NCBI GenBank assembly: GCA_903934295.1
Contig: CAIZNI010000013.1
Location: forward strand, 188,285 to 252,284
Direction of reading: 5' to 3'
Origin: an uncultured beta proteobacterium
GTDB lineage: Bacteria; Pseudomonadota; Gammaproteobacteria; Burkholderiales; Burkholderiaceae_E
Length of the DNA stretch: 64,000 nucleotides
This document shows, in pieces, positions 1-64,000 of the stretch. The first letter of the stretch is position 1, and every line of letters begins with the position of its first letter. Made by a program: the position numbers and the translations under genes. The notes beneath the pieces were generated by a model, which had not been told where the DNA came from, did no database searches, and saw only the letters and a program-made list of their open reading frames with translations.

Positions 1-1458
1 AGGCGCTGCAGACCGGGCCAGTCGAGCCGGGCGAGACCGGCGGCGCCGTGCGCGTTCGCCAGGATGACGACCGGCGCACAGGCAAGGGTTTCGCCGGCAC
101 CGTCGAGCAGGTGCCAGCGCTCGTGGGCCCGGTGCAGCGCGGCGACGAAGGTTCGGGGGCGCCATTCGATGGCGGCGCTGCCGGTGAGCCAGCGATGGCA
201 CAGCTCGGCAGGGTCTACCGCATCGCAGCCCGGCATCCAGAGTCCGCCCCAAGGCAAGGCGATGCCGCTGAGGGCGGATGCCTCGACGGCATCGACCACG
301 CGGGCGAGCGCCGGGTCGATGCCGGCGCGCGCGCACAGCGTGACCTGGGCGACCCGTTCGACTTCCGTGATCGCGAGTTGCAGGCGTCCTAGCGGCCGTC
401 TGGCGGGACGCCAGGGCGCCGCCAGTCGCAGCGCGTGGTGGCTCAGACGGGCAAGGAGATTGTCGTCTGGCGAGAAATGCGGGTGGTCTGCGACCACTGG
501 CTGCCCGCCGCCGGCACCCTCAAGTCCGTCCGCCGAATCCAGCACGGTGACCCGCCAGCCACGATCGGCGAGCACCGCCGCGCAGGCGCAACCCGCGAGT
601 CCTGCGCCGACGACCACCGCATGGCGTGGCGCCGTGGCAGTGGCGGGCCGATCGACTGGTTTGCGGGCTTGCGTGCGGGTCGAGATCAGCAGCGCGGCTG
701 AGCCGGCGGGCGGCTGATCCGGACCGGACTCGCGTGGCGTGAAACCCCTGGCCGTGAATTCGGCCAGCACGGAGGCGGGTTGACCGCTGGCCCACAGCAG
801 CGCGCCAGGCCGGGCAAGGCTGGCCATCGGGCGAGCCAATGCCCGAGCGGCTTCCGGCGTCAGGGGAGCGCCGGGACCCGCGTCAAGGCAGAAGGCGTCG
901 AACGCGGCGGCCAGCTGCGGCAGCATCGCTTGCGCGGGCCCGATGGCCAGCGTGAACCAGGCGCGGCGCGCGTCGGCGTCGCCCCCGGGCAGCGGCAGCC
1001 GGATCCGGTGCAGCCCCTTGCCCGTCGGCGGCCAGTGCGCGAGCAGGGCGGCCGCAACGGGATGCGCCTGAAGCCCCGACTGGGTGAGCGCATCCGTCAG
1101 TGCCTGTTTCGTGGGTGGCTCCGCTTCGATGGCGACATGGTCGAGGTGCCGGGGGCCTTCATCGGCGTGGATGAAGGCGTCGATCGCCGCCAGCAGGATC
1201 GATGGTGTCTTGAAGCCGATTTCCAGAATGGCGAAGGGCGAGTGCGCGCGCCAGGCGGCTGAGCGTGTGCAGCACGCGATCAGGGGGGAGGGCGGGTGGC
1301 CCGGCGGCGGTGAGCAGGACGAGAGAGTCAAGGCGCGCAAGCGGCCCGGTCGGCCGGCAGGGACAGGAAAGGTTCGTGGGCAGCAGGACCTGCCGGCGCA
1401 AGCGCTGCGGGCGGTCTTGGACAGCGGACGTGGGTTGAGGATACAGAGGGTGATTCAT
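1..1458 (-). CDS. mnmC: MnmC-like bifunctional tRNA-modification protein, degenerate, partial at left edge
   Basis: The reading frame is missing from the ORF track because it runs off the window. The N-terminal half resembles the MnmC methyltransferase (FAILEIGFKTP, then HVAIEAEPPTKQAL). The C-terminal half is a clear FAD/DAO oxidoreductase (HAVVVGAGLAG, then SPDDNLLARLS). In MnmC these domains convert cmnm5U to nm5U and then mnm5U at the tRNA wobble position. The SAM loop, normally GFGTG, reads GFKTP, and the conserved DGF-P-NP motif reads DAGPGAP, so methyltransfer is doubtful. The plausible ATG at 1458 (MNHPLYPQ) lies in a different frame from the domain, so a one-base frameshift near 1240-1262 or a sequence error is implied; in-frame TTG at 1340 is the alternative. 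It is divergent from the KfrA-like gene. The family call is good, activity is uncertain. Confidence 0.72.
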
Positions 1459-1520
1459 GACGCCTAGCCTGGAGACGCTCGTTTGCCTTTTCGTTCTGTC
1501 TCTCACTGTCCTAATCGTAG

Positions 1521-1545
1521 TAATATTACGTATTACGTAAGTAAA
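1521..1545. promoter_or_regulatory. AT-rich operator-like site between mnmC-like gene and kfrA-like gene
   Basis: Two abutting copies of ATTACGT (1525-1531 and 1532-1538) overlap the palindrome TTACGTAA (1533-1540) in an AT-rich pocket inside very GC-rich DNA. It lies 20 bases before the ATG of a DNA-binding protein gene and between divergent genes. KfrA-type proteins commonly bind repeats in their own promoter, so autoregulation is a reasonable inference. Confidence 0.5.
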
Positions 1546-1559
1546 AATGATAAACATCG

Positions 1560-2348
1560 ATGAATCCTGATCTGAGTGCCGACATCGAAGCCCTGAAGCG
1601 CCAGTTCCCGAACACTCGCGAGCTGTATCGGGAGGTCTGCGCCCTGCTGTTCTTCCGGCATGGCATCACCCCGACCGCCAGTCGCCTCTACCAGCTGGTC
1701 AAGCGCGGCAGCATGAGTACGCCGACCGACGTCTTGCGGCAGTTCTGGGTCGATCTGCGCGAGAACGCCCGGGTCCGGCTGGACCGCTCGGATCTGCCGA
1801 CCGAGTTGCGTGAACTCGGCGGCGAGTGGCTTTCACGGGTGTGGTCGCTGGCCCAGCAGAGCGCCCAGGCCGAACTTGCACCGATGCGCGACCAGCACGG
1901 TGAGCAGGTCCGCCAGGCCGGTGCCGAAGTTCAGGCGGTCCGGGCCGAACTCGAACGGCTTCGCGAGCGCCTGCGACAGGCGCAGGCCGATCTCGAAGCG
2001 GCGGGTGCGCGAGAAGCCGACGCGGCTCGCGAGCTGGCGACCAACCAGGGTCGAATTGCCTCGATGACGGAAATGCTGCGCGAGACCGCCCAGGAAATGC
2101 AGCGGGTTCGTCAGGAACTGGCGTGGGTTGCGCGCGACGCCGCGCGGGCGACCGGCGAGGCCAATGCGCTGCGCGTGCAACTGGAGCTGGCCAGCCGTCG
2201 CCCGCGTCGTGCGCCGGCTTCGGCGCCGCCGGCCGCCCGCCGCGACAGCCAGGAGGCGCTCGCGCTCGATCCGGTTGCATTTGCACCAGCGAGCGATCAG
2301 CCTTCGCTCATCGTCGATCAACCCCCTGAAGACGTCAGACACCCATGA
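1560..2348 (+). CDS. KfrA-family DNA-binding protein
   Basis: The 262-residue product has an N-terminal helical DNA-binding region (about residues 30-75, with GITPTASRLYQLVKRGSMST) of the KfrA_N type. It is followed by a long alanine/glutamate/arginine-rich coiled coil (about 90-215) and a disordered proline/alanine tail. KfrA proteins of plasmids bind operator repeats and use the coiled coil for oligomerisation; chromosomal copies are common in Burkholderiales and their role is unclear. The start is ATG at 1560 without a clear Shine-Dalgarno sequence, just after an AT-rich palindromic site. The stop codon overlaps the pirin start (ATGA), which indicates translational coupling. Confidence 0.78.
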   Translation: MNPDLSADIEALKRQFPNTRELYREVCALLFFRHGITPTASRLYQLVKRGSMSTPTDVLRQFWVDLRENARVRLDRSDLPTELRELGGEWLSRVWSLAQQSAQAELAPMRDQHGEQVRQAGAEVQAVRAELERLRERLRQAQADLEAAGAREADAARELATNQGRIASMTEMLRETAQEMQRVRQELAWVARDAARATGEANALRVQLELASRRPRRAPASAPPAARRDSQEALALDPVAFAPASDQPSLIVDQPPEDVRHP

Positions 2349-3319
2349 CAGCTGCATTCGATGTCCCGGTCACCCGCACCCTGGCGCGCGTGATTGCCTC
2401 GGTTCCCGCTTCCGACGGCGCTGGCGTGCGGCTTCGACGCAGCATCGGCGCGCAGCCCTCGCATCGGCTCGATCCCTTCCTGATGCTCGACGAGTTCTCG
2501 TCGGAAGACGCCGCCGATTATCTGGCCGGATTCCCGTCGCATCCGCACCGCGGCTTCGAGACGGTCACCTACATGCTCGACGGACACCTGCTGCACGAGG
2601 ATCACCTGGGCAATCGCGGTGACCTGCTGCCGGGGGCGGTGCAATGGATGACCGCCGGCCGGGGAATCATCCACTCGGAGATGCCCCAGCAGCAAAGCGG
2701 ACGCATGCGCGGGTTTCAGCTGTGGCTGAATCTGCCGGCGCGACTGAAGATGCAGCCGGCCTGGTATCGCGATATTGCGCCGGTCGAACTGCCGGTGCTG
2801 GCGCTGCCCGGCGGCGGCCAACTCAAGGTGATCGCGGGGACCGCGCCGATTCCTGAGGCGGCTGGTGCGGTCGCGCCCGGTGCCGTCATGCCGGGAGGCA
2901 GCCGCGCTGCGTTCACTACCCCTCCCGGCGAACCGGACAGCACCCTGATCCGCGGCCCGATCGGCGGGCCTCGCTGGCAGGACTCGACCGATCCGATCTA
3001 CTGGGACCTGATTCTCGAGCCGCATGGTTGCCTGGTCCAACCGCTGCCGGCCGGGCATCAGGCATTCGTCTACCTGTATGAGGGGCAGGCCTGGATTGGT
3101 CCGGCGGACGACCGCTCGGCATTGCCCGCACACGCGGCTGGCGTGCTGAGCGAGGGAACCCAGCTTCGCATCGAGGCGGGCGGGCAGGGGTTGCGCGCGC
3201 TGGTGCTGGCTGCTCGGCCGTTGAAGGAACCGGTGGCGCAGTACGGGCCCTTCGTGATGAACACCCACGAGGAACTCGAGCAGGCGGTGGCGGACTTTCG
3301 CAGCGGCCGGCTGACCTGA
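2345..3319 (+). CDS. Pirin family protein
   Basis: This 324-residue bicupin begins with the pirin metal-binding signature HPHRGFETVTYML (about residues 59-71) and continues with the GAVQWMTAGRGIIHSEMP segment, the usual iron-site histidines of the pirin N-terminal cupin. The C-terminal cupin (about 190-320) is also recognisable. Pirins are iron proteins. Some have quercetinase activity and others bind regulators, so the substrate here is unknown. The ATG overlaps the stop of the KfrA-like gene by four bases. Length is slightly above the usual 280-300 residues. The family call is secure, the function is not. Confidence 0.92.
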   Translation: MTAAFDVPVTRTLARVIASVPASDGAGVRLRRSIGAQPSHRLDPFLMLDEFSSEDAADYLAGFPSHPHRGFETVTYMLDGHLLHEDHLGNRGDLLPGAVQWMTAGRGIIHSEMPQQQSGRMRGFQLWLNLPARLKMQPAWYRDIAPVELPVLALPGGGQLKVIAGTAPIPEAAGAVAPGAVMPGGSRAAFTTPPGEPDSTLIRGPIGGPRWQDSTDPIYWDLILEPHGCLVQPLPAGHQAFVYLYEGQAWIGPADDRSALPAHAAGVLSEGTQLRIEAGGQGLRALVLAARPLKEPVAQYGPFVMNTHEELEQAVADFRSGRLT

Positions 3320-3336
3320 GGGTCCGGCCGGCCGCC

Positions 3337-3405
3337 CCGACGCCCGACGCCCGACGCCCGACGCCCGACGCCCGACGCCCGACGCCCGACGCCCGACGCC
3401 CGACG
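3337..3405. repeat. Heptamer tandem array, CCGACGC x about 10
   Basis: Nine perfect head-to-tail copies of CCGACGC and one copy ending CCGACGA begin 18 bases after the pirin stop codon. The array sits where the promoter or start of the downstream permease would be. Unit length 7 means a copy-number change shifts any reading frame crossing it. Confidence 0.95.
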
Positions 3406-3489
3406 ACTCTTCCGGCACCCGCCATCGATCCGATCCACATTGCCGCGGCGCTGCTGAGCGCTCTGCTTCACGCCGGCTGGAATGCCGGG

Positions 3490-4263
3490 GTGAAGGCCAG
3501 CGAGCGGGCGCCGCAGGCGATGGCCGCCCAGATGCTGGTGGCCGCCGCGATCTCGGTGCCGATCCTGCTGGTGACAGGCCTGCCGGCGGTCGGCGCCTGG
3601 AAATGGATCGCCGCCTCGACGTTGATCAACCTGCTGGCGGTGCGGGCCCTGCTGCGCGCCTACGAGCTGGCGGGATTCGGTCTCGTCTATCCGATCGGGC
3701 GCGCGGTGTCGGTCCTTCTGGTGGCGCCCTTGTCGGTGTGGCTCGCCGGTGAGCGGCTCGGCCCGGCTTTGCTGGGGGGGATCGGGCTGATCGTCGTGTC
3801 GCTCGGGCTGGTGGGCATGAGCGCGCGGCACGATCGCAATCTTCAGCCGCGCGCGCTTGCCTGGACGCTGGCCAGCGGGGTCGCGATCGCCTGTTATGTG
3901 CTGGCCGATGCGCAGGGCGTCCGACAGTCGGGCTCGACGCTGGCCTACGCGAGCGCGGTGTCGATCGGCAATGCCTTGATCGTCTATCTGAGCCAGCACC
4001 GGGCAATCGCGCCGTGGCGGCTGGTGCGCGAGCATTGGCGGGTTGCGGTCCCCTGCGGCCTGGCGTCTTCGGTCTCGTATTTTCTGATCTTGTGGGTGTG
4101 GCGCCAGGCGCCGATTGCACCGGCCTCGGCGCTGCGCGACACCAGCGCGATCTTCGCGCTCCTGATCGCGGTCTTGTGGATGAAGGAGTCCCTGGGCGGC
4201 TGGCGGCTGGCGGCCCTGCTGATCGCCGCGGCGGCGATCCCGCTGCTGCGGCTGGGCGCTTGA
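3490..4263 (+). CDS. DMT-superfamily permease (EamA-type), start unclear
   Basis: A strongly hydrophobic protein of the drug/metabolite transporter type. From the GTG at 3490 it has 257 residues and roughly eight to nine membrane segments. In-frame coding upstream (IDPIHIAAALLSALLHAGWN from 3424) looks exactly like the missing first helix, including the typical HAxWN motif, but no ATG, GTG or TTG precedes it. The open frame runs straight through the heptamer array back into the pirin gene. Either an ATC or ATT codon is used or the array destroyed the start. Substrate unknown; EamA-type proteins usually export metabolites or amino acids. Confidence 0.8.
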   Translation: MKASERAPQAMAAQMLVAAAISVPILLVTGLPAVGAWKWIAASTLINLLAVRALLRAYELAGFGLVYPIGRAVSVLLVAPLSVWLAGERLGPALLGGIGLIVVSLGLVGMSARHDRNLQPRALAWTLASGVAIACYVLADAQGVRQSGSTLAYASAVSIGNALIVYLSQHRAIAPWRLVREHWRVAVPCGLASSVSYFLILWVWRQAPIAPASALRDTSAIFALLIAVLWMKESLGGWRLAALLIAAAAIPLLRLGA

Positions 4264-4494
4264 AGCGGCCGCGCGTGCCGAATCGGCAAGGACTCGATGA
4301 CCCGAAAGCGCGTGCGTTCACTGCGCCGGGTCGGCTTGGTGTCGGTCATCCCTGGGAGGCGGGTCAGCAGCCAGACTGACCGCGCCGCGCCGCTGCCCAG
4401 GCAGAGCAGCGCCTGACGTGCCGGCCGCTGGATCGTCAGGTCGGGGCGGAACATGGATTGCCTGGCGGGCCGCAGTACCGGTCGGCCGCGGGGC

Positions 4495-5301
4495 TCAGTT
4501 GCCCTCGAAGCGCGGCGGCCGCTTTTCCATGAAGGCGCGGGCGCCCTCGCGGTAGTCGTTGCTCTGACCGCAGGCAGCGACTGCTTCACGAGCCGCCTGG
4601 AATCGCTGATCGAGCGCCTCGGGACCGGCCGGCACGCCGCGCGCGAACAGCAGCGCTTCCATCGACCGCTTGGCGGCGTGCTGGGTCAGCGGCGCGTTCT
4701 CGGCGATGCTGGCGGCCAGCGCGGCCACGGTGGCGTCAAGTTCGGCCGCGGCGGTGACCTGGAGCACGAAGCCCATCGCCAGCGCATCGGCGGCACCGAA
4801 GATGCGGGCGGTGTAGAACAGTTCCAGGGTGCGCTGCGGGCCCAGCAGCGAGAGGAATCGCGCGACGCCCGAGGTGCTGTAGCCCAGGCCGAGCCGGGCT
4901 GCGGGCATCCGGAACCGGGCGTCGTCCGAGCAGATGCGCAGGTCGCAGGCCGCGGCCAGGCCCAGGCCGCCGCCCATGCAGATGCCGCGGATCTTGGCGA
5001 TGGTGGGCTTGCGGTTTTCGACCGGGGAGCGGTAGCCGGCGTCCACCGCGGCGTCGTAGAGCGCGCGTGCCGACGGGTCGGTGCGGGCGCTTTCGAACTG
5101 CGAGATGTCGGCGCCCGACACGAAGGCGCGGTCGCCATCCCCCTCGATCACGATCACCCGGATCGCCGGGTCGGCGTCGAGTTCAGCGATCGCCTGTGGC
5201 AGCGCCTGCCACATGCCCAGGCTCATGGCGTTGAATTTTGCGGGATTCGACAGGACAATCGAGCCGACCGGACCGGTGCGGCGGACAAGGACTTCGGGCA
5301 T
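4495..5301 (-). CDS. Enoyl-CoA hydratase/isomerase family protein
   Basis: The 268-residue crotonase-fold protein has the oxyanion-hole segments FVSGADISQFE (about 62-72) and IRGICMGGGLGLAAACD (about 108-124). The two glutamates used for water addition in canonical hydratases are not at their usual places: the region reads FRMPAARLGLGYSTSGV. It may therefore be an isomerase, thioesterase-like or other crotonase-fold enzyme and not a classical hydratase. It stands alone on the minus strand between a permease and a cupin. About 230 bases separate it from the permease, and I see nothing coding there. Confidence 0.88.
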   Translation of the reverse strand: MPEVLVRRTGPVGSIVLSNPAKFNAMSLGMWQALPQAIAELDADPAIRVIVIEGDGDRAFVSGADISQFESARTDPSARALYDAAVDAGYRSPVENRKPTIAKIRGICMGGGLGLAAACDLRICSDDARFRMPAARLGLGYSTSGVARFLSLLGPQRTLELFYTARIFGAADALAMGFVLQVTAAAELDATVAALAASIAENAPLTQHAAKRSMEALLFARGVPAGPEALDQRFQAAREAVAACGQSNDYREGARAFMEKRPPRFEGN

Positions 5302-5410
5302 GCAGGCTCCGCAAGGAAGGAGAATCGTCGGGAAACGGACGCCGTCGATTCTGGCAGAAAGACGGCCCCCTGCGGTTCGGTCTCGCCACTCACTGACATT
5401 GGAGCTTCAC

Positions 5411-5689
5411 ATGATCGAGACGGAAAACTTCACGGCGGCGCTGCTGCGCGACGGTTATCTCGACGTCGAGACGCGAACCATCGGGCCGAACATCGAGGTG
5501 CCGCTGCACAGCCATGCCTTCGATGTGCGCGCGCTGGTGCTGAGCGGACAGGCCGGCATCGACTGCGGCCAGGGCGTCGTGGTCTACCGCAGTGGCGATG
5601 TGGTGGAGGTCGCCGCCGGCTGCCCCCACACCGAGTCGTATGGCCCGCAGGGCTACACCTTCCTGGTGGGCCGGCGCCACCCGGCATGA
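5411..5689 (+). CDS. Small cupin-domain protein
   Basis: A 92-residue single cupin. The conserved core shows PLHSHAFDVRALVLSG (motif 1, with two histidines) and the second motif around DVVEVAAGCPHTES. The ATG at 5411 is chosen over the track start because GGAG lies eight bases upstream and the cupin fold begins there. Metal binding through the histidines is likely. Small cupins of this kind are often metal-dependent dioxygenases, isomerases or sensors, and nothing here identifies the substrate. It precedes the protease gene by about 40 bases on the same strand. Confidence 0.8.
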   Translation: MIETENFTAALLRDGYLDVETRTIGPNIEVPLHSHAFDVRALVLSGQAGIDCGQGVVVYRSGDVVEVAAGCPHTESYGPQGYTFLVGRRHPA

Positions 5690-5729
5690 GTCGGCGGCGC
5701 GCGGCGGTGCGGGCGGTCCGGAACAGCCG

Positions 5730-6767
5730 ATGAGGCGCGCGCCGCTCTATCGGTCGTCGCGCTCGCCGCGTCTCGGGGCCTCGGCCGGTGAACGGGTGCA
5801 GACGAACCCGGCTTCGACACCCGCTTCGACCGCGACTTCGACTTCGACCTCGACCTCGACCCCTGCGGCGGCTGCGCCCCCGACCCTGGCCGCGGCCGCC
5901 GCTGCGGCGCCGGCCCGAACCCCCGAAGCCCCTGCGCGCCGCTGGCGCCGATCGCTCCAGGCGCTCGGCGCCGTCGTTGCACTGCTCATGCTGGGATGGC
6001 TGGCGCGCGGCGCCTGGCCGCCGGCCGACGCGGGCTTCACCCAGGATGACATCGATGCCGCCGTGACCCGCAGCCTGAGCACGACGACCCTGCCGTCGCA
6101 GGCGGCGCGCGCCTACGAGGTGATTCGACCATCGGTCGTGCTGGTGCAGGCGGTCCCGGAACCGGGGCAGACCGACGGCAAGGGGACGCCGCGCGCGGCG
6201 GCCCGGCCGGATCGCGCCGGTCCCGGCGAGCCCGGCAGCGTGGGCACCGGGGTGGTGATCGTCGACAAGGGCCTCATCCTCACCAACCTGCATGTCGTTG
6301 CCGGCGCGCGGCGCATCCGGATCACCTTCGCCGACGGGTTCGAGTCCGAGGCGACGATGGTCGGCGCGCAACCCGAAAACGATCTCGCGGTGCTGCAGGC
6401 CCGCAGCATTCCCGACGACCTGGTTGCGGCTGCGATGCGGTCCAGCGCCGACCTCGCGGTGGGCGACCTGGTGGTGGCGGTCGGTTTTCCGTTCGGCATC
6501 GGCCCGTCGGCGTCCGCCGGCGTGGTGTCGGGCCTCAAGCGCGACTACCGCTCGCCCGAAGGGCAGCGCACCATCGGCAACCTGATCCAGTTCGACGCGG
6601 CGGCCAATCCGGGCAACTCCGGCGGTCCGCTCGTTACCGCCGAAGGCGAAGTGGTGGGCATCGTGACCGGCATCCTGAGCCCCGGCAGCCAGCGCTTCTT
6701 CATCGGCATCGGTTTCGCCGTGCCGATCGAGAGCGCAGCCTCGGCGGCCGGCATCGCCCCTTTCTGA
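5730..6767 (+). CDS. Membrane-anchored trypsin-like serine protease (S1C/DegP-type catalytic domain)
   Basis: The 345-residue protein starts with a basic region and a low-complexity Ser/Thr/Ala/Pro linker that includes GACTTC/GACCTC hexamer repeats. A single membrane segment follows (about 76-97), then a trypsin-like domain. The catalytic triad is visible: His in LTNLHVV (about 190), Asp in NDLAVL (about 217) and Ser in GNSGGPL (about 296). No PDZ domain follows, unlike DegP/DegS. Orientation suggests an anchored periplasmic protease. The next gene, moxR-like, starts 60 bases downstream, so it probably belongs to the MoxR/DUF58/VWA unit. I chose ATG 5730 because the track start lies inside the cupin gene. 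Confidence 0.88.
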   Translation: MRRAPLYRSSRSPRLGASAGERVQTNPASTPASTATSTSTSTSTPAAAAPPTLAAAAAAAPARTPEAPARRWRRSLQALGAVVALLMLGWLARGAWPPADAGFTQDDIDAAVTRSLSTTTLPSQAARAYEVIRPSVVLVQAVPEPGQTDGKGTPRAAARPDRAGPGEPGSVGTGVVIVDKGLILTNLHVVAGARRIRITFADGFESEATMVGAQPENDLAVLQARSIPDDLVAAAMRSSADLAVGDLVVAVGFPFGIGPSASAGVVSGLKRDYRSPEGQRTIGNLIQFDAAANPGNSGGPLVTAEGEVVGIVTGILSPGSQRFFIGIGFAVPIESAASAAGIAPF

Positions 6768-6826
6768 GCAGTCAACCGAACCGACCCGACCCACCGGCGC
6801 ATCGCCATTCTTCGCAAAGGCCCCGC

Positions 6827-7843
6827 ATGGAAAATCGTTCAAGCGACGCGAGCAGCAGCGCCCCGGTACTGGAACGCATCCTCTATGAAGTGAAGAAGGT
6901 GGTGGTGGGCCAGGACCACTTCCTGGAGCGGATGATGGTCGCCATCCTGGCGCAGGGCCATCTGCTGGTCGAGGGCGTGCCGGGCCTGGCCAAGACGCTG
7001 ACCGTCAAGACGCTGGCGAGCGTGATCCAGGGCGGCTTCAAGCGCATCCAGTTCACCCCCGATCTGGTGCCCGCCGACCTGATCGGCACCCGCATCTACA
7101 ACCAGAAGACGGGCGAATTCGCCACCGCGCTGGGACCGGTGTTCACCAACCTGCTGCTGGCCGACGAGATCAATCGTGCGCCGGCCAAGGTCCAGAGCGC
7201 GCTGCTCGAAGTCATGCAGGAGCATCAGGTGACGATTGCCGGCGAGACCTATCCGGTGGGCGAACCGTTCCTGGTCATGGCGACCCAGAATCCGATCGAG
7301 ACCGAGGGCACCTATCCGCTGCCCGAGGCGCAGGTCGATCGCTTCATGATGAAGGTGCTGGTGGGCTATCCCCGTGAGGAGGAGGAGTTTGTCATCGTCG
7401 AGCGGGTCACCGGCCCGCGGCCGACCGTCTCGCCGGTGGCCACCACCGAGCAGTTGCGCGAGTTGCAGGCGCTGGCCCGCCAGGGTTTCGTCGACCCGGT
7501 CCTGATCCAGTACGCGGTGCGTCTGGTCGGGGCCACGCGCGACCCGGCCCGCTGCGGGCTCCCCGACCTGTCGCGCCACCTGGCGTTCGGCGCGAGTCCG
7601 CGCGCCTCGATCCACCTGATCGAGGGCGCCCGGGCGCTCGCCTTCCTGCGTGGTCGCGACTATGTGTTCCCGCAGGATCTGCTGGACATCGCCCCGGATG
7701 TCCTGCGCCATCGCCTGGTGTTGTCCTACGAGGCGCTGTCCGACGGCGTGTCCGCCGATCAGCTGATCGCGCGGTTGCTGCAGCACCTGCCGCCGCCCGA
7801 AAAACCGCTCGAATCCCATGTCCGAATCCCCCGGGGCGTCTGA
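6827..7843 (+). CDS. MoxR-family AAA+ ATPase
   Basis: This 338-residue AAA+ protein has Walker A GVPGLAKT (about 48-55), Walker B LLLADEINR (about 109-117), sensor 1 in MATQNPIE and a typical C-terminal lid. A good ribosome-binding site (AAAGG) lies six bases before the ATG. MoxR ATPases act as chaperones that remodel or insert cofactors into partner proteins, usually together with VWA-domain proteins. The gene overlaps the following DUF58 gene by 26 bases and is in the standard MoxR-DUF58-VWA order. The target of this set is not evident. Confidence 0.95.
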   Translation: MENRSSDASSSAPVLERILYEVKKVVVGQDHFLERMMVAILAQGHLLVEGVPGLAKTLTVKTLASVIQGGFKRIQFTPDLVPADLIGTRIYNQKTGEFATALGPVFTNLLLADEINRAPAKVQSALLEVMQEHQVTIAGETYPVGEPFLVMATQNPIETEGTYPLPEAQVDRFMMKVLVGYPREEEEFVIVERVTGPRPTVSPVATTEQLRELQALARQGFVDPVLIQYAVRLVGATRDPARCGLPDLSRHLAFGASPRASIHLIEGARALAFLRGRDYVFPQDLLDIAPDVLRHRLVLSYEALSDGVSADQLIARLLQHLPPPEKPLESHVRIPRGV

Positions 7844-8828
7844 GCGGCTGCTGCGGCGCATCGAGTGGACCTCGTTGCGCCGTCTGGACGGCCTGCTGCA
7901 GGGTGACTACCGCACGCTGCTGCGCGGGGCCGGGCTGGATCTGGCCGACCTGCGCGAGTACCAGTTTCAGGACGACGTGCGGCGCATCGACTGGAACGCG
8001 ACCGCCCGGCTCGATGTTCCCCAGGTGCGCGATTACCTCGAGGACCGCGAACTCGCCGCCTGGTTCGTGCTCGATCTGAGCGCCTCGGTCGACTTCGGTT
8101 CGGGCGCGGTCAGCAAGCGCGACCTGTGCGCCGGGTTCACCGGTCTGCTGGGGCGGGTGCTGCTGCGGCACGGCAATCGGGTGGGTGCGGTCTGCGCAGG
8201 CGGTGACGGTGCCTGCACCGTGCTGCCCGCGCGCGGCGGTCGGACGCACCTGCTGCATCTGCTGTCGCGCATCGCCGCGAAGGTATCGGGAACAGGCGCG
8301 GGGGCGGTGGCAACGCCAGCGCCAGGGCCAGGGCCAGGGCCAGCACCCGCACCGGGCGGGCTCACCGATCTGGGTGCCATGCTCACCCGCGCGGCCGGGC
8401 TCATCCGGCGCCGTTCGCTGGTGCTGGTGGTCTCCGACTTCATCAGCACGCCCGGTTGGGAGCAAGCGTTGGCGCGCCTGTCGATGCGCCATGACGTCAT
8501 CGCGGTGCGTCTGCTCGATCCGCTCGAGGAGCGTCTGCCCGACCTCGGGCTCGTGCCCTTGCGCGACTCGGAAACCGGCGACTGGCTGATGGTCGACACC
8601 GGCGATCGCGGCGTGCGGGCGCGCTACGAGGCGCTGGCGCAGGCTGCGGACGAACGGCTGCAGGCCGCGCTGGCGCGAGCCGGTGTCGATGCGCTGGAAT
8701 TGCGCTGCGACGAGGACGTCGCGCAGGCGCTGTTCGGTTTTCTGCAGTTGCGCAAGCAGCGGGCACGCCTGAGTGCGGGGGCCGCTTCGGCGGCGATGGC
8801 GGCGCTGGCCGCGGGGAGGGTCGTGTGA
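7818..8828 (+). CDS. DUF58 domain-containing protein
   Basis: The 336-residue protein carries the DUF58 signature DDVRRIDWNATAR (about 52-64) followed by a VWA-like half (WFVLDLSASVDFG, then LVLVVSDFIS). A Pro/Gly/Ala insert (about 166-178) is encoded by five hexamers GCCAGG/GCCAGC at 8315-8344, a possible slippage site. DUF58 proteins almost always accompany MoxR ATPases and are thought to be adaptor or scaffold subunits. It overlaps moxR by 26 bases and the VWA gene by four. Confidence 0.92.
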   Translation: MSESPGASERLLRRIEWTSLRRLDGLLQGDYRTLLRGAGLDLADLREYQFQDDVRRIDWNATARLDVPQVRDYLEDRELAAWFVLDLSASVDFGSGAVSKRDLCAGFTGLLGRVLLRHGNRVGAVCAGGDGACTVLPARGGRTHLLHLLSRIAAKVSGTGAGAVATPAPGPGPGPAPAPGGLTDLGAMLTRAAGLIRRRSLVLVVSDFISTPGWEQALARLSMRHDVIAVRLLDPLEERLPDLGLVPLRDSETGDWLMVDTGDRGVRARYEALAQAADERLQAALARAGVDALELRCDEDVAQALFGFLQLRKQRARLSAGAASAAMAALAAGRVV

Positions 8829-9862
8829 CGTTTCTCTGGCCCGAACTGCTGTGGTTGCTCCTGGCCCTGCCGCTGCTGGTGCTGGCCTATCGCTGGCTGC
8901 TGCGCCGGCGCGGCGGGTCGACGCTTCGGTTTGCCAGCCTGGGGCTGGTGCGCGAGGCGGTGGGGCAGGGCGTGCGCTGGCGCCGGCATCTGCCGGCCGC
9001 GCTGCTGCTGGCTGCGCTGGCGGCCTCGGTGCTGGCGCTGGCCCGGCCCTCGGCGGTGCTGTCGCTGCCCGCGCGGGATCGCACGCTGATCCTGGCGGTG
9101 GATGTGTCGGGCAGCATGCAGGCCCGCGATGTGAAACCCGACCGGATCGGCGCGGTGCAGGCGGCGCTGCGCGAGTTTGTGGCCGGTCTGCCCGACACCA
9201 CGCGGGTCGGCCTGGTGACTTTCGCGGCCACCGCTGCCGTGGCCCAGCCGCCAACCCTGCAGCGCGATGACCTGATCGCCGCCCTCGATGCCTTGAAACT
9301 GCAGCGGGGCACCGCCACCGGGAGCGCGATCCTGGTTTCGCTGCAGCTGCTCTTTCCCGACGTCGAGTTCGATCTGCAGGCGGTGAATCCGCGCCGTGCC
9401 GCCGCCGCGCCGAGCGAATCGGGTTCCTTGCCGCCCAAAGTGGCCCCTGCGCCGGCGGCACCCGGCTCGTTTCGCTCGGCGGCGATCATCCTGTTGTCCG
9501 ATGGTCAGCAGAACGTCGGGCCGGATGCGGTCGCGTCGGCGCGCCTGGCTGCGGAGCGTGGCGTGCGGGTCTTCACCGTCGGCATCGGCACCGCGGCCGG
9601 CGAGATGCTGGGCGCCGACGGCTGGTCGATGCGGGTCCGGCTCGACGAAGACACGCTCACCCGCGTGGCCGAGGTGACGCAGGCGCGCTATTTCCGTGCG
9701 GCCAGCGCCGCCGAACTGCGCGCCGCCCATGACGCGCTGAGTACCCGGATCGCCTTCGAGCGGCGCGAACTCGAGATCACCGCGCTGCTGGCTGGGCTGG
9801 CAGGGCTGCTGATGCTGGCGGGCGGGGCGCTCTCAGCGTTCTGGTTCGGTCGGCTCGACTAG
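8825..9862 (+). CDS. VWA-domain membrane protein (BatA-like)
   Basis: The 345-residue protein has two N-terminal membrane helices (about 6-25 and 56-76), a von Willebrand A domain with the MIDAS motif DVSGSMQARD (about 94-103) and a C-terminal membrane helix (about 318-340). A Ser/Pro/Ala-rich insert within the VWA fold (about 185-215) is unusual. The GTG start at 8825 overlaps the DUF58 stop, which indicates tight coupling. This is the BatA/aerotolerance-type partner of MoxR systems, with the metal-binding domain facing the periplasm. It closes the protease-MoxR-DUF58-VWA unit. Confidence 0.93.
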   Translation: MTFLWPELLWLLLALPLLVLAYRWLLRRRGGSTLRFASLGLVREAVGQGVRWRRHLPAALLLAALAASVLALARPSAVLSLPARDRTLILAVDVSGSMQARDVKPDRIGAVQAALREFVAGLPDTTRVGLVTFAATAAVAQPPTLQRDDLIAALDALKLQRGTATGSAILVSLQLLFPDVEFDLQAVNPRRAAAAPSESGSLPPKVAPAPAAPGSFRSAAIILLSDGQQNVGPDAVASARLAAERGVRVFTVGIGTAAGEMLGADGWSMRVRLDEDTLTRVAEVTQARYFRAASAAELRAAHDALSTRIAFERRELEITALLAGLAGLLMLAGGALSAFWFGRLD

Positions 9863-10003
9863 CCCGCCGACGCGTCTCGGACGGCACGGGGCTGCTTTGA
9901 CCTCCCCGGCAATCTCTGCGACCATCGCCCGCCGAATCGGTTTTCAGCCGTCGCATCGCCATTCCCCGGAATCGCTCCGGATCCCTCGAGGAGACTCTCC
10001 CCC

Positions 10004-11269
10004 ATGTACAAGACCGCTGCGAAGTTTTCGCTCAAGAAGGTCGCCCTTGCTGTCGCGGTGGCGCTCGGCGCCACCGTCGCACTGCAACCGGCGTCGGCTC
10101 AGAAGGCTGCCAAGGCCCCCCTCGTCATCAAGATCTCGGATGGCGTGGTGAAGATCGGGCAGCTCAACGACATGAACAGCCTCTACGCCGACCTTACCGG
10201 GCAGGGCACGGTTGAAGCCGGCAAGATGGCGATCGAGGACTTTGGCGGCAAAGTCCATGGGTTCCCGATCGAACTCGTGTATGCCGATCATCAGAACAAG
10301 GCCGATCTCGCCGCCGCCAAGGCGCGTGAATGGTTCGACTCCCAGAAGGTTGACATCCTCGGTGACGTTGGCGCCTCAGCGACCGCATTGGCCGCCTCTG
10401 AGGTGGCTCGTCAGCGGAACAAGCTTGCGCTGCTCTCGGGCCCGGGCGCGAGTCGCCTGACCAATGAGTCCTGCAACGCGGTCACCATCCACTACGCCTG
10501 GGATACCTACGCGCTCGCGCAGGTTGTTGGCCGCGGGGTTGTCAAGACCGGCGGCGACTCGTGGTTTTTCCTGACGGCCGACTACGCCTTCGGGCATGCG
10601 CTCGAGAAGGACACCTCCGATGTGGTCAAGGCCGAGGGGGGCAAGGTGGTCGGCGGCGTGCGCCATCCCCTGAACACCAATGACTTCTCGTCCTTCCTGC
10701 TGCAGGCGCAGTCATCGAAGGCCAAGATCATCGGCCTGGCCAATGCTGGCGGCGACACGATCAACTCGATCAAGTCTGCCAACGAATTCGGCCTGACCAA
10801 GAATCAGCGGCTGGCCGGACTGCTGCTCTTCGACAACGACGTGCATTCGCTCGGCCTACAGGTCACGCAGGGCATGTTGCTGGCCTCCGCTTTCTACTGG
10901 GACATGAACGACGAGACCCGGAAATGGTCGCGACGCTTCTTCGAACGCATGAAGAAGATGCCCAACATGCTGCAGGCAGGAACATACTCGTCGACGCTCC
11001 ACTACCTGAAGGCGGTGCAGGCCACCGGCACCGACGACACCGACACCGTCAACAAGTGGATGCGAGCCAACCCGATCAACGACATGTTCGTGAAGAATGG
11101 GCGCATCCGGGAAGACGGCCGGATGATGCGCGAAATGTACCTTTTCGAGGTGAAATCGCCCGCCGAGTCCAAGTATCCCTGGGACTACTTCAAGTTGAAG
11201 GCCACCGTGCCGGCCGAACAAGCCTTCCGCCCGCTCAGCCAGAGCGTCTGCCCGCTGGTCAAGAAGTAA
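10004..11269 (+). CDS. ABC transporter substrate-binding protein, branched-chain amino acid type
   Basis: A 421-residue periplasmic-binding protein of the LivJ/Peripla_BP_6 class. It has a signal peptide (MYKTAAKFSLKKVALAVAVALG, cleavage after SAQ), then KIGQLNDMNSLYADLTGQG and the characteristic VYADHQNKADLAAAKAREW segment. A strong GAGGAGA ribosome-binding site lies nine bases before the ATG. No permease or ATPase genes are adjacent, so it is an orphan receptor that must share a transporter encoded elsewhere. Such orphan LivJ-like receptors in Burkholderiales bind amino acids, amides or aromatic acids; the ligand is unknown. Confidence 0.92.
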   Translation: MYKTAAKFSLKKVALAVAVALGATVALQPASAQKAAKAPLVIKISDGVVKIGQLNDMNSLYADLTGQGTVEAGKMAIEDFGGKVHGFPIELVYADHQNKADLAAAKAREWFDSQKVDILGDVGASATALAASEVARQRNKLALLSGPGASRLTNESCNAVTIHYAWDTYALAQVVGRGVVKTGGDSWFFLTADYAFGHALEKDTSDVVKAEGGKVVGGVRHPLNTNDFSSFLLQAQSSKAKIIGLANAGGDTINSIKSANEFGLTKNQRLAGLLLFDNDVHSLGLQVTQGMLLASAFYWDMNDETRKWSRRFFERMKKMPNMLQAGTYSSTLHYLKAVQATGTDDTDTVNKWMRANPINDMFVKNGRIREDGRMMREMYLFEVKSPAESKYPWDYFKLKATVPAEQAFRPLSQSVCPLVKK

Positions 11270-11395
11270 TCGCTTGTCGGGTGCCTGCGCCGCGCCTCCG
11301 GGTGTGGGCGCGGGCCGCCTGAGTGGCGGCTGCCAGCCCGGGACCGACGCAGACCGAGCCGGGGCTGCGTTCCCGAGCGGCGCGCTGGAGACTGC

Positions 11396-11767
11396 ATGAA
11401 GGCACTCAATGTGCTCGGCAACGAACTCGTTGCCTGCTCGTACGACCCGCTCACCGGCTGGTACCGGGATGGCTGCTGCCACACCGACGCCCAGGACGCG
11501 GGCAGCCATGTCATCTGCGCCCGGATGACCACCGCGTTCCTGAACCAGCAGTTCGAGGCCGGCAACGACCTGATCACGCCGCGGCCCGAGCATCGCTTCA
11601 AGGGGCTGAAGGCGGGTGACCGGTGGTGCGTGTGCGCGCTGCGGTGGAAGCAGGCCTTACTGGAAGGCTGTGCGCCCCCCGTGGTGCTCGAGAGCACCCA
11701 CCAGCGGGCGCTGGATTTCGTGCCGCTGGACTGGCTGCAGGGCCCCAGCGGCGACCCGGCGAGCTGA
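11396..11767 (+). CDS. DUF2237 family protein
   Basis: The 123-residue protein matches DUF2237: NVLGNELVACSYDPLTGWYRDGCC at the start, HVICARMTTAFLNQQFEAGNDL in the middle and GDRWCVCALRWKQAL towards the end. It is soluble and cysteine-rich, and its function is not established. The start has GGAG seven bases upstream. It is monocistronic by position, 126 bases after the binding-protein gene and convergent with the old-yellow-enzyme gene. Confidence 0.88.
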   Translation: MKALNVLGNELVACSYDPLTGWYRDGCCHTDAQDAGSHVICARMTTAFLNQQFEAGNDLITPRPEHRFKGLKAGDRWCVCALRWKQALLEGCAPPVVLESTHQRALDFVPLDWLQGPSGDPAS

Positions 11768-11834
11768 CCCATCCGGTTTACCTCCGGATCCCGGCTGACA
11801 TTGGCCAGCCCGGAGATCCGGCCCGCGGGCCGCT

Positions 11835-12980
11835 TCAGGTGCCGGTGTGCGTCGAAGGACGCAGCTGCGGCATCGCCGCCGCCCGCTTGCCCAGCCACCA
11901 GCCGTAGGCGTCGGGCACCATCGCAAAGCCCGGATCGATGCCCATTTTTTGTGCGGCGTCCATCGCCCAGTTGGGGTTGTAGAGCATCTCGCGCGCGAGC
12001 GCGATCAGATCGGCATCCCCCGATTGCAGGATCGCTTCGGCCTGGTCGTGGTGCACGATCAGTCCCACCGCCATGCTGCCGATGCCGGCCTGCTGGCGGA
12101 TCGCACGGGCGAAGGGCACCTGGTAGCCGTAGCCGATCGGTGCGCTGCTGACCGGGCGCGCCAGGATGCCGCCGGCGCTGCAATCGATGATGTCGACGCC
12201 GCAGCCCTTGAGCTCGCGCGCGAGCGCCACGCTTTCGGCCGGTCCCCAGCCCGCGTCGTCGTCGACCGACAGCCGCATGAACAGCGGCTTGTGCTCGGGC
12301 CAGTTGGCGCGCACGCAGCGCGAGACCTCGAGCGCGAAGCGCATCCGGTTCTCGAGGCTGCCGCCATATTCGTCGTTGCGCTGGTTGGCCTGCGGGGAGA
12401 GGAACTGGTGGATGAGAAACCCGTGCGCACCGTGGATCTCGACCACGTCGAAGCCGGCCTTGTCGGCCCGCGCGGCGGCCGCGCCCCAGTCGAGCGCGAG
12501 CTGGCGGATCTCGGCGATCGTCAGCGCGCGCGGCACCGGGCTGCGTTCATCGGCGGGCAGCGCGCTTGGCGCGACGAGTTCCCATTGATCCCAGTCGGCG
12601 ATGCCGGGGTTCTCGGTCAGCGGGCGGCCGCCCTCCCAGGGGCGGGCGCCGCGTGACTTGCGACCGGAATGGCCCAGCTGGATGCCGCAGGCCGAGCCGC
12701 ACTGGCGCACCAGCTCGACGATGCGCGCCAGCGGCGCGATGAAGCGGTCGTCCCACAGGCCCAGGTCACCGACCGTGCCGCAGCCGCGGCGTTCGATCTT
12801 GGTGGATTCGACGATCACCAGCCCGGCGCCACCGGCGGCATATCGGCCGGCATTCATCAGGTGCCAGTCGGTGGGCATGCCGGCGACCGCGGCGTACTGG
12901 TGCATGGGCGCGACCACCACCCGGTTCTTCAGGGTGAGCCCACGCAGGGCAAGAGGGGTGAACAGCAGCGGTTGGCTCAT
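11835..12980 (-). CDS. NADH:flavin oxidoreductase, NamA/YqjM-like old yellow enzyme
   Basis: The 381-residue TIM-barrel flavoprotein starts at ATG 12980 (MSQPLLFTPLALRGLTLKNR); the track start 78 codons earlier is not family-like. APMHQYAAVAGMPTDWH corresponds to the FMN-binding strand of the YqjM class, with the active-site Cys replaced by His/Gln. HGAHGFLIHQFLSPQANQRNDEYGGSLENR is typical of the family (quoted in part: LIHQFLSPQANQR). These enzymes reduce activated C=C bonds with NADPH. It is convergent with DUF2237 and divergent from the PncC-like gene. Confidence 0.92.
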   Translation of the reverse strand: MSQPLLFTPLALRGLTLKNRVVVAPMHQYAAVAGMPTDWHLMNAGRYAAGGAGLVIVESTKIERRGCGTVGDLGLWDDRFIAPLARIVELVRQCGSACGIQLGHSGRKSRGARPWEGGRPLTENPGIADWDQWELVAPSALPADERSPVPRALTIAEIRQLALDWGAAAARADKAGFDVVEIHGAHGFLIHQFLSPQANQRNDEYGGSLENRMRFALEVSRCVRANWPEHKPLFMRLSVDDDAGWGPAESVALARELKGCGVDIIDCSAGGILARPVSSAPIGYGYQVPFARAIRQQAGIGSMAVGLIVHHDQAEAILQSGDADLIALAREMLYNPNWAMDAAQKMGIDPGFAMVPDAYGWWLGKRAAAMPQLRPSTHTGT

Positions 12981-13212
12981 GGCGGAACGCTTCCAGGTCG
13001 GGCGGGGGGCGGCCTGACGGGCCGGTGAAGGGGACTGCCCGGATTGTATGAGCGCGGGCGCCGGGCCCGTGCCGCCCGGGCGCCGTCGCATTTCGAATCC
13101 GGGTACGGCGGGGCGGCGCGGGCGCGCGCGCCGGGGCATGATCGTGACCGGCACGGGGCAGGACCGCCCTTCACATCGAGCCGCCACGGCGCTCACCGGA
13201 ACTGGAAACCTC

Positions 13213-13716
13213 ATGAATGAACTGATCGAGCAGGCGCGGGCGATCGCCGCGATCCTGAAGGCGCGCGGGCAGACGATCTCGGTGTCCGAGTCATCGACCG
13301 GTGGCCTGGTGTCGGCCTGCCTGCTGGCGATCCCGGGCGCATCGGCGTACTACCTGGGCGGTGCGGTGGTCTACACGCGCCGCGCGCGCGCGCTGCTCAG
13401 CGGGATCCCGGACGCCTCGATGCAGGGCATCCGCTCGTCCAGCGAGCCCTATGCCCAGCTGCTCGCGCGAACCTCGCGCGAGCGCTTCGGCGCCACCTGG
13501 GCGCTGGCCGAAACCGGCGCCAGCGGGCCGAGCGGCAACGTCTACGGCGATGCGCCCGGCCACTCCTGTCTGGCGCTGGCCGGTCCGCTGGACCGGGTGA
13601 TCACGCTGGAGACCGGCAGCGACGACCGGGTGGCCAACATGCGCGCGTTCGCGGCGGCGGCGCTGTCGCTGCTGGCGCAGGGACTGGCTGAAACCGGCGA
13701 CCAAGCGCGCGCTTAG
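13213..13716 (+). CDS. pncC: CinA C-terminal-type nicotinamide-nucleotide amidohydrolase
   Basis: A 167-residue stand-alone CinA C-terminal domain. Motifs SVSESSTGGLVSACLLAIPGAS (about 25-46, with the catalytic Ser region) and ALAETGASGPSGNVYGDAPGH are visible. The family deamidates nicotinamide mononucleotide in the pyridine-nucleotide salvage cycle. Proteins with the motif GASGP rather than the classical GIAGPGGG form a divergent subgroup, so substrate identity is less certain. ATG 13213 is chosen because the family begins just there. It converges on the Bug-receptor gene across a strong hairpin. Confidence 0.8.
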   Translation: MNELIEQARAIAAILKARGQTISVSESSTGGLVSACLLAIPGASAYYLGGAVVYTRRARALLSGIPDASMQGIRSSSEPYAQLLARTSRERFGATWALAETGASGPSGNVYGDAPGHSCLALAGPLDRVITLETGSDDRVANMRAFAAAALSLLAQGLAETGDQARA

Positions 13717-13736
13717 GCGAACGGTTCAACCGGCTG

Positions 13737-13758
13737 AGCCGGGCGGTGTCGCCCGGCT
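13737..13758. terminator. Convergent hairpin between pncC-like and Bug genes
   Basis: A perfect nine-base stem AGCCGGGCG / CGCCCGGCT with loop GTGT lies between the stops of convergent genes. There is no T-tract, so it may act as a weak bidirectional terminator or a 3'-end protecting structure. Confidence 0.6.
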
Positions 13759-13764
13759 GCCCGC

Positions 13765-14730
13765 TCAGTCGGCCTTGATGTTGCGTTCGCGGATGATCCG
13801 GCTCCAGCGCACGATCTCGCGCTGGATCAGCGCATCGAGTTCGTCGGCGGACCCGGGCGTGATCTGGGTCCCCATTTTTTCCAGCCGTGCGATCGTCTCC
13901 GGTGTGGCGAGCGCCTTCTGGAGCTCGTCGGAGAGCCGCTGCACGATCTCGCGCGGGGTGCCGGCGGGCGCGGCCATTCCGTACCAGGGCAGGAACGAGG
14001 CTTCCGGATAGCCGGCCTGCGCCACCGTGGGCACATCGGGCAACTCGGGCGAGCGGCGCGGCGCACCGATCGCCAGGGCGCGCAGCTTGCCGTCCTTCAC
14101 ATGCGGCATCGCCAGCGCCTGGGTCACCAGGCCGAAGCTGACCTGCCCGCTGAACAGATCGGCCATCATCGGCGGCTGGCCCTTGTAGTTGATGTCGATC
14201 ATGTCGATCCCGGTCAGGCTGAAGAAGAGCTCCTGGCCGAGGTGGTTCGAGCTGCCGATCCCGGGGTTGGACACATTGAGCTTGCCCGGGCGCGCCCGCG
14301 CATACTCGACGAGTTCCTTCAGGCTGCGGACCGGCAGCGAGGCCGGCACCACGAACAGGTTGGGCGGCGCGCCGATCAGACCCACGCCGGTGAAATCGGC
14401 CGGCTTCCAGCGCACGCCCTGCGCGAGTATCGGATTGGTCGCCAGGTAGGTCGACACCATGAGCAGGGTGTAGCCATCGGCCGGCGAGCGTGCCACCGCC
14501 TCGGCTCCGATGTTGGCATTGGCCCCCGGACGCGCCTCGACGACGATCGGCTGCTTCAGGCCGGTGGCCATTCTTTCGGCCACGATGCGGGCGACGATGT
14601 CGACCACCCCGCCCGCCGGATAGGGCACGATCAGCTTGATCGGTTTGGACGGATAGGCTTCCTGGGCGCCGGCCAGCCCGGTCAAGAAGGGGGCGGCGGC
14701 GCCGGCCTGAAGAATCGCGCGTCGTTTCAT
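13765..14730 (-). CDS. Tripartite tricarboxylate transporter receptor (Bug/TctC family)
   Basis: A 321-residue periplasmic receptor. The start at 14730 (MKRRAILQAGAAAPFLTGLAGA) gives a Tat/Sec-like signal peptide. It is followed by the Bug signature YPSKPIKLIVPYPAGGVVD and later FVVPASLPVRSLKELV. Bug proteins capture carboxylates for TctAB-type permeases; Burkholderiales carry dozens of orphan copies. No TctA/TctB gene is nearby. It is divergent from the AcuI-like reductase, which together with the neighbouring enoyl-CoA hydratase suggests a carboxylic acid or acyl-CoA pathway. Confidence 0.93.
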   Translation of the reverse strand: MKRRAILQAGAAAPFLTGLAGAQEAYPSKPIKLIVPYPAGGVVDIVARIVAERMATGLKQPIVVEARPGANANIGAEAVARSPADGYTLLMVSTYLATNPILAQGVRWKPADFTGVGLIGAPPNLFVVPASLPVRSLKELVEYARARPGKLNVSNPGIGSSNHLGQELFFSLTGIDMIDINYKGQPPMMADLFSGQVSFGLVTQALAMPHVKDGKLRALAIGAPRRSPELPDVPTVAQAGYPEASFLPWYGMAAPAGTPREIVQRLSDELQKALATPETIARLEKMGTQITPGSADELDALIQREIVRWSRIIRERNIKAD

Positions 14731-14846
14731 GTTGGCTTCCAATGACGAATCGAGGGGCCGGCAGCGCGGCGCCCGAGGGGCGACTGTGGCAGTCTCGCGC
14801 TGACCGGAATTTTCCGACGACAAGCTTACCCTGAGGACCGAAACCG

Positions 14847-15857
14847 ATGAGCATCGATGAAGCCTGCCTGCGAACCGCGGTTCGCGGGCTGCGGATCACC
14901 GCCGACCAGGGCCAGGTGGCGGCCGGGCTGGCCGACCTGACGGTGGCCGACCTGAGCGCCGGCAATGTGGTGGTGAAGGTGGCCTTTGCCGGCCTGAACT
15001 ACAAGGATGCGCTGGCCACCACCACCGCCGGCAAGGTGATCCGCGACTTTCCTCGGGTCGGCGGCATCGACCTCGCGGGCACGGTGATCGCCTCCGACGA
15101 CCCGGCGTTCGCGCCGGGCGACCGGGTGCTGGCGCATTCGCGTGGCATCGGGGTCGACCATGACGGCGGCTTTGCCACCCATGCGCGCCTGCCGGCCGCG
15201 TCGCTGCTGCCGGTGCCCGCCGCGCTCAGCCTACGCGAGGCCGGTGCACTCGGCGTGGCCGGCTACAGCGCGGCCCTGTGCGTGGAGCTGCTGGAAGAGC
15301 AGGGCGTGCATCCCGCCGGGGGACCGGTTCTGGTCAATGGCGCAAGCGGTGCCGTGGCCGGGCTGGCCATCGACATGCTGGGCGCGCTCGGCTATCAGGT
15401 GGTGGCCCTGAGCAGCAAGGCGACCGCGGCGGCCCGTCTGCGCGGACTCGGCGCGGCCGAGGTCGTGCTGGTCGACGAGATCGGCGACGAGGGCAAGCCG
15501 CTGGCGCGGGCCCGCTGGCAGGGCGCGATCGATTCGGTGGGCGGACGACAACTCGACTGGCTGATCCGCAGCGCGCAGCCGCGCGGCGTCATCGCCTGTC
15601 TGGGCAACGCGAGCGGCAACGCCCTGAGCACCAATGTGCTGCCGCTGATCCTGCGCGGCGTGCGGCTGGTGGGGGTGAACGCGATGGTCTACATCGATCG
15701 CCAGGCCCATCTCTGGCAGCGCATGGCCGGCGATCTCAAGCCGGTTCGACTGCTGTCGGAGATCCGGCTGATCGGGCTCGATGATCTCGGCGCTCACCTG
15801 CAGTTGATGCTCGACGGCAAGGCCGACGGGCGGGTGGTGCTGGCCCTGCCCGGCTGA
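14847..15857 (+). CDS. acuI: YhdH/AcuI-type NADPH-dependent acrylyl-CoA reductase / quinone oxidoreductase
   Basis: The 336-residue medium-chain reductase of the YhdH/YhfP group shows FAGLNYKDALATT (about 49-61), GGIDLAGTVIASDD and the Rossmann segment GPVLVNGASGAVAGLA. The E. coli and Rhodobacter AcuI enzymes reduce acryloyl-CoA to propionyl-CoA. An acyl-CoA substrate fits the adjacent hydratase gene, but a quinone or other enoyl substrate cannot be excluded. It converges with the enoyl-CoA hydratase gene across a hairpin. Confidence 0.85.
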   Translation: MSIDEACLRTAVRGLRITADQGQVAAGLADLTVADLSAGNVVVKVAFAGLNYKDALATTTAGKVIRDFPRVGGIDLAGTVIASDDPAFAPGDRVLAHSRGIGVDHDGGFATHARLPAASLLPVPAALSLREAGALGVAGYSAALCVELLEEQGVHPAGGPVLVNGASGAVAGLAIDMLGALGYQVVALSSKATAAARLRGLGAAEVVLVDEIGDEGKPLARARWQGAIDSVGGRQLDWLIRSAQPRGVIACLGNASGNALSTNVLPLILRGVRLVGVNAMVYIDRQAHLWQRMAGDLKPVRLLSEIRLIGLDDLGAHLQLMLDGKADGRVVLALPG

Positions 15858-15870
15858 GTGGCGCGCGGCG

Positions 15871-15892
15871 ACCGGCAGCCTCAGCTGCCGGT
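15871..15892. terminator. Convergent hairpin after acuI-like gene
   Basis: A perfect nine-base stem ACCGGCAGC / GCTGCCGGT with loop CTCA lies at the junction of convergent genes and overlaps the stop codon of the hydratase. It has no T-tract; termination in both directions is an inference. Confidence 0.6.
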
Positions 15893-16735
15893 GCCTTCAT
15901 CCCACCACGGATAGCCCGAGGGCATGTCGGTCGACACCCGCCCCGGGAACGCGGGTTTGCGCTTTTCCATGAATGCGCGCACACCCTCGGTCACGTCGGG
16001 TCCCGCGCCGAGTTCGCGCGACATCGGTACATCGACCTCGCGCACGCGCCGCATGTCCGGCTCGGCGGCGAAGCGCCACAGCATCTGACGGGTCAGCGCG
16101 ATCGACACCGGCGCGGTTTCCTCGACGATCTCGCGGGCGATTTCGCGCGCCTTGGGCAGCAGGTCTTCCGGGGCGAGGACCTCGCTCACCAGGCCGCCGC
16201 GCAGGACCTCCTGCGCATCCAGCAGCCGGCCTGAATAGCACCAGCGCAGGGCCTGCTGCAGCCCCACCAGCCGCGGCAGGAACCAGGCGCTGCCGGCTTC
16301 GGGCACCAGGCCGCGGCGGGCGAACACGAATCCGACCCGGGCACCGCTGGCCGCCAGCCGGATGTCCATCGGCAGGGTCAGCGTGATCCCGACGCCCACT
16401 GCAGCGCCGTTGATCGCAGCGATCGAGGGCTTGCGGCAGCGGTAGATGCTGTCGACAAAATTCGGTTCGCTCTGGCTGGGCTTCTGGTCGCCGAACATCA
16501 CCGAGGCGCCGGCGCCGAAAGCGGTAGCCCCGCCGGAAATGTCCGCGCCGGCGCAGAAGGCGCGTCCGGCGCCGGTGACGATCACCACCCGCACGGCATC
16601 GTCGCGATCGGCTCGATCGAAGGCGGCGGCCAGCTCGCGACCCATCTGCGCCGTGTAGGCATTGAGCTTGTCGGGCCGGTTCAGTGTCACCGTCAGGATG
16701 GCGTTCTCGAGTTCGCAGTGGATGTGTTCTTCCAT
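15881..16735 (-). CDS. Enoyl-CoA hydratase/isomerase family protein
   Basis: A 284-residue crotonase. The oxyanion-hole motif GAGRAFCAGADISGG (about 55-69) and INGAAVGVGITLTLPMD (about 107-123) are intact. The segment LVPEAGSAWFLPRLVG retains a catalytic-type glutamate equivalent to Glu164 of rat hydratase. It therefore looks like a functional hydratase, unlike the crotonase at 4495-5301. The C-terminus extends past the usual KRKPAF motif (VSTDMPSGYPWW). It is convergent with the acuI-like gene, and both may act on one enoyl-CoA pathway. Confidence 0.9.
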   Translation of the reverse strand: MEEHIHCELENAILTVTLNRPDKLNAYTAQMGRELAAAFDRADRDDAVRVVIVTGAGRAFCAGADISGGATAFGAGASVMFGDQKPSQSEPNFVDSIYRCRKPSIAAINGAAVGVGITLTLPMDIRLAASGARVGFVFARRGLVPEAGSAWFLPRLVGLQQALRWCYSGRLLDAQEVLRGGLVSEVLAPEDLLPKAREIAREIVEETAPVSIALTRQMLWRFAAEPDMRRVREVDVPMSRELGAGPDVTEGVRAFMEKRKPAFPGRVSTDMPSGYPWWDEGTGS

Positions 16736-16746
16736 GTCAGGTCCTT

Positions 16747-16776
16747 GGCGATTGGGCGATTGGGCGATTGGGCGAT
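16747..16776. repeat. Octamer tandem repeat GGCGATTG x 3.75
   Basis: Three perfect copies and a partial fourth copy of GGCGATTG lie 11 bases upstream of the hydratase start codon, in its presumed 5' leader. This is a second short-unit array of the type seen at 3337 and 27475. Confidence 0.95.
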
Positions 16777-16899
16777 GTCGGATGGCTTCCTGTCCATCAT
16801 GCGACAGACCGCGCAGGGCGTGGCTGGCGAATCGTCCGAAAAGACGATTGCGGGCGTTGAAAGCGCTGCGGCACGATCCGCCTCGCTCGCAGGAAACGT

Positions 16900-16913
16900 T
16901 TTTTTAAAAAAAT
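16900..16913. other. TTTTTTTAAAAAAA tract in GC-rich intergenic region
   Basis: Seven T followed by seven A form a self-complementary tract about 50 bases upstream of the putative TRAP promoter. It could act as an intrinsically bent or UP-like element or mark a protein-binding site. Apart from this tract, the octamer array and the promoter candidate, I see nothing in the 310-base gap 16736-17045. Confidence 0.4.
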
Positions 16914-16938
16914 GTCCCCGATGTTTTCCCCTATTCGA

Positions 16939-16967
16939 TTCCTGGTGGGCACCGGGCCAAGTACACT
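16939..16967 (+). promoter_or_regulatory. Possible sigma70 promoter for TRAP operon
   Basis: TTCCTG and TACACT are separated by 17 bases, about 80 bases before the dctP-like start. The -10 matches well (TAxAxT-like), the -35 poorly, so this is a weak prediction. Confidence 0.35.
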
Positions 16968-17045
16968 CGCGTGGGTTTAGATTCGGGCGAGAAAAGCCCC
17001 AATGACGGTGCGCGCCACGCATGTGCGCACCGCAAGGAGACAACC

Positions 17046-18047
17046 ATGAATTTCGTGAAACCCCTGGCCCTGGCCAGCGTCGCTTTTGCCTTGTCGTCCG
17101 GTGCCGCGCTGGCCCAGCAGAACTGGAAGATCGCCTCGGCGGCGCAGCCTGGTTCGGTGCTGGTCGGCTTCGTCGACGAGACCGCGAACAAGATCACCAC
17201 CGGCACCGCCGGCGCCCTCAAGACCGAGCGTCTGTTTGTGGGCAGCGAGCAGGAGATCATCCAGCAGCTCGTGCGCGGCCGCCTCGAGATGGGCAGCGTC
17301 TCGTACACCGGCGCCTCGGTGCTGATCCCCGAAGCCGCGCTGCTGAACATGCCCTACCTGTGGCGCAGCAACGCCGAGCGTGACTTCGTCACCGACAACT
17401 TCGCGCTGCCGATCCTGAAGAAGATCTACGAAGCCAAGGGCCTGGTCATCATCGGTCTGGGCGAGGTCGGCTGGAACGACGTCGTCTGCAAGAAAGCCTG
17501 TCTGACGCCCAATGATGTCAAGGGCATGAAGGTGCGCGTGTCGCCGGCGCCGTCGTCGAAGATGTTCTGGGGTTCGCTCGCGGTCAACGGCGTGCAGATG
17601 CCCCTGTCCGAGCTCTTCCCGGCGCTGCAGAGCGGTCTGGTCGAGGCGGCCGATCTGCCGTTCTCCTACTACATCACCACGCCGGCCGCCCAGAGCGCGC
17701 CGCACTACGTGATGACCCGCCACCTGCATCACGGCTCCACCTTCATGATCAACAAGAGGGTCTGGGACGCGCTCAGCGCCGAACAGAAGAAGGTCGTCGA
17801 GAGCGCGCGTCCGGACATCGCCCGCATGCGCCGCGAAGTCGAGGCCGAGGAGAAGCCGAAGATGGAAGAGTTCCGCAAGAAGGGCGGCGTGGTGCATGAA
17901 CTCACCGCGGCCCAGCGTCTCGAGTGGTCCAGGCTGGTGGAGCCCAACCAGGAAAAGCTGGTGAAGGAAATCGGCGATGGCGCGCAGGAACTGTGGGAAG
18001 CCATCCAGAAGGGCAGGAGGGAATTCGTCGCCAAGGGGGGTAAGTAA
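17046..18047 (+). CDS. TRAP transporter substrate-binding protein (DctP family)
   Basis: A 333-residue periplasmic receptor with signal peptide MNFVKPLALASVAFALSSGAALAQ. The DctP features are FVGSEQEIIQQLVRGRLEMG, the arginine-containing strand GMKVRVSPAPSSKMFWGSLAVN (about 159-180; quoted in part: KVRVSPAPSSKMF) and the SYYITTPAAQSAPHYVMT region. It delivers organic acids to the adjacent DctQ/DctM permease for Na+ or proton-driven uptake. The start at 17046 follows AGGAGA. The ligand is unknown; the linked acyl-CoA dehydrogenase suggests a carboxylate that is activated to a CoA thioester. Confidence 0.93.
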   Translation: MNFVKPLALASVAFALSSGAALAQQNWKIASAAQPGSVLVGFVDETANKITTGTAGALKTERLFVGSEQEIIQQLVRGRLEMGSVSYTGASVLIPEAALLNMPYLWRSNAERDFVTDNFALPILKKIYEAKGLVIIGLGEVGWNDVVCKKACLTPNDVKGMKVRVSPAPSSKMFWGSLAVNGVQMPLSELFPALQSGLVEAADLPFSYYITTPAAQSAPHYVMTRHLHHGSTFMINKRVWDALSAEQKKVVESARPDIARMRREVEAEEKPKMEEFRKKGGVVHELTAAQRLEWSRLVEPNQEKLVKEIGDGAQELWEAIQKGRREFVAKGGK

Positions 18048-18131
18048 GGCCCCGGGCGGTGGCCGGTGATCTGACGCAATGAATTGGACCGCGCGCGCCC
18101 GACCGGCGCGTGGCGGTTGCAACCAGGAGTG

Positions 18132-18638
18132 ATGACGATGCAGGCGGCTCGGCTGATGCTGAAGTGGCTGTGGCGGTTGGAAGCCACGGTGTGTGTAGTG
18201 ACCTTTTCCCTCACGGCGATGGCGTTGATGTCCGACGTGCTGGCGCGCGAGCTCTTCGGCGACGGCATTTTCGGGGCTCAGCGCTTCGCGGTCTGGACCA
18301 CGGCCATCTCCGGCCTGCTCGGCTTTGCGCTGGTCACCGCCGAGGCCGGCCACCTGCGTCCGCAGTTCGCCGACGGCTGGCTGCCGCGGGCGCTCGACCC
18401 CTACATGAACCGGATCGGTGATGTGGTGTCGGCCCTCATTTGTCTGTTCCTGGGGTATTTCGCCTGGGGCTTCGTGATGAGCTCCATGCAGCTGGGCGAG
18501 CGCGGCATGGCCATACCGATCAAGGTCTGGCCGATCCAGATGGTGCTGCCCTGGATGTTCGTTTCGTCGGCGCTTCGCCATCTCGCATTCGCTGCCTGGC
18601 CCGCGCTGCGGCCCGAGCCCAAAGGGGAGACACACTAA
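18132..18638 (+). CDS. TRAP transporter small permease (DctQ family)
   Basis: A 168-residue membrane protein with four predicted helices and typical DctQ features (early VVTFSLTAMALMSDVLARELFG, then QRFAVWTTAISGLLGFAL). ATG 18132 follows AGGAG and is preferred over the upstream in-frame ATG at 18084. Its stop overlaps the DctM start by one base (TAATG). It forms the integral membrane unit with DctM. Confidence 0.92.
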   Translation: MTMQAARLMLKWLWRLEATVCVVTFSLTAMALMSDVLARELFGDGIFGAQRFAVWTTAISGLLGFALVTAEAGHLRPQFADGWLPRALDPYMNRIGDVVSALICLFLGYFAWGFVMSSMQLGERGMAIPIKVWPIQMVLPWMFVSSALRHLAFAAWPALRPEPKGETH

Positions 18639-19972
18639 TGGCCTGGATCCTTCTTCTCGTGCTGATCATGGCGCTGCTGCTGCTGCGCCAGAGTCTGGTA
18701 CTGGTGCTGGCGGTGGCGACCGCCTATGTGCATCTGTTCATCGCCAACAGCAAGATCGAATTCCTGATCCAGGATTTCTGGTTCACCGTCGATCGCGAGG
18801 TGCTGCTGTCGATCCCGCTGTTCATGCTGGCCGGCAACATCATGTCGCGCGGCTCGATCGCCCAGCGGCTGATCGGCTTCATGCAGGCCTTCACCTCGTC
18901 GCTGCCCGGCGGACTCGGCATTGCCTGCGTGCTTTCGTGCGCGGCCTTCGCGGCGATCAACGGCTCCTCGATCGTGACCATGCTGGCGATCGGCTCGATC
19001 ATGTACCCGGCGCTGATTTCCCGCGGTTACAGCAAGAGCTATGCGCTGGGTTCGATCGCCTCGGCCGGCACGCTGGGCATCATCATTCCGCCCTCGATCC
19101 CGCTGATCCTCTACGGGATCATGACCGAACGGGATATCTCGAAGCTGTTCTTGGCCGGCATCGGGCCGGGGCTGCTGCTCACCTTCATGTTCGCCGCGTA
19201 TGCGATCACCGCGAACTGGAACTCGCAGCGCACGCCGTTCAGTGTGGCAGTGGCGGTGAAGTCGTTCTTCGAGGGCGGCTTCGCGCTGGCGCTGCCGTTC
19301 ATCATGATCGGCGGCATCTACACCGGCTGGTTCAGTCCCACCGAATCGGCGGCGGTCGCGCTGGCCTACGCGCTGTTCATCGAGTTCTTCCTGCACCGCG
19401 ACGACAGCGCGCCGCCGGCACCCAAGGGTCTTGGGCCGCTGCGGCAGGTGATGTACTACATGGGCACCCGGCAGATGAAGCCGTCGACCCTGCTGGCGGT
19501 GATCCTCGAGACGACCAAGCTGCTGGCGACCCTGCTGCCGCTGCTGTGCATCGCGGGCAGCCTGAACACCATCCTGGACCATTCGGGCATTCCGAAACAG
19601 ATGGTGGCGGCGCTGACCGGCTCGATCGAGAACCGCTGGGTGCTGATGTTCGGCATCAACGTCCTGCTGCTGATCGTGGGCTGCCTGATGGATGTGGGTT
19701 CGGCGGTGCTGATCCTGGCGCCCTTGCTCGAGCCGCTGGCGGTGGCCAAGGGTTTCGACCCGTTGCACTTCGGCATCATCATGATCGCCAACCTCGAGAT
19801 CGGCTACCTCACACCACCGGTAGGTCTGAATCTCATTGTGGCCATGGCGGCCTTCAAGGAGTCGTTCGTTACCATCTGCAAGGCGGTGGTGCCGTTCATC
19901 ATCATCATGCTGATATGGCTGGTGATCGTGTGCGTGTATCCGCCCTTGTCGCTGTTCCTCTTGACGAAGTGA
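18638..19972 (+). CDS. TRAP transporter large permease (DctM family)
   Basis: A 444-residue protein with about a dozen hydrophobic segments. DctM motifs are present: SIPLFMLAGNIMSRGSIAQRL, INGSSIVTMLAIGSIMYP and GTLGIIIPPSIPLILYG. It is the ion-coupled transport subunit. The ORF-track start at 18440 lies inside dctQ; ATG 18638, after GGGGAGA, is the family start. The fused acyl-CoA dehydrogenase begins four bases after its stop, so uptake and catabolism are co-transcribed. Confidence 0.94.
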   Translation: MAWILLLVLIMALLLLRQSLVLVLAVATAYVHLFIANSKIEFLIQDFWFTVDREVLLSIPLFMLAGNIMSRGSIAQRLIGFMQAFTSSLPGGLGIACVLSCAAFAAINGSSIVTMLAIGSIMYPALISRGYSKSYALGSIASAGTLGIIIPPSIPLILYGIMTERDISKLFLAGIGPGLLLTFMFAAYAITANWNSQRTPFSVAVAVKSFFEGGFALALPFIMIGGIYTGWFSPTESAAVALAYALFIEFFLHRDDSAPPAPKGLGPLRQVMYYMGTRQMKPSTLLAVILETTKLLATLLPLLCIAGSLNTILDHSGIPKQMVAALTGSIENRWVLMFGINVLLLIVGCLMDVGSAVLILAPLLEPLAVAKGFDPLHFGIIMIANLEIGYLTPPVGLNLIVAMAAFKESFVTICKAVVPFIIIMLIWLVIVCVYPPLSLFLLTK

Positions 19973-19976
19973 TCAC

Positions 19977-22337
19977 ATGGGCGCGCCAATGAACCTGCAG
20001 CTCGACGACGAACAGCGCCTGCTGCACGACAGCGTGGTGCGGTGGGTGGCGGCGCGCTCGGCGTCCGACGCCGGCGCTTCGGTCAGCCGCGAGCGATGGG
20101 CCGAGATGGCCGGCTTCGGCTGGCTGGCCATGACCCTGCCGGCCGCCCATGAGGGGCTCGGACAGGGGCTGGCCGAGGCGTGCGTGCTGGCCCAGGCACT
20201 GGGCGCGGGGCCGCTGGCCGACCCCTATCTGCCGGCGATCGTGCAGGCGGCGGGCGCTCTCGTCGGCGGTGCCAACGAGGCTCAGCAAGCGCGCTGGCTG
20301 CCCCGCATCGCCGACGGTTCGCTGCTGGTGGTGCCCGCCGATCGCGAGCGCACGGGTTCGCGCGGCGGACGCACTCTCGCGCGCCGCGATGGGTCGAATT
20401 GGCGCCTCGACGGCCACAAGAGCGTGGTGCCCTGCGGCGCGCTGGCCGATGCCTGGCTGGTCAGCGCGGCGGACGAGACCGGCGCGCGGCAGTATTTCAT
20501 GGTGCCTGGCGGCACCGACGGCGTGCGGATGGAAGCCTTCGAGAGCGTCGATGGCGCCGGAGCCTGCGCGCTGCATTTCTCGGGCGCGCTGCTGCCCGAT
20601 GCCGATCGGCTGGCGGGGGCGGCGCAGGCCGCTTTCGAGCAGGCGACCGACCACGCGGCAGTGGCGGCGTGTGCCGAGGCGGTGGGCGCGATGCAGGCCA
20701 TGCTCGCGGCGACGGTGGCCTACACGCGAACCCGTCAGCAGTTCGGCAAGCCGCTGTCGATGAACCAGGTGCTGCGCCACCGGATGGCCGACATGTCGGT
20801 GGCCTGCGAAGAGGCGCGCTCGATGACCATCGGTGCTGTCCAGCAGGTGATCGAGGCCGATCGCCGCGGCGATCCGCTGGCGCGCTCGCTGGCCGCGGCG
20901 GCGGTCCGCGCCAAGGTGGCCGGCGCGGCACGCCGGGTGGCCGAAGAGGCCATCCAGTTGCACGGCGGCATGGGTGTCACCGAAGAACTCAACATGGGGC
21001 GCTACCTGCGCCGTCTGCTGGCGCTGGATGCGCTCTATGGCGGGGCCGAGACCCATCTGCGTCGTCATGCCACTCTGCGGGCGACCCTGCGGCGATCAGG
21101 CGGCGCTGCCCACCTGCCGGTGCAGGCTGAGATGGCCGCGCTCGACGGGTTCCGCGATGAAGTCCGGCAATTCCTGGCCGAGGAACTGAGTCCCGAACTC
21201 GTCCGCTCGGCCCGCCTGAACACCTCGGTGTTCTCCGAGCCGCACACCGGTCTGCAGTGGCATCGCGCGCTGCATCGGCGAGGCTGGGTCGCGCCTGCCT
21301 GGCCGGCGCAGCGCGGCGGCACCGGCTGGTCGCTGGCCCAGCGCTGGATCTTCGAGACCGAATTCGCGGTGGCCGGCGCGCCGCCGCTGTCGCCGCTGGG
21401 CCTGCGCATGGCCGGTCCGGTCATCATGCATTTCGGCACCCCCGAGCAGAAGTCGCATTACCTGCCACGCATCCTGTCGGGCGAGGATTACTGGTGCCAG
21501 GGCTATTCCGAGCCGGGCTCCGGTTCGGATCTGGCCTCGCTCAGCACCCGCGCGCGGCGCGAGCGCGGCGCCGATGGCGCCGAGGTCTATGTGATCAACG
21601 GGTCCAAGATCTGGACGACCCATGCCCATCTGGCCAACCGGATGTTCGCGCTGGTGCGTACCGGCGAGGGCGAGACCCGCAAGCAGGAAGGCATCAGTTT
21701 TCTGCTGATCGACATGGCCACCCCGGGCATCACCGTGCGCCCGATCCGCAGCGCCAGCGGCGATCACGAGGTCAACCAGGTGTTCTTCGACGACGTCCGG
21801 GTGCCGGTTGCCTGCCGTCTGGGCGAGGAAGGGCAGGGCTGGACGATCGCAAAGTATCTGCTCGAGTTTGAGCGGGGCGGCGCCATCTCGGCCGGCCGAC
21901 TGCGTGCGGCGCTCGATCGCGTCGAGCGGCTGGTGGCCGCCGAGGAAGGCAGCCTTGCCGACGGCGGCGCGCTCGACGATCCCGACATCGCGCTGGCGTT
22001 CTCGGCCATCGAGATCGACATCCGCGCGCTGGAGATGACCGAACTGCGGGTGATGTCCTCGCTGCAGGTCGGGCAGAACCCGGGCAGCGTGTCGTCGCTG
22101 CTCAAGCTGCGCTGGAGCGAGATCCACCAGTCGATCACCCGACTGGGTGTCCGCTTGCTGGGCAGCGATGCGCTGGTCTGGGAGTCGGCGCGGCCGATGC
22201 ACCTGGCCGAGCACAGCGTGCTCGACGATGTCGCCAGGCCGGTGGTGGCGGGCTATCTGAACGCCCGCGCGTTCACGATCTTCGGCGGTACCTCGGAGAT
22301 CCAGCGCGAGATCATCGCGCGTGACGTGATCGGCTGA
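19977..22337 (+). CDS. Fused double acyl-CoA dehydrogenase
   Basis: This 786-residue protein holds two complete acyl-CoA dehydrogenase modules. Module 1 (about 4-375) ends with EEAIQLHGGMGVTEEL; module 2 (about 386-786) has CQGYSEPGSGSDLAS, GSKIWTTHAHLAN and ends TIFGGTSEIQREIIARDVIG. Family members usually have 380-400 residues and act as homotetramers, or as alpha2beta2 pairs encoded by adjacent genes. In both modules the glutamate of the usual YEG motif is replaced (LYGG, FGGTSE). Module 2 has a glutamate-containing LLEFERGG helix that could supply the base, as in isovaleryl-CoA dehydrogenase. Together with the TRAP genes it probably oxidises the imported acid as its CoA ester. Confidence 0.9.
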   Translation: MGAPMNLQLDDEQRLLHDSVVRWVAARSASDAGASVSRERWAEMAGFGWLAMTLPAAHEGLGQGLAEACVLAQALGAGPLADPYLPAIVQAAGALVGGANEAQQARWLPRIADGSLLVVPADRERTGSRGGRTLARRDGSNWRLDGHKSVVPCGALADAWLVSAADETGARQYFMVPGGTDGVRMEAFESVDGAGACALHFSGALLPDADRLAGAAQAAFEQATDHAAVAACAEAVGAMQAMLAATVAYTRTRQQFGKPLSMNQVLRHRMADMSVACEEARSMTIGAVQQVIEADRRGDPLARSLAAAAVRAKVAGAARRVAEEAIQLHGGMGVTEELNMGRYLRRLLALDALYGGAETHLRRHATLRATLRRSGGAAHLPVQAEMAALDGFRDEVRQFLAEELSPELVRSARLNTSVFSEPHTGLQWHRALHRRGWVAPAWPAQRGGTGWSLAQRWIFETEFAVAGAPPLSPLGLRMAGPVIMHFGTPEQKSHYLPRILSGEDYWCQGYSEPGSGSDLASLSTRARRERGADGAEVYVINGSKIWTTHAHLANRMFALVRTGEGETRKQEGISFLLIDMATPGITVRPIRSASGDHEVNQVFFDDVRVPVACRLGEEGQGWTIAKYLLEFERGGAISAGRLRAALDRVERLVAAEEGSLADGGALDDPDIALAFSAIEIDIRALEMTELRVMSSLQVGQNPGSVSSLLKLRWSEIHQSITRLGVRLLGSDALVWESARPMHLAEHSVLDDVARPVVAGYLNARAFTIFGGTSEIQREIIARDVIG

Positions 22338-22348
22338 CGCGCGCAGGG

Positions 22349-22376
22349 GCCGTTCGCGGGGCGACTCGCGAACGGC
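22349..22376 (+). terminator. Hairpin after fused acyl-CoA dehydrogenase gene
   Basis: A perfect ten-base stem GCCGTTCGCG / CGCGAACGGC with loop GGGCGACT starts 12 bases after the stop codon. No T-tract follows, so attenuation or mRNA 3'-end protection is as likely as full termination. Confidence 0.6.
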
Positions 22377-22420
22377 GGATGATCGCGGGCGGCCCGCCAG
22401 GGCCCTCGAAAGGCTGACCC

Positions 22421-23533
22421 ATGAAATCGATTCTGATCGACCGCAGCCGCCGTCTTCGCGACGACCCTGGCACGGGGCACAACCGCTGGCATCCCGACAT
22501 CGCGCCGATCCTGGAGGCGGTGCCCGGCGAGGAGGTGCTGCTCGAGACCCGCGATGCCTCCGACGGACAGGTGCGTCCCGACACCGTGTTCGCCGACCTG
22601 GCCAGTCATGACCGAAAGGCCGGGCACCCCCTGACCGGGCCGGTGTTCGTGGCCGGTGCCCGTCCCGGCGACCTGCTCGACATCGAGTTTGTCGACATCA
22701 CCGCGCAGCGCTACGGATGGACGGTGATCCGGCCTGGCGCCGGATTCCTGCGCGACGTCTTCGATGCCAGCTTTCTCGCCCACTGGCATGTCGAGGACGG
22801 TTTCGCCCGCTCGGCGCAGATTCCCGGCGTGCGGATTCCCGAGGGAGTCTTCATGGGTACAGCCGGCGTGGCGCCGTCGCACGAGCAACTGGTGCGCTGG
22901 ACCGCGCGCGAGGCCGATGTGGTTCGGCGCGGTGGCATCGCGCTGCCGCCCGATGCGCAGGATGCGGTTCCCGCGATCGAGCCGATCGCCAGTACCGGGC
23001 TGCGCACCATGCCGCCTCGCGAGAACGGTGGCAACGCCGACATCAAGCAGCTGACGCGCGGCGCCCGGTTGCAGATTCCGGTCAATGTCGAGGGCGCGCT
23101 GTTCTCGCTGGGCGATGCCCATTACGCGCAGGGCGATTCCGAGTGCTGCATCACCGCGATCGAGATGGGCGCAAGCGCGGTGGTCCGGTTCACTGTCCTG
23201 CCGGGCGAGGCCCGGCGTCGGGGAATGCGCTTTCCCCGCTTCTCGCACCCCGGCTATTTCCTGCCGCCGCAATGGGCCGCCCCCCGCGACTTCATCGCAA
23301 CCACCGGACTGCCGATCCGCGAGGACGGCACCCAGGAGTGCGAGGACCTGACGCTGGCGGCCCGCAACGCGCTGCTCGAGATGATCCTGCTGCTCGGCGA
23401 ACACGGATTCACCCGCGAACAGGCCTATGTGATCTGTTCGCTCGCGGTTGATCTGCGGATCAGCAACGCGGTCGATCTGCCGAACGTGACCGTCAGCGCG
23501 CTGCTGCCGCGCGCGATCTTCGAGCCGCGCTGA
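22421..23533 (+). CDS. Acetamidase/formamidase family protein
   Basis: A 370-residue protein of the FmdA_AmdA family. It shows HNRWHPDIAPILEAVPGEEV at the N-terminus and the core RENGGNADIKQLTRGARLQIPVNV plus GDAHYAQGDSECC (about 205-245), which forms the metal/amide site in formamidases. Family members hydrolyse formamide or acetamide to ammonia and the acid. Close paralogues have other amide substrates. AAAGG lies seven bases before the ATG. Its position after the TRAP and dehydrogenase genes suggests a role in the same pathway, perhaps releasing ammonia from an amide; this is inference. Confidence 0.9.
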   Translation: MKSILIDRSRRLRDDPGTGHNRWHPDIAPILEAVPGEEVLLETRDASDGQVRPDTVFADLASHDRKAGHPLTGPVFVAGARPGDLLDIEFVDITAQRYGWTVIRPGAGFLRDVFDASFLAHWHVEDGFARSAQIPGVRIPEGVFMGTAGVAPSHEQLVRWTAREADVVRRGGIALPPDAQDAVPAIEPIASTGLRTMPPRENGGNADIKQLTRGARLQIPVNVEGALFSLGDAHYAQGDSECCITAIEMGASAVVRFTVLPGEARRRGMRFPRFSHPGYFLPPQWAAPRDFIATTGLPIREDGTQECEDLTLAARNALLEMILLLGEHGFTREQAYVICSLAVDLRISNAVDLPNVTVSALLPRAIFEPR

Positions 23534-23545
23534 GCGGCGCGCCCG

Positions 23546-23965
23546 CTACTTCGCCTGCAGGCGCGCCAGATAGTCGAGCAGGGCGACGATCCGCCCCCGG
23601 ACATACCATTCCGGGACGCCGCCCTGACCGAGTTGAATGGCCTGCAGGCGGTACTGGACCCCCCAGATCGGCATCTCGCGCGAGCCGTGCGGACCGATTT
23701 CGCGCGAACCGCGCCCGTCGATGACCTCCCAGACCAGTTGCGACGGGAAGACGCCGCCATTGCGCGCGGCAATGGCTGTCAGGTCGGCCGGTCGTCGAAT
23801 CAGATGAGGCGCCACTGCGCCATCGCCCTTGCCGCTCGCGCCATGACAGCTGGCGCAACTGGCTTCGTATTCGGCCTTGCCCAGGTCCAGGTTCGGCTGG
23901 GCGCTGCAGACGCCGGCCGCGGCCGACAGGAGCAGGGCGGCCAGCCCGCGTGGCGGTGGTGTCAT
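23546..23965 (-). CDS. Single-haem periplasmic cytochrome c
   Basis: A 139-residue protein with a signal peptide (MTPPPRGLAALLLSAAAGVCSAQ), one haem-binding CASCHG motif (about 36-41) and a downstream methionine in SREMPIWG as likely sixth ligand. ATG 23965 is chosen because AAAGGAG lies seven bases upstream and the signal peptide begins there; the track start adds 129 spurious codons. It is convergent with the amidase gene and divergent from the winged-helix gene. It is a small class I-type electron carrier; the partner is not evident. Confidence 0.88.
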   Translation of the reverse strand: MTPPPRGLAALLLSAAAGVCSAQPNLDLGKAEYEASCASCHGASGKGDGAVAPHLIRRPADLTAIAARNGGVFPSQLVWEVIDGRGSREIGPHGSREMPIWGVQYRLQAIQLGQGGVPEWYVRGRIVALLDYLARLQAK

Positions 23966-24126
23966 GGGCGATCTCCTTTGCTTGGGGGCATGACGCATCT
24001 GTTTCGGGGCATTGCTCATCTTGGTGGTCGACGGACGCGATCGGCCGGGCTGCCCCATGGTGAACCGGGGGTGGGCGAGGGCGGGTGAGCCTGAGCAATC
24101 ACCCGAAACTGTTGTTTCTTGCATAA

Positions 24127-24142
24127 GCAAAGTAGTCTTTGC
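24127..24142. promoter_or_regulatory. Inverted repeat GCAAAG-N4-CTTTGC, probable operator
   Basis: A perfect six-base inverted repeat with spacer TAGT lies in an AT-rich stretch between the divergent cytochrome c and winged-helix genes, 35 bases before the latter's start. Its position suits autoregulation by the winged-helix protein. Confidence 0.5.
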
Positions 24143-24176
24143 ATTTGAAAAGAGTTTTTGCCATATTTCGCCTCTC

Positions 24177-24899
24177 ATGCTTGCTTCGGTCCCCCAGCAT
24201 TCCCTGCGCTTCGCATTCACCCGTCTGCTGGGCAATGCCGGGCAGGTGCGTGTCCTGCGGGTGCTCGGCCGCGCGGCGGGGCCGCTGGGCGTGTCGTCAC
24301 TCGCCGCCGCCGCCGGCCTGACTCCGCAGGGGACGCGGATGGTGCTGGCCACGCTGGTGGCGCATCGTCTGGTGCGGGTTTTCGGCGCCGGGCGGGCTCG
24401 GCTCTATGCGATCGACTCCGCCCATCCGCTCGCAGCGGCGCTGGCCGATCTGTTCCGGCAGGAGCAGGTGCGCTGGGAACGGCTGATGCTGGCGCTGCGC
24501 GGCCTGATGAACCGCCACCGGGTGGTGAAGGCCGCGTGGTGTCGGGGCCGGCCCGCGAGCGAATCGGACGAATCACCCGACGCGCTCGACATCGTGGTGG
24601 TGACGGCATCCTTGCCGCTCGACGGCTCGACCGCCGCCCCAGCCAGGCGGGCGGTGCCGCCCGTCCGGGCAACGCTCGCCGTCATCGAAAGCGCGCTGGC
24701 CGAACTGGATGCCCGCCATTTCACCCGCTCCCGCCTGGCGGCGTTTCCGATCGATCGCCTGGCGGTGCTCGCCGCCGACGGGCGCTGGTGGAACGATCTG
24801 ATCGCCGATGCCCAGGTCCTCAAGGGCGGCGATCCGGCGCTCCTGCCAACGCGGGCCCGGCCCGCGTTGCAGAGCAGCCTGTTTGCACCGACAGGCTGA
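24177..24899 (+). CDS. Winged-helix protein with nucleotidyltransferase-like C-terminal half
   Basis: A 240-residue protein. The N-terminal winged helix-turn-helix (about 18-80) reads VRVLRVLGRAAGPLGVSSLAAAAGLTPQGTRMVLATL (quoted in part: SSLAAAAGLTPQGTRMVLA). It is followed by a basic helix and a region (about 115-185) resembling the fold of wHTH-fused nucleotidyltransferases, LDIVVVT, but without a recognisable GSxxxGxxxxxSDxD motif. It may be a regulator with a dead nucleotidyltransferase domain. The palindrome upstream could be its operator. It has no clear ribosome-binding site. The exact family is uncertain. Confidence 0.62.
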   Translation: MLASVPQHSLRFAFTRLLGNAGQVRVLRVLGRAAGPLGVSSLAAAAGLTPQGTRMVLATLVAHRLVRVFGAGRARLYAIDSAHPLAAALADLFRQEQVRWERLMLALRGLMNRHRVVKAAWCRGRPASESDESPDALDIVVVTASLPLDGSTAAPARRAVPPVRATLAVIESALAELDARHFTRSRLAAFPIDRLAVLAADGRWWNDLIADAQVLKGGDPALLPTRARPALQSSLFAPTG

Positions 24900-25016
24900 T
24901 CCCGACTGCGCGTCATCCCCCGGAACGACGTCTTCGGGTTACCGGGAATCCGGCCCAGGCTGCGTGCTAACCTCGTCAGCCCCTTTCGCCTCTGGTCCTT
25001 CCTCGGAGACACCGCC

Positions 25017-26621
25017 ATGCCCCTGACCGAATCCCACGTCACCGGTCCCGCCGAACCGCCGATTCGCGACCTCACGCTCGGGGAACTGCTGGCCTGGGCG
25101 GCACAGACCACGCCGCAGCGTCTGGCTCTGGTGACCGGGCAGAGCGCCCCCGCACCGCGGCAGTGGACCTACGCGCAACTGCACGAGGAGGCGCTGCGCA
25201 CCGCGCGCGCGCTGACCACCCGGTTCCGGCCGGGCGAACGGGTCGCGATCTGGGCGCCCAACGTGCCCGAGTGGATCATGATGGAGTTCGGCGCAGCGAT
25301 GGCCGGCCTGGTGCTGGTCACCGTCAACCCGGGTTTCCGGGCTGCCGAGGTGGCCTATGTGCTCAAGCAGTCGCGGGCGGCGGGCATCGTGGTCGTCGAA
25401 GGCTTTCGCGGCAATCCGATGCGCGCCACCGTCGAGGAAATTGCCCCGGGCTGCCCCGAACTGCGCGAAATCATCCGAATCGAGCAGTGGGACGCCTTTG
25501 TCGCGGCCGGCGACGATGCGTCGATCGCGCTGCCCACGGTCCGATCGGACGATCCGGTGATGATCCAGTACACCTCCGGGACCACCGGTTTCCCGAAGGG
25601 CGCGCTGCTGCACCACCGGGGTCTGGTGAACAACGGCGCGCACACCATGGCCCGGATGGGCGTGGCCGATGGCGCGGTCTGGGTCACCACCATGCCGCTG
25701 TTCCACACCGGCGGCTGCGTGCTCTGCGTGCTGGGTGCGGTGGCCATGCGGGCCACCCAGGTGCTGGTCGAAGCCTTCGATGCCGGTCTGGTGCTCGATC
25801 TGATCGGCCGCTATCGCGCCAATGCGCTGCTGGCGGTGCCAACCATGCTGATTGCCCTGATGGAGCATCCCGCTTTTGCGACCACCGACCTTTCGTCGAT
25901 CCGGTCGATCTGCTCGGGCGGCTCGACAGTGCCCGCCTCGCTGGTGGTGGCGCTGGAGGAGCGTCTGGGCGCCGAGTTCACCATCGTCTTCGGTCAGACC
26001 GAGTGCTCGCCGGTGGCCTCGATGACCCGTCCGGACGACAGCGTGGCCGACAAGGCCGGCACGATCGGACCGCCCATGCCGCACGCCGAGGTGCGCATCG
26101 TCGATCCCGCCACGGGCGCCACGCTGCCGATCGGCCAGATCGGCGAGTACCTCACCCGGGGCTATCACGTGATGCTGGGCTATTTCGAGATGCCCGAGGC
26201 CACCGCGGCCGCGATCGATGCCGACGGCTGGCTGCACACCGGCGATCTGTGCGCGATGGACGCGCGCGGTTATTGCACCGTGGAAGGTCGTCTGAAGGAC
26301 ATGATCATCCGCGGCGGCGAGAACATCTATCCGCGAGAACTCGAGGAACTGCTGTTTCGCCACCCGGCGGTGGCCGAGGTCGCGGTGGTCGGTCTGCCGG
26401 ACGAGCGATGGGGCGAAGAGGTCGCCGCGTTCATCCGCCCGGCGCCCGGCACCTTCGTCGACAAGGACGCACTGTTCGCCTATGTGCGCGAGCATCTCGC
26501 CCCCCACAAGACACCGCGCCGCTGGTATGCGATGCAGTCGTTTCCGCTGACCGGTTCGGGCAAGATCCAGAAGTTCCGCCTGCGCGAGATGTGCGGGGCA
26601 GGGGAACTGTCCGAACTCTGA
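25017..26621 (+). CDS. AMP-dependent acyl-CoA synthetase
   Basis: A 534-residue adenylate-forming enzyme. YTSGTTGFPKGALLHHRG (about 182-199) is the ATP-binding P-loop motif, FGQTECSPV the A5 region, GWLHTGDLCAMDARGY the A7 and GRLKDMIIRGGENIYPRELEELL the hinge (quoted in part: KDMIIRGGENIYP). The catalytic lysine is in SGKIQK near the C-terminus. It activates a carboxylic acid to its CoA thioester via an acyl-adenylate. GGAGA lies eight bases before the ATG. It could activate the acid taken up by the TRAP system encoded upstream; chain-length specificity cannot be read. Confidence 0.94.
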   Translation: MPLTESHVTGPAEPPIRDLTLGELLAWAAQTTPQRLALVTGQSAPAPRQWTYAQLHEEALRTARALTTRFRPGERVAIWAPNVPEWIMMEFGAAMAGLVLVTVNPGFRAAEVAYVLKQSRAAGIVVVEGFRGNPMRATVEEIAPGCPELREIIRIEQWDAFVAAGDDASIALPTVRSDDPVMIQYTSGTTGFPKGALLHHRGLVNNGAHTMARMGVADGAVWVTTMPLFHTGGCVLCVLGAVAMRATQVLVEAFDAGLVLDLIGRYRANALLAVPTMLIALMEHPAFATTDLSSIRSICSGGSTVPASLVVALEERLGAEFTIVFGQTECSPVASMTRPDDSVADKAGTIGPPMPHAEVRIVDPATGATLPIGQIGEYLTRGYHVMLGYFEMPEATAAAIDADGWLHTGDLCAMDARGYCTVEGRLKDMIIRGGENIYPRELEELLFRHPAVAEVAVVGLPDERWGEEVAAFIRPAPGTFVDKDALFAYVREHLAPHKTPRRWYAMQSFPLTGSGKIQKFRLREMCGAGELSEL

Positions 26622-26648
26622 CAACCGTCTTCACCAGAATGCGATGCC

Positions 26649-27434
26649 ATGCCTGATTCCCTGACTCCTCCCGCCGACTCACGATCGGGTCAAGCAACCC
26701 CCAGCCGCTCTCTGAGCCTGGCCGGCGCGACCAATTTCCGCGATCTCGGCGGCTACCGAGGGCAGGGCGGGCGCACGGTGCGCTGGCGGCGCCTGTTCCG
26801 CTCCGATCACCTGGCGGGGCTCACCGAGGCGGATCGCGCCGTGCTGGGCAGCCTCGGCATCGGGCGCAGCGTTGATTTCCGAGGCGTCCAGGAGCGTGCC
26901 GCGACCGCCTTCGATCTGCCGGGCATGACCCAGCACTCGCTGCCGATCGAGCCCACCGTGGTGCAGAACGTGCGCAGCCTGATCGAGCCGGGGCGCGATC
27001 TGACTGCGCTCGATGCGATCGGGGTGATGCAGCAGACCTACCGGGCCTTCGTGCTGGGCAACTCGCACCGATTCGGCGAACTGTTCGCCCATCTGCTTGC
27101 CGACGATTCGCCGCTGGTGTTCCATTGCACCGCGGGCAAGGACCGGACCGGCTTCGCCGCGGCGCTGATCCTGCTGGCGCTGGAGGTGCCGCGTCCGGTG
27201 GTGATGGCCGACTTCCTGCTGACCAACGAACTGTACCGACGCTCATCGGCCACGCCGCCGCCCGATCTGCCGCAGGCGGTGCTCGAGGTGCTCTGGAAGG
27301 TGCAAGCTGGCTTTCTCGAGGCGGCCCTTCGGGAGGTCGATGTCGAGCGGGGTGGCATTGACGCGTATCTGGCCACGCTGGGGGTGGGTCCGCGGGAGCG
27401 TGAGCACCTGCGCCAGCGTTACCTCGAGGGCTGA
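26649..27434 (+). CDS. Tyrosine-protein phosphatase (CX5R, PF13350-type)
   Basis: A 261-residue protein with N-terminal NFRDLGGYRG (about 29-38), FRSDHL and the phosphatase P-loop HCTAGKDRTG (about 158-167: Cys nucleophile, CX5R). The KDR triplet is typical of bacterial atypical phosphatases that act on phosphotyrosine and phosphoinositides, such as Listeria LipA. It starts 27 bases after the acyl-CoA synthetase and is probably co-transcribed. The substrate is unknown. Confidence 0.88.
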   Translation: MPDSLTPPADSRSGQATPSRSLSLAGATNFRDLGGYRGQGGRTVRWRRLFRSDHLAGLTEADRAVLGSLGIGRSVDFRGVQERAATAFDLPGMTQHSLPIEPTVVQNVRSLIEPGRDLTALDAIGVMQQTYRAFVLGNSHRFGELFAHLLADDSPLVFHCTAGKDRTGFAAALILLALEVPRPVVMADFLLTNELYRRSSATPPPDLPQAVLEVLWKVQAGFLEAALREVDVERGGIDAYLATLGVGPREREHLRQRYLEG

Positions 27435-27474
27435 TCGCCGGGTTCGGCGGCGCTGAGGTCTCGGTCGGGTGGCG

Positions 27475-27522
27475 GGGTGGCTGGGTGGCTGGGTGGCTGG
27501 GTGGCTGGGTGGCCGTGTGGCC
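27475..27522. repeat. Octamer tandem repeat GGGTGGCT x 6
   Basis: Four perfect GGGTGGCT units are followed by the variants GGGTGGCC and GTGTGGCC, 40 bases after the phosphatase stop. This is the third short-unit intergenic array in the window. Confidence 0.95.
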
Positions 27523-27582
27523 GTGTGCTGAGGGCACCGGCGCTGCACGGCCGGCGCGCACCGGCATTCCCTTGCGCATTAG

Positions 27583-27611
27583 TTTACATAATACACATTA
27601 TGCGCATATTG
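27583..27611 (+). promoter_or_regulatory. AT-rich promoter-like element pointing at the ankyrin gene's antisense strand
   Basis: TTTACA and ATATTG are separated by 17 bases in an AT-rich pocket that also contains the palindrome ATGCGCAT (27600-27607). The only downstream feature on this strand is the short open frame 27600-27677, and then the antisense of the ankyrin gene. It may be an antisense promoter, a regulatory-protein site or chance. Confidence 0.3.
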
Positions 27612-27673
27612 AAAGGTATGAGTCGAGATCGATCAACCGTGCTTCGCCTCGGTCGTTCCGCCACCTCACGTCC

Positions 27674-28462
27674 CTAGCGATTCCCCGGCAATCGGTTTCC
27701 GGGCGTCGCTGCCGGCGCTGTTACCGGCGCTGTTACCGGCGCTGTTACCGGTGCAGTGACCGGTGCAGTGACCGGTGCAGCCACCGGTGCCGCCTGCGTG
27801 CCATACCGCCGCAGATACTCGCTTGCCTTGGCGGCCATCCACTGCGCGTTGGTCTCATCGCCGCGCCGCAGGAAATACTCGGGTGCGCCCAATCCCGCCT
27901 GGTTGCGCAGACTCGGATCGGCACCCTGTTCAACCAGGTAGCGCGCCAGCGTGGGCCGCCCCTCGCGGGCGGCCATCATCAGCGGCGTCGTCCCGTTCGC
28001 GGACGCGGTGTCGATGTAGGCATGGTTTTCCAGCAGCCAGGCGGCCATCTCCATCTGTCCGGCGCTGGCCGCGTAATGAAGCGGTGTCCAGCCCGGCATG
28101 TTGACCAGCGCGCCGCGCTTGAGCAGCGCGCGCGCCACCTCGAGGTTGCCCTGCAGCACCGCGTACATCAGCGCGGTCTCACCCTGTTCGTTGCGGATGT
28201 TGACATCGGTCAAAGGTGACTCGAGCAGCACCTGCAGCGACTTGAATGACTGCTCGCGCGCCGCCATCACGACCGCCGGACCTTTTTCCGGGTCCACCGC
28301 ATTGGACGACACGCCGCGAACCAGCAGCTTGCGCACGGTGGTGATCTCATCGAGTGCCAGCGCCTCGAAGAGTTCACGTTCGCCCGGCTCACGTGCCGCG
28401 AGCGGCCCGCCCGCGAGCGTCAGCAGGGCGATCAACAGCGTGAGCGCACGCCGGAAAATCAT
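27674..28462 (-). CDS. Secreted ankyrin-repeat protein
   Basis: The 262-residue product has a signal peptide (MIFRRALTLLIALLTLAGGPLAA) and about five ankyrin repeats (about 30-205; e.g. GETALMYAVLQGNLEVARALL, GWTPLHYAASAGQMEMAAWLL; quoted in part). The tail is low-complexity, with repeated VTAP units from a 12-base DNA repeat. The ATG at 28462 begins one base after the tatD stop, so translation is coupled. The track start at 28483 overlaps tatD and lacks the signal-peptide context. Ankyrin domains mediate protein binding, so a periplasmic binding role is inferred. Confidence 0.88.
   Translation of the reverse strand: MIFRRALTLLIALLTLAGGPLAAREPGERELFEALALDEITTVRKLLVRGVSSNAVDPEKGPAVVMAAREQSFKSLQVLLESPLTDVNIRNEQGETALMYAVLQGNLEVARALLKRGALVNMPGWTPLHYAASAGQMEMAAWLLENHAYIDTASANGTTPLMMAAREGRPTLARYLVEQGADPSLRNQAGLGAPEYFLRRGDETNAQWMAAKASEYLRRYGTQAAPVAAPVTAPVTAPVTAPVTAPVTAPAATPGNRLPGNR
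27712..27783. repeat. 12-bp coding repeat for VTAP units
   Basis: Six tandem 12-base units (three CCGGCGCTGTTA, two CCGGTGCAGTGA, one CCGGTGCAGCCA) encode the VTAP-rich tail of the ankyrin protein. The unit is a multiple of three, so slippage changes tail length without shifting frame. Confidence 0.92.
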
Positions 28463-28463
28463 G

Positions 28464-29249
28464 TCAAACGACTTCAAGTTCACTTTCCATCACTTTGAAT
28501 AAACGAAGAAAATTATCCGTCGTCACTTTTTCGATGTGCTCGAGACTGACGCCCCGCAGCTGTGCCAGCAGCCGGGCCACTTCCGGTACGAATGACGGCT
28601 CGTTCGTGCGTCCCCGATGCGGTACCGGCGCCAGATAGGGCGAGTCGGTCTCGATCAGCAGCTGTGAATCGGGCACCTGCAGCGCCACTTCGCGCAGCGC
28701 CTGCGCGCTCTTGAAAGTGACGATTCCGGAGAACGAGATGCAGAACCCCATCTCGATTGAAGCGCGCGCGGTGGGCCAGTCCTCGGTAAAGCAGTGCATC
28801 ACGCCGCCAGCGGCGCTGGCGCCCTCCTCCGCCATGATTCGCAGCGTGTCTTCCGAGGCTTTGCGGGTGTGGATGACCAGCGGCATCCCGACTTCGCGGG
28901 CCGCTCGGATGTGGACGCGGAAGCGTTCGCGCTGCCAGCTCAGGTCGCCGGTCAGTCGGTAGTAGTCGAGGCCGGTTTCGCCGATGGCGCGGATCCGGGG
29001 GTGCGCGGCCAGCTTGACCAGGGTCGCGACGTCGGGTTCCGGGGTGTCAGGGTAATCGGGATGCACGCCGACGGTGGCCCAGAGGTGCGGGTGGGTCTCG
29101 GCCAGCGCCAGTACCGCCGGAAAGTCGGGCAGGTTGACGCTGATGCACAGCGCGCCGCCGACCCGCGCCTCGCGCATGCGTGCGAGCAGCTGCGGCATCT
29201 GGTCGGCGAAGTCGGGAAAATCGAGGTGGCAGTGGGAGTCGACGAACAT
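28464..29249 (-). CDS. tatD: TatD-family metal-dependent DNase
   Basis: A 261-residue TIM-barrel metal hydrolase with DSHCHLDF at the N-terminus (metal ligands), GETGLDYY (about 92-99), PLVIHTRKA (about 125-133), GVMHCFTED (about 152-160) and IETDSPYLAPVPHRGR (about 203-218). The family has 3'-5' exonuclease activity and other metal-dependent hydrolase members. ATG 29249 is chosen since MFVDSHCHLD is the family start. Order mltG-tmk-holB-pilZ-tatD is conserved in proteobacteria. Confidence 0.95.
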   Translation of the reverse strand: MFVDSHCHLDFPDFADQMPQLLARMREARVGGALCISVNLPDFPAVLALAETHPHLWATVGVHPDYPDTPEPDVATLVKLAAHPRIRAIGETGLDYYRLTGDLSWQRERFRVHIRAAREVGMPLVIHTRKASEDTLRIMAEEGASAAGGVMHCFTEDWPTARASIEMGFCISFSGIVTFKSAQALREVALQVPDSQLLIETDSPYLAPVPHRGRTNEPSFVPEVARLLAQLRGVSLEHIEKVTTDNFLRLFKVMESELEVV

Positions 29250-29300
29250 GGACCGCAGTTTACCCCCGGTCCGGCGGTCGCCCCTTTGCCCGGCGTGCCC

Positions 29301-29357
29301 GTCAGAGGGCATGACCCTCAGAAGACGTGCCCCTCAGAGGGCGCCCCCCTCAGAGGG
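29301..29357. repeat. CCCTCAGAGGG palindromic repeats at the pilZ-tatD junction
   Basis: Two perfect copies of the odd palindrome CCCTCAGAGGG (29331-29341 and 29347-29357) and two decayed half copies lie between tatD and pilZ. The last copy supplies the pilZ stop codon (TGA on the minus strand). Each can form a small hairpin. Confidence 0.8.
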
Positions 29358-29745
29358 TGTGCGTCGGGCGCGGCGCGCTCAGCAGGGTCCCCAGCAGTGC
29401 CTCGATCTTGATCCGGGCCTGCTCGCCGGTCTCGTTGCTGGAAAACTGGATGCCGATGCCCTGCTGGCGTCCGGGCACGCCGGCCGGCGTGATCCAGCAG
29501 ACCTTGCCGGGGATCGGTACCTTGGCCGGTTCATCGAGCAGGGTCAGGATCGCGTAGACCGCGTCGCCGAGCTGCGCTGGGCGGGTGGTCGGCACGAACA
29601 GGCCTCCGCCCTCGACGAAGTGCATGTAGGCCGACGACAGGGCGCCCTTTTCCTTGATCGCCAGCTGGATGACGCTGGGACGCAGCCCGGTGGCCGCATC
29701 GTTGGGCGGTGTGGCCGATTCGGTCCTCTGGTGGGGCTGCTCCAT
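29350..29745 (-). CDS. pilZ: PilZ-domain protein (type IV pilus assembly)
   Basis: A 131-residue protein with the PilZ fold: SVIQLAIKEKGALSSAYMHFVEGGGLFVPT, then GDAVYAILTLLDEPAKVPIPGKVCWITP. It lacks the RxxxR and D/NxSxxG motifs for c-di-GMP, as in the founding Pseudomonas PilZ, which does not bind the nucleotide and works in type IV pilus biogenesis. Its location in the tmk-holB-pilZ-tatD operon matches that orthologue. A repeat provides the stop codon, so the C-terminal residues may have been altered. Confidence 0.9.
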   Translation of the reverse strand: MEQPHQRTESATPPNDAATGLRPSVIQLAIKEKGALSSAYMHFVEGGGLFVPTTRPAQLGDAVYAILTLLDEPAKVPIPGKVCWITPAGVPGRQQGIGIQFSSNETGEQARIKIEALLGTLLSAPRPTHTL

Positions 29746-29804
29746 GAGCGTTGCGTCCTTGCAGTGAGTGAGCGCCGAATCCCGTCAGCGCGCCGGTGCG
29801 GTCA

Positions 29805-30833
29805 TCAAGCGGCCGCGAACATCGACTCGTAGCGCAACCACACCTCTTCGGCGAACAGCCGCGCATTCAGCGGATGCTCGAGGATCGGCGTCTGGCGGTT
29901 CAGCCAGCCGGCCATCTCGCCGATTCGGGGCAAAGAGGTCAGCCGGCCGAGCGTGCGCAGCCGTGGCGCCTGAGCGGGAAACCGAACCGGCGCCGCGCCG
30001 GCGCTGACCCGGCCCAGGTCCCCGATCCATGACTGCAGGAAAGGGACCCAGAGCGTGGGCGGCGTCGTGGCAAAGCCTTCGGCTGTCTTCAATACCGAAT
30101 TCTCGGGGATCTGATCGCCGGCCAGTACCACCAGCCGATAGGCGGACGCCGCTGCGGGATCGGCGAAGGCCAACGCCCGCAGTGGGGCGCCATCGGCCAG
30201 CGCGAGCCATTGCGCCAGCATCGACTCCTCGCCCGGCAGCGCTTGCCGCAGCCAGGCGAGCGCCTGTGCGGGGGGCGGCGAAGCGACGGTAAACGGCACG
30301 CAGCGCGACCGCACCGTGGCTGGCAACGCACCCGCATTGCCGCAGACCAGCAGGAAGACGGTGTCGCCCGCCGGTTCCTCCAGCGTCTTGAGCAGGGCGT
30401 TGGCGGCAATGGCGTTCATCGATTCGGCTGGCTCGATCAGCACCAGCTTGTGCCCCGCCCGATGCGCGCCGATACCGACGAACCCGGCGAGCGCGCGGAT
30501 CTGGTCGACCTTGATTTCGCGCCGGGCGCGTTCCGATCGGGAACCGCCCTCTTCTTCGGTCAGCGGCGAAACGCGCCGGAAATCGGGATGGTTGCCACTG
30601 GCGTACCAACCGCAGGCATCGCAGCGCTGGCAGGCCGATCCGTCGGGCCCCGGCGCCTCGCACAGCAGGCTCTGGGCGAACCGGTCGGCCAGCCAGCCCT
30701 TGCCGATGCCCCGGTGCCCGCGCAGCAGCAGCGCGTGCGGGAGGCTCTCGCGCATGGCGAGCAGCTTCAGCAGTGACCCGTCGAGCCAGGCGGGCCAGGT
30801 GCGCGCGTCGGACGCTGCCGCCGGCTCGGTCAT
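29805..30833 (-). CDS. holB: DNA polymerase III delta-prime subunit
   Basis: A 342-residue clamp-loader subunit. The degenerate P-loop is LLRGHRGIGKGWLA (about 36-49). The zinc module is recognisable by CQRCDACGWYASGNHPDF (about 68-85). Sensor regions follow (KTLEEPAGDTVFLL; VRSRCVPF). In the clamp loader delta-prime is the stator that helps load the beta sliding clamp. It lies 46 bases downstream of tmk in the same orientation and co-occurs with it in many bacteria. Confidence 0.95.
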   Translation of the reverse strand: MTEPAAASDARTWPAWLDGSLLKLLAMRESLPHALLLRGHRGIGKGWLADRFAQSLLCEAPGPDGSACQRCDACGWYASGNHPDFRRVSPLTEEEGGSRSERARREIKVDQIRALAGFVGIGAHRAGHKLVLIEPAESMNAIAANALLKTLEEPAGDTVFLLVCGNAGALPATVRSRCVPFTVASPPPAQALAWLRQALPGEESMLAQWLALADGAPLRALAFADPAAASAYRLVVLAGDQIPENSVLKTAEGFATTPPTLWVPFLQSWIGDLGRVSAGAAPVRFPAQAPRLRTLGRLTSLPRIGEMAGWLNRQTPILEHPLNARLFAEEVWLRYESMFAAA

Positions 30834-30879
30834 CGATTCTTGCTCCAGTCGATTCGATAAATCACTTTAATTAACCGTC

Positions 30880-33662
<2,783 letters not shown>

Positions 33663-33674
33663 GCGCGGCGCGCG

Positions 33675-34478
33675 ATGTGCCTGATTGCCTTTGCCCTCGA
33701 TGCGCATCCGCACTACCGGCTGGTGCTGGCAGGCAACCGCGACGAGTTCTATCACCGGCCTGCCGAACCCGCCGCCTGGTGGTCCGATGAGCCGGGGGTG
33801 CTGGCGGGGCGCGACGCCCAGGCGCAGGGCACCTGGCTGGGGATCCATCGCAGCGGGCGCATCGCCGCGCTCACCAATGTGCGCGAAGGGGGGCGGCCCA
33901 GTCCGCCCGGCCTGTCGCGCGGCGCCCTGCCCTGCGATTTCCTGAGAGGCAACGCCTCACCGATCGAGCATGCCGAGCGGCTTGCCGACAACCCCCGCTC
34001 CCGATCGGCCGACTACGCCGGCTTCAATCTGCTGATGTTCCAGCTCGACCGGGCCGGTGCGCAAGCCGGCTGGATGAGCAATCGCCACCCGACACCGCGC
34101 ACCCTGGTCGCCGGCGTTCATGGGCTGTCGAATCACCTGCTCGACACCCCGTGGCCCAAGGTGACCGGCCTGAAGGCGGCAGTGCAGCAGGCGCTGACGG
34201 CGCCCGGACCGGCGAGCCTCGAGTCGCAGCTGTTCGCGGCGCTGGCCGATGCCCGGGAAGCGCCGGACGAGCACCTGCCCGGTACCGGACTGCCGATCGA
34301 GCGCGAGCGTCTGTTGTCGGCCGCCTTCATCCGATCGCCCGATTACGGGACCCGGGCCTCGACGGTGCTGCTGGTCGGGCGCGATGGCTCGGTCGAACTC
34401 ATCGAGCGCAGCTGGGACAGCCCGGGCCCCTCGGCGCCGCGCTGGCAGGAGCGCCGGCACGGATTCAGTCTCGACTGA
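33675..34478 (+). CDS. NRDE-family protein
   Basis: A 267-residue protein of the NRDE (TANGO2-type) family: MCLIAFALDAHPHYRLVLAGNRDEFYHRP at the N-terminus contains the name-giving NRDE, and TWLGIHRSGRIAALTNVREG follows. The N-terminal cysteine would be exposed after Met removal. TANGO2 homologues are implicated in metabolism and haem handling; the biochemical role is not settled. It follows ygfZ by 12 bases and overlaps the convergent fusion gene by 14. Confidence 0.9.
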   Translation: MCLIAFALDAHPHYRLVLAGNRDEFYHRPAEPAAWWSDEPGVLAGRDAQAQGTWLGIHRSGRIAALTNVREGGRPSPPGLSRGALPCDFLRGNASPIEHAERLADNPRSRSADYAGFNLLMFQLDRAGAQAGWMSNRHPTPRTLVAGVHGLSNHLLDTPWPKVTGLKAAVQQALTAPGPASLESQLFAALADAREAPDEHLPGTGLPIERERLLSAAFIRSPDYGTRASTVLLVGRDGSVELIERSWDSPGPSAPRWQERRHGFSLD

Positions 34479-35748
34479 ATCCTGGCTCGCGCGCGACCAG
34501 CCAGCGGTCCAGGTCGGCGAAGACCTGCTGGCGGGCGGGCTCGGCTTCATTGAACAGCTCGTGGTACAGCCCGTCGTACCAGTGCAGGCTGACGCGGCCG
34601 GCGGGCGCGGCATCGGCGAAATCCCGGCTGCCCTGGGGCCGCACCAGCCGGTCGTCGCCGGCCACCAGCAGCAGCGTGGGCACCGCCAGTTCGCCGGCGG
34701 CGCGTCGGGCGTGCTGTCCGGCCTGTTCCAGCCAGCTCAGCAGCCGTGGGCTGATCCGGTCGTGGACCAGCGGATCGGCCCGATAGGCGCCCACGATCGC
34801 GGGATCGTGCGAGAGCCGGTTCGCATCCAGTCCATTGCCCAGGGCGAGTTCGGGCATCAGCCGGTTCAGCACGCTCACCAGCAGCGACAGCGGCCGACCG
34901 AGTCCGATCGCCAGCGCTGGTGAGGAGAGCACCAGGCCCGACACGCGGGCTCCGGCGCCCAGCACCAGATCGGCCGCGAGCGCCCCGCCCATGCTGTGCC
35001 CGAGCAGCAGGGGCGGTGCGCCCAGCGAGCGTTCGAAGTCGGCCAGCAGCAGGCCCGCCTCGGCGCGCAACTGGTCGGCGGCGGTGATGACGCCGCGCCG
35101 TCCGCCCGATTCACCGTGTCCGGCATGGTCGTGTGCCCGCACCCGCCAGCCGCGCTCGCACAGCCAGGTCGCCAGCGCGTCGTGGCGTGCGCTGTGCTCG
35201 CCCAGCCCATGCAGCAGGTAGAGGCCGCCGCCATGCCCCCGTTCCGGGCGCCATTCCCGCTGACGCAAGCTCGGACCATCCGCCCGCGCAGGCTCGCGCC
35301 ACTCGTGGCGGGTGACGGCGCCGCCCCACAGCGGGCGGCGCATGTGGCGGTGCGCGATGCCGACCTCGTCATAGACCTCGCCCTGCGCCACGAAACCATG
35401 GCGCCGATAGAAGTCCAGCGCGTGCGTCTGGGCGCTCAGCTGCACGGCGGTGTCGCCGCGCCGGCGGGCTTCACCGACTAGCGCGGTCAGGATCCGCCCG
35501 CCCAGGCCCGCCCGGCGCGCGTCGGCCAGCACCGCCATCCGTCCGATGTGTCCATCGGGCAGCAGTCGCCCGGTGCCCACCGGCTGCCCGTCCTGGTAGG
35601 CCACGCAGTGGCGTGACACCGGATCGTTCTCATCCCATTCCAGGGACTCGGGGATCTGCTGCTCGTCGATGAAGACGGCGCGGCGGACCTGACCGGCCGG
35701 CTCGCCCAGCGACTCCCAGGTGCCCAGTTGCAGTCGGATCGTGTTCAT
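34465..35748 (-). CDS. GNAT acetyltransferase fused to an alpha/beta hydrolase (monoacylglycerol lipase-like)
   Basis: The 427-residue protein has two domains. The N-terminal GNAT (about 1-140) shows RRAVFIDEQQIPESLEWDE and the acetyl-CoA loop MAVLADARRAGLGGRILTAL. The C-terminal serine hydrolase (about 165-427) has LLHGLGEH, the nucleophile elbow GHSMGG (Ser about 252), VAGDDRLV and a late LYHELFNE. Both active sites look intact. The hydrolase half matches lysophospholipase/monoacylglycerol lipases. ATG 35748 starts the GNAT; upstream sequence in the track lies inside the neighbouring gene. I know of each family separately; the fusion suggests coupled reactions on one lipid or metabolite, which is inference. 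Confidence 0.9.
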   Translation of the reverse strand: MNTIRLQLGTWESLGEPAGQVRRAVFIDEQQIPESLEWDENDPVSRHCVAYQDGQPVGTGRLLPDGHIGRMAVLADARRAGLGGRILTALVGEARRRGDTAVQLSAQTHALDFYRRHGFVAQGEVYDEVGIAHRHMRRPLWGGAVTRHEWREPARADGPSLRQREWRPERGHGGGLYLLHGLGEHSARHDALATWLCERGWRVRAHDHAGHGESGGRRGVITAADQLRAEAGLLLADFERSLGAPPLLLGHSMGGALAADLVLGAGARVSGLVLSSPALAIGLGRPLSLLVSVLNRLMPELALGNGLDANRLSHDPAIVGAYRADPLVHDRISPRLLSWLEQAGQHARRAAGELAVPTLLLVAGDDRLVRPQGSRDFADAAPAGRVSLHWYDGLYHELFNEAEPARQQVFADLDRWLVAREPGFSRD

Positions 35749-35752
35749 GGCG

Positions 35753-36628
35753 TCAGTCTCCGGTTCCAAAGGCGGCGCGCAGCGCGGCACCGGCGGCGGC
35801 GTGCGCGCGGCGCGCCGCCGGCACGAAGCCGCCGTGCTGAAAGAAGGCATGCACCATGCCCTCGAACACGGTGCAGCTGACCGGCACCGCTGCGTCGCGC
35901 AGGCGCCGGGCATAGGCCAGCCCCTCGTCGAGCAGCGGGTCGAACTCGGCCAGCGCGAGCCAGACCGGCGCCGCCTGCGTCAGGTTCGGGGCCAGCAGCG
36001 GCGCGAATCGCCAGTCGGTGCGATCGGCGTCCTGGCGAAGGTAATGCTGGAAGAACCACTGGATCACGTCGGCGTCGATCAGGAACCCGTGCGCCATCCG
36101 GCGATGCGACTCGGTGTCCTGGCGGGCCGCCAGGCCCGGGTAGATCAGCAACTGCAGCACCAGCGGGATGCCCCGGTCGCGCGCGTGCAGCGCGGTGGCG
36201 GTGGCCAGTGTGCCGCCGGCGCTGTCGCCGCCCACCGCCAGTCGGGCGACATCGACGCCCAGCACCGGCGCCTGCGCACGCAGCCAGTCGAGCGCCGCAA
36301 AGGCGTCGTCTACCGCGGCGGGGAACCGGTGCTCGGGCGCCAGCCGGTAGTCGACCGAATAGACATGGCAACCACCCGCCCGCGCCAGCACCCGGCACAG
36401 CCGGTCGTGGGTCTCGATCGAGCCGATGGTGAAGCCGCCGCCGTGAAAGAACAGCAGGCCCGGTTGCGGCTCGGCCCAGCCGTGCGCCAGCGGCACGTAC
36501 TGGCGCACGGTGATCTCGCGACCCGGCAGGCGCAGCCGGTGGTCGTGCAGTTCATGCATCGCCACCGGCGCGACGTCCAGCGTGAGCACCGCGCGGGCGT
36601 AGGCTGCCCGCGCGGCCACCGCGCCCAT
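35753..36628 (-). CDS. Alpha/beta hydrolase, hormone-sensitive-lipase family
   Basis: An esterase of the HSL type: FFHGGGFTIGS (oxyanion HGGG, about 60-70), VGGDSAGGTLA (catalytic Ser), LAEFDPLLDEG (Asp) and EGMVHAFFQ (His). The ATG at 36628 gives 291 residues. In-frame coding upstream (LDPQVAKILHWAHRAPGPRYPE, to about 36730) matches the normal N-terminal helix, but no conventional start codon precedes it, only CTG at 36733 overlapping the upstream gene's stop. Substrate unknown, typically short-chain esters. Confidence 0.88.
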   Translation of the reverse strand: MGAVAARAAYARAVLTLDVAPVAMHELHDHRLRLPGREITVRQYVPLAHGWAEPQPGLLFFHGGGFTIGSIETHDRLCRVLARAGGCHVYSVDYRLAPEHRFPAAVDDAFAALDWLRAQAPVLGVDVARLAVGGDSAGGTLATATALHARDRGIPLVLQLLIYPGLAARQDTESHRRMAHGFLIDADVIQWFFQHYLRQDADRTDWRFAPLLAPNLTQAAPVWLALAEFDPLLDEGLAYARRLRDAAVPVSCTVFEGMVHAFFQHGGFVPAARRAHAAAGAALRAAFGTGD

Positions 36629-36729
36629 CTCCGGATAGCGCGGGCCGGGCGCGCGGTGGGCCCAATGCAGGATCTTGGCGACCTGCGGGTCGAGCGCTGG
36701 CTCGCGCGCTGCGGCCGTTTCTTGCGCGC

Positions 36730-37494
36730 TCAGACGTCGAAGCCCGGGAAGTGGCGCTGAACCCGGCGCAGTGCCGCCGGCCAGGCGATCGAACCCCCCA
36801 TGCCGCGGGTGGCGGTGCGGGAGAAATCGCGCGCGGTGGCCAGCACACCCGGGTCGATGCGGATCAGCGGGGCGCCGCCCGCCTGCGCCAGGACCTGGAT
36901 CTCGCAGGCGCGCTGCAGCGTGAACATGTGCAGGAAAGCCTCGGGAATGCTGGCGCCCACCGTCAGCAGCCCGTGGTTACGAAGAATCAGATAGGCGTTG
37001 CTGCCCAGGTCGGCCACCAGCCGCGGCCGCTCTTCATCGCGCAGCGCGATGCCTTCGTAGTCGTGATAACCGAGGGCGCCCATCACCACCGACGCCTGCT
37101 GCGAGATCGGCAGCAGCCCGTCGCGCTGGGCCGATACCGCCACGCCGGCCGGCGTGTGGGTGTGCATCACGCAGACGACTTCCTCGCAGGCCTCGTGCAC
37201 CGTGCTGTGGATCAGGAAGCCCGCCGGATTGACCGGGTGCTCGGTGGCCAGGACCGGGCGGCAATGGCTGTCGACCTTGATCAGCGAGGAGGCGGTGATC
37301 TCCTCGAAGGCGAAGCCATAGGGGTTGATCAGGAAATGATGTTCCGGTCCCGGCACCCGGGCCGATATGTGGGTGAACACCAGGTCGTCCCAGCCGAACA
37401 GGGCGACGAGCCGGTAACAGGCGGCCAGATCGACCCGCAGCGCCCACTCTTCGGCGCTGACCTGATGGCGGATGTCGGTTTGCGGTGCGTTCAT
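36730..37494 (-). CDS. Class II aldolase/adducin family protein
   Basis: A 254-residue protein of the class II aldolase fold. Metal ligands are in VMHTHTPAG (about 110-118) and ILRNHGLLTVG (about 169-179); THISARVPGPEHHFLINPYG is the substrate-loop region. Family members are fuculose-phosphate aldolase-like enzymes and decarboxylases; the aldol substrate cannot be deduced. ATG 37494 overlaps the desaturase stop by four bases, so the two are translationally coupled. Confidence 0.9.
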   Translation of the reverse strand: MNAPQTDIRHQVSAEEWALRVDLAACYRLVALFGWDDLVFTHISARVPGPEHHFLINPYGFAFEEITASSLIKVDSHCRPVLATEHPVNPAGFLIHSTVHEACEEVVCVMHTHTPAGVAVSAQRDGLLPISQQASVVMGALGYHDYEGIALRDEERPRLVADLGSNAYLILRNHGLLTVGASIPEAFLHMFTLQRACEIQVLAQAGGAPLIRIDPGVLATARDFSRTATRGMGGSIAWPAALRRVQRHFPGFDV

Positions 37495-38588
37495 GTCCGG
37501 ATCTCCTGGTTGGGACGGGGGGCGTCGGCGGCCTCGGGATGGGCGAGGCCCTCGTGGCGGCCGGCGACGACGACGGAACCGCGCGGCGCAAAGACGCGCC
37601 GCAGGGTGTCGGTGAAGGGGCGGACCTCGGCGCCCTGCAGCAGGCCCTCGGTGTCGAGCCGCCGGTGCAGGGCGGCCAGCCGATAGTGCGGCACCGCCGG
37701 GTACAGGTGGTGCTCGATGTGATAGTTGACGTGGTGCGGAAAGAGCGCGAGCCGCACCAGCCATCCGAGCGGCCCGCGGCCCGGCAGGTTGGTGCGCGCC
37801 GCGGTCAGCGGCGACTCGTAGCCAGCGGGCGCGCCATGCTCGGCGACCGCCCGCAGGCGCAGCAAGGCCTGCAGCACCGTCGCCAGCGGCAGCAGCCACA
37901 GCACCGCATAGGCCGCCAGTCCGCGCCAGCCGCCCAGCAGCAGCGCCACCAGCGGCGCGCCAAGGTGGAAAGCGACCACCACCCAGCGATCGCGGCGCGC
38001 CGCGGTGCGCAGCGCCGGCGAGGTGTCGTCCAGCGGTCGCAGGGCCCGCCGGGCGTCGGTGTCGATCGCCGGCGCCCCGAAGAAATACGCATAGGTCCGC
38101 GGCGCGGTGCGCCCGCTCAGGTCGATCAGCAGCTTGCGCACCAGGTAGGCCCGTCCGCGCGGGTAACCGGCGTTCAGCGCAAGGTCCGGATCCTGCGTGC
38201 CGTAGAGGTGGTTGTGGTGCAGCCGGTGGGTGACCCGGTAGGTGCACATGGAAATGCCACCCAGCGTCGCCGCCAGCCGGCCGATCGCGTCATTGAGCGC
38301 GCGTGACGAGAACAGCCGGTAATGCGCCGCTTCGTGCGCCAGCACGAACAGCGCGTGCTGCTGCGTGCCCATCAGAAGCGCACAGGCGGCGACCAGCGCC
38401 CAGGCGCCCGCCTGCCAGGCCGACCAGCCGGCCCACACGAGCAGCGCGATCGCGAGAAAGGTCAGTGCCGGCGCGAGCACCCCGCGCCGGTCGTCCAGCC
38501 GGGTAAACGGCGCGAGCTGCGCGGCCTCAAGCAGCCGGCGCACGCGCCGGCCGTCGACCCGGAATTCTTCTCCGCGTTCGCCGGCCAT
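37491..38588 (-). CDS. Membrane fatty acid desaturase
   Basis: A 365-residue membrane di-iron desaturase. The three histidine boxes are HEAAHY (about 85-90), HRLHHNH (about 121-127) and HHVNYHIEHHLYP (about 280-292). Several membrane helices surround them. This FA_desaturase type introduces a double bond into lipid acyl chains or sphingolipid-like or carotenoid-like substrates. The first gene of a coupled pair with the class II aldolase-like protein; the shared role is unclear. Confidence 0.9.
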   Translation of the reverse strand: MAGERGEEFRVDGRRVRRLLEAAQLAPFTRLDDRRGVLAPALTFLAIALLVWAGWSAWQAGAWALVAACALLMGTQQHALFVLAHEAAHYRLFSSRALNDAIGRLAATLGGISMCTYRVTHRLHHNHLYGTQDPDLALNAGYPRGRAYLVRKLLIDLSGRTAPRTYAYFFGAPAIDTDARRALRPLDDTSPALRTAARRDRWVVVAFHLGAPLVALLLGGWRGLAAYAVLWLLPLATVLQALLRLRAVAEHGAPAGYESPLTAARTNLPGRGPLGWLVRLALFPHHVNYHIEHHLYPAVPHYRLAALHRRLDTEGLLQGAEVRPFTDTLRRVFAPRGSVVVAGRHEGLAHPEAADAPRPNQEIRT

Positions 38589-38592
38589 CGGC

Positions 38593-39591
38593 TCAGACCA
38601 GCTTGACGAGCTGCTTGCCGAAGTTCTGGCCCTTGAGCAAGCCCATGAAGGCCTGCGGCGCGCTTTCCAGGCCCTGCGCCACCGTCTCGCGATAGCGCAG
38701 GCGTCCTTCGGCCACCGCGGCGCCCAGTTCGGCCAGCGCCTGCGGCCAGATCTGCGGATGCTCGGAAATGATGAAACCCTGGACTTTCAGGCGACTCACC
38801 AGGATGGCGCGGATGTTGTTCACCGGGATGGCCTGGCCGTCGTAGCCGGCAATCAGTCCGCAGACCGCGATGCGCCCGAAGGCGTTCATGCGCGCCAGCA
38901 CCAGGTCGAGAACCTCGCCGCCGGTGTTCTCGAAATAGCCGTCGATGCCGTTCGGCGTGGCCGCCTTCAGGTCATCGCGCAGCTTGCCCGCCTTGTAGTC
39001 GACGCAGGCATCGAAGCCGAATTCCTCGACCACTGCCCGGCACTTGTCGGGACCGCCCGCCACGCCAACCACCCGGCAGCCCTTCGCCTTGGCCAGCTGG
39101 CCGACCACCGAGCCGACCGCGCCGCTGGCGGCCGACACCACCACCGTCTCGCCGGCCTTGGGTTCGATGATGCCGTTCAGCCCGTACCAGGCGGTCACGC
39201 CCGGCATGCCCACGCAGCCCAGGTAGGCCGACAGCGGCACGCGGCTGGTGTCGACCTTGGTGAGTCCGGTGCCGGCGACCACGCCGTAGAGCTGCCAGCC
39301 GACGCGTCCGATCACCTTGTCGCCCGGCTGGAAGCCGGGGTGGCGCGACTCGACCACTTCGCCCGCGGTCCCGCCTTCCATCACCTTGTCCAGCGGCTGG
39401 GGCTGGGCGTAGGACTTGCCGTCGTCCATGCGTCCGCGCATGTAGGGGTCGAGCGACAGGAAATGGTTGCGCACCAGCACCTCGCCGTCGGCCAGGGTCG
39501 GCAGCGGCGCCTGTTCGAGGCGGAAATTCTCGGGCGTGACGGCGCCGCGAGGGCGATTGGCCAGCACGATTCGCTGATTGATGAGGGTCAT
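38593..39591 (-). CDS. NADP-dependent oxidoreductase, CurA/PTGR-type
   Basis: A 332-residue medium-chain reductase without zinc sites. LSLDPYMRGRM (about 49-59), the Rossmann segment VVSAASGAVGSVVGQLAKAKGCRVVG (about 152-177; quoted in part SAASGAVGSVVGQ), and GYFENTGGEVLD are family features. Members reduce alpha,beta-double bonds of enones and alkenals (prostaglandin reductase, CurA). GGAAGG precedes the ATG. It is separated from the thioesterase gene by tandem terminator-like hairpins and therefore is probably transcribed independently. Confidence 0.93.
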   Translation of the reverse strand: MTLINQRIVLANRPRGAVTPENFRLEQAPLPTLADGEVLVRNHFLSLDPYMRGRMDDGKSYAQPQPLDKVMEGGTAGEVVESRHPGFQPGDKVIGRVGWQLYGVVAGTGLTKVDTSRVPLSAYLGCVGMPGVTAWYGLNGIIEPKAGETVVVSAASGAVGSVVGQLAKAKGCRVVGVAGGPDKCRAVVEEFGFDACVDYKAGKLRDDLKAATPNGIDGYFENTGGEVLDLVLARMNAFGRIAVCGLIAGYDGQAIPVNNIRAILVSRLKVQGFIISEHPQIWPQALAELGAAVAEGRLRYRETVAQGLESAPQAFMGLLKGQNFGKQLVKLV

Positions 39592-39612
39592 GGGATGCCT
39601 TCCGTTCAGTAG

Positions 39613-39765
39613 GGGAAACGATCGCCGGCTTGGGCCGGCGCATCAGAAGAAACGATCGCCGGCCAGGGCCGGCGGATCAGAAAAAAATTCGCCGGCCCGG
39701 GCCGACGGGTCAAAAAACCACCGGCCCGTGCCGGCGATCGGCGCTCTAGAGCGCCGGCGAATCAG
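39613..39765 (-). terminator. Tandem array of terminator-like hairpins after the thioesterase gene
   Basis: Three to four copies of a roughly 33-base unit each contain a GC hairpin (CGCCGGC-N4-GCCGGCG type). On the minus strand two hairpins are followed by T6 and T7 runs, i.e. intrinsic terminators; the other copies end in TTTC. The outermost palindrome is GGCGCTCTAGAGCGCC. They sit exactly between a minus-strand stop and the next minus-strand start. Confidence 0.75.
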
Positions 39766-40192
39766 TGCGCGCGGCCCGCACGCGCGGATGAACGTACTTG
39801 AACGTGCCCGACCCGCGCGCCACCACCCGCCCGGCGGGATCGGTGACCTCGCCCTCGCAGAACGCCATGGTGGCCGAGTGCTGCAGGCAGGTGCCGCGCC
39901 CCACCAGGGTGGGCCCCAGCCCCGGATTCATGAAGCTCGCCTTCATCTCGATCGTCATCACGCCCAGATCCTCATGGCCGTCCTGCCGGCGGCTGGCGCG
40001 CGCGGCGCGCGCCATGCAGACATCGAGCAGGGTCATCACCACGCCGCCGTGCGCGGTCGCCCGCGAGTTGCAGTGCTCCGGCTTGAGATCGAGCACCACC
40101 TCGCCGCCCTCGGCCAGGTCGGTGATGCGGCCGCCCAGATGGGTCAGGAACGGCGGCGGGACGGGCTGTCGGTGCTTCGGGGAATCGGGCAT
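39746..40192 (-). CDS. PaaI-family thioesterase
   Basis: A 148-residue hotdog-fold protein. NSRATAHGGVVMTLLDVCMA (about 44-63) carries the PaaI/4HBT signature HGG, and VGRGTCLQHSATMAFCEGEV and GSGTFKYV complete the fold. It hydrolyses acyl-CoA thioesters, often a release valve in beta-oxidation or aromatic degradation. It ends the minus-strand ligase-FadB-thiolase-thioesterase cluster, 79 bases after thiolase. Confidence 0.9.
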   Translation of the reverse strand: MPDSPKHRQPVPPPFLTHLGGRITDLAEGGEVVLDLKPEHCNSRATAHGGVVMTLLDVCMARAARASRRQDGHEDLGVMTIEMKASFMNPGLGPTLVGRGTCLQHSATMAFCEGEVTDPAGRVVARGSGTFKYVHPRVRAARTDSPAL

Positions 40193-40270
40193 CAGGCAAA
40201 AGGGGAAGAACGGGGCTGCGCGAACGCGGGCGCCCCGCGCCGTCGCCAGCGCAGGGCGAGAGAAAACGGC

Positions 40271-41449
40271 TCAGATGATCTCGAACAGGCCGGCCGCGCC
40301 CATGCCGCCACCGATGCACATGGTGACCACCGCCAGCTTGCTGCCGCGGCGCCGGCCCTCGATCAGGGCATGGCCGGTCAGGCGCTGGCCGCTCACGCCA
40401 TAGGGGTGGCCGACCGCGATCGCACCGCCATTGACGTTGAGCCGGTCGTTGGGAATGCCCAGCCGGTCACGCGAGTAGATCACCTGGACCGCGAAGGCCT
40501 CGTTCAGTTCCCACAGGTCGATGTCATCGACCTTCTTGCCGGCGCGTGCCAGCAGCTTGGGCACCGCGAACACCGGCCCGATGCCCATCTCGTCGGGTTC
40601 GCACCCGGCGACCGCGAAGCCGCGGAAGTAGCCCAGCGGCTTGAGCCCGCGTTTCTCGGCCAGTCGGGCTTCCATCACCACCACCGCGCCGGCGCCATCG
40701 GAGAACTGGCTCGCGTTGCCCGCCGAGATCACGCCGCCGGCGATCGCCGGCCGGATCTGCGACACCGCTTCGAGGGTGGTGCCCTCGCGCCGGCCTTCGT
40801 CGTCGGCCAGTGTGACTTCGCGGGTGATCATCGCGCCGGTCTGCTTGTCGACCGTCGCCATGGTCACGGTGATCGGGACGATCTCGTCCTTGAATCGCCC
40901 CAGCGCGGCCGCCGCGCAGGCGCGCTGCTGGCTCTGCACGCCGTACTCGTCCTGGCGCTCGCGCGAGATGGCGTAGCGGCTGGCGACCGTCTCGGCGGTC
41001 TGCAGCATCGGCCAGTAGACCTCCGGCTTGCGGGCCAGCAGCGCCGGGTCGGTGAGCATGTGGCGATTGGATTCGTTCTGGACGCAGGAAATCGATTCGA
41101 CGCCGCCGGCGACATAGACATCGCCCTCGCCGGCGATGATCCGCTGGGCGGCCATCGCGATCGTCTGCAGGCCCGACGAGCAGAAGCGGTTGATGGTCAC
41201 TCCCGAGGTCGTCACCGGGCAGCCGGCCATCAGCGCGATCTGGCGCGCGATGTTCGATCCGGTCGCGCCCTCCGGGGTGGCACAGCCCATCAGCACATCC
41301 TCGACCTCGGCCGGGTCGATGCCGGCGCGCTCGATCGCGGCGCGCACCGCGTGCCCGCCCATGGTCGCGCCGTGGGTCATGTTCAGCGCACCGCGCCAGG
41401 ATTTGGCCAGCCCGGTCCGGGCGGTAGAGACGATGACAGCTTCACGCAT
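40271..41449 (-). CDS. Acetyl-CoA acetyltransferase (thiolase)
   Basis: A 392-residue thiolase. The nucleophilic Cys is in [12 protein letters not shown] (about 84-95), the second motif [20 protein letters not shown] (about 339-358) bears the active His, and the last motif [11 protein letters not shown] (about 375-385) carries the catalytic Cys. It performs the final cleavage of beta-oxidation or the reverse condensation. It lies downstream of the bifunctional FadB/J-type gene, and together they make a beta-oxidation unit. Confidence 0.96.
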
Positions 41450-41512
41450 TTCAGGATCCTTTCGCAGGAGGACCGCACGCCCGCCGGGCGCCGGTCCGGG
41501 AGTGTGGGAGGG

Positions 41513-43606
41513 TCAGCCGTTGAAGCCCTTGCCTTCAGCGGCCAGCCGGGCCAGCAGCGGCGCGGGCGTCCAGAAGTCGGTGTCGCCGTGACCGAGCGCG
41601 GCGAAACCCTTCATGCGGTTGACCACGTTGTACAGGCCGCAGATGTCGGCGTACAGCATCGGCCCGCCGCGGTGAACCGGGAAGCCGTAGCCGGTCAGGT
41701 AGATCATGTCGATGTCCGAGGCCCGCAGCGCGATCCCTTCCTCGAGGATGCGCGCGCCTTCGTTGACCAGGGCGAACACCAGCCGGTGGATGATCTCGTC
41801 ATCGGTGATCCGGCGCGCGGTGATGCCGAGCTCGGCCCGGTGGTCGGTGATCAGCTGGTCGATCACCGGATCGGGAATCGCGTCGCGCTTGCCGGCCTCG
41901 TAGCGGTAGTAGCCCGCACCGGTCTTCTGGCCGAAGCGGCCGAGTTCGCACACCTTGTCGGCGACCTTCGGGTAGAGCATGTCCGGGCGCTCGAGGTAGC
42001 GGCGCTTGCGGATGTACCAGCCGACATCGTTGCCGGCCAGGTCGGCCATGCGGAACGGGCCCATCGCGAAGCCCCATTTCTCGACCGCGCGGTCGACCTG
42101 CTGCGGGCTGGCGCCTTCTTCGAGCAGGTAGGCCGCCTGACGGCTGTACTGTTCGATCATCCGGTTGCCGATGAAGCCGTCGCACACGCCGGACACCACG
42201 CCCAGCTTGCCGATCCGGCGGGCCAGCTGCAGCGTTGTCGCCAGCACGTCCTTGCCGGTGTGCTCGCCGCGCACGATCTCGAGCAGGCGCATCACATTGG
42301 CCGGGCTGAAGAAGTGCGTGCCGATCACGTCCTGCGGGCGCCGGGTGAAGGCGGCGATCTGGTTCACATCGAGGGTCGAGGTGTTCGAGGCGAGGATCGC
42401 GCCGGGTTTCATCACCTCGTCGAGTTTGCGGAAGACGGCTTCCTTGACCGGCATGTCCTCGAAGACCGCCTCGACCACGATGTCGGCGCTGCCGATCTCG
42501 TCATAGGACAGGGTCGGGGTGATCAGCCCCATTCGCCGCTCGACGTCCTCGGGCTTGATGCGCCCCTTCTTGGCCGAGCTTTCATAGTTGCGCCGGATCA
42601 CCGCCAGCCCGCGATCGAGCGCGTCCTGGCGGACCTCGAGCATCTTCACCGCAATGCCGGCGTTGGCGAAGTTCATCGCGATGCCCCCGCCCATGGTGCC
42701 GGCGCCAATGACCGCGGCGCTGGCGATCGGCCGCACCGGCGTGCTGTCGGGCACGTCCGGAATCTTGCTGGCCGCCCGTTCGCCGAAGAACACATGGCGC
42801 AGCGCCTTCGATTCCGGGGTCTCGACCAGTTCCATGAAGCACTGGTGCTCGAATCGGATGCCTTCGTCGAAGGACATCGTCACCGACGCGGCCACCGCCT
42901 CGACGCACTTGCGCGGCGCCGGGTAGTTGCGCGCGACCGTGGCGACCGTGTTGCGGGCGAACTGCAGGAAGGGTTCGGCCATCGGGAAGTCGACCTTCAG
43001 GTCGCGCACCCGCGGCAGGCCCCGCCCCTCGGCCAGTGCCTGGCGGGCAAAGGTGACCGCGCCGCCCAGCAGGTCACCCTCGATGATCGCGTCGAACAGC
43101 CGCGTGCCCTTGAATTTCTCGGAGGGGACGGCCTGACCCGACACGATCATGTTCAGGGCCATGGTGAACGGCACCACGCGCGGCAGGCGCTGGGTGCCGC
43201 CGGCGCCGGGCAGCACGCCCAGCTTGACCTCCGGCAGCGCGATCTGGGCGCCCGGCGACGCCACGCGGAAATGGCAGCCGAGTGCCAACTCGAGTCCGCC
43301 GCCCATCGCCACCGAATGCACCGCCGCGATGACCGGCTTGGTCGCGCCCTCGATCAGGTCGATCACCGTGCCCAGGCTGGGCTCGGCCGATGCCTGCGGG
43401 GTGTTGAACTCGCGGATGTCGGCGCCGCCCGAGAAGGCCTTGCCGGCGCCGGTGAGCACGATTGCCCGGATGGCCGGATCGGCCAGCGCCTGGTTCATGC
43501 CTTCGACGATGCCGCGGCGCAGGCCCAGGCCCAGGCCGTTGACCGGCGGGCTGCTCATGGTGATGACAGCGACATCGCCCTGGACGCTGTAGGGTGCTTG
43601 GTTCAC
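41513..43606 (-). CDS. Bifunctional enoyl-CoA hydratase/3-hydroxyacyl-CoA dehydrogenase
   Basis: A roughly 697-residue fusion enzyme of the FadB/FadJ type. The crotonase half shows [15 protein letters not shown] (about 50-64) and [18 protein letters not shown]. The dehydrogenase half shows the NAD-binding [22 protein letters not shown] (about 300-320; quoted in part [14 protein letters not shown]) and the [15 protein letters not shown] motif. I prefer GTG 43606 because GGAG is five bases upstream; the track ATG at 43621 adds five residues. It performs steps two and three of beta-oxidation. An inverted repeat lies 30 bases upstream. Confidence 0.95.
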
Positions 43607-43633
43607 GTTGGCTCCATCCATGCGTTATGAAAT

Positions 43634-43643
43634 CGAACGTTCG
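43634..43643. promoter_or_regulatory. Palindromic operator-like site CGAACGTTCG upstream of the fadB-type gene
   Basis: CGAACGTTCG is a perfect ten-base palindrome extended by GTTCGTT into a tandem GTTC series. It is in an AT-rich patch directly upstream of the bifunctional beta-oxidation gene. TetR-type fatty-acid regulators bind sites of this style; the actual regulator is not in the window. Confidence 0.5.
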
Positions 43644-43718
43644 TTCGTTTTGAATTCGTCAAAAGCGCGGGCCTGTCGAGGCCCGCGGCGGTGAAGTGTA
43701 GCGCCGCGCCGCCACCGA

Positions 43719-45362
43719 TCAGGCGGTGGGCAGCCGGTAGTCACCGAACTGCTCGCGCAGCCGGGTCTTCAGGATCTTGCCGGTCGCGCCCAGCGGAATG
43801 GCCTCGACGAACTGCACGTCGTCCGGGGTCCACCACTTGGCGATCTTGCCGTCATAGAACGCGATCATTTCCTCGCGGGTGGCCTGTGCGCCGGGCTTGA
43901 GCGCCACGATCAGCAGCGGGCGCTCATCCCATTTCGGGTGGGCCACGCCGATCACCGCCGCATTGGCGACCGCCGGGTGCGACAGCGCCAGGTTTTCCAG
44001 GTCGATGGAACTGATCCACTCGCCGCCCGACTTGATCACATCCTTGCTGCGGTCGGTGATCTGCATGTAGCCCTGGGCATCGATGGTCGCCACGTCGCCC
44101 GTGGGGAACCAGCCGCGTCCCTGCTCGTCGTAGACCAGCGGATCGCCGCCCTCGCCACGGAAATACTCGCGCAGCACCCAGGGGCCGCGCACCAGCAGGT
44201 TGCCGTAAGTGCTGCCGTCCCAGGGCAGTTCGCCCCCTTCCTCGCCGACGATCTTCATGTCGATGCCGAAGATGACATGGCCTTGCTTGGCGAAGATCTT
44301 CTGCTGCTCTTCGGTCGACAGCGCCAGGTGCCGGTTCTGCAGGCGCGAGAGCGTGCCCAGCGGCGACAGCTCGGTCATGCCCCAGGCGTGGATCACGTCG
44401 ACGCCGTAGGTCTCGCGGAAGGTGCGGATCATCGCGGGCGGGCAAGCCGAGCCGCCGATCACCGTGCGGGTGAGCGTGCTGAAACGCAGGTTGTTGGCGC
44501 TCACGTATTGCAGCAGACCCAGCCACACGGTGGGCACGCCGGCCGAATAGGTGACGCCCTCGGCCTCGAACAGTTCGTAGATCGACTTGCCGTCCAGCGC
44601 CGGCCCGGGCAGCACCAGCTTGGCGCCCACCATCGGGCACACATACGGCAGGCCCCAGGCGTTCACATGGAACATCGGCACCACCGGCAGGATCGAGTCG
44701 CGCGCCGAGGCGCCCATCGCGTCGGGCAGCGCCGCGGCGTAGGCGTGGAGCACCGTCGAGCGGTGCGAATACAGCGCGCCTTTCGGATTGCCGGTCGTGC
44801 CCGAGGTGTAGCACAGCGCCACCGCGCTGCGCTCGTCGAGCTCGGGCCATTGCCAGTCGTCGGCGCCCTGGGCCATCAGGGTCTCGTAGTTGAGCAGGTT
44901 CGGGATCTTGTCGGAGACCGGCTGGCGGTCGGCGTCGACCATTGCGATCCAGGCCTTCACCTGCGGGCAATGGGGCGCGATCGCTTCGATGATCGGCAGG
45001 AAGGTGATGTCGAAGGCGAAGAAACGGTCGCCCGCGTGGTTGACGATCCAGGCGAGCTGCTCGGGGTGCAGGCGCGGGTTGATGGTGTGCACCACCGAGC
45101 CCATCCCGCCGGCCGCGTAATAGATCTCCACATGGCGATAGCCGTTCCAGGCCAGCGTGGCGACCCGTTCGCCGGGTTGCGCGCCCAGGTGGGTGAGCGC
45201 CGAGGCCATGCGCCGGGCGCGCTGCTCGCATTGCGCATAGGTGTAACGGTGGATGTCGCCCTCGACGCGCCGCGAGACGATTTCAGTGTCGCCATGGTGG
45301 CGGGCGGCATGCTGCAGGATCGACGAGATCAGCAGCGGCATGTCCATCATCAGACCTTGCAT
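43719..45362 (-). CDS. Long-chain fatty-acid-CoA ligase-like AMP-binding protein
   Basis: A 547-residue adenylate-forming enzyme: [18 protein letters not shown] (about 184-201), [10 protein letters not shown] (about 331-340), [16 protein letters not shown] and [20 protein letters not shown]; catalytic Lys in LGATGKILK. It matches the group annotated as long-chain-fatty-acid-CoA ligases. ATG 45362 is preferred over the track's GTG at 45368 because GGAG is seven bases upstream. It begins the minus-strand ligase-FadB-thiolase-thioesterase cluster, whose members act in sequence. Confidence 0.93.
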
Positions 45363-45487
45363 CGACACTCTCCGGAAGGTGGTTCAAAGGTGAGGCGCGA
45401 TGGTGTCGCCAGTGCCGCCCGCCGTCAAGCGGCCCCTGCCCGCAGCGCGGTTGCTGGCAGCCTCAGGCAGGGTCTTTGCCGGGCGCA

Positions 45488-45499
45488 TAGAATCACGAC
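45488..45499 (+). promoter_or_regulatory. -10-like element six bases before selO ATG
   Basis: TAGAAT (45488-45493) is followed by six bases and then the selO ATG, the same geometry as at ygfZ and yciB. No Shine-Dalgarno is visible, so a leaderless transcript is possible. Confidence 0.45.
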
Positions 45500-47071
45500 A
45501 TGAACGCTCCCGAATCCGTTGTTCCGGCCCTGGTCGCTGCCACCGTCGCGCCTGCCGCCTCCACCGACCGTCCTGCTCCGGCGTGCGAACCGGCGGCATT
45601 CGACCCCGGGCTGCCTTTGCTGCCGGGCTTCCAGGCACTGGGCGACGGCTTTTTCGCCCGGGTCGCCGGCACCCCCCTGCCCGACCCGCACCTGGCGCTG
45701 GTGAACCGCTCGCTGGCCGACGAACTCGGCCTAGCGCCCGAGGCCCTCGCCCATCCCTCGATGACCGCCATCCTCGCCGGCAATACCCCCTGGCCGGGCG
45801 CCGACAGCATCGCCACCGTCTATTCCGGCCACCAGTTCGGCGCCTGGGCGGGGCGGCTGGGCGACGGCCGGGCATTGCTGCTGGCCCAGGTCCGCGCGCC
45901 CGACGGCGGCGCCTGGGAGATTCAGCTCAAGGGCGCCGGCAAGACCCCGTTTTCCCGGATGGGCGACGGCCGCGCGGTGCTGCGCTCGTCGATCCGGGAA
46001 TACCTGTGCTCGGAAGCCATGCACGGGCTGGGGATTCCGACCACCCGCGCGCTCGCGCTGGTGACTTCCGATGCGCCGGTCCTGCGCGAAACCCTCGAGA
46101 CGGCCGCGGTCGTCACCCGGGTCGCGCCCACCTTCGTGCGCTTCGGTCACTTCGAGCATTTCTACTGGAACCGCCAGCACGACGCCTTGCGCCGGCTCGC
46201 CGACCATGTCATCGACACCGGCTATCCGGCGTTGCGCGCCGAACCGAACCCCTATTGGTCGCTGCTGCAGGCAGTGAGCGAGCGCACCGGCGCGCTGATC
46301 GCGCAGTGGCAAAGCGTCGGGTTCTGCCACGGCGTGATGAACACCGACAACATGTCGATCCTCGGGCTGACCATCGACTACGGCCCGTTCGGCTTTCTCG
46401 ACGGCTTCGACCCGAGCCATGTCTGCAATCACTCCGACGACCAGGGGCGTTACGCCTATTCGATGCAACCCGGCATCGGCGAGTGGAACTGCTACTGCCT
46501 GGGCCAGGCACTGCTGCCGCTGATCGGCGAACCGGCCGATGCCGAGCGGGCGCTGGCAGCCTACCGGCCCGCCTTCGAGGCCCGCTATCGCGAGCTGATG
46601 CGCGCCAAGCTGGGGTTGTGCAGCGCCGCCGAGGGTGACGCGGCGCTGGCCGATCAGCTGTTGGCGATCCTGGAGGCCGGCGGCGTCGATTTCACCGCTT
46701 TCTTTCGCGCCCTGGGCCAGCTGCGCCGTGCCGATGCGAGCGGCGATGCCGCGGCGCGCGACCTGTTCATCGATCGCGCTGCCTTCGACGCCTGGGCGGT
46801 GCGCTACCGCGAGCGCCTGGCCGTCGAGGCGATCGAGGACCCGATCCGCCAGGCGGCCATGAACCGGGTCAATCCAAAGTTCGTGCTGCGCAATCACCTC
46901 GCCGAGATCGCGATCCGCGGCGCGCGCGACGCGTCACCGCCCGATTTCACCGAGATGCACCGGTTGCTCGAGGTGCTGCAGCATCCGTTCGACGAACACC
47001 CCGATCATCAAACCCTGGCCGCCCTGCCCCCCGACTGGGCGGGAAGCCTCAGCGTGAGTTGCTCATCATGA
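45500..47071 (+). CDS. selO: SelO/YdiU protein adenylyltransferase
   Basis: A 523-residue pseudokinase-fold AMPylator. Nucleotide-binding features are [20 protein letters not shown] (about 136-155) and [22 protein letters not shown]; the catalytic [20 protein letters not shown] (about 278-297) contains the metal-binding Asn/Asp pair. The C-terminal Cys in SVSCSS is the conserved redox residue. SelO transfers AMP to Ser/Thr/Tyr of redox-related proteins. It overlaps msrB by four bases, a genomic link with oxidative-damage repair. Confidence 0.96.
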
Positions 47072-47487
47072 CGATTACCAAGATCCAGAAGACCGATGCC
47101 CAGTGGCGCGCCCAGCTGTCCGACGAGCAGTTCGAGGTCGCGCGCAAGCACGGTACCGAGCGCGCCTTCAGCGGCTGCTACTGGGACCATCATGCCAAGG
47201 GGACGTACACCTGCGTGTGTTGTGGCGCCGCGCTGTTCGCGTCGGACACCAAATTCGAATCGGGCTCGGGCTGGCCCAGCTATTTTCAGCCGCTGTCCAA
47301 CGAAGCGGTCACCCTGAAGCGCGATTTCGGCTGGGGCATGATCCGCACCGAGGTGCTGTGCAGCACCTGCGATGCGCACCTCGGGCATGTCTTCAAGGAC
47401 GGGCCCCCGCCGACCGGGCTGCGCTACTGCATGAATTCGGCGTCGCTGTCGTTCGAGCCGTCCGCCGAGACCGACCCGAAGGCGTGA
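47068..47487 (+). CDS. msrB: Methionine-R-sulfoxide reductase B
   Basis: A 139-residue MsrB. The zinc site has CVCCG (about 48-52) and [12 protein letters not shown] (about 97-108); the catalytic Cys lies in [12 protein letters not shown] (about 120-131). It reduces methionine-R-sulfoxide residues in proteins. ATG 47068 overlaps the selO stop (ATGA) and is preferred over the GTG-like codons upstream in the track, giving tight coupling of selO and msrB. Confidence 0.96.
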
Positions 47488-47501
47488 GCGAGGGCCGTCA
47501 G

Positions 47502-47545
47502 GCCCGGGCACTGAACGCCCGGGCAGCGAAGGCCTGTCAGGCCTT
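47502..47545. terminator. Paired hairpins between msrB and the small basic gene
   Basis: GCCCGGGC appears twice (47502-47509, 47517-47524) and, being self-complementary, forms a stem with loop ACTGAAC. Next to it AAGGCCT-GTC-AGGCCTT (47529-47545) forms a second stem that includes the stop codon of the minus-strand gene. No long T-run follows. A bidirectional terminator between convergent genes is likely. Confidence 0.6.
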
Positions 47546-47665
47546 CTTGACCTTCTCGAGCATGCGGAAAACCGGTTTGCCCGCGCCCTTGAACAGGCGC
47601 TTGAACGCCTTCGAGAGGCAGCGGCGTTCGAGGGTGTTACGACGGGTGCGGTTGCGATCGGCCAT
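47537..47665 (-). CDS. Small basic protein, 42 residues
   Basis: A short frame hidden at the end of a long shadow ORF: MADRNRTRRNTLERRC at the N-terminus and KPVFRMLEKVKKA at the C-terminus. About a third of the residues are Arg or Lys. GGAG is seven bases before the ATG and a TATACT element lies further upstream. Strong signals for such a short gene make it believable. It resembles no family I can name; strong positive charge suggests RNA, DNA or membrane binding. Confirmation needs conservation or expression data. Confidence 0.6.
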   Translation of the reverse strand: MADRNRTRRNTLERRCLSKAFKRLFKGAGKPVFRMLEKVKKA

Positions 47666-47701
47666 GAAAAATCTCCAGGAAATGCGGGTACAAAGCCCAC
47701 G

Positions 47702-47707
47702 AGTATA
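47702..47707 (-). promoter_or_regulatory. -10 element for the small basic gene
   Basis: On the minus strand TATACT stands 36 bases before the small gene's ATG, preceded by GGT. A recognisable -35 is lacking (best match CGGTCA with 17-base spacing). Confidence 0.4.
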
Positions 47708-47740
47708 ACCGACGCGACCTCGCGTGACCGTCAGACCAGC

Positions 47741-47752
47741 TAGACTGCCAAC
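47741..47752 (+). promoter_or_regulatory. -10-like element six bases before yciB ATG
   Basis: TAGACT (47741-47746), six bases, then ATG 47753, with no ribosome-binding site. The same spacing as before ygfZ and selO. Confidence 0.4.
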
Positions 47753-48295
47753 ATGAAACTGCTCTTCGATCTCTTTCCCATCATTCTCTTCTTCGTCGCC
47801 TACAAGCTGGCCGGCATCTACATGGCCACCGGCGTGGCGATCGTGGCCAGCGTGGCCCAGATCGCCTGGCTGAAATGGCGGAACCGTCCGATCGAACCCA
47901 TGCAGTGGCTGAGCCTGGGCATCATCGTGGTCTTCGGCGGGCTGACGCTGTTCCTGCGCGACGAGGCCTTCATCAAATGGAAGCCCACCATTCTCTACGG
48001 CGCGTTCGCCGTGGCCCTGGTTGGCGCGCGACTGCTGCGCGGGCGCAACCTGATCCAGGCGGTCATGGGCAAGCAGATCCGGTTGCCCGAGCCGATCTGG
48101 TCGCAACTCAACAGCGCCTGGGCCATCTTCTTCGCCCTCCAGGCGGCGCTGAACATCATCGTGGCCTACCGGTTTTCCACGGATGTCTGGGTCAACTTCA
48201 AGCTGTTCGGGTCGATGGGCCTCACGCTGGTCTTCGTGATCCTGCAGGCCTTGTGGCTGGGTCGGCACATCCAGGAAGAGCCCGATGCGTCCTGA
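47753..48295 (+). CDS. yciB: Inner-membrane-spanning protein YciB (septation protein A)
   Basis: A 180-residue membrane protein with five hydrophobic segments beginning MKLLFDLFPIILFFVAYK, which is the family N-terminus; KWKPTILYG and NFKLFGSMGLTLVFV are also characteristic. YciB/IspZ proteins influence envelope homeostasis and septation and interact with cell-elongation and division proteins. The yciB-bolA-ppiC order is conserved in betaproteobacteria. It overlaps bolA by 11 bases. Confidence 0.95.
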   Translation: MKLLFDLFPIILFFVAYKLAGIYMATGVAIVASVAQIAWLKWRNRPIEPMQWLSLGIIVVFGGLTLFLRDEAFIKWKPTILYGAFAVALVGARLLRGRNLIQAVMGKQIRLPEPIWSQLNSAWAIFFALQAALNIIVAYRFSTDVWVNFKLFGSMGLTLVFVILQALWLGRHIQEEPDAS

Positions 48296-48581
48296 CCTCG
48301 AGGCGGTTCGCGCGCGGTTGCTGGCCGCGCTGCCGGGTGCCCTGATCGAACTCCAGGATGAAAGCCATCTGCACGCCGGCCATGCCGGCGCCCAGGGCGG
48401 CGCGGGCCATTTCCGGGTGCGGGTGGTCGATGACGCGTTCATCGGACTGTCGACCGTGGCCCGTCACCGCCTTGTGTATGATTCCGTGCGCGACTGGATG
48501 CCCGATCGCATCCACGCCCTCGCCATCGAGGCGCGAACGCCCGACGAAGCCACGCGCCAACCAAAGGATCCCCGCTCATGA
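48285..48581 (+). CDS. BolA-family protein
   Basis: A 98-residue BolA: DESHLHAGHAGAQGGAGHFRVRVV (about 25-48) has the conserved histidines for Fe-S ligation with monothiol glutaredoxins, and RHRLVYDSV is the conserved helix. BolA-type proteins act in Fe-S trafficking and stress morphology. The ATG overlaps yciB and its stop overlaps the isomerase start (ATGA), so all three are translationally coupled. Confidence 0.93.
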   Translation: MRPDLEAVRARLLAALPGALIELQDESHLHAGHAGAQGGAGHFRVRVVDDAFIGLSTVARHRLVYDSVRDWMPDRIHALAIEARTPDEATRQPKDPRS

Positions 48582-49363
48582 ATCTGTTTCAATTCCTCGC
48601 CAAGGCGATTGCCGGCGCCACCCTGGCGCTGGCCGCTGCGGCCGTCATGGCCCAGAACGCGGCTGTGGTGAACAACAAGCCGATCAGTTCGAAGAAGGTC
48701 GATGAATTCGTGGCCGCCCTCGCCGCCCAGGGCCGGCCCGACAGCCCCGAACTGCGCGCCGCGGTGCGCGAGGAACTCATCGCGCGCGAACTCTTCGTCC
48801 AGGAGGCCGAGCGCCGCGGCCTGCTGCGCAACGCCGAGGTCCAGCGCCAGGTCGATACCGCGCGCCAGGAGATCCTGATCCGCGCCATGATCCGTGACTA
48901 CCTCAAGACCAGCCCGATCACCGATGCCGACCTCAAGGCCGAGTACGACAAGGTCACCAAGGCGCAGAGCGACAAGGAATACCGCGCGCGCCACATCCTG
49001 GTCGAGAAGGAAGAGACGGCCAAGCAGATCATTGCCGATCTGAAGAAGGGCACCAAGTTCGAGGAACTGGCCAAGCAGTCCAAGGACACCGGTTCGGCGG
49101 CCAATGGCGGCGATCTGGACTGGAATGTTCCCGGCACTTTCGTGAAGCCCTTCGCCGACGCGATGGCCAAGCTCAAGAAGGGTGAATTCACCGAGACCCC
49201 GGTGCAGAGCCAGTTCGGCTGGCACGTCATCCGCCTGGACGACACCCGCGAGGCCAAGCCGCCCCCCATGGATCAGGTCAAGCCGCAGATCCAGCAGGAA
49301 CTCGAGCGCCGCAAGATCCAGGAACTGCAGAAGGACCTGCGTTCCAAAGCCAAGATCCAGTAA
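48578..49363 (+). CDS. Periplasmic PpiC-type peptidylprolyl isomerase
   Basis: A 261-residue SurA/PrsA-like chaperone. Signal peptide (MNLFQFLAKAIAGATLALAAAAVMAQ), a SurA-N-like helical region (about 30-125) and one parvulin domain (about 130-225: ARHILVEKEETAKQIIADLK, GGDLDWNVPGTFVKPF, SQFGWHVIRL). It isomerises Xaa-Pro bonds of outer-membrane or secreted proteins. It is the last gene of the yciB-bolA-ppi unit and is followed by a strong intrinsic terminator. Confidence 0.95.
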   Translation: MNLFQFLAKAIAGATLALAAAAVMAQNAAVVNNKPISSKKVDEFVAALAAQGRPDSPELRAAVREELIARELFVQEAERRGLLRNAEVQRQVDTARQEILIRAMIRDYLKTSPITDADLKAEYDKVTKAQSDKEYRARHILVEKEETAKQIIADLKKGTKFEELAKQSKDTGSAANGGDLDWNVPGTFVKPFADAMAKLKKGEFTETPVQSQFGWHVIRLDDTREAKPPPMDQVKPQIQQELERRKIQELQKDLRSKAKIQ

Positions 49364-49372
49364 GGACGATCG

Positions 49373-49404
49373 GCCGGCCAGGCGCACGCCCTGGCCGGCG
49401 TTTT
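49373..49404 (+). terminator. Intrinsic terminator after the isomerase gene
   Basis: A perfect ten-base stem GCCGGCCAGG / CCTGGCCGGC with a seven-base loop is followed by GTTTTC, ten bases after the stop codon. A textbook rho-independent terminator. Confidence 0.85.
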
Positions 49405-49411
49405 CAGCGGT

Positions 49412-50452
49412 TCATCCGGCCAGTTCGCGCCGGAACACGAGATCGCCCGCCGACGCGCTGTCGTGCGGATAGCGATCCGGGTCGACCGGCTCGAAGCCGA
49501 GTCTGACCATCACCGCCGTCGCTCGTCCGTTGTCCGGACGAACCGTGGCCCACACCTCCCGTACCCCCGCCTGCGTGGCCAGCTCTTCCAGCACGGCGGC
49601 GCCCGCCTCTGCGCTCAGGCCACGGCCCCAGTGCGCGGATCCCAACAGGCAGGTCATCTCGGCGCTGTGTCCGGCATGGACGGTGGCCTGCAGACAGCCG
49701 AGGTAATCGCTGCTGCCCTGGTCGCGCACTGCCCAGCTCAGCCAGGCGCAGCGCCCGTCGGGCGAGCGACGGCGCTCCAGTGCCTGGTAGCGCAGGTTCA
49801 GCCAGTCCAGGGACACCGGCGGTTCGTCTTCGATCAGCCGGTAGAGGGTCGGATCGCTCAGCACCGGCATCAGCGGCTCGGCATGCGCCGACACGAGCGG
49901 CTCCAGGATCAGGCGCTGCGTGCGCAGCGTGCGCCGCCCGAGCATCTCGGGAAACCGGGCGGCATCGGCCGGCTGGCGCCGGCGCCGGCGTTCGGCAAAG
50001 AAGGATTTGAGCAGGCGGGACGACTCCTCGGCCAGCATGCCGCCGACAGCCTGGCAATGGTGATTCAGGCGGGGCTGCGCCATCAGGTCCACCACGCTGC
50101 CGCAGGCGCCCGTCTTCGGGTCGGCCGCACCCCACACCAGGCGCCGGATGCGGGCGTGCTGGATCGCGCCGGTGCACATCACGCAGGGTTCCAGGGTGAC
50201 GTAGAGGTCGCAGTTCACCAGCCGGTAATTGCCCAGCAGTTCGGCCGCCTGGCGCATCGCCTGGATCTCGGCGTGCGCGGTCGGATCGCTCGCGCCGATC
50301 GGCTGGTTGTAGCCGGTGGCGATGACGCGACCCTCGTACACCACCACCGCGCCCACCGGCACCTCGCCCAGCGCCTGGGCATTGCGGGCCTGGTCCAGTG
50401 CCAGGCGCATGAACGCCTCGTCCAGGCGCATCCCCGGATCGGCTTCGCTCAT
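49412..50452 (-). CDS. tadA: tRNA adenosine deaminase TadA fused to a GNAT acetyltransferase
   Basis: A 346-residue protein in place of the usual 150-170-residue TadA. Residues 1-155 are a full deaminase: DPTAHAEIQAM gives the zinc ligand His60 and proton shuttle Glu62, and EPCVMC gives Cys90 and Cys93. It makes inosine at the tRNA-Arg(ACG) wobble position. Residues about 172-346 form a GNAT domain of the RimJ/RimL-like group (LRTQRLILEPL, then HWGRGLSAEAGAAVLEEL and VRPDNGRATAVMVRLGFE). ATG 50452 is chosen; ATG 50461 is possible. No frameshift separates the domains, so the fusion is real in this sequence. Confidence 0.93.
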   Translation of the reverse strand: MSEADPGMRLDEAFMRLALDQARNAQALGEVPVGAVVVYEGRVIATGYNQPIGASDPTAHAEIQAMRQAAELLGNYRLVNCDLYVTLEPCVMCTGAIQHARIRRLVWGAADPKTGACGSVVDLMAQPRLNHHCQAVGGMLAEESSRLLKSFFAERRRRRQPADAARFPEMLGRRTLRTQRLILEPLVSAHAEPLMPVLSDPTLYRLIEDEPPVSLDWLNLRYQALERRRSPDGRCAWLSWAVRDQGSSDYLGCLQATVHAGHSAEMTCLLGSAHWGRGLSAEAGAAVLEELATQAGVREVWATVRPDNGRATAVMVRLGFEPVDPDRYPHDSASAGDLVFRRELAG

Positions 50453-50637
50453 GCCTGACATTGACGCAACCGCATCCCCATGACGACTTCCGGCTTCACG
50501 TGATCTGCAGATCGTCTGACTGCATGCAGCAGTCGTGACGCTGCCGACCCCGATTATCCGGCACGGTCTCCCGTTTGCACAGCCGCCCGGCGATCGGCGC
50601 TCCCGGCTGCGCAGCGGGGCCTGCCGCCCGGGATCGG

Positions 50638-53304
50638 TCAGTGACCCGAGCCCCGGTTGGCAGCCAGCGCCTCCTCCAGCCATTGCAGCCAGTTCCTCCT
50701 GGCAGGATCGTCGAACATCTCGATGTGTTCGATGTCGAGGAACTCGACCCGGGCATCGCTGGCCAACAGGGCTGGCCAGATCGAATGCTGGCGGTCGGCC
50801 TGACGAAGGACCACGATGGCAGCACCGTCGTAGGGCTGTGCCACATGGTGGCGGATCATCTTGCGCGCCGCATAGCCGAAGGCGGGCCAGCGGTTGCGCG
50901 GCAGCAGCGCTCGGGACACGCGACCGGGTCGGCGGCCATAGAAGTCCACCAGCCGGTAGCTCAGCCATTGCACCAGCGCGATCTCCTCGACCAGCCAGCG
51001 AGCCTTCAGCGCGAGATAGGCGCCGAGATCCGATGGTCGCGCCCGGATTCGCCGGATGACTCGCTGCAAGCGCGCCTGCAACGGCTGGTTGGCGGCGACC
51101 GGTTGTCCGCCTGGCGCCGCGTCCGAATCGAGGCGGGCCCGCAGGGGTTGCAGAGGATCGAGCATGAACAGCAGCTCGACCGTCTGGGCGCTGGCGCGCA
51201 ACTGCTGGGCGATCTCGAAGGCGATCAGGCCGCCGAGCGAGTACCCCGCCACCCGGTAGGGCCCGTCGGGCTGAACCGTGCGGATCTCCCGAACGAAAGC
51301 ACGGGCCAGTTCGCTCAGGGTATCGGCCTGGATGAATCCGCCGCCCAGCGCCCACAGCGACAGGGCTTGAAGCGGCATGGGCAGTGTCCACAGGCCGGGT
51401 CGGGCCATCCGATGGTCGATGCCGCAGAAAAAGATCGGTGCGCCCACGCCCGCCGGTGCGAACGGAAAGACGTGGCGGGTGTTCTCGCTGCCCTGGCGAG
51501 GGACGGCTGCCTGGTCGATGCGCAGGGCGAGCTCGCGCAGGGTGGGCGTCTCGAAGGCCAGGTGGGCCGGCAGCGCCACCCCGAAGACGGTCTCCACTTC
51601 CAGCGACATCTGCACGCTGGCCAGCGAATCGCCGCCGACCGAGAAAAAATTCTCCTCGATTCCGACCCGGTCGATGCGCAGCACCCGCTTCCAGATCGTC
51701 GCCAGCTCGATCTCCGTCGGTGTCATCGGACCCGACGCATCGGCCGCGGTGTCGCCGGCGTCCGCCGCCGCGAGCGCCAGCTGTCGTATCGCATTGCGGT
51801 CGACCTTGCCGCTGGCGCTGTGCGGCAGGTGCTCGGGGAACACGAAGCGCGCGGGAATCATCGCCGCTGGCAGCGCTTCGCGCAGTCCAGCCTGCAGATC
51901 CTTCGACAGAGGCGGCGAAGACCAGTGGCCGATCAGCGCGGCAACCACCACCCGGCCGCCGCTCGCCGTCGGCATCCAGGTGGCAGCCGCCTGGCTTACC
52001 CTCGGCAGGCGCAGCAGCGCTGACTCGACTTCACGCGGTTCAATGCGCACGCCACGAACCTTGATCTGGTCATCGAGGCGTCCGAAATACTCGATCACCC
52101 CATCGGGACGGCGGGCGACGAGATCACCCGTCCGGTAGTGCCGCTCGCCCAGGGGCCCCAGCGCGGTGAACCGTTCGGCGGTCAGTGCCGGCTGATCGCG
52201 GTAGCCGCGGGCAACGCCGGCGCCCGCCAGGCAGAGTTCGCCCTGCACGCCATCGGCAACCGGCTGACCCTGGGCATCCATCACCAGCGCGGACAGCCCG
52301 GACAGCGGTGTGCCGATCGGGGCGGAGATCGACGAACCGCCCGGATCGTCCGCGAGCATTCGATGGCCGGTCGCCCAGACCGTGGTCTCGGTCGGCCCGT
52401 ACAGGTTCCAGGCCTGGTCGGCGAGTGCCGCGATCCGGCTTGCCAGTTCGGGTGCCACCGGCTCCGCGGTCGAGATGGCGACTCTCAGTCGCGGGAGTGC
52501 AGTGGTCCCGGCCAGCAGCACCGCCCAGACCGAAGGACCGGTTTGCATGACGGTGACGTGGTGGTGCCGCATCTCCTCGGCGAGCCGATCCGGACGCAAC
52601 AGCAGGCTGCGCTCGCGCAGCAGCAGGCTCGCGCCGCTGATCAGCGGCACAAAAACCTCCGCGACCGAGATGTCGAAGCCGATCGAGGCGACCGCCAGAT
52701 AGCGGTCCTGAGGGCTGAAGCCGATCAGCGCGGCGGCGGCGTGCAGCAGGTTGATCACCTGAGCGTGCTCGACTTCCACCCCCTTGGGTTCGCCGGTGCT
52801 GCCGGAAGTGAAGAGCACATAGGCCAGCCGGGCGCCGCCCGGCGCGCAGGCTGGCACCGCCGATTCGTCCGTGGGAGTACCCACGGTGTTCGGGTCGATC
52901 CAGTTGATCTCGCCCAGTTCGCAGGCATTGGTGCGGGCCGCGTCGCGCAGTCGCTGAGTCAGCGACGCCTCTGCGATCACCATCCGGCAGCCGGCCGCCC
53001 GCAGCAGGCGCGCGCCACGCCCCAGCGGTTCATCGGCATCGATCGGTACATAGGCGCCGCCGGCCCACCAGATACCCAGGAGCGCCGCCACCAGATCGGC
53101 GCCGCGTGGCAGCAGCACGCCAACCGTCTGCTCGGGCTGAAGCCCCTGGGTCAGCAGTTCGGTGGCAAGCGCCTGGGCACGGCCGGCGAGTTCCCCGTAA
53201 GTGACCGGCCGCTCGGCGATAACGGCCACCGCGTTCGGCGTTCTCCGGGCATGAGCGAGGAACCCGTCTACCCCGGTCATCCGTGGGTCATGCATCGGGC
53301 TCAT
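50638..53304 (-). CDS. Single-module NRPS-like enzyme: adenylation, carrier, thioesterase
   Basis: The 888-residue protein has an adenylation domain (about 10-510: AYVLFTSGSTGEPKG, NLYGPTETTVWATG, YRTGDLVARRPDG, GRLDDQIKVRGVRIEP; Lys in ASGKVDR), a carrier domain (about 525-600) with phosphopantetheine serine in GGDSLA, and a type I thioesterase (about 620-888; Ser in GYSLGGL). There is no condensation domain. Adenylation starts with FDISVAE, so position 235 is Asp, consistent with an alpha-amino acid substrate, but I cannot assign the amino acid. Loading, thioesterification and release by hydrolysis, transfer or lactonisation are possible. The 104-residue gene 21 bases upstream is in the same operon. 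Confidence 0.92.
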   Translation of the reverse strand: MSPMHDPRMTGVDGFLAHARRTPNAVAVIAERPVTYGELAGRAQALATELLTQGLQPEQTVGVLLPRGADLVAALLGIWWAGGAYVPIDADEPLGRGARLLRAAGCRMVIAEASLTQRLRDAARTNACELGEINWIDPNTVGTPTDESAVPACAPGGARLAYVLFTSGSTGEPKGVEVEHAQVINLLHAAAALIGFSPQDRYLAVASIGFDISVAEVFVPLISGASLLLRERSLLLRPDRLAEEMRHHHVTVMQTGPSVWAVLLAGTTALPRLRVAISTAEPVAPELASRIAALADQAWNLYGPTETTVWATGHRMLADDPGGSSISAPIGTPLSGLSALVMDAQGQPVADGVQGELCLAGAGVARGYRDQPALTAERFTALGPLGERHYRTGDLVARRPDGVIEYFGRLDDQIKVRGVRIEPREVESALLRLPRVSQAAATWMPTASGGRVVVAALIGHWSSPPLSKDLQAGLREALPAAMIPARFVFPEHLPHSASGKVDRNAIRQLALAAADAGDTAADASGPMTPTEIELATIWKRVLRIDRVGIEENFFSVGGDSLASVQMSLEVETVFGVALPAHLAFETPTLRELALRIDQAAVPRQGSENTRHVFPFAPAGVGAPIFFCGIDHRMARPGLWTLPMPLQALSLWALGGGFIQADTLSELARAFVREIRTVQPDGPYRVAGYSLGGLIAFEIAQQLRASAQTVELLFMLDPLQPLRARLDSDAAPGGQPVAANQPLQARLQRVIRRIRARPSDLGAYLALKARWLVEEIALVQWLSYRLVDFYGRRPGRVSRALLPRNRWPAFGYAARKMIRHHVAQPYDGAAIVVLRQADRQHSIWPALLASDARVEFLDIEHIEMFDDPARRNWLQWLEEALAANRGSGH

Positions 53305-53324
53305 GTCCGCGGACCGGGTGTTGT

Positions 53325-53639
53325 CTAGAGAAAGGTGACCCGCTGGCTCAGCGCATCGATCGCGACGGCCGGATCGCCAAACACGGTGCCCGACGCCTGA
53401 CTGCCGATCACCACGCCGCGCCCGGCCACCGGTGCCAGATTGTCGAGCTTGAACCGACCCGCAGCCGGCTGTTGGCGGATGAAGCAGGCTTCATCGAAGA
53501 AGAGCCGGTCGCCGGAATCGTCGATTTCATCGGAGTCCAGGCTGTCGAAGCCGATCAGGCGGCGCAGCCCCGGCATCGGATCGTCGATCTCGATCTCGCT
53601 GACGCGCTGCTCGATGGGGTCGATCAGGAATACCTTCAT
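53325..53639 (-). CDS. Small protein co-transcribed with the NRPS-like gene
   Basis: A 104-residue acidic protein: MKVFLIDPIEQRVSEIEIDD at the N-terminus, LFFDEACFIRQQPAAGRF in the middle and PVAGRGVVIG near the C-terminus. It resembles the small DUF3846-like proteins common in proteobacteria, but this is a weak match made by eye. It is 21 bases upstream of the NRPS-like gene on the same strand. It could be an MbtH-like helper in position only; it has none of the MbtH tryptophan motifs. Confidence 0.68.
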   Translation of the reverse strand: MKVFLIDPIEQRVSEIEIDDPMPGLRRLIGFDSLDSDEIDDSGDRLFFDEACFIRQQPAAGRFKLDNLAPVAGRGVVIGSQASGTVFGDPAVAIDALSQRVTFL

Positions 53640-53867
53640 GGTGTCATTCCGTGCAGAGAGGTCAACGAACGAGAGTAGCCTGCCCGGCGCCGTTGGGCAG
53701 CAATGCCCCGACGAACGTCAGCGCTTTGGTATGGACCTTGCGTGGATGGCCAGCGCGGGCTTCATGCCCGACTGGCCGGCCCGGCGCCTGCCCTTCGAGC
53801 GCGCCTGGCGAAGCCCGAACCGGCTGGGCAGTTGAACGCGGCGGGCCGGAGGCAGCCGTATCCCGGG

Positions 53868-55043
53868 CTATGCGCCGCTGCGCTGCTGGCGCAGCGTGCG
53901 CTGCGCAATGGCGGCCCGATGGACCTCCGAGGCGCCATCGTAGATGCGAAACGCGCGAAGTTCCTGATAGAACGCCGCCACCGGATGGTCGTGGGCGATG
54001 CCCTGGGCGCCCATCAGTTGCACCGCGCGGTCGACCACCCGGGAGATGGCTTCCGAGACGAATACCTTGGCCATCGCCGACTCCTGCTTGACCGGGAGGC
54101 CGGCATCCATCCGGGCGGCCACCTGCCAGGTCATCAGACGCGCCGCCTGGAGATCGATCTGCGAGTCGGCGATGTGGGCTTGCACCATCTGCTGCTCGCT
54201 CAGGCGCCGGCCGAAGGATTCACGCTCGATCACATAGGCTTGCGCGATCTCCATCGCGCGGGCGGCACGCCCGATCAGCCGCATGCAATGCGCCAGGCGC
54301 GCGGGCTCGAGCCGCCGCTGCGCGTACTCCAGGGCTCGTCCGACTTCGCCCAGCACGTCGTGGGCGCCGACCTTGCAGGACGTCAGCGAGATCTCGCCGT
54401 GACCGCCCTGCTGCCAGGCGTCCAGCGAGCGGATGGTGCGCAGGTGGTGCCAGCCGGGGTTCGTGGTGTCCACCAGAAAGAAGGTGGGCCCCTCGTCGGT
54501 GGCGGCCATCACGATCGCCACCGCCGCCCCCTGCGCGCCGCTGATGAACCACTTGTGCCCGTCGATCACCCAGCCGCCGTCCACTCGCCGGGCATGTGTC
54601 TTCAGCATGCGCGGGTCGGAGCCGGCGCCGGGCGCCGGCTCGGTCATCGCGAAGCACGACCGGATCCGGCCCTCGATCAGCGGGCCCAGCCATCGTTCGC
54701 ACTGTGCCGGCGTGCCCAGCTCGGCCAGGGTGGTGATGTTCGGGCCCTCGGGGGGCGCGCAATGCAGCGCGATCGGGCCCAGCGGGCTGCGACCGGCCTG
54801 CTCGAGCACCGGCTGCGCATCGCGCCAGTTCAGCCCCAGTCCGCCTTGTTCGCTCGGCAGCCGCGGGCCCCAGACGCCGGCCTGTCGCGCCAGCGGCTGC
54901 AGCCGGGCCGCGAGCGCGTCGAGCGCCTCGACGTCATGCGCCAGCGTGGCCCGCTCGCAGGGAATCACTGCCTGTTCGATGAACGCTCGAACCGATGTCG
55001 CCAGGGCTGTCGCCCGGGCACTGACGCCGTGGATGTCGCTCAT
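53868..55043 (-). CDS. Acyl-CoA dehydrogenase
   Basis: A 391-residue enzyme of the ACAD family with CFAMTEPAPGAGSDPRML (about 130-147), HKWFISGAQGAAVAIVM and AFRIYDGASEVHRA near the C-terminus. The catalytic-type glutamate of YEG is Asp here (IYDGASEVH), a pattern found in the ACAD10/11-like group acting on long or branched acyl-CoA. It produces an enoyl-CoA and passes electrons to ETF. About 230 bases separate it from the small gene of the NRPS operon; I see no feature there. Confidence 0.93.
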   Translation of the reverse strand: MSDIHGVSARATALATSVRAFIEQAVIPCERATLAHDVEALDALAARLQPLARQAGVWGPRLPSEQGGLGLNWRDAQPVLEQAGRSPLGPIALHCAPPEGPNITTLAELGTPAQCERWLGPLIEGRIRSCFAMTEPAPGAGSDPRMLKTHARRVDGGWVIDGHKWFISGAQGAAVAIVMAATDEGPTFFLVDTTNPGWHHLRTIRSLDAWQQGGHGEISLTSCKVGAHDVLGEVGRALEYAQRRLEPARLAHCMRLIGRAARAMEIAQAYVIERESFGRRLSEQQMVQAHIADSQIDLQAARLMTWQVAARMDAGLPVKQESAMAKVFVSEAISRVVDRAVQLMGAQGIAHDHPVAAFYQELRAFRIYDGASEVHRAAIAQRTLRQQRSGA

Positions 55044-55065
55044 GATCGATGGATGTCCTGTCTGT

Positions 55066-57099
55066 TCATCGGTCTTGCGGGCCGCGCGGCAACAGCCGGG
55101 CGCTGCGCAGGTTCTCGCTCAGCGTGGCCAGCGACAGCGGTTTGGACATGAATCCGTCCATGCCAGCGGCCAGGCAGGCCTCGCGGTCTTCGGGAAAGGC
55201 GTTGGCGGTCATGCCGATCACCCACGGCCGCCGCGTGACCGGCAGCGCGCGCAGGCGGCGGGTGGTTTCCAGCCCGTCCATGTCGGGCATCTGCATGTCC
55301 ATCAGCACCACGTCGAACGGGTCCTCCATCAGTCGGGCCAGCGCCTGCCGCCCCCCATCGGTCAGCGCCGGCGGGAGGGCGCCGAGCCTGGCCAGCTGGC
55401 GTTCGGTGACCAGGCGGTTCACCGGGTTGTCATCCACCACCAGGATCCGCAAGCTGGCCAGATCCGCGTACGCCTCGGGCGTGGCGACGACAGCCGCTGG
55501 CGCGACCACCTCATGCGTTCTCAGGGGGACCGTGAAAGTGAAGACCGAGCCCCTGCCCGGCTCGCTCTCGACACTCAGCGAGCCACCCATCTGTTCGATC
55601 AGGCCCTTGCAGATGGCCAGTCCGAGTCCGCTGCCGCCGAAGCGGCGGGCGGTGGTGCTGTCGGCCTGGGAGAAGGGTTCCCACAGGTGCGCGAGCGCGT
55701 TCGGTTCGATGCCCATGCCGGTGTCCTGGACCCGGCCGCGCAGGACGACGGTGCCCGCATTCCGAGTGGCCACCTCGAGCGAGGCGGTCACGCCGCCACG
55801 TTCGGTGAATTTCAGCGCGTTGCCGACCAGGTTCACCCAGATCTGGCGCAGGCGGGTCGGATCGCCCGCGAGGCTGGCGGGAACGTCGGCGGCGGTGCTC
55901 ACCCGCAGCCACAGTCCCCGACTGTCGGCGGCGCTCTTCAGCAGCAGCCCCACTTCCTCGAGAAGCGTCGCCGGCGACAGGGGAACCCATTCGAGTTCGA
56001 CCCGGTTCGCCTCGATCCGGGAGAAGTCGAGGATGCCGTCCAGCAGCGAGAGCAGGGCCGTGCCGGCAGTTTGCATGGTGTCGATGTAGCGCGCCTGTTC
56101 GGCGCTCAGTTCGGTGCCTGACAGCAACTCGCCCAGTCCGAGCACCCCGTGCATGGGGGTCCGGATCTCATGACTCATCATGGCCAGGAAGCGGCTCTTG
56201 GCCTGCGTCGCCGCGTTCGCGCGGGCCAGTGCTTCCTCCAGATCACGGGTCCGCGTCGCCACCTTGTCTTCCAGCGAGGCGGTGATCGCGCGCAACTCGG
56301 CGTTGCGCTCGGCGAGGTCGCGCGAACTCGCCTGCAGCTGCTGCTCGGTGGCCAGGCGGGCCTGCCGCTCGGTCTCCAGTCGGGCCATGTCGGCGACCTG
56401 CTGGCGCACCAGCGCATCGGCGCTGCGCAGGGCCTGCTCGGCCAGGGCGCGCTGGGTCAGTTCGTGGGCAGTGCCGATCATGCCGAGCAGACGGCGGTTT
56501 TCGGTGACCTCGACCAGCAGGGTCAGCAGCGGAATCACCCGCGCCAGGTGGCTTGCCTCGAGCGCCGTCCAGCCGCCCGGGCGCGCGGTCCACATCGCCA
56601 GGACATGCACGTCGCCGCGGGCTGCCTGCAGCGGCAAGGCCAGATAGGAGGTGGCCCCTGCCTGCGCGAAGCCGCGCACGATGGGAAAGCGTTCGTCCTG
56701 TTCGATGGCGGTCTGGTCGAGGAAGAGTGGCGCCCGGGTGGTGATCACCGCATGGAGCGGGCTGACCCGGTGCTCCTCGCTGTCGAGAAATCCCGGTGGG
56801 CGCTCCAGAAAAGCCACCTGGGGCTGTCCGCGGGTCCAGACGTAGCCCAGACCCGACAGCCCGGGGTGGCGGGTGAGGACCGCCACTGACAGCCGTTCCG
56901 GGGCGAAGCCGGCCTCGGTCAGACAGTCGGCCGTCGCCTGGACCGCCGGCTGCAGGTCGAGCGTCTGGACCTCGATGGCCAGGACGCGTTCATGCAGTCC
57001 GGCCAACCAGAGGCGGGGGTCATCGGTTGCGGGCAATGCCGCACCGGGCGAAGTCGCGCCGGCCTTGCCCGACGGATCGGATGACAGCTCGCGTGCCAT
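55066..57099 (-). CDS. Hybrid sensor histidine kinase/response regulator with GAF-like input
   Basis: A 677-residue cytoplasmic protein with no membrane segment. A GAF-like domain (about 45-195) is followed by a coiled coil (about 210-295), a HisKA domain with phospho-His in MMSHEIRTPMHGVLG (about 303), the HATPase with NLVGNALKFTERGG and DTGMGIEP, GGSGLGLAICKGL, and a receiver (about 550-670) with VVDDNPVN and the phospho-Asp in VLMDMQMPDMDG. ATG 57099 lacks a clear ribosome-binding site; the preceding 37 residues of the track overlap the neighbour. Input signal unknown; output is probably a phosphorelay. Confidence 0.93.
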   Translation of the reverse strand: MARELSSDPSGKAGATSPGAALPATDDPRLWLAGLHERVLAIEVQTLDLQPAVQATADCLTEAGFAPERLSVAVLTRHPGLSGLGYVWTRGQPQVAFLERPPGFLDSEEHRVSPLHAVITTRAPLFLDQTAIEQDERFPIVRGFAQAGATSYLALPLQAARGDVHVLAMWTARPGGWTALEASHLARVIPLLTLLVEVTENRRLLGMIGTAHELTQRALAEQALRSADALVRQQVADMARLETERQARLATEQQLQASSRDLAERNAELRAITASLEDKVATRTRDLEEALARANAATQAKSRFLAMMSHEIRTPMHGVLGLGELLSGTELSAEQARYIDTMQTAGTALLSLLDGILDFSRIEANRVELEWVPLSPATLLEEVGLLLKSAADSRGLWLRVSTAADVPASLAGDPTRLRQIWVNLVGNALKFTERGGVTASLEVATRNAGTVVLRGRVQDTGMGIEPNALAHLWEPFSQADSTTARRFGGSGLGLAICKGLIEQMGGSLSVESEPGRGSVFTFTVPLRTHEVVAPAAVVATPEAYADLASLRILVVDDNPVNRLVTERQLARLGALPPALTDGGRQALARLMEDPFDVVLMDMQMPDMDGLETTRRLRALPVTRRPWVIGMTANAFPEDREACLAAGMDGFMSKPLSLATLSENLRSARLLPRGPQDR

Positions 57100-57116
57100 G
57101 GCGGTGAAGGCGGGTG

Positions 57117-57371
57117 TCAGGTCTTGCGGCGTTGGCGCGCCGACTTGTTGCGGGTCTGAACGCCCTGCGGGCCGCCGAGCTCGCCGGCCGCGATGGCGTC
57201 CTCGAGCCATTTCCGGATGCTGTCGATGCCGGGCACTTCCCTGACCGCCGGGTCGCGCAGGGCGCGAACGGCCACCCGGACCTCGTTGGCAGCCTCGAGC
57301 AGGCCCAGGCTCGGCTGCTCCGCCCAGATGCGGCCCGCTGCCGTCAGGCAGGCCTTGCGCGCCGGATTCAT
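57117..57371 (-). CDS. Small helical hypothetical protein
   Basis: An 84-residue protein rich in Ala and Arg, with MNPARKACLTAAGRIWAEQP at the start and a basic C-terminus (NKSARQRRKT). GGGAG lies seven bases before ATG 57371, which I prefer to the track ATG 57407. It ends 17 bases before the histidine-kinase start and may be co-transcribed with it. No family recognised. Confidence 0.62.
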   Translation of the reverse strand: MNPARKACLTAAGRIWAEQPSLGLLEAANEVRVAVRALRDPAVREVPGIDSIRKWLEDAIAAGELGGPQGVQTRNKSARQRRKT

Positions 57372-57462
57372 GCGTTCACTCCCGATGGTGTCGGCGGACG
57401 ACGACATCCGCGAGCCCGCATTGTAGAGGGCCCCACCCCGGCTTGCGGCTTCGGCCGCACGA

Positions 57463-57909
57463 TCATGCGGGTGGATTCGGCGGTTCGCAGGCCACCGTGC
57501 CCATGTCCGCGGGAAGCGTCACCTCGAGCAGTTCCAGGTCTTCCGAAGTGGCGGTCTCGTTGTGCTTCATGCCACCGGGAATCAGCAGCGATTCGCCGGC
57601 TTGCAGGCGAATCCGGCGGCCATCCTCGAACTCCAGATCGACCCAGCCCTTGAGCCCGTAGACGAACTGCGCCTCGCAGACGTGGTAGTGCCAGCCGGTG
57701 GGCTGCGACAGGCCGCGGCTCGAGGACATGACCTGCGCGCGCAGGCGGCCCTGGGTGGCCTCACCGACCAGCAGGTCGCGATAGTGGAAGAACGCCCGCC
57801 GGCCGGCGACCTCGGGCGCGCTGGCGGCCGTGGCATGGGCGAGTTTGCCCGTTGCTGCGGCGACGCTCGTCGCGGTGGCTGGGGTATCGTTCGATTGATT
57901 GTCGCTCAT
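57463..57909 (-). CDS. Cupin-domain protein
   Basis: A 148-residue cupin: GWHYHVCEAQFVYGLKGWVDLEFEDG (about 68-93) and IPGGMKHNETATSEDLELLEV (about 107-127) are the two conserved motifs with His/Glu metal ligands. The N-terminal 45 residues are low complexity. GGAG is seven bases before ATG 57909. It is divergent from the amidohydrolase gene and shares its regulatory region. Function unknown, possibly dioxygenase-like. Confidence 0.87.
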   Translation of the reverse strand: MSDNQSNDTPATATSVAAATGKLAHATAASAPEVAGRRAFFHYRDLLVGEATQGRLRAQVMSSSRGLSQPTGWHYHVCEAQFVYGLKGWVDLEFEDGRRIRLQAGESLLIPGGMKHNETATSEDLELLEVTLPADMGTVACEPPNPPA

Positions 57910-58001
57910 GGGTTTTCTCCGGATGCGTCCAGAGCGAGTATGACCCGCGAGCGTCCTCGACGACAACGAACACCCGCCCAGGTGATGGGCCGACCCCCTT
58001 C

Positions 58002-59327
58002 ATGAACGACGATACGGAGAGCCTCGACGTGCAGACCGCTTCCGCCCAACCCGGATCGCCCCAGCGCCCCTACGACACCGTGCTGAGCGGCGGCCACTTC
58101 ATCGATCCCGCGCAGGGCCTGGACGGCGCGTACGACATCGCAGTCCTCGATGGCCGGGTGGCGGCGGTGCTCCCCGGGGGCGCGTCAGTCGCCGCCCGTG
58201 AACGGATCGATGTGCGCGGCCAACTGGTCATCCCCGGCATGATCGACACCCATGCGCATGTGTTCCAGCACGTCACCGGGCGCTTCGGCCTGGAGGCCGA
58301 CCTGTGCGGGGTGCGCTCCGGTGTCACCACGCTGATCGATCAGGGCGGACCGTCCTGCATGACGCTGCCGGCCTTCCGCGAATTCGTGGTCAAGCCCAAG
58401 CGCTCGCGCGTGTTCGCCTACCTGTCCGCCTATCTGGTGGGCGGCATGGAAGGCCATTTCTACCCTGCCCTTTACAAGCCGGACTGCCTGGATGTCGAGG
58501 CCACGGTGAAGGCCGCGCTCGCCAACACCGACATCGTCCGCGGATTCAAGGCCCACGCCGAGCTCGGCGGCTTCGCTCGCTGGGGCATCGAGGTGATGCG
58601 CCAGGCGGCCGAGATCGCGCGCCGCGCCGACATGCCCCTGTACATCCACTTCGGACAGCTCTGGCCGCTGCCGGCGCACGGCGATGCGGGCGTCGATCCG
58701 GACACGATCCTGGCCGAGGTCGTGCCGCTGCTCAAGGAAGGCGACATCCTGGCGCATCCCTTCACCCGTCACCCGGGTGGCTTCGTCGATCGTCACGGCA
58801 AGGTCCATGCGGTGGTCCGTGAGGCGCTGAACAAGGGGCTGCGGATCGATGTCGGCCACGGCTCGCATTTCAGCTACCGGATGGCGCGCATTGCGCTGGA
58901 CGCCGGGATCATCCCCGACACCCTGGGCGCCGACATGCACGGCTACAACACCGCGGTGCCGGCGCCGCCCGGAACCCCGGATGAGCACAGCGACACCGAA
59001 CACATGTTCTTCGGCAAGACGCGCTTTTCGCTGGCATCGGCCATGACCGCCATGCTGGCGCTCGGCCTGCCACTGGAACAGGTGGTACGGATGGTGACCT
59101 GCCGGGTGGTCGATGTGTTCGGCCTGCCGCGCGAGCTCGGCACGCTGGCACCGGGCAACCCGGCCGACATCACCGTTCTGCACGATGAGCGCGGCCGCTG
59201 GGCGCTGTCCGACAACGAGGGCACGCAACTGGTCGGCGAGCGGCTGCTGCGTCCGGCCTTCTGCCTGCGCGACGGCGTTCGCCACGAGGCCGACGCCTCG
59301 ATCCTGCCGGTGACTCAGGCGGCCTGA
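58002..59327 (+). CDS. Amidohydrolase/deacetylase-family metallohydrolase
   Basis: A 441-residue TIM-barrel metallohydrolase. DTHAHVFQ (about 80-87) has the first two metal histidines, GFKAHAELG (about 181-189) the carboxylated lysine, PLYIHFGQLWP and HGSHFSYRM further ligands and GADMHGYNT (about 308-316) the catalytic Asp. It resembles the adenine-deaminase/dihydroorotase-like deacetylase group. Natural substrates are N-acylated or cyclic amide compounds; the specific one is unknown. ATG 58002 is chosen by homology although it has no good ribosome-binding site. It overlaps the convergent exonuclease by 13 bases. Confidence 0.88.
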   Translation: MNDDTESLDVQTASAQPGSPQRPYDTVLSGGHFIDPAQGLDGAYDIAVLDGRVAAVLPGGASVAARERIDVRGQLVIPGMIDTHAHVFQHVTGRFGLEADLCGVRSGVTTLIDQGGPSCMTLPAFREFVVKPKRSRVFAYLSAYLVGGMEGHFYPALYKPDCLDVEATVKAALANTDIVRGFKAHAELGGFARWGIEVMRQAAEIARRADMPLYIHFGQLWPLPAHGDAGVDPDTILAEVVPLLKEGDILAHPFTRHPGGFVDRHGKVHAVVREALNKGLRIDVGHGSHFSYRMARIALDAGIIPDTLGADMHGYNTAVPAPPGTPDEHSDTEHMFFGKTRFSLASAMTAMLALGLPLEQVVRMVTCRVVDVFGLPRELGTLAPGNPADITVLHDERGRWALSDNEGTQLVGERLLRPAFCLRDGVRHEADASILPVTQAA

Positions 59328-59950
59328 GCGGGATCGCGCCGGGCCCGGTCGGCCTGTTCGGCCAGAAAACGCGGGACCGCTGCGCGTTGGCGCCGCTGGA
59401 CCTGGCACAGAAGGCCGTGGCCGATCTGCTCGAGCGCGTAGCCGGTGGCGATGTCCTGGCGGATGCGCTGCCACAACTGCACCGTCATCAGGACATCGGC
59501 CAGTGCCCGGTGCGCCCGGCCGGTGCCCCGCAGGCCCAGATGCCCGGCGAGCGTGCCGAGCCGGTGGTTCGGCGCGTCCGGATAGAGCCGTCGGGCCAGC
59601 AGCATCGTGCAGGCGAATTCAGCCGTCGGATCCAGGCCGAGCCGCCGGAGCTCGCTCGTCCAGAAGCCACGATCGAACGCGGCGTTGTGGGCGACCAGCG
59701 GGCGTCCCGAGACGAACCGGGCCGCCTCGCGCATCACCCGGTGCACCGGCGGCGCATCGGCCACCAGGTCGTTGGTGATCCCGGTCAGGTGCGCCACGTC
59801 GGACGGAATCCAGCGGCCAGGATTCATCAGGCTCTGAAAGCGGTCGATGACGACGCCGTCGCGCACCAGGGCGATCGCGATCTCGGTGGGCCGGTCCTGT
59901 CCGGGACTCAGTCCGGTGGTCTCGAAGTCCAGAACGGCGATTTCTTCCAT
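59315..59950 (-). CDS. DEDDh 3'-5' exonuclease (DnaQ-like)
   Basis: A 211-residue exonuclease with AVLDFETTGLSPG (motif I, about 5-17), VAHNAAFDRGF (motif II, about 86-96) and GRAHRALADVLMT (motif III with catalytic His and Asp, about 145-157). It is a stand-alone nuclease of the DNA polymerase III epsilon family, probably in DNA repair or RNA processing. AAGGAG lies five bases before the ATG. Confidence 0.93.
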   Translation of the reverse strand: MEEIAVLDFETTGLSPGQDRPTEIAIALVRDGVVIDRFQSLMNPGRWIPSDVAHLTGITNDLVADAPPVHRVMREAARFVSGRPLVAHNAAFDRGFWTSELRRLGLDPTAEFACTMLLARRLYPDAPNHRLGTLAGHLGLRGTGRAHRALADVLMTVQLWQRIRQDIATGYALEQIGHGLLCQVQRRQRAAVPRFLAEQADRARRDPAQAA

Positions 59951-60014
59951 GAACGCTCCTTGTCACGACAGCCGGCGGCACCGCGCCTGGCGACGATCTC
60001 CGTTACAGTTTCGC

Positions 60015-60119
60015 ATGTCGATTTTCCCGCCCAAGCAATTTACCGTTGGTCGCCTGAGGGTGCCCGCTGCGCCTGAGCGCGGTGATTCACCTGATTCGCT
60101 GCGCGCGGCCTGGTCATGA
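60015..60119 (+). CDS. Possible 34-residue upstream ORF
   Basis: MSIFPPKQFTVGRLRVPA begins five bases after a TACAGT element and ends in an ATGA overlap with the next gene. The overlap suggests translational coupling, but the short length and absence of a ribosome-binding site leave it weakly supported. Confidence 0.3.
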   Translation: MSIFPPKQFTVGRLRVPAAPERGDSPDSLRAAWS

Positions 60120-60817
60120 ACGCCCTGCAAGCCGAACGCCACCGCCTCTACGATGCGCCTGAGGGTCTGGTGCGGGCCCTGGTGCTGGAACTGGCTCGGC
60201 CCGCCGACTGGGACCTGCTGTCGCCCCTGTGGCGAGGCGTGCAGACCGACCTGGCCCTGCCCGCGCCGGCGATCGCGGTATCGGGCGTGGACGGCTACCA
60301 ACTCTGGTTTTCGCTGGCCGAGCCGGTCGCGGTGGTCGAGGCGGCGGCCTTCCTGGACGCGCTGCGGCGCCATTATTTGGGTGGCGTGTCACCCGGCCGC
60401 ATCCGGACGATCCCGTCCCTGGCGGGCACGCCTCATTCGCCCCAGCCCGAGTCCTTGCCGCAGATTCCCGAAGAGCAGCCGGGCACCAGCCGATGGTCGG
60501 CCTATGTGGCGTCGGACCTGGCGCCGATCTTTGCGGAAGAGCCCTGGCTCTTTCAGGAGCCCAGCCCCGACGCGCAGGCCAGCGTGCTCAACCGGCTGAG
60601 CTCGATCAAGCCTGCCGCGTTTCAGGCGGCGCTGGCCCTGCTGCGCCCGGCCGCGCCATCGGGCCGCCCGGCTCCGGTGTCCGCCGGTACTGCGCCACCA
60701 CAGGAGCCCCGATCCTTTCTGCTGGCCGTCATGAACGATCCCGCGACTGACCTGCAATGGCGCATCGAGGCGGCCAAGGCACTGCTGCCCTATTTCGAGC
60801 GTCCGGCCGGAGCGTGA
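60116..60817 (+). CDS. Conserved hypothetical protein (Burkholderiales type)
   Basis: A 233-residue protein without membrane segments. Two conserved-looking blocks are SGVDGYQLWFSLAEPV (about 56-71) and SSIKPAAFQAALALLRP (about 162-178); the end reads NDPATDLQWRIEAAKALLPYF. The first block recalls primase-like polymerase folds and the last recalls small terminase-like helices, but neither is convincing. I recall similar proteins as hypotheticals in Burkholderiales. Function unknown. Confidence 0.72.
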   Translation: MNALQAERHRLYDAPEGLVRALVLELARPADWDLLSPLWRGVQTDLALPAPAIAVSGVDGYQLWFSLAEPVAVVEAAAFLDALRRHYLGGVSPGRIRTIPSLAGTPHSPQPESLPQIPEEQPGTSRWSAYVASDLAPIFAEEPWLFQEPSPDAQASVLNRLSSIKPAAFQAALALLRPAAPSGRPAPVSAGTAPPQEPRSFLLAVMNDPATDLQWRIEAAKALLPYFERPAGA

Positions 60818-60839
60818 GCCGGGCGCAGCTTGCGAACCC

Positions 60840-61205
60840 GTGCGATTGTCGGGTCCCGGGCGGACGCTGCCCCTGAACATCCAATGCCTGAGCCTGCGAA
60901 CCGACGAAGCGACGCTCGGTGGGCCGGCGCAAGCTCACGCCTTGCTGGTGTTCCACGACCTCGAGGACGTGCCACCCATCGACCTGCACATCCTGATCGC
61001 TGTTTTCGGCCTGACACGTGCCGAGGCGTGTGTTGCCGGACTGCTGGCCGAGGGGCAAGCGCCGGCTGATATCGGACTGATCCTCGATGTGTCGATGGGC
61101 ACCATCCGAACCCACCTGCGGGTGGTTGCGAGCAAGCTCGGCGTCAAGCGCCAATCGGAGATGGAGAGACTGCTCACCCGATTGCCGCAGACTTGGCGCG
61201 GCTGA
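60840..61205 (+). pseudogene. LuxR-type HTH C-terminal fragment
   Basis: A 121-residue GTG-initiated frame whose last 60 residues form a LuxR/NarL helix-turn-helix: FGLTRAEACVAGLLAEGQAP, then SMGTIRTHLRVVASKLGVKR. Full-length regulators of this subfamily have about 350 residues with an N-terminal sensor; here only the PLNIQCLSLR... linker and the HTH remain. The upstream in-frame sequence is open but not homologous to a sensor. It is probably a 5'-truncated gene, although a stand-alone HTH protein is possible. Confidence 0.6.
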
Positions 61206-61453
61206 CCAGCGCGGCCCGTCTGCCGCCGTTCCCGGCACGCGCCGTACCCATCCGGCAACGCAGGGGGGCGAGGGGGTCCGTGTACCACCCGGCCTGGTCC
61301 GCTGCGATCATCGATTTCGCGAACGGCCAACGGGTGTCTGGCCGGTTCCGAAAGAGCGCACCGGCGCAGGGGGAATGAGGGGGTCGACCCGGTGCGTCGC
61401 CCTCTGTGCGATGGGTCGCGCGCCACCTGCGCTGCCGTCGCCCTGATTGTCGA
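61206..61453. other. Non-coding stretch, no gene seen
   Basis: Between the LuxR fragment and the promoter of the Bug gene no reading frame with plausible protein features was found. It may be remnant sequence of the decayed regulator's neighbourhood. Confidence 0.5.
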
Positions 61454-61482
61454 TTGACACTGCCCTGAGCGCCTCGTAGGCT
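61454..61482 (+). promoter_or_regulatory. Sigma70-like promoter for the Bug gene
   Basis: A perfect TTGACA (61454-61459) and TAGGCT (61477-61482) are separated by 17 bases, about 87 bases before the receptor gene's start. The -35 is a consensus match; the -10 has three matches. Confidence 0.5.
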
Positions 61483-61568
61483 GCGGGCGCGGTGTGGCTG
61501 ACCTGAGTCCACCCTCATCGGCCCCGTCGCTTTCTCACCCGAACTTACGTTTCACCAGGAGCCCTCCC

Positions 61569-62537
61569 ATGACCCGCTTCATCGACCGGCGCTGCGCCCT
61601 GATTGCCCTGGCAGCCGCCGCCCTGCCCGGCACCGCGCTGGCCCAGAGCGACTTTCCCAACAAGCCGATCCGGGTGATCGTGCCCTTTGCCGCCGGCAGT
61701 GGCGCTGACGGCGCCACCCGGGTGATCGCCGAGCAGATGCAGCGCATCCTCGGCCAGACCCTGATGGTGGAGAACCGCCCGGGCGCCAGCGGTGCGGTCG
61801 CGGTGCTGGCGGTCAAGCAGGCGCCGGCCGACGGCTACACCATCCTGGTGGGCACCAACTCGCCGATGTCGGTCAACCCGGTCGTCATGAAGAACCCGGG
61901 CTACGATTCCACGAAGGACTTCAAGCCGGTCAACGGCATCCTTCGCAGCATGAATGTCTGGTATGTGGCCAACGAGTCACCGATCCGCTCGATTCCCGAG
62001 CTGGTGGCGGCGTCCAAGATCAAGCCGGTGTCGGTGGGCAGCTATTCGGCGGGCTATCAGCTCGGCGTTGAATGGGTGGCCACCCTGGGCGGCGTCAAGG
62101 TCAACTACGTGAACTACAAAGGTCAGGCGCAGGCGATTACCGACGTGATCGGCCGCACGCTCGATGTCGGCATGGGTGACATGTCGGGCGCGCTGCCGCT
62201 GATCCAGTCGGGCAAGATCCGCGCGATCGGGGTCTCCGGCGCCACCCGTCATCCCGCGCTGCCCAATGTGCCGGCGATCCGCGAGACCTTCCCCGAGTAC
62301 GAGAACTACGCCTGGACCTCGTTCTTCGTGCGCGCCGAGACTCCCTCCGATGCGCACGGCAAGCTGGTGACTGCGATGCAGACGGCGCTGCGCTCGCCCG
62401 AGATGAAGCGCTACTTCGAGGTCAACGGCAGCGATCCGATGACCGATTTCGGCCCGGAGCGCATGGCTGAGCATCTGCGCCTGGAGATCGTCCGGTTCCG
62501 CCGCGTGGCCGAGGCGGCGGGCATCAAGCCGGAGTAA
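61569..62537 (+). CDS. Tripartite tricarboxylate transporter receptor (Bug/TctC family)
   Basis: A 322-residue periplasmic receptor with a signal peptide (MTRFIDRRCALIALAAAALPGTALAQ), FPNKPIRVIVPFAAGSGADGATRVIAEQM (quoted in part IRVIVPFAAGSGADGATR) and VNYKGQAQAITDVIGRTLDVG. AGGAG lies eight bases before the ATG. No permease genes are adjacent; it is an orphan receptor for a carboxylate. It differs from the Bug protein at 13765-14730 in the ligand-pocket region, so another ligand is likely. Confidence 0.94.
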   Translation: MTRFIDRRCALIALAAAALPGTALAQSDFPNKPIRVIVPFAAGSGADGATRVIAEQMQRILGQTLMVENRPGASGAVAVLAVKQAPADGYTILVGTNSPMSVNPVVMKNPGYDSTKDFKPVNGILRSMNVWYVANESPIRSIPELVAASKIKPVSVGSYSAGYQLGVEWVATLGGVKVNYVNYKGQAQAITDVIGRTLDVGMGDMSGALPLIQSGKIRAIGVSGATRHPALPNVPAIRETFPEYENYAWTSFFVRAETPSDAHGKLVTAMQTALRSPEMKRYFEVNGSDPMTDFGPERMAEHLRLEIVRFRRVAEAAGIKPE

Positions 62538-62567
62538 GTCGGGTGCGGGTGCGCGGCGGCCGAGGTA

Positions 62568-63044
62568 GTGCGTGACCATCAGGCCTCTTTGGTCGAGCAA
62601 CTGGTTGCCAGCGGTCGGTACCAGAACGCCAGCGAGGTCCTGCGCGAGGGACTTCGACTCGTCGAGCAGAGGGAGGTCGAAGAGGGGGTACGTCTGGATG
62701 CGTTGCGCGCTGCGGTCAAGGTCGGCATCGCTGACATCGACTCGGGGCGCTTCAAGACCTTTGACTCCTTCGAGTCTCTCGGCGTCCATTTGCAGGATGA
62801 CGGCCGGACCCTCGCGTTGGCCCTGGAGGTCCTGGGGACGGGGCCTGATGAACCAGGCACCAGAGCGCGAGAAGACCTGGCCCCGGGGATCCGTACGCTG
62901 CATGCCGGGCGGCGCGGGCGAAAGGCGCGCCATTTCGTGGTCTTTCGAGTGGGCACCGACGGGACGGTGGACGTGCTCAGGGTGCTGCATGACAGTGTGG
63001 ACTTGGCGAGGCACATTCCTGGTGCCGATGATTCATCGCATTGA
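62568..63044 (+). pseudogene. Decayed parD-parE toxin-antitoxin chimera
   Basis: One frame joins two halves. Residues 1-75 are ParD/CopG-like antitoxin sequence (VASGRYQNASEVLREGLRLVEQRE, quoted in part), and about 85-150 resemble the C-terminal part of ParE (GTRAREDLAPGIRTL, DGTVDVLRVLHDSVDLARHI). A normal ParE start and its N-terminal half are missing, as is a normal ParD start: the first beta-strand lies in frame upstream of the GTG at 62568, adjacent to the Bug stop codon. An internal deletion fusing antitoxin to truncated toxin is the simplest reading. A functional fused regulator is less likely. Confidence 0.72.
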
Positions 63045-63216
63045 GTGGCGACCTGCGGTGTCTTGGAAAGCTTGTCTCCGTGGTCATTCACCCCGACCCA
63101 ATCGGCCACCCGACTAACCCATCGGATCGAGGGCCCGCCGCCCGGTTTCCGGTCTAAACTGCGCTGCCCCGTCACCGGCTCGACACGCGCGCCGGGCGAT
63201 CTTTCCGAGACCCACC

Positions 63217-63711
63217 TTGCCCTTATCCGACAGCCCTGGCGACGAACCTGTTCCGATTCACGAGCCGCGCCTGTGGCGCGACGACGGCTGGACGGCGCTG
63301 GTCATCAAGAACGAGGACGACGACGGCTGGGCGGTGGCCATGACGCGTGACGGCGAGTCCGAACCCGCACTGGTGGGGCCGTGGACGATGGGCCGCGACA
63401 AGCGCAACCCGAAGCCGCTCGATGGCAGCGCCTTCATCACCCTGGTGAAGACCGCCTCCGAGTTCGTGCGCCGGCGCGAGCAGCAACTGCACGCGACCCT
63501 GCATCAGTCCGTGGCGATCACCGCCGATTCAGGGCGCCTGACGGTGTCGCTCGACATCATTCCGGACGACGATGAACCCTATGCCTGGCTGAGCGCCTGC
63601 GATGCCTTCGGCGAGGAACTGGCGCGGATCCGGGTGGCGCCCTCCTACAAGCTCAATCGGGCGAGCGCTGCCGACTGGGTCCAGGGCGGCTTTCGCAAGC
63701 CCGGCGGCTGA
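63217..63711 (+). CDS. Hypothetical protein
   Basis: A 164-residue soluble acidic protein with TTG start: RLWRDDGWTALVIKNEDDDGWAV near the N-terminus, VGPWTMGRDKRNPKPLDGSAF in the middle and the C-terminal block SADWVQGGFRKPGG-like end. I recognise no family. A TAAACT element lies 57 bases upstream. It ends 13 bases before the stop of the convergent pseudouridine synthase gene. Confidence 0.7.
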   Translation: MPLSDSPGDEPVPIHEPRLWRDDGWTALVIKNEDDDGWAVAMTRDGESEPALVGPWTMGRDKRNPKPLDGSAFITLVKTASEFVRRREQQLHATLHQSVAITADSGRLTVSLDIIPDDDEPYAWLSACDAFGEELARIRVAPSYKLNRASAADWVQGGFRKPGG

Positions 63712-63724
63712 CCGGTCGGATCGG

Positions 63725-64000
63725 TCAGAACTTCTCGCCACGCCCCAGGTAACGCCACTGGCCCACCGGCAGGCCCCCCAGCGGCACACCGCCGCTGCGC
63801 ACCCGCCGCAGCCCGGTCACGTGGAGTCCGACCAGCTTGCACATGCGCCGGATCTGACGTTTGCGGCCCTCGCGCAGCACGAAGCGCAACTGATCGTCGT
63901 TCAGCCAGGTCACCTGCGCGGGCTTGAGCTGCACGCCGTCGAGTTCCAGGCCGTGCTGCAGCCGTTTCAGGCCGGCCTCGGACAGGTGGCCTTCGACGCG
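63725..64000 (-). CDS. RsuA/RluB-family pseudouridine synthase, partial at right edge
   Basis: The 3' end of a gene that continues past the window. The visible reading frame ends with [29 protein letters not shown], the C-terminal signature of small-subunit or large-subunit rRNA pseudouridine synthases of the RsuA/RluB/RluE/RluF group. The KRQIRRMC motif is conserved across the family. It isomerises uridine in rRNA; which site cannot be told from this fragment. Confidence 0.9.

What the first reader, a model, noticed from the sequence alone, without database searches (positions are those of the whole stretch)
1..1458. MnmC-like protein with a broken SAM-binding motif and an apparent frameshift
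Seen: the oxidoreductase half is well kept (VVVGAGLAG, SPDDNLLARLS), but the methyltransferase half has GFKTP where GFGTG is expected and DAGPGAP where DGFAPAxNP is expected. Also seen: the best start codon is in another frame from the domain. Known: MnmC domains normally act in sequence, and some bacteria split or lose one domain. Inference: this lineage may keep only the cmnm5U-to-nm5U step, or the domain has a changed role.
Basis: partly seen in the sequence, partly recalled or inferred. Interest (0 to 1): 0.6.

Follow-up and report, generated by a model that had tools for sequence, protein, structure and literature searches.

The report
tRNA enzyme with dead methyltransferase half
A two-part tRNA-modifying enzyme (MnmC) in this Burkholderiales bacterium has kept its oxidase half but lost the active site of its methyltransferase half, and the same decay appears to have happened several times independently in related bacteria, so many of them probably finish their tRNAs one step earlier than E. 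coli does.

Summary
On the minus strand (window 1 to about 1340, running off the left edge) lies an MnmC gene whose FAD oxidase half is well kept. Its SAM-methyltransferase half has lost FGxG (FKTP), GFAP after the catalytic Asp, the tRNA-binding Lys and the N-terminal lid. It is not a sequencing artefact: four other genomes of the genus, whole sister genera and many named Burkholderia, Caballeronia, Herbaspirillum and Pararobbsia strains show comparable, differently spelled decay. A tree needs about 12 independent losses (at least 6 on well-supported branches). In 38 'dead' proteins the FAD signature residues are nearly invariant, while the methyltransferase ones are mostly gone.

No stand-alone MnmC2 and no MnmM were found in this genome; MnmE and MnmG are present. 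In Caballeronia, most genomes tested carry a separate intact MnmC2 beside the dead fused domain. The dead domain evolves faster than the oxidase half but still under purifying selection (dN/dS 0.12-0.54), and is predicted to keep its fold.

Best reading: an MnmC1-only enzyme with a retained pseudo-methyltransferase domain, whose product is nm5(s2)U34. The frameshift is unproven: sequence similarity supports the domain's own frame up to about 1289, with TTG starts only.

The parts
1..628 (-). N-terminal part of the MnmC1 FAD oxidoreductase half (continues 553 bases beyond the window's left end, to G000:C13:187732)
   Evidence: DAO E=2e-15, TIGR03197 E=6e-32 on the partial domain; full gene in L001/L004
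681..1289 (-). Decayed MnmC2 methyltransferase domain (pseudo-methyltransferase), fold predicted to be kept
   Evidence: NF033855 E=1e-8, far below cut-off; alignment to E. coli MnmC; AF2 pLDDT about 80-94 over most of it and Foldseek match to MnmC and its N-terminal domain 2QY6
1203..1235 (-). SAM motif I position: FAILEIGFKTP instead of (F)xxxExGFGxG; Ec G68->K, G70->P
864..893 (-). Active-site loop: FCLDAGPGAP instead of FxLDGFAPAxNP; Asp178 kept, G179, F180, P182 lost
507..509 (-). FAD-contact Ser304 (E. coli numbering) replaced by Gly; the one lost signature residue of the FAD half in this genome
1331..1340 (-). Two in-frame TTG codons, the only common start codons in the domain's frame upstream of motif I
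   Evidence: homology in this frame back to about 1289
1159..1458 (-). Out-of-frame ORF from ATG 1458; G+C periodicity of this frame down to about 1235, but no protein homology

Best explanation
This is an MnmC in which only the oxidase works. The FAD half cleaves the carboxymethyl group from cmnm5(s2)U34 of tRNA to give nm5(s2)U34 (inferred from the kept family residues). The methyltransferase half has lost its SAM-binding and catalytic loops and cannot make mnm5(s2)U34 (inferred from sequence; a G68D change alone abolishes this step in E. coli). The half is still translated as a folded, non-catalytic domain, probably because it stabilises the oxidase (inferred). With no MnmC2 or MnmM found in the genome, nm5(s2)U34 is the likely end product. 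The same loss occurred independently several times in Burkholderiales (shown on a gene tree).
For: Motifs lost and FAD residues kept. Over 38 dead proteins, FAD sites G271, G273, R567, G578 and G619 are kept 38/38 and G287, S304, G518 and R653 35-37/38, while F180 is kept 2/38, K236 1/38 and P182 4/38. Independent genomes and named strains show it; 13 state changes on the FAD-half tree, at least 6 forced by starred branches for the dead label. Own genome: no PF05430, no PF06962, no second NF033855 match, MnmE and MnmG present; no MnmM in 74 family genomes. dN in the dead domain relative to the FAD half: medians 1.2-2.9 in dead groups against 0.7-0.9 in intact groups, with FAD omega mostly 0.1-0.28 and dead-domain omega 0.12-0.54, so the oxidase is constrained and the remnant partly so. 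Predicted fold kept. From the literature: the two E. coli domains act independently, separated domains are less stable than the whole protein, and an mnmC(m)-G68D strain converts cmnm5s2U to nm5s2U and competes somewhat better than an mnmC-null strain (PMC3936742); D178, G68 and G70 are described in PMC3648344.
Against: No biochemistry or tRNA mass spectrometry. Ser304, an FAD contact, is Gly in this particular protein, and its nearest relative is only 49% identical, so purifying selection on this very copy was not measured. Asp178 and Glu101 are kept in this copy, so residual SAM binding is not strictly excluded. An unrelated methyltransferase would not be seen by these searches. The start codon is unclear.
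Confidence: 0.68

Rival explanations
1. The methyl step is still made, by an unrecognised or non-homologous methyltransferase that took over and let the fused domain decay, as a separate MnmC2 has apparently done in Caballeronia.
For: Eight of ten Caballeronia-clade genomes tested (G104-G109, G112, G114) have a dead fused domain plus an intact 242-292 aa MnmC2 over cut-off; in the three read, GFGMG, LDGFAPAxNP and GGKRAML are intact. This shows that decay can follow take-over.
Against: In the window's genome, its dead relatives, the six dead Burkholderia cepacia-group genomes, Herbaspirillum and Pararobbsia no second MnmC2 was found; MnmM is absent from the whole family.
Confidence: 0.2
2. The gene is on its way to full loss: the oxidase half too is weakly constrained here, and some related genera have no MnmC match at all.
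For: Genus g16 (4 genomes) has no match at E<=1e-25; Ser304 is Gly in this copy; possible frame problem at the start.
Against: Open frame kept over the whole gene; FAD signature residues and low FAD dN/dS are kept in the dead groups.
Confidence: 0.1
3. Sequencing or assembly artefact (indel) that corrupts a normal MnmC.
For: The best ATG is out of frame and G+C periodicity switches near 1235.
Against: Motif losses lie on both sides of several in-frame conserved segments, in frame with the FAD half, and related genomes with independent assemblies have lost the same residues.
Confidence: 0.02

Closest known systems
Bifunctional MnmC (E. coli YfcK/MnmC, PDB 3AWI/3PS9; NCBIfam NF002480)
   Same: Same two-domain order, same predicted fold over both parts in the window, FAD half with the MnmC1 signature
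   Different: SAM loop FGxG, DGFAP loop, Lys236 and the N-terminal lid lost; scores far under the family cut-off
E. coli mnmC(m)-G68D mutant (PMC3936742)
   Same: Loss of the same glycine; oxidase step retained, nm5s2U accumulates
   Different: Laboratory point mutation in an otherwise intact domain; here a natural, extensive decay
Stand-alone MnmC1 proteins (11 surveyed in PMC3648344)
   Same: Oxidase without a linked working methyltransferase
   Different: They lack the N-terminal domain; here it is kept as a folded remnant
Stand-alone MnmC2 / DUF752 (Aquifex; here in Caballeronia and genus g2)
   Same: Shows that the two steps can be made by separate proteins
   Different: Not found in the window's genome
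MnmM (YtqB, PF06962; PMC9976899)
   Same: Alternative methyltransferase for the same step
   Different: Not found in any of 74 genomes of the family

Membership tests
Bifunctional MnmC (NF002480) | Whole-protein score over the curated cut-off (540 bits) | tested here: not met
   341 bits over positions 43-645 in the genome, 204 bits for the part in the window
Bifunctional MnmC (NF002480) | Two-domain architecture, MnmC2 fold followed by MnmC1 | tested here: met
   One open frame of 668 codons; best fold matches are MnmC structures over 441-452 columns
MnmC2 methyltransferase | SAM-binding F67-G68-x-G70 and D178-G179-F180-x-P182, Lys236 | tested here: not met
   FKTP, DAGPG, Lys absent; only F67 and D178 of these remain
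MnmC2 methyltransferase | Methyl transfer to nm5U34 | not testable with these tools
   Needs enzyme assay or tRNA mass spectrometry
MnmC1 oxidoreductase (TIGR03197) | FAD dinucleotide-binding GxGxxG and conserved G518, R567, G578, G619, R653 | tested here: met
   All kept in the full-length gene
MnmC1 oxidoreductase (TIGR03197) | Ser304 contacting FAD (conserved in 136/141 bifunctional MnmC, PMC3648344) | tested here: not met
   Gly in this protein; kept in 35 of 38 dead-domain proteins
MnmC1 oxidoreductase (TIGR03197) | cmnm5U to nm5U conversion | not testable with these tools
   Needs assay
mnm5 pathway context | MnmE and MnmG present to supply cmnm5U | tested here: met
   TIGR00450 332 bits, TIGR00136 880 bits, both over cut-off

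The most novel reading that the evidence does not exclude
In the window's lineage and in the Burkholderia cepacia group the methyl step is made by a still unknown methyltransferase, so that repeated decay of the MnmC methyltransferase half marks genomes holding a third solution to mnm5U synthesis.
Probability: 0.15. Interest if true: 0.75.

Novelty: new variant of a known kind. Interest (0 to 1): 0.5.

Why it matters
mnm5(s2)U34 is treated as the standard end product of wobble-uridine modification in proteobacteria. Here a whole order has repeatedly dropped the last methylation while protecting the oxidase before it. That gives natural replicates of the E. coli G68D mutant and makes it testable whether nm5U is good enough, or better, under some conditions. 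It also means automatic annotation as 'bifunctional MnmC' may be wrong in many Burkholderiales, and it offers a clear case of an enzyme domain kept after its chemistry is gone.

Tried and rejected
Sequencing artefact: rejected for the motifs, because related genomes share the loss. Separate MnmC2 or MnmM in the genome: none found. Homology of the ATG-1458 frame to the MnmC N-terminus: none found. A first in-register test was off by one residue and void; repeated correctly. No Rfam match in 1-3400 and no tRNA gene within the 19 kb around the gene. A literature search for MnmC with Burkholderia returned nothing relevant in the held library. An idea that loss of mnm5 evades anticodon nucleases was considered and left as speculation: one literature search and no sequence evidence.

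Full report
What is there. The gene lies on the minus strand and is cut by the left end of the window. In the whole genome (G000, 4.6 Mb, 98.5% complete) it is a 668-codon open frame, stop to stop, without internal stops. NCBIfam and Pfam place it in MnmC with a good FAD-oxidoreductase half and a poor methyltransferase half. Aligned to E. coli MnmC, the methyltransferase half keeps Glu101 and Asp178. It has lost Gly68 and Gly70 of the SAM loop (GFKTP), Gly179, Phe180 and Pro182 of the active-site loop (LDAGPGAP), Lys236 and the N-terminal lid with Phe24 and Asp26. The roles of these residues are from PMC3648344. The FAD half keeps all surveyed signature residues except Ser304, which is Gly.

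Start and frame. The only ATG nearby (1458) is in another frame. G+C periodicity upstream of about 1235 follows that frame (P=0.002). However, the 18 residues read in the domain's own frame just upstream of motif I match the same segment of 65 relatives in fixed register (P=0.003), while the other two frames do not. The two weak signals conflict. A late TTG start (1340 or 1331) in a gene that has lost its N-terminal lid is a sufficient explanation; a frameshift is possible but unproven. It does not touch the lost motifs.

Not an artefact, and not alone. Named relatives place the genome in Burkholderiales: G002 and G004 match contigs of MAGs REEB420 and PRO21 by length, and the family includes Lautropia sp. 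SCN 69-89. In the genus, G000, G002, G006, G008 and G009 have a dead methyltransferase half. G001, G003 and G007 are intact, G004 keeps FGLG and DGFEP but has lost Asp26 and Lys236, and in G005 the part is missing. In the family, the members read of genera g15 and g11 are dead, g2 has the two domains as separate genes, and g16 shows no match. Among 80 named loci, the motifs are lost in six Burkholderia cepacia-group species, eleven Caballeronia-clade members (including records still named Burkholderia), one Herbaspirillum and Pararobbsia alpina. That set was chosen by similarity to the query and is not a rate. In an even sample of 200 Burkholderiales genomes, 96 have a match over the bifunctional cut-off, and about 15 match the oxidase half only (profile about 229-644, by my count of the table) with no separate MnmC2 match at E<=1e-30.

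Repeated loss. On a tree of the FAD half (127 rows), the states intact, dead and split need 13 changes; starred branches force at least 6 for the dead label. The tree is a quick one with long branches, so the count is approximate. Burkholderia metallica has an intact methyltransferase half inside a dead clade; recombination or several recent losses could explain it.

Is the remnant still a protein domain? In pairwise comparisons (Nei-Gojobori), the ratio of dN in the methyltransferase half to dN in the FAD half has medians of 1.2-2.9 in dead groups and 0.7-0.9 in intact groups. The dead domain's dN/dS is 0.12-0.54, below 1, and the FAD half stays mostly at 0.1-0.28 in dead groups. Pairs are not independent and dead-domain alignments are less sure. 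AlphaFold2 predicts the remnant with pLDDT about 80-94 over most of it, and the best PDB matches are full MnmC structures and the isolated MnmC2 domain 2QY6; the alignment fed to it includes intact homologues, which can favour the family fold. So chemistry was lost before the fold. A stabilising role is inferred from the finding that separated E. coli domains are less stable in vivo (PMC3936742).

What does the cell make? MnmE and MnmG are present. No second MnmC2 and no MnmM were found in this genome, and no MnmM in 74 genomes of the family. With the oxidase alone, the expected product is nm5(s2)U34, as in the E. coli mnmC(m)-G68D strain, which is viable and competes somewhat better than an mnmC-null strain (PMC3936742). 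In Caballeronia the picture differs: eight of ten genomes tested also carry a separate intact MnmC2 whose nearest relatives in the set are Paraburkholderia and Trinickia fused domains, about 60-68% identical. There the fused domain is redundant. An equivalent but unknown replacement in the window's lineage cannot be excluded.

Verdict. The frameshift is unproven. The new element is scale: recurrent loss of the MnmC methyltransferase active site in Burkholderiales with the oxidase protected and the dead domain retained. I found no report of this in the held literature, which is incomplete.

Noticed in passing
L202, L203, L204 (Caballeronia genomes G105, G114, G112): Stand-alone intact MnmC2 genes of about 245-275 codons coexist with a fused MnmC whose methyltransferase half is dead: apparent relocation of the methyl step to a separate gene.
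   Followed up: partly
L129 (Burkholderia metallica): FAD half groups inside the dead Burkholderia cepacia clade, but the methyltransferase half is intact and 73% identical to B. multivorans, whose FAD half is only 63% identical: possible domain-level recombination or several recent losses.
   Followed up: partly
window 3336-3405: Perfect tandem array of ten CCCGACG units, just after a pirin-like gene and before an EamA-like transporter gene.
   Followed up: no
G018 and G022 (L098, L099): Long, very divergent FAD-half proteins with N-terminal parts that no longer resemble MnmC2.
   Followed up: no
L030 (G059, another Burkholderiales family): DSSSPAKN and FWGECEM in place of DGFxPAKN and FGxKREM: partial decay of the methyltransferase active site outside the family, with FGIG kept.
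   Followed up: no
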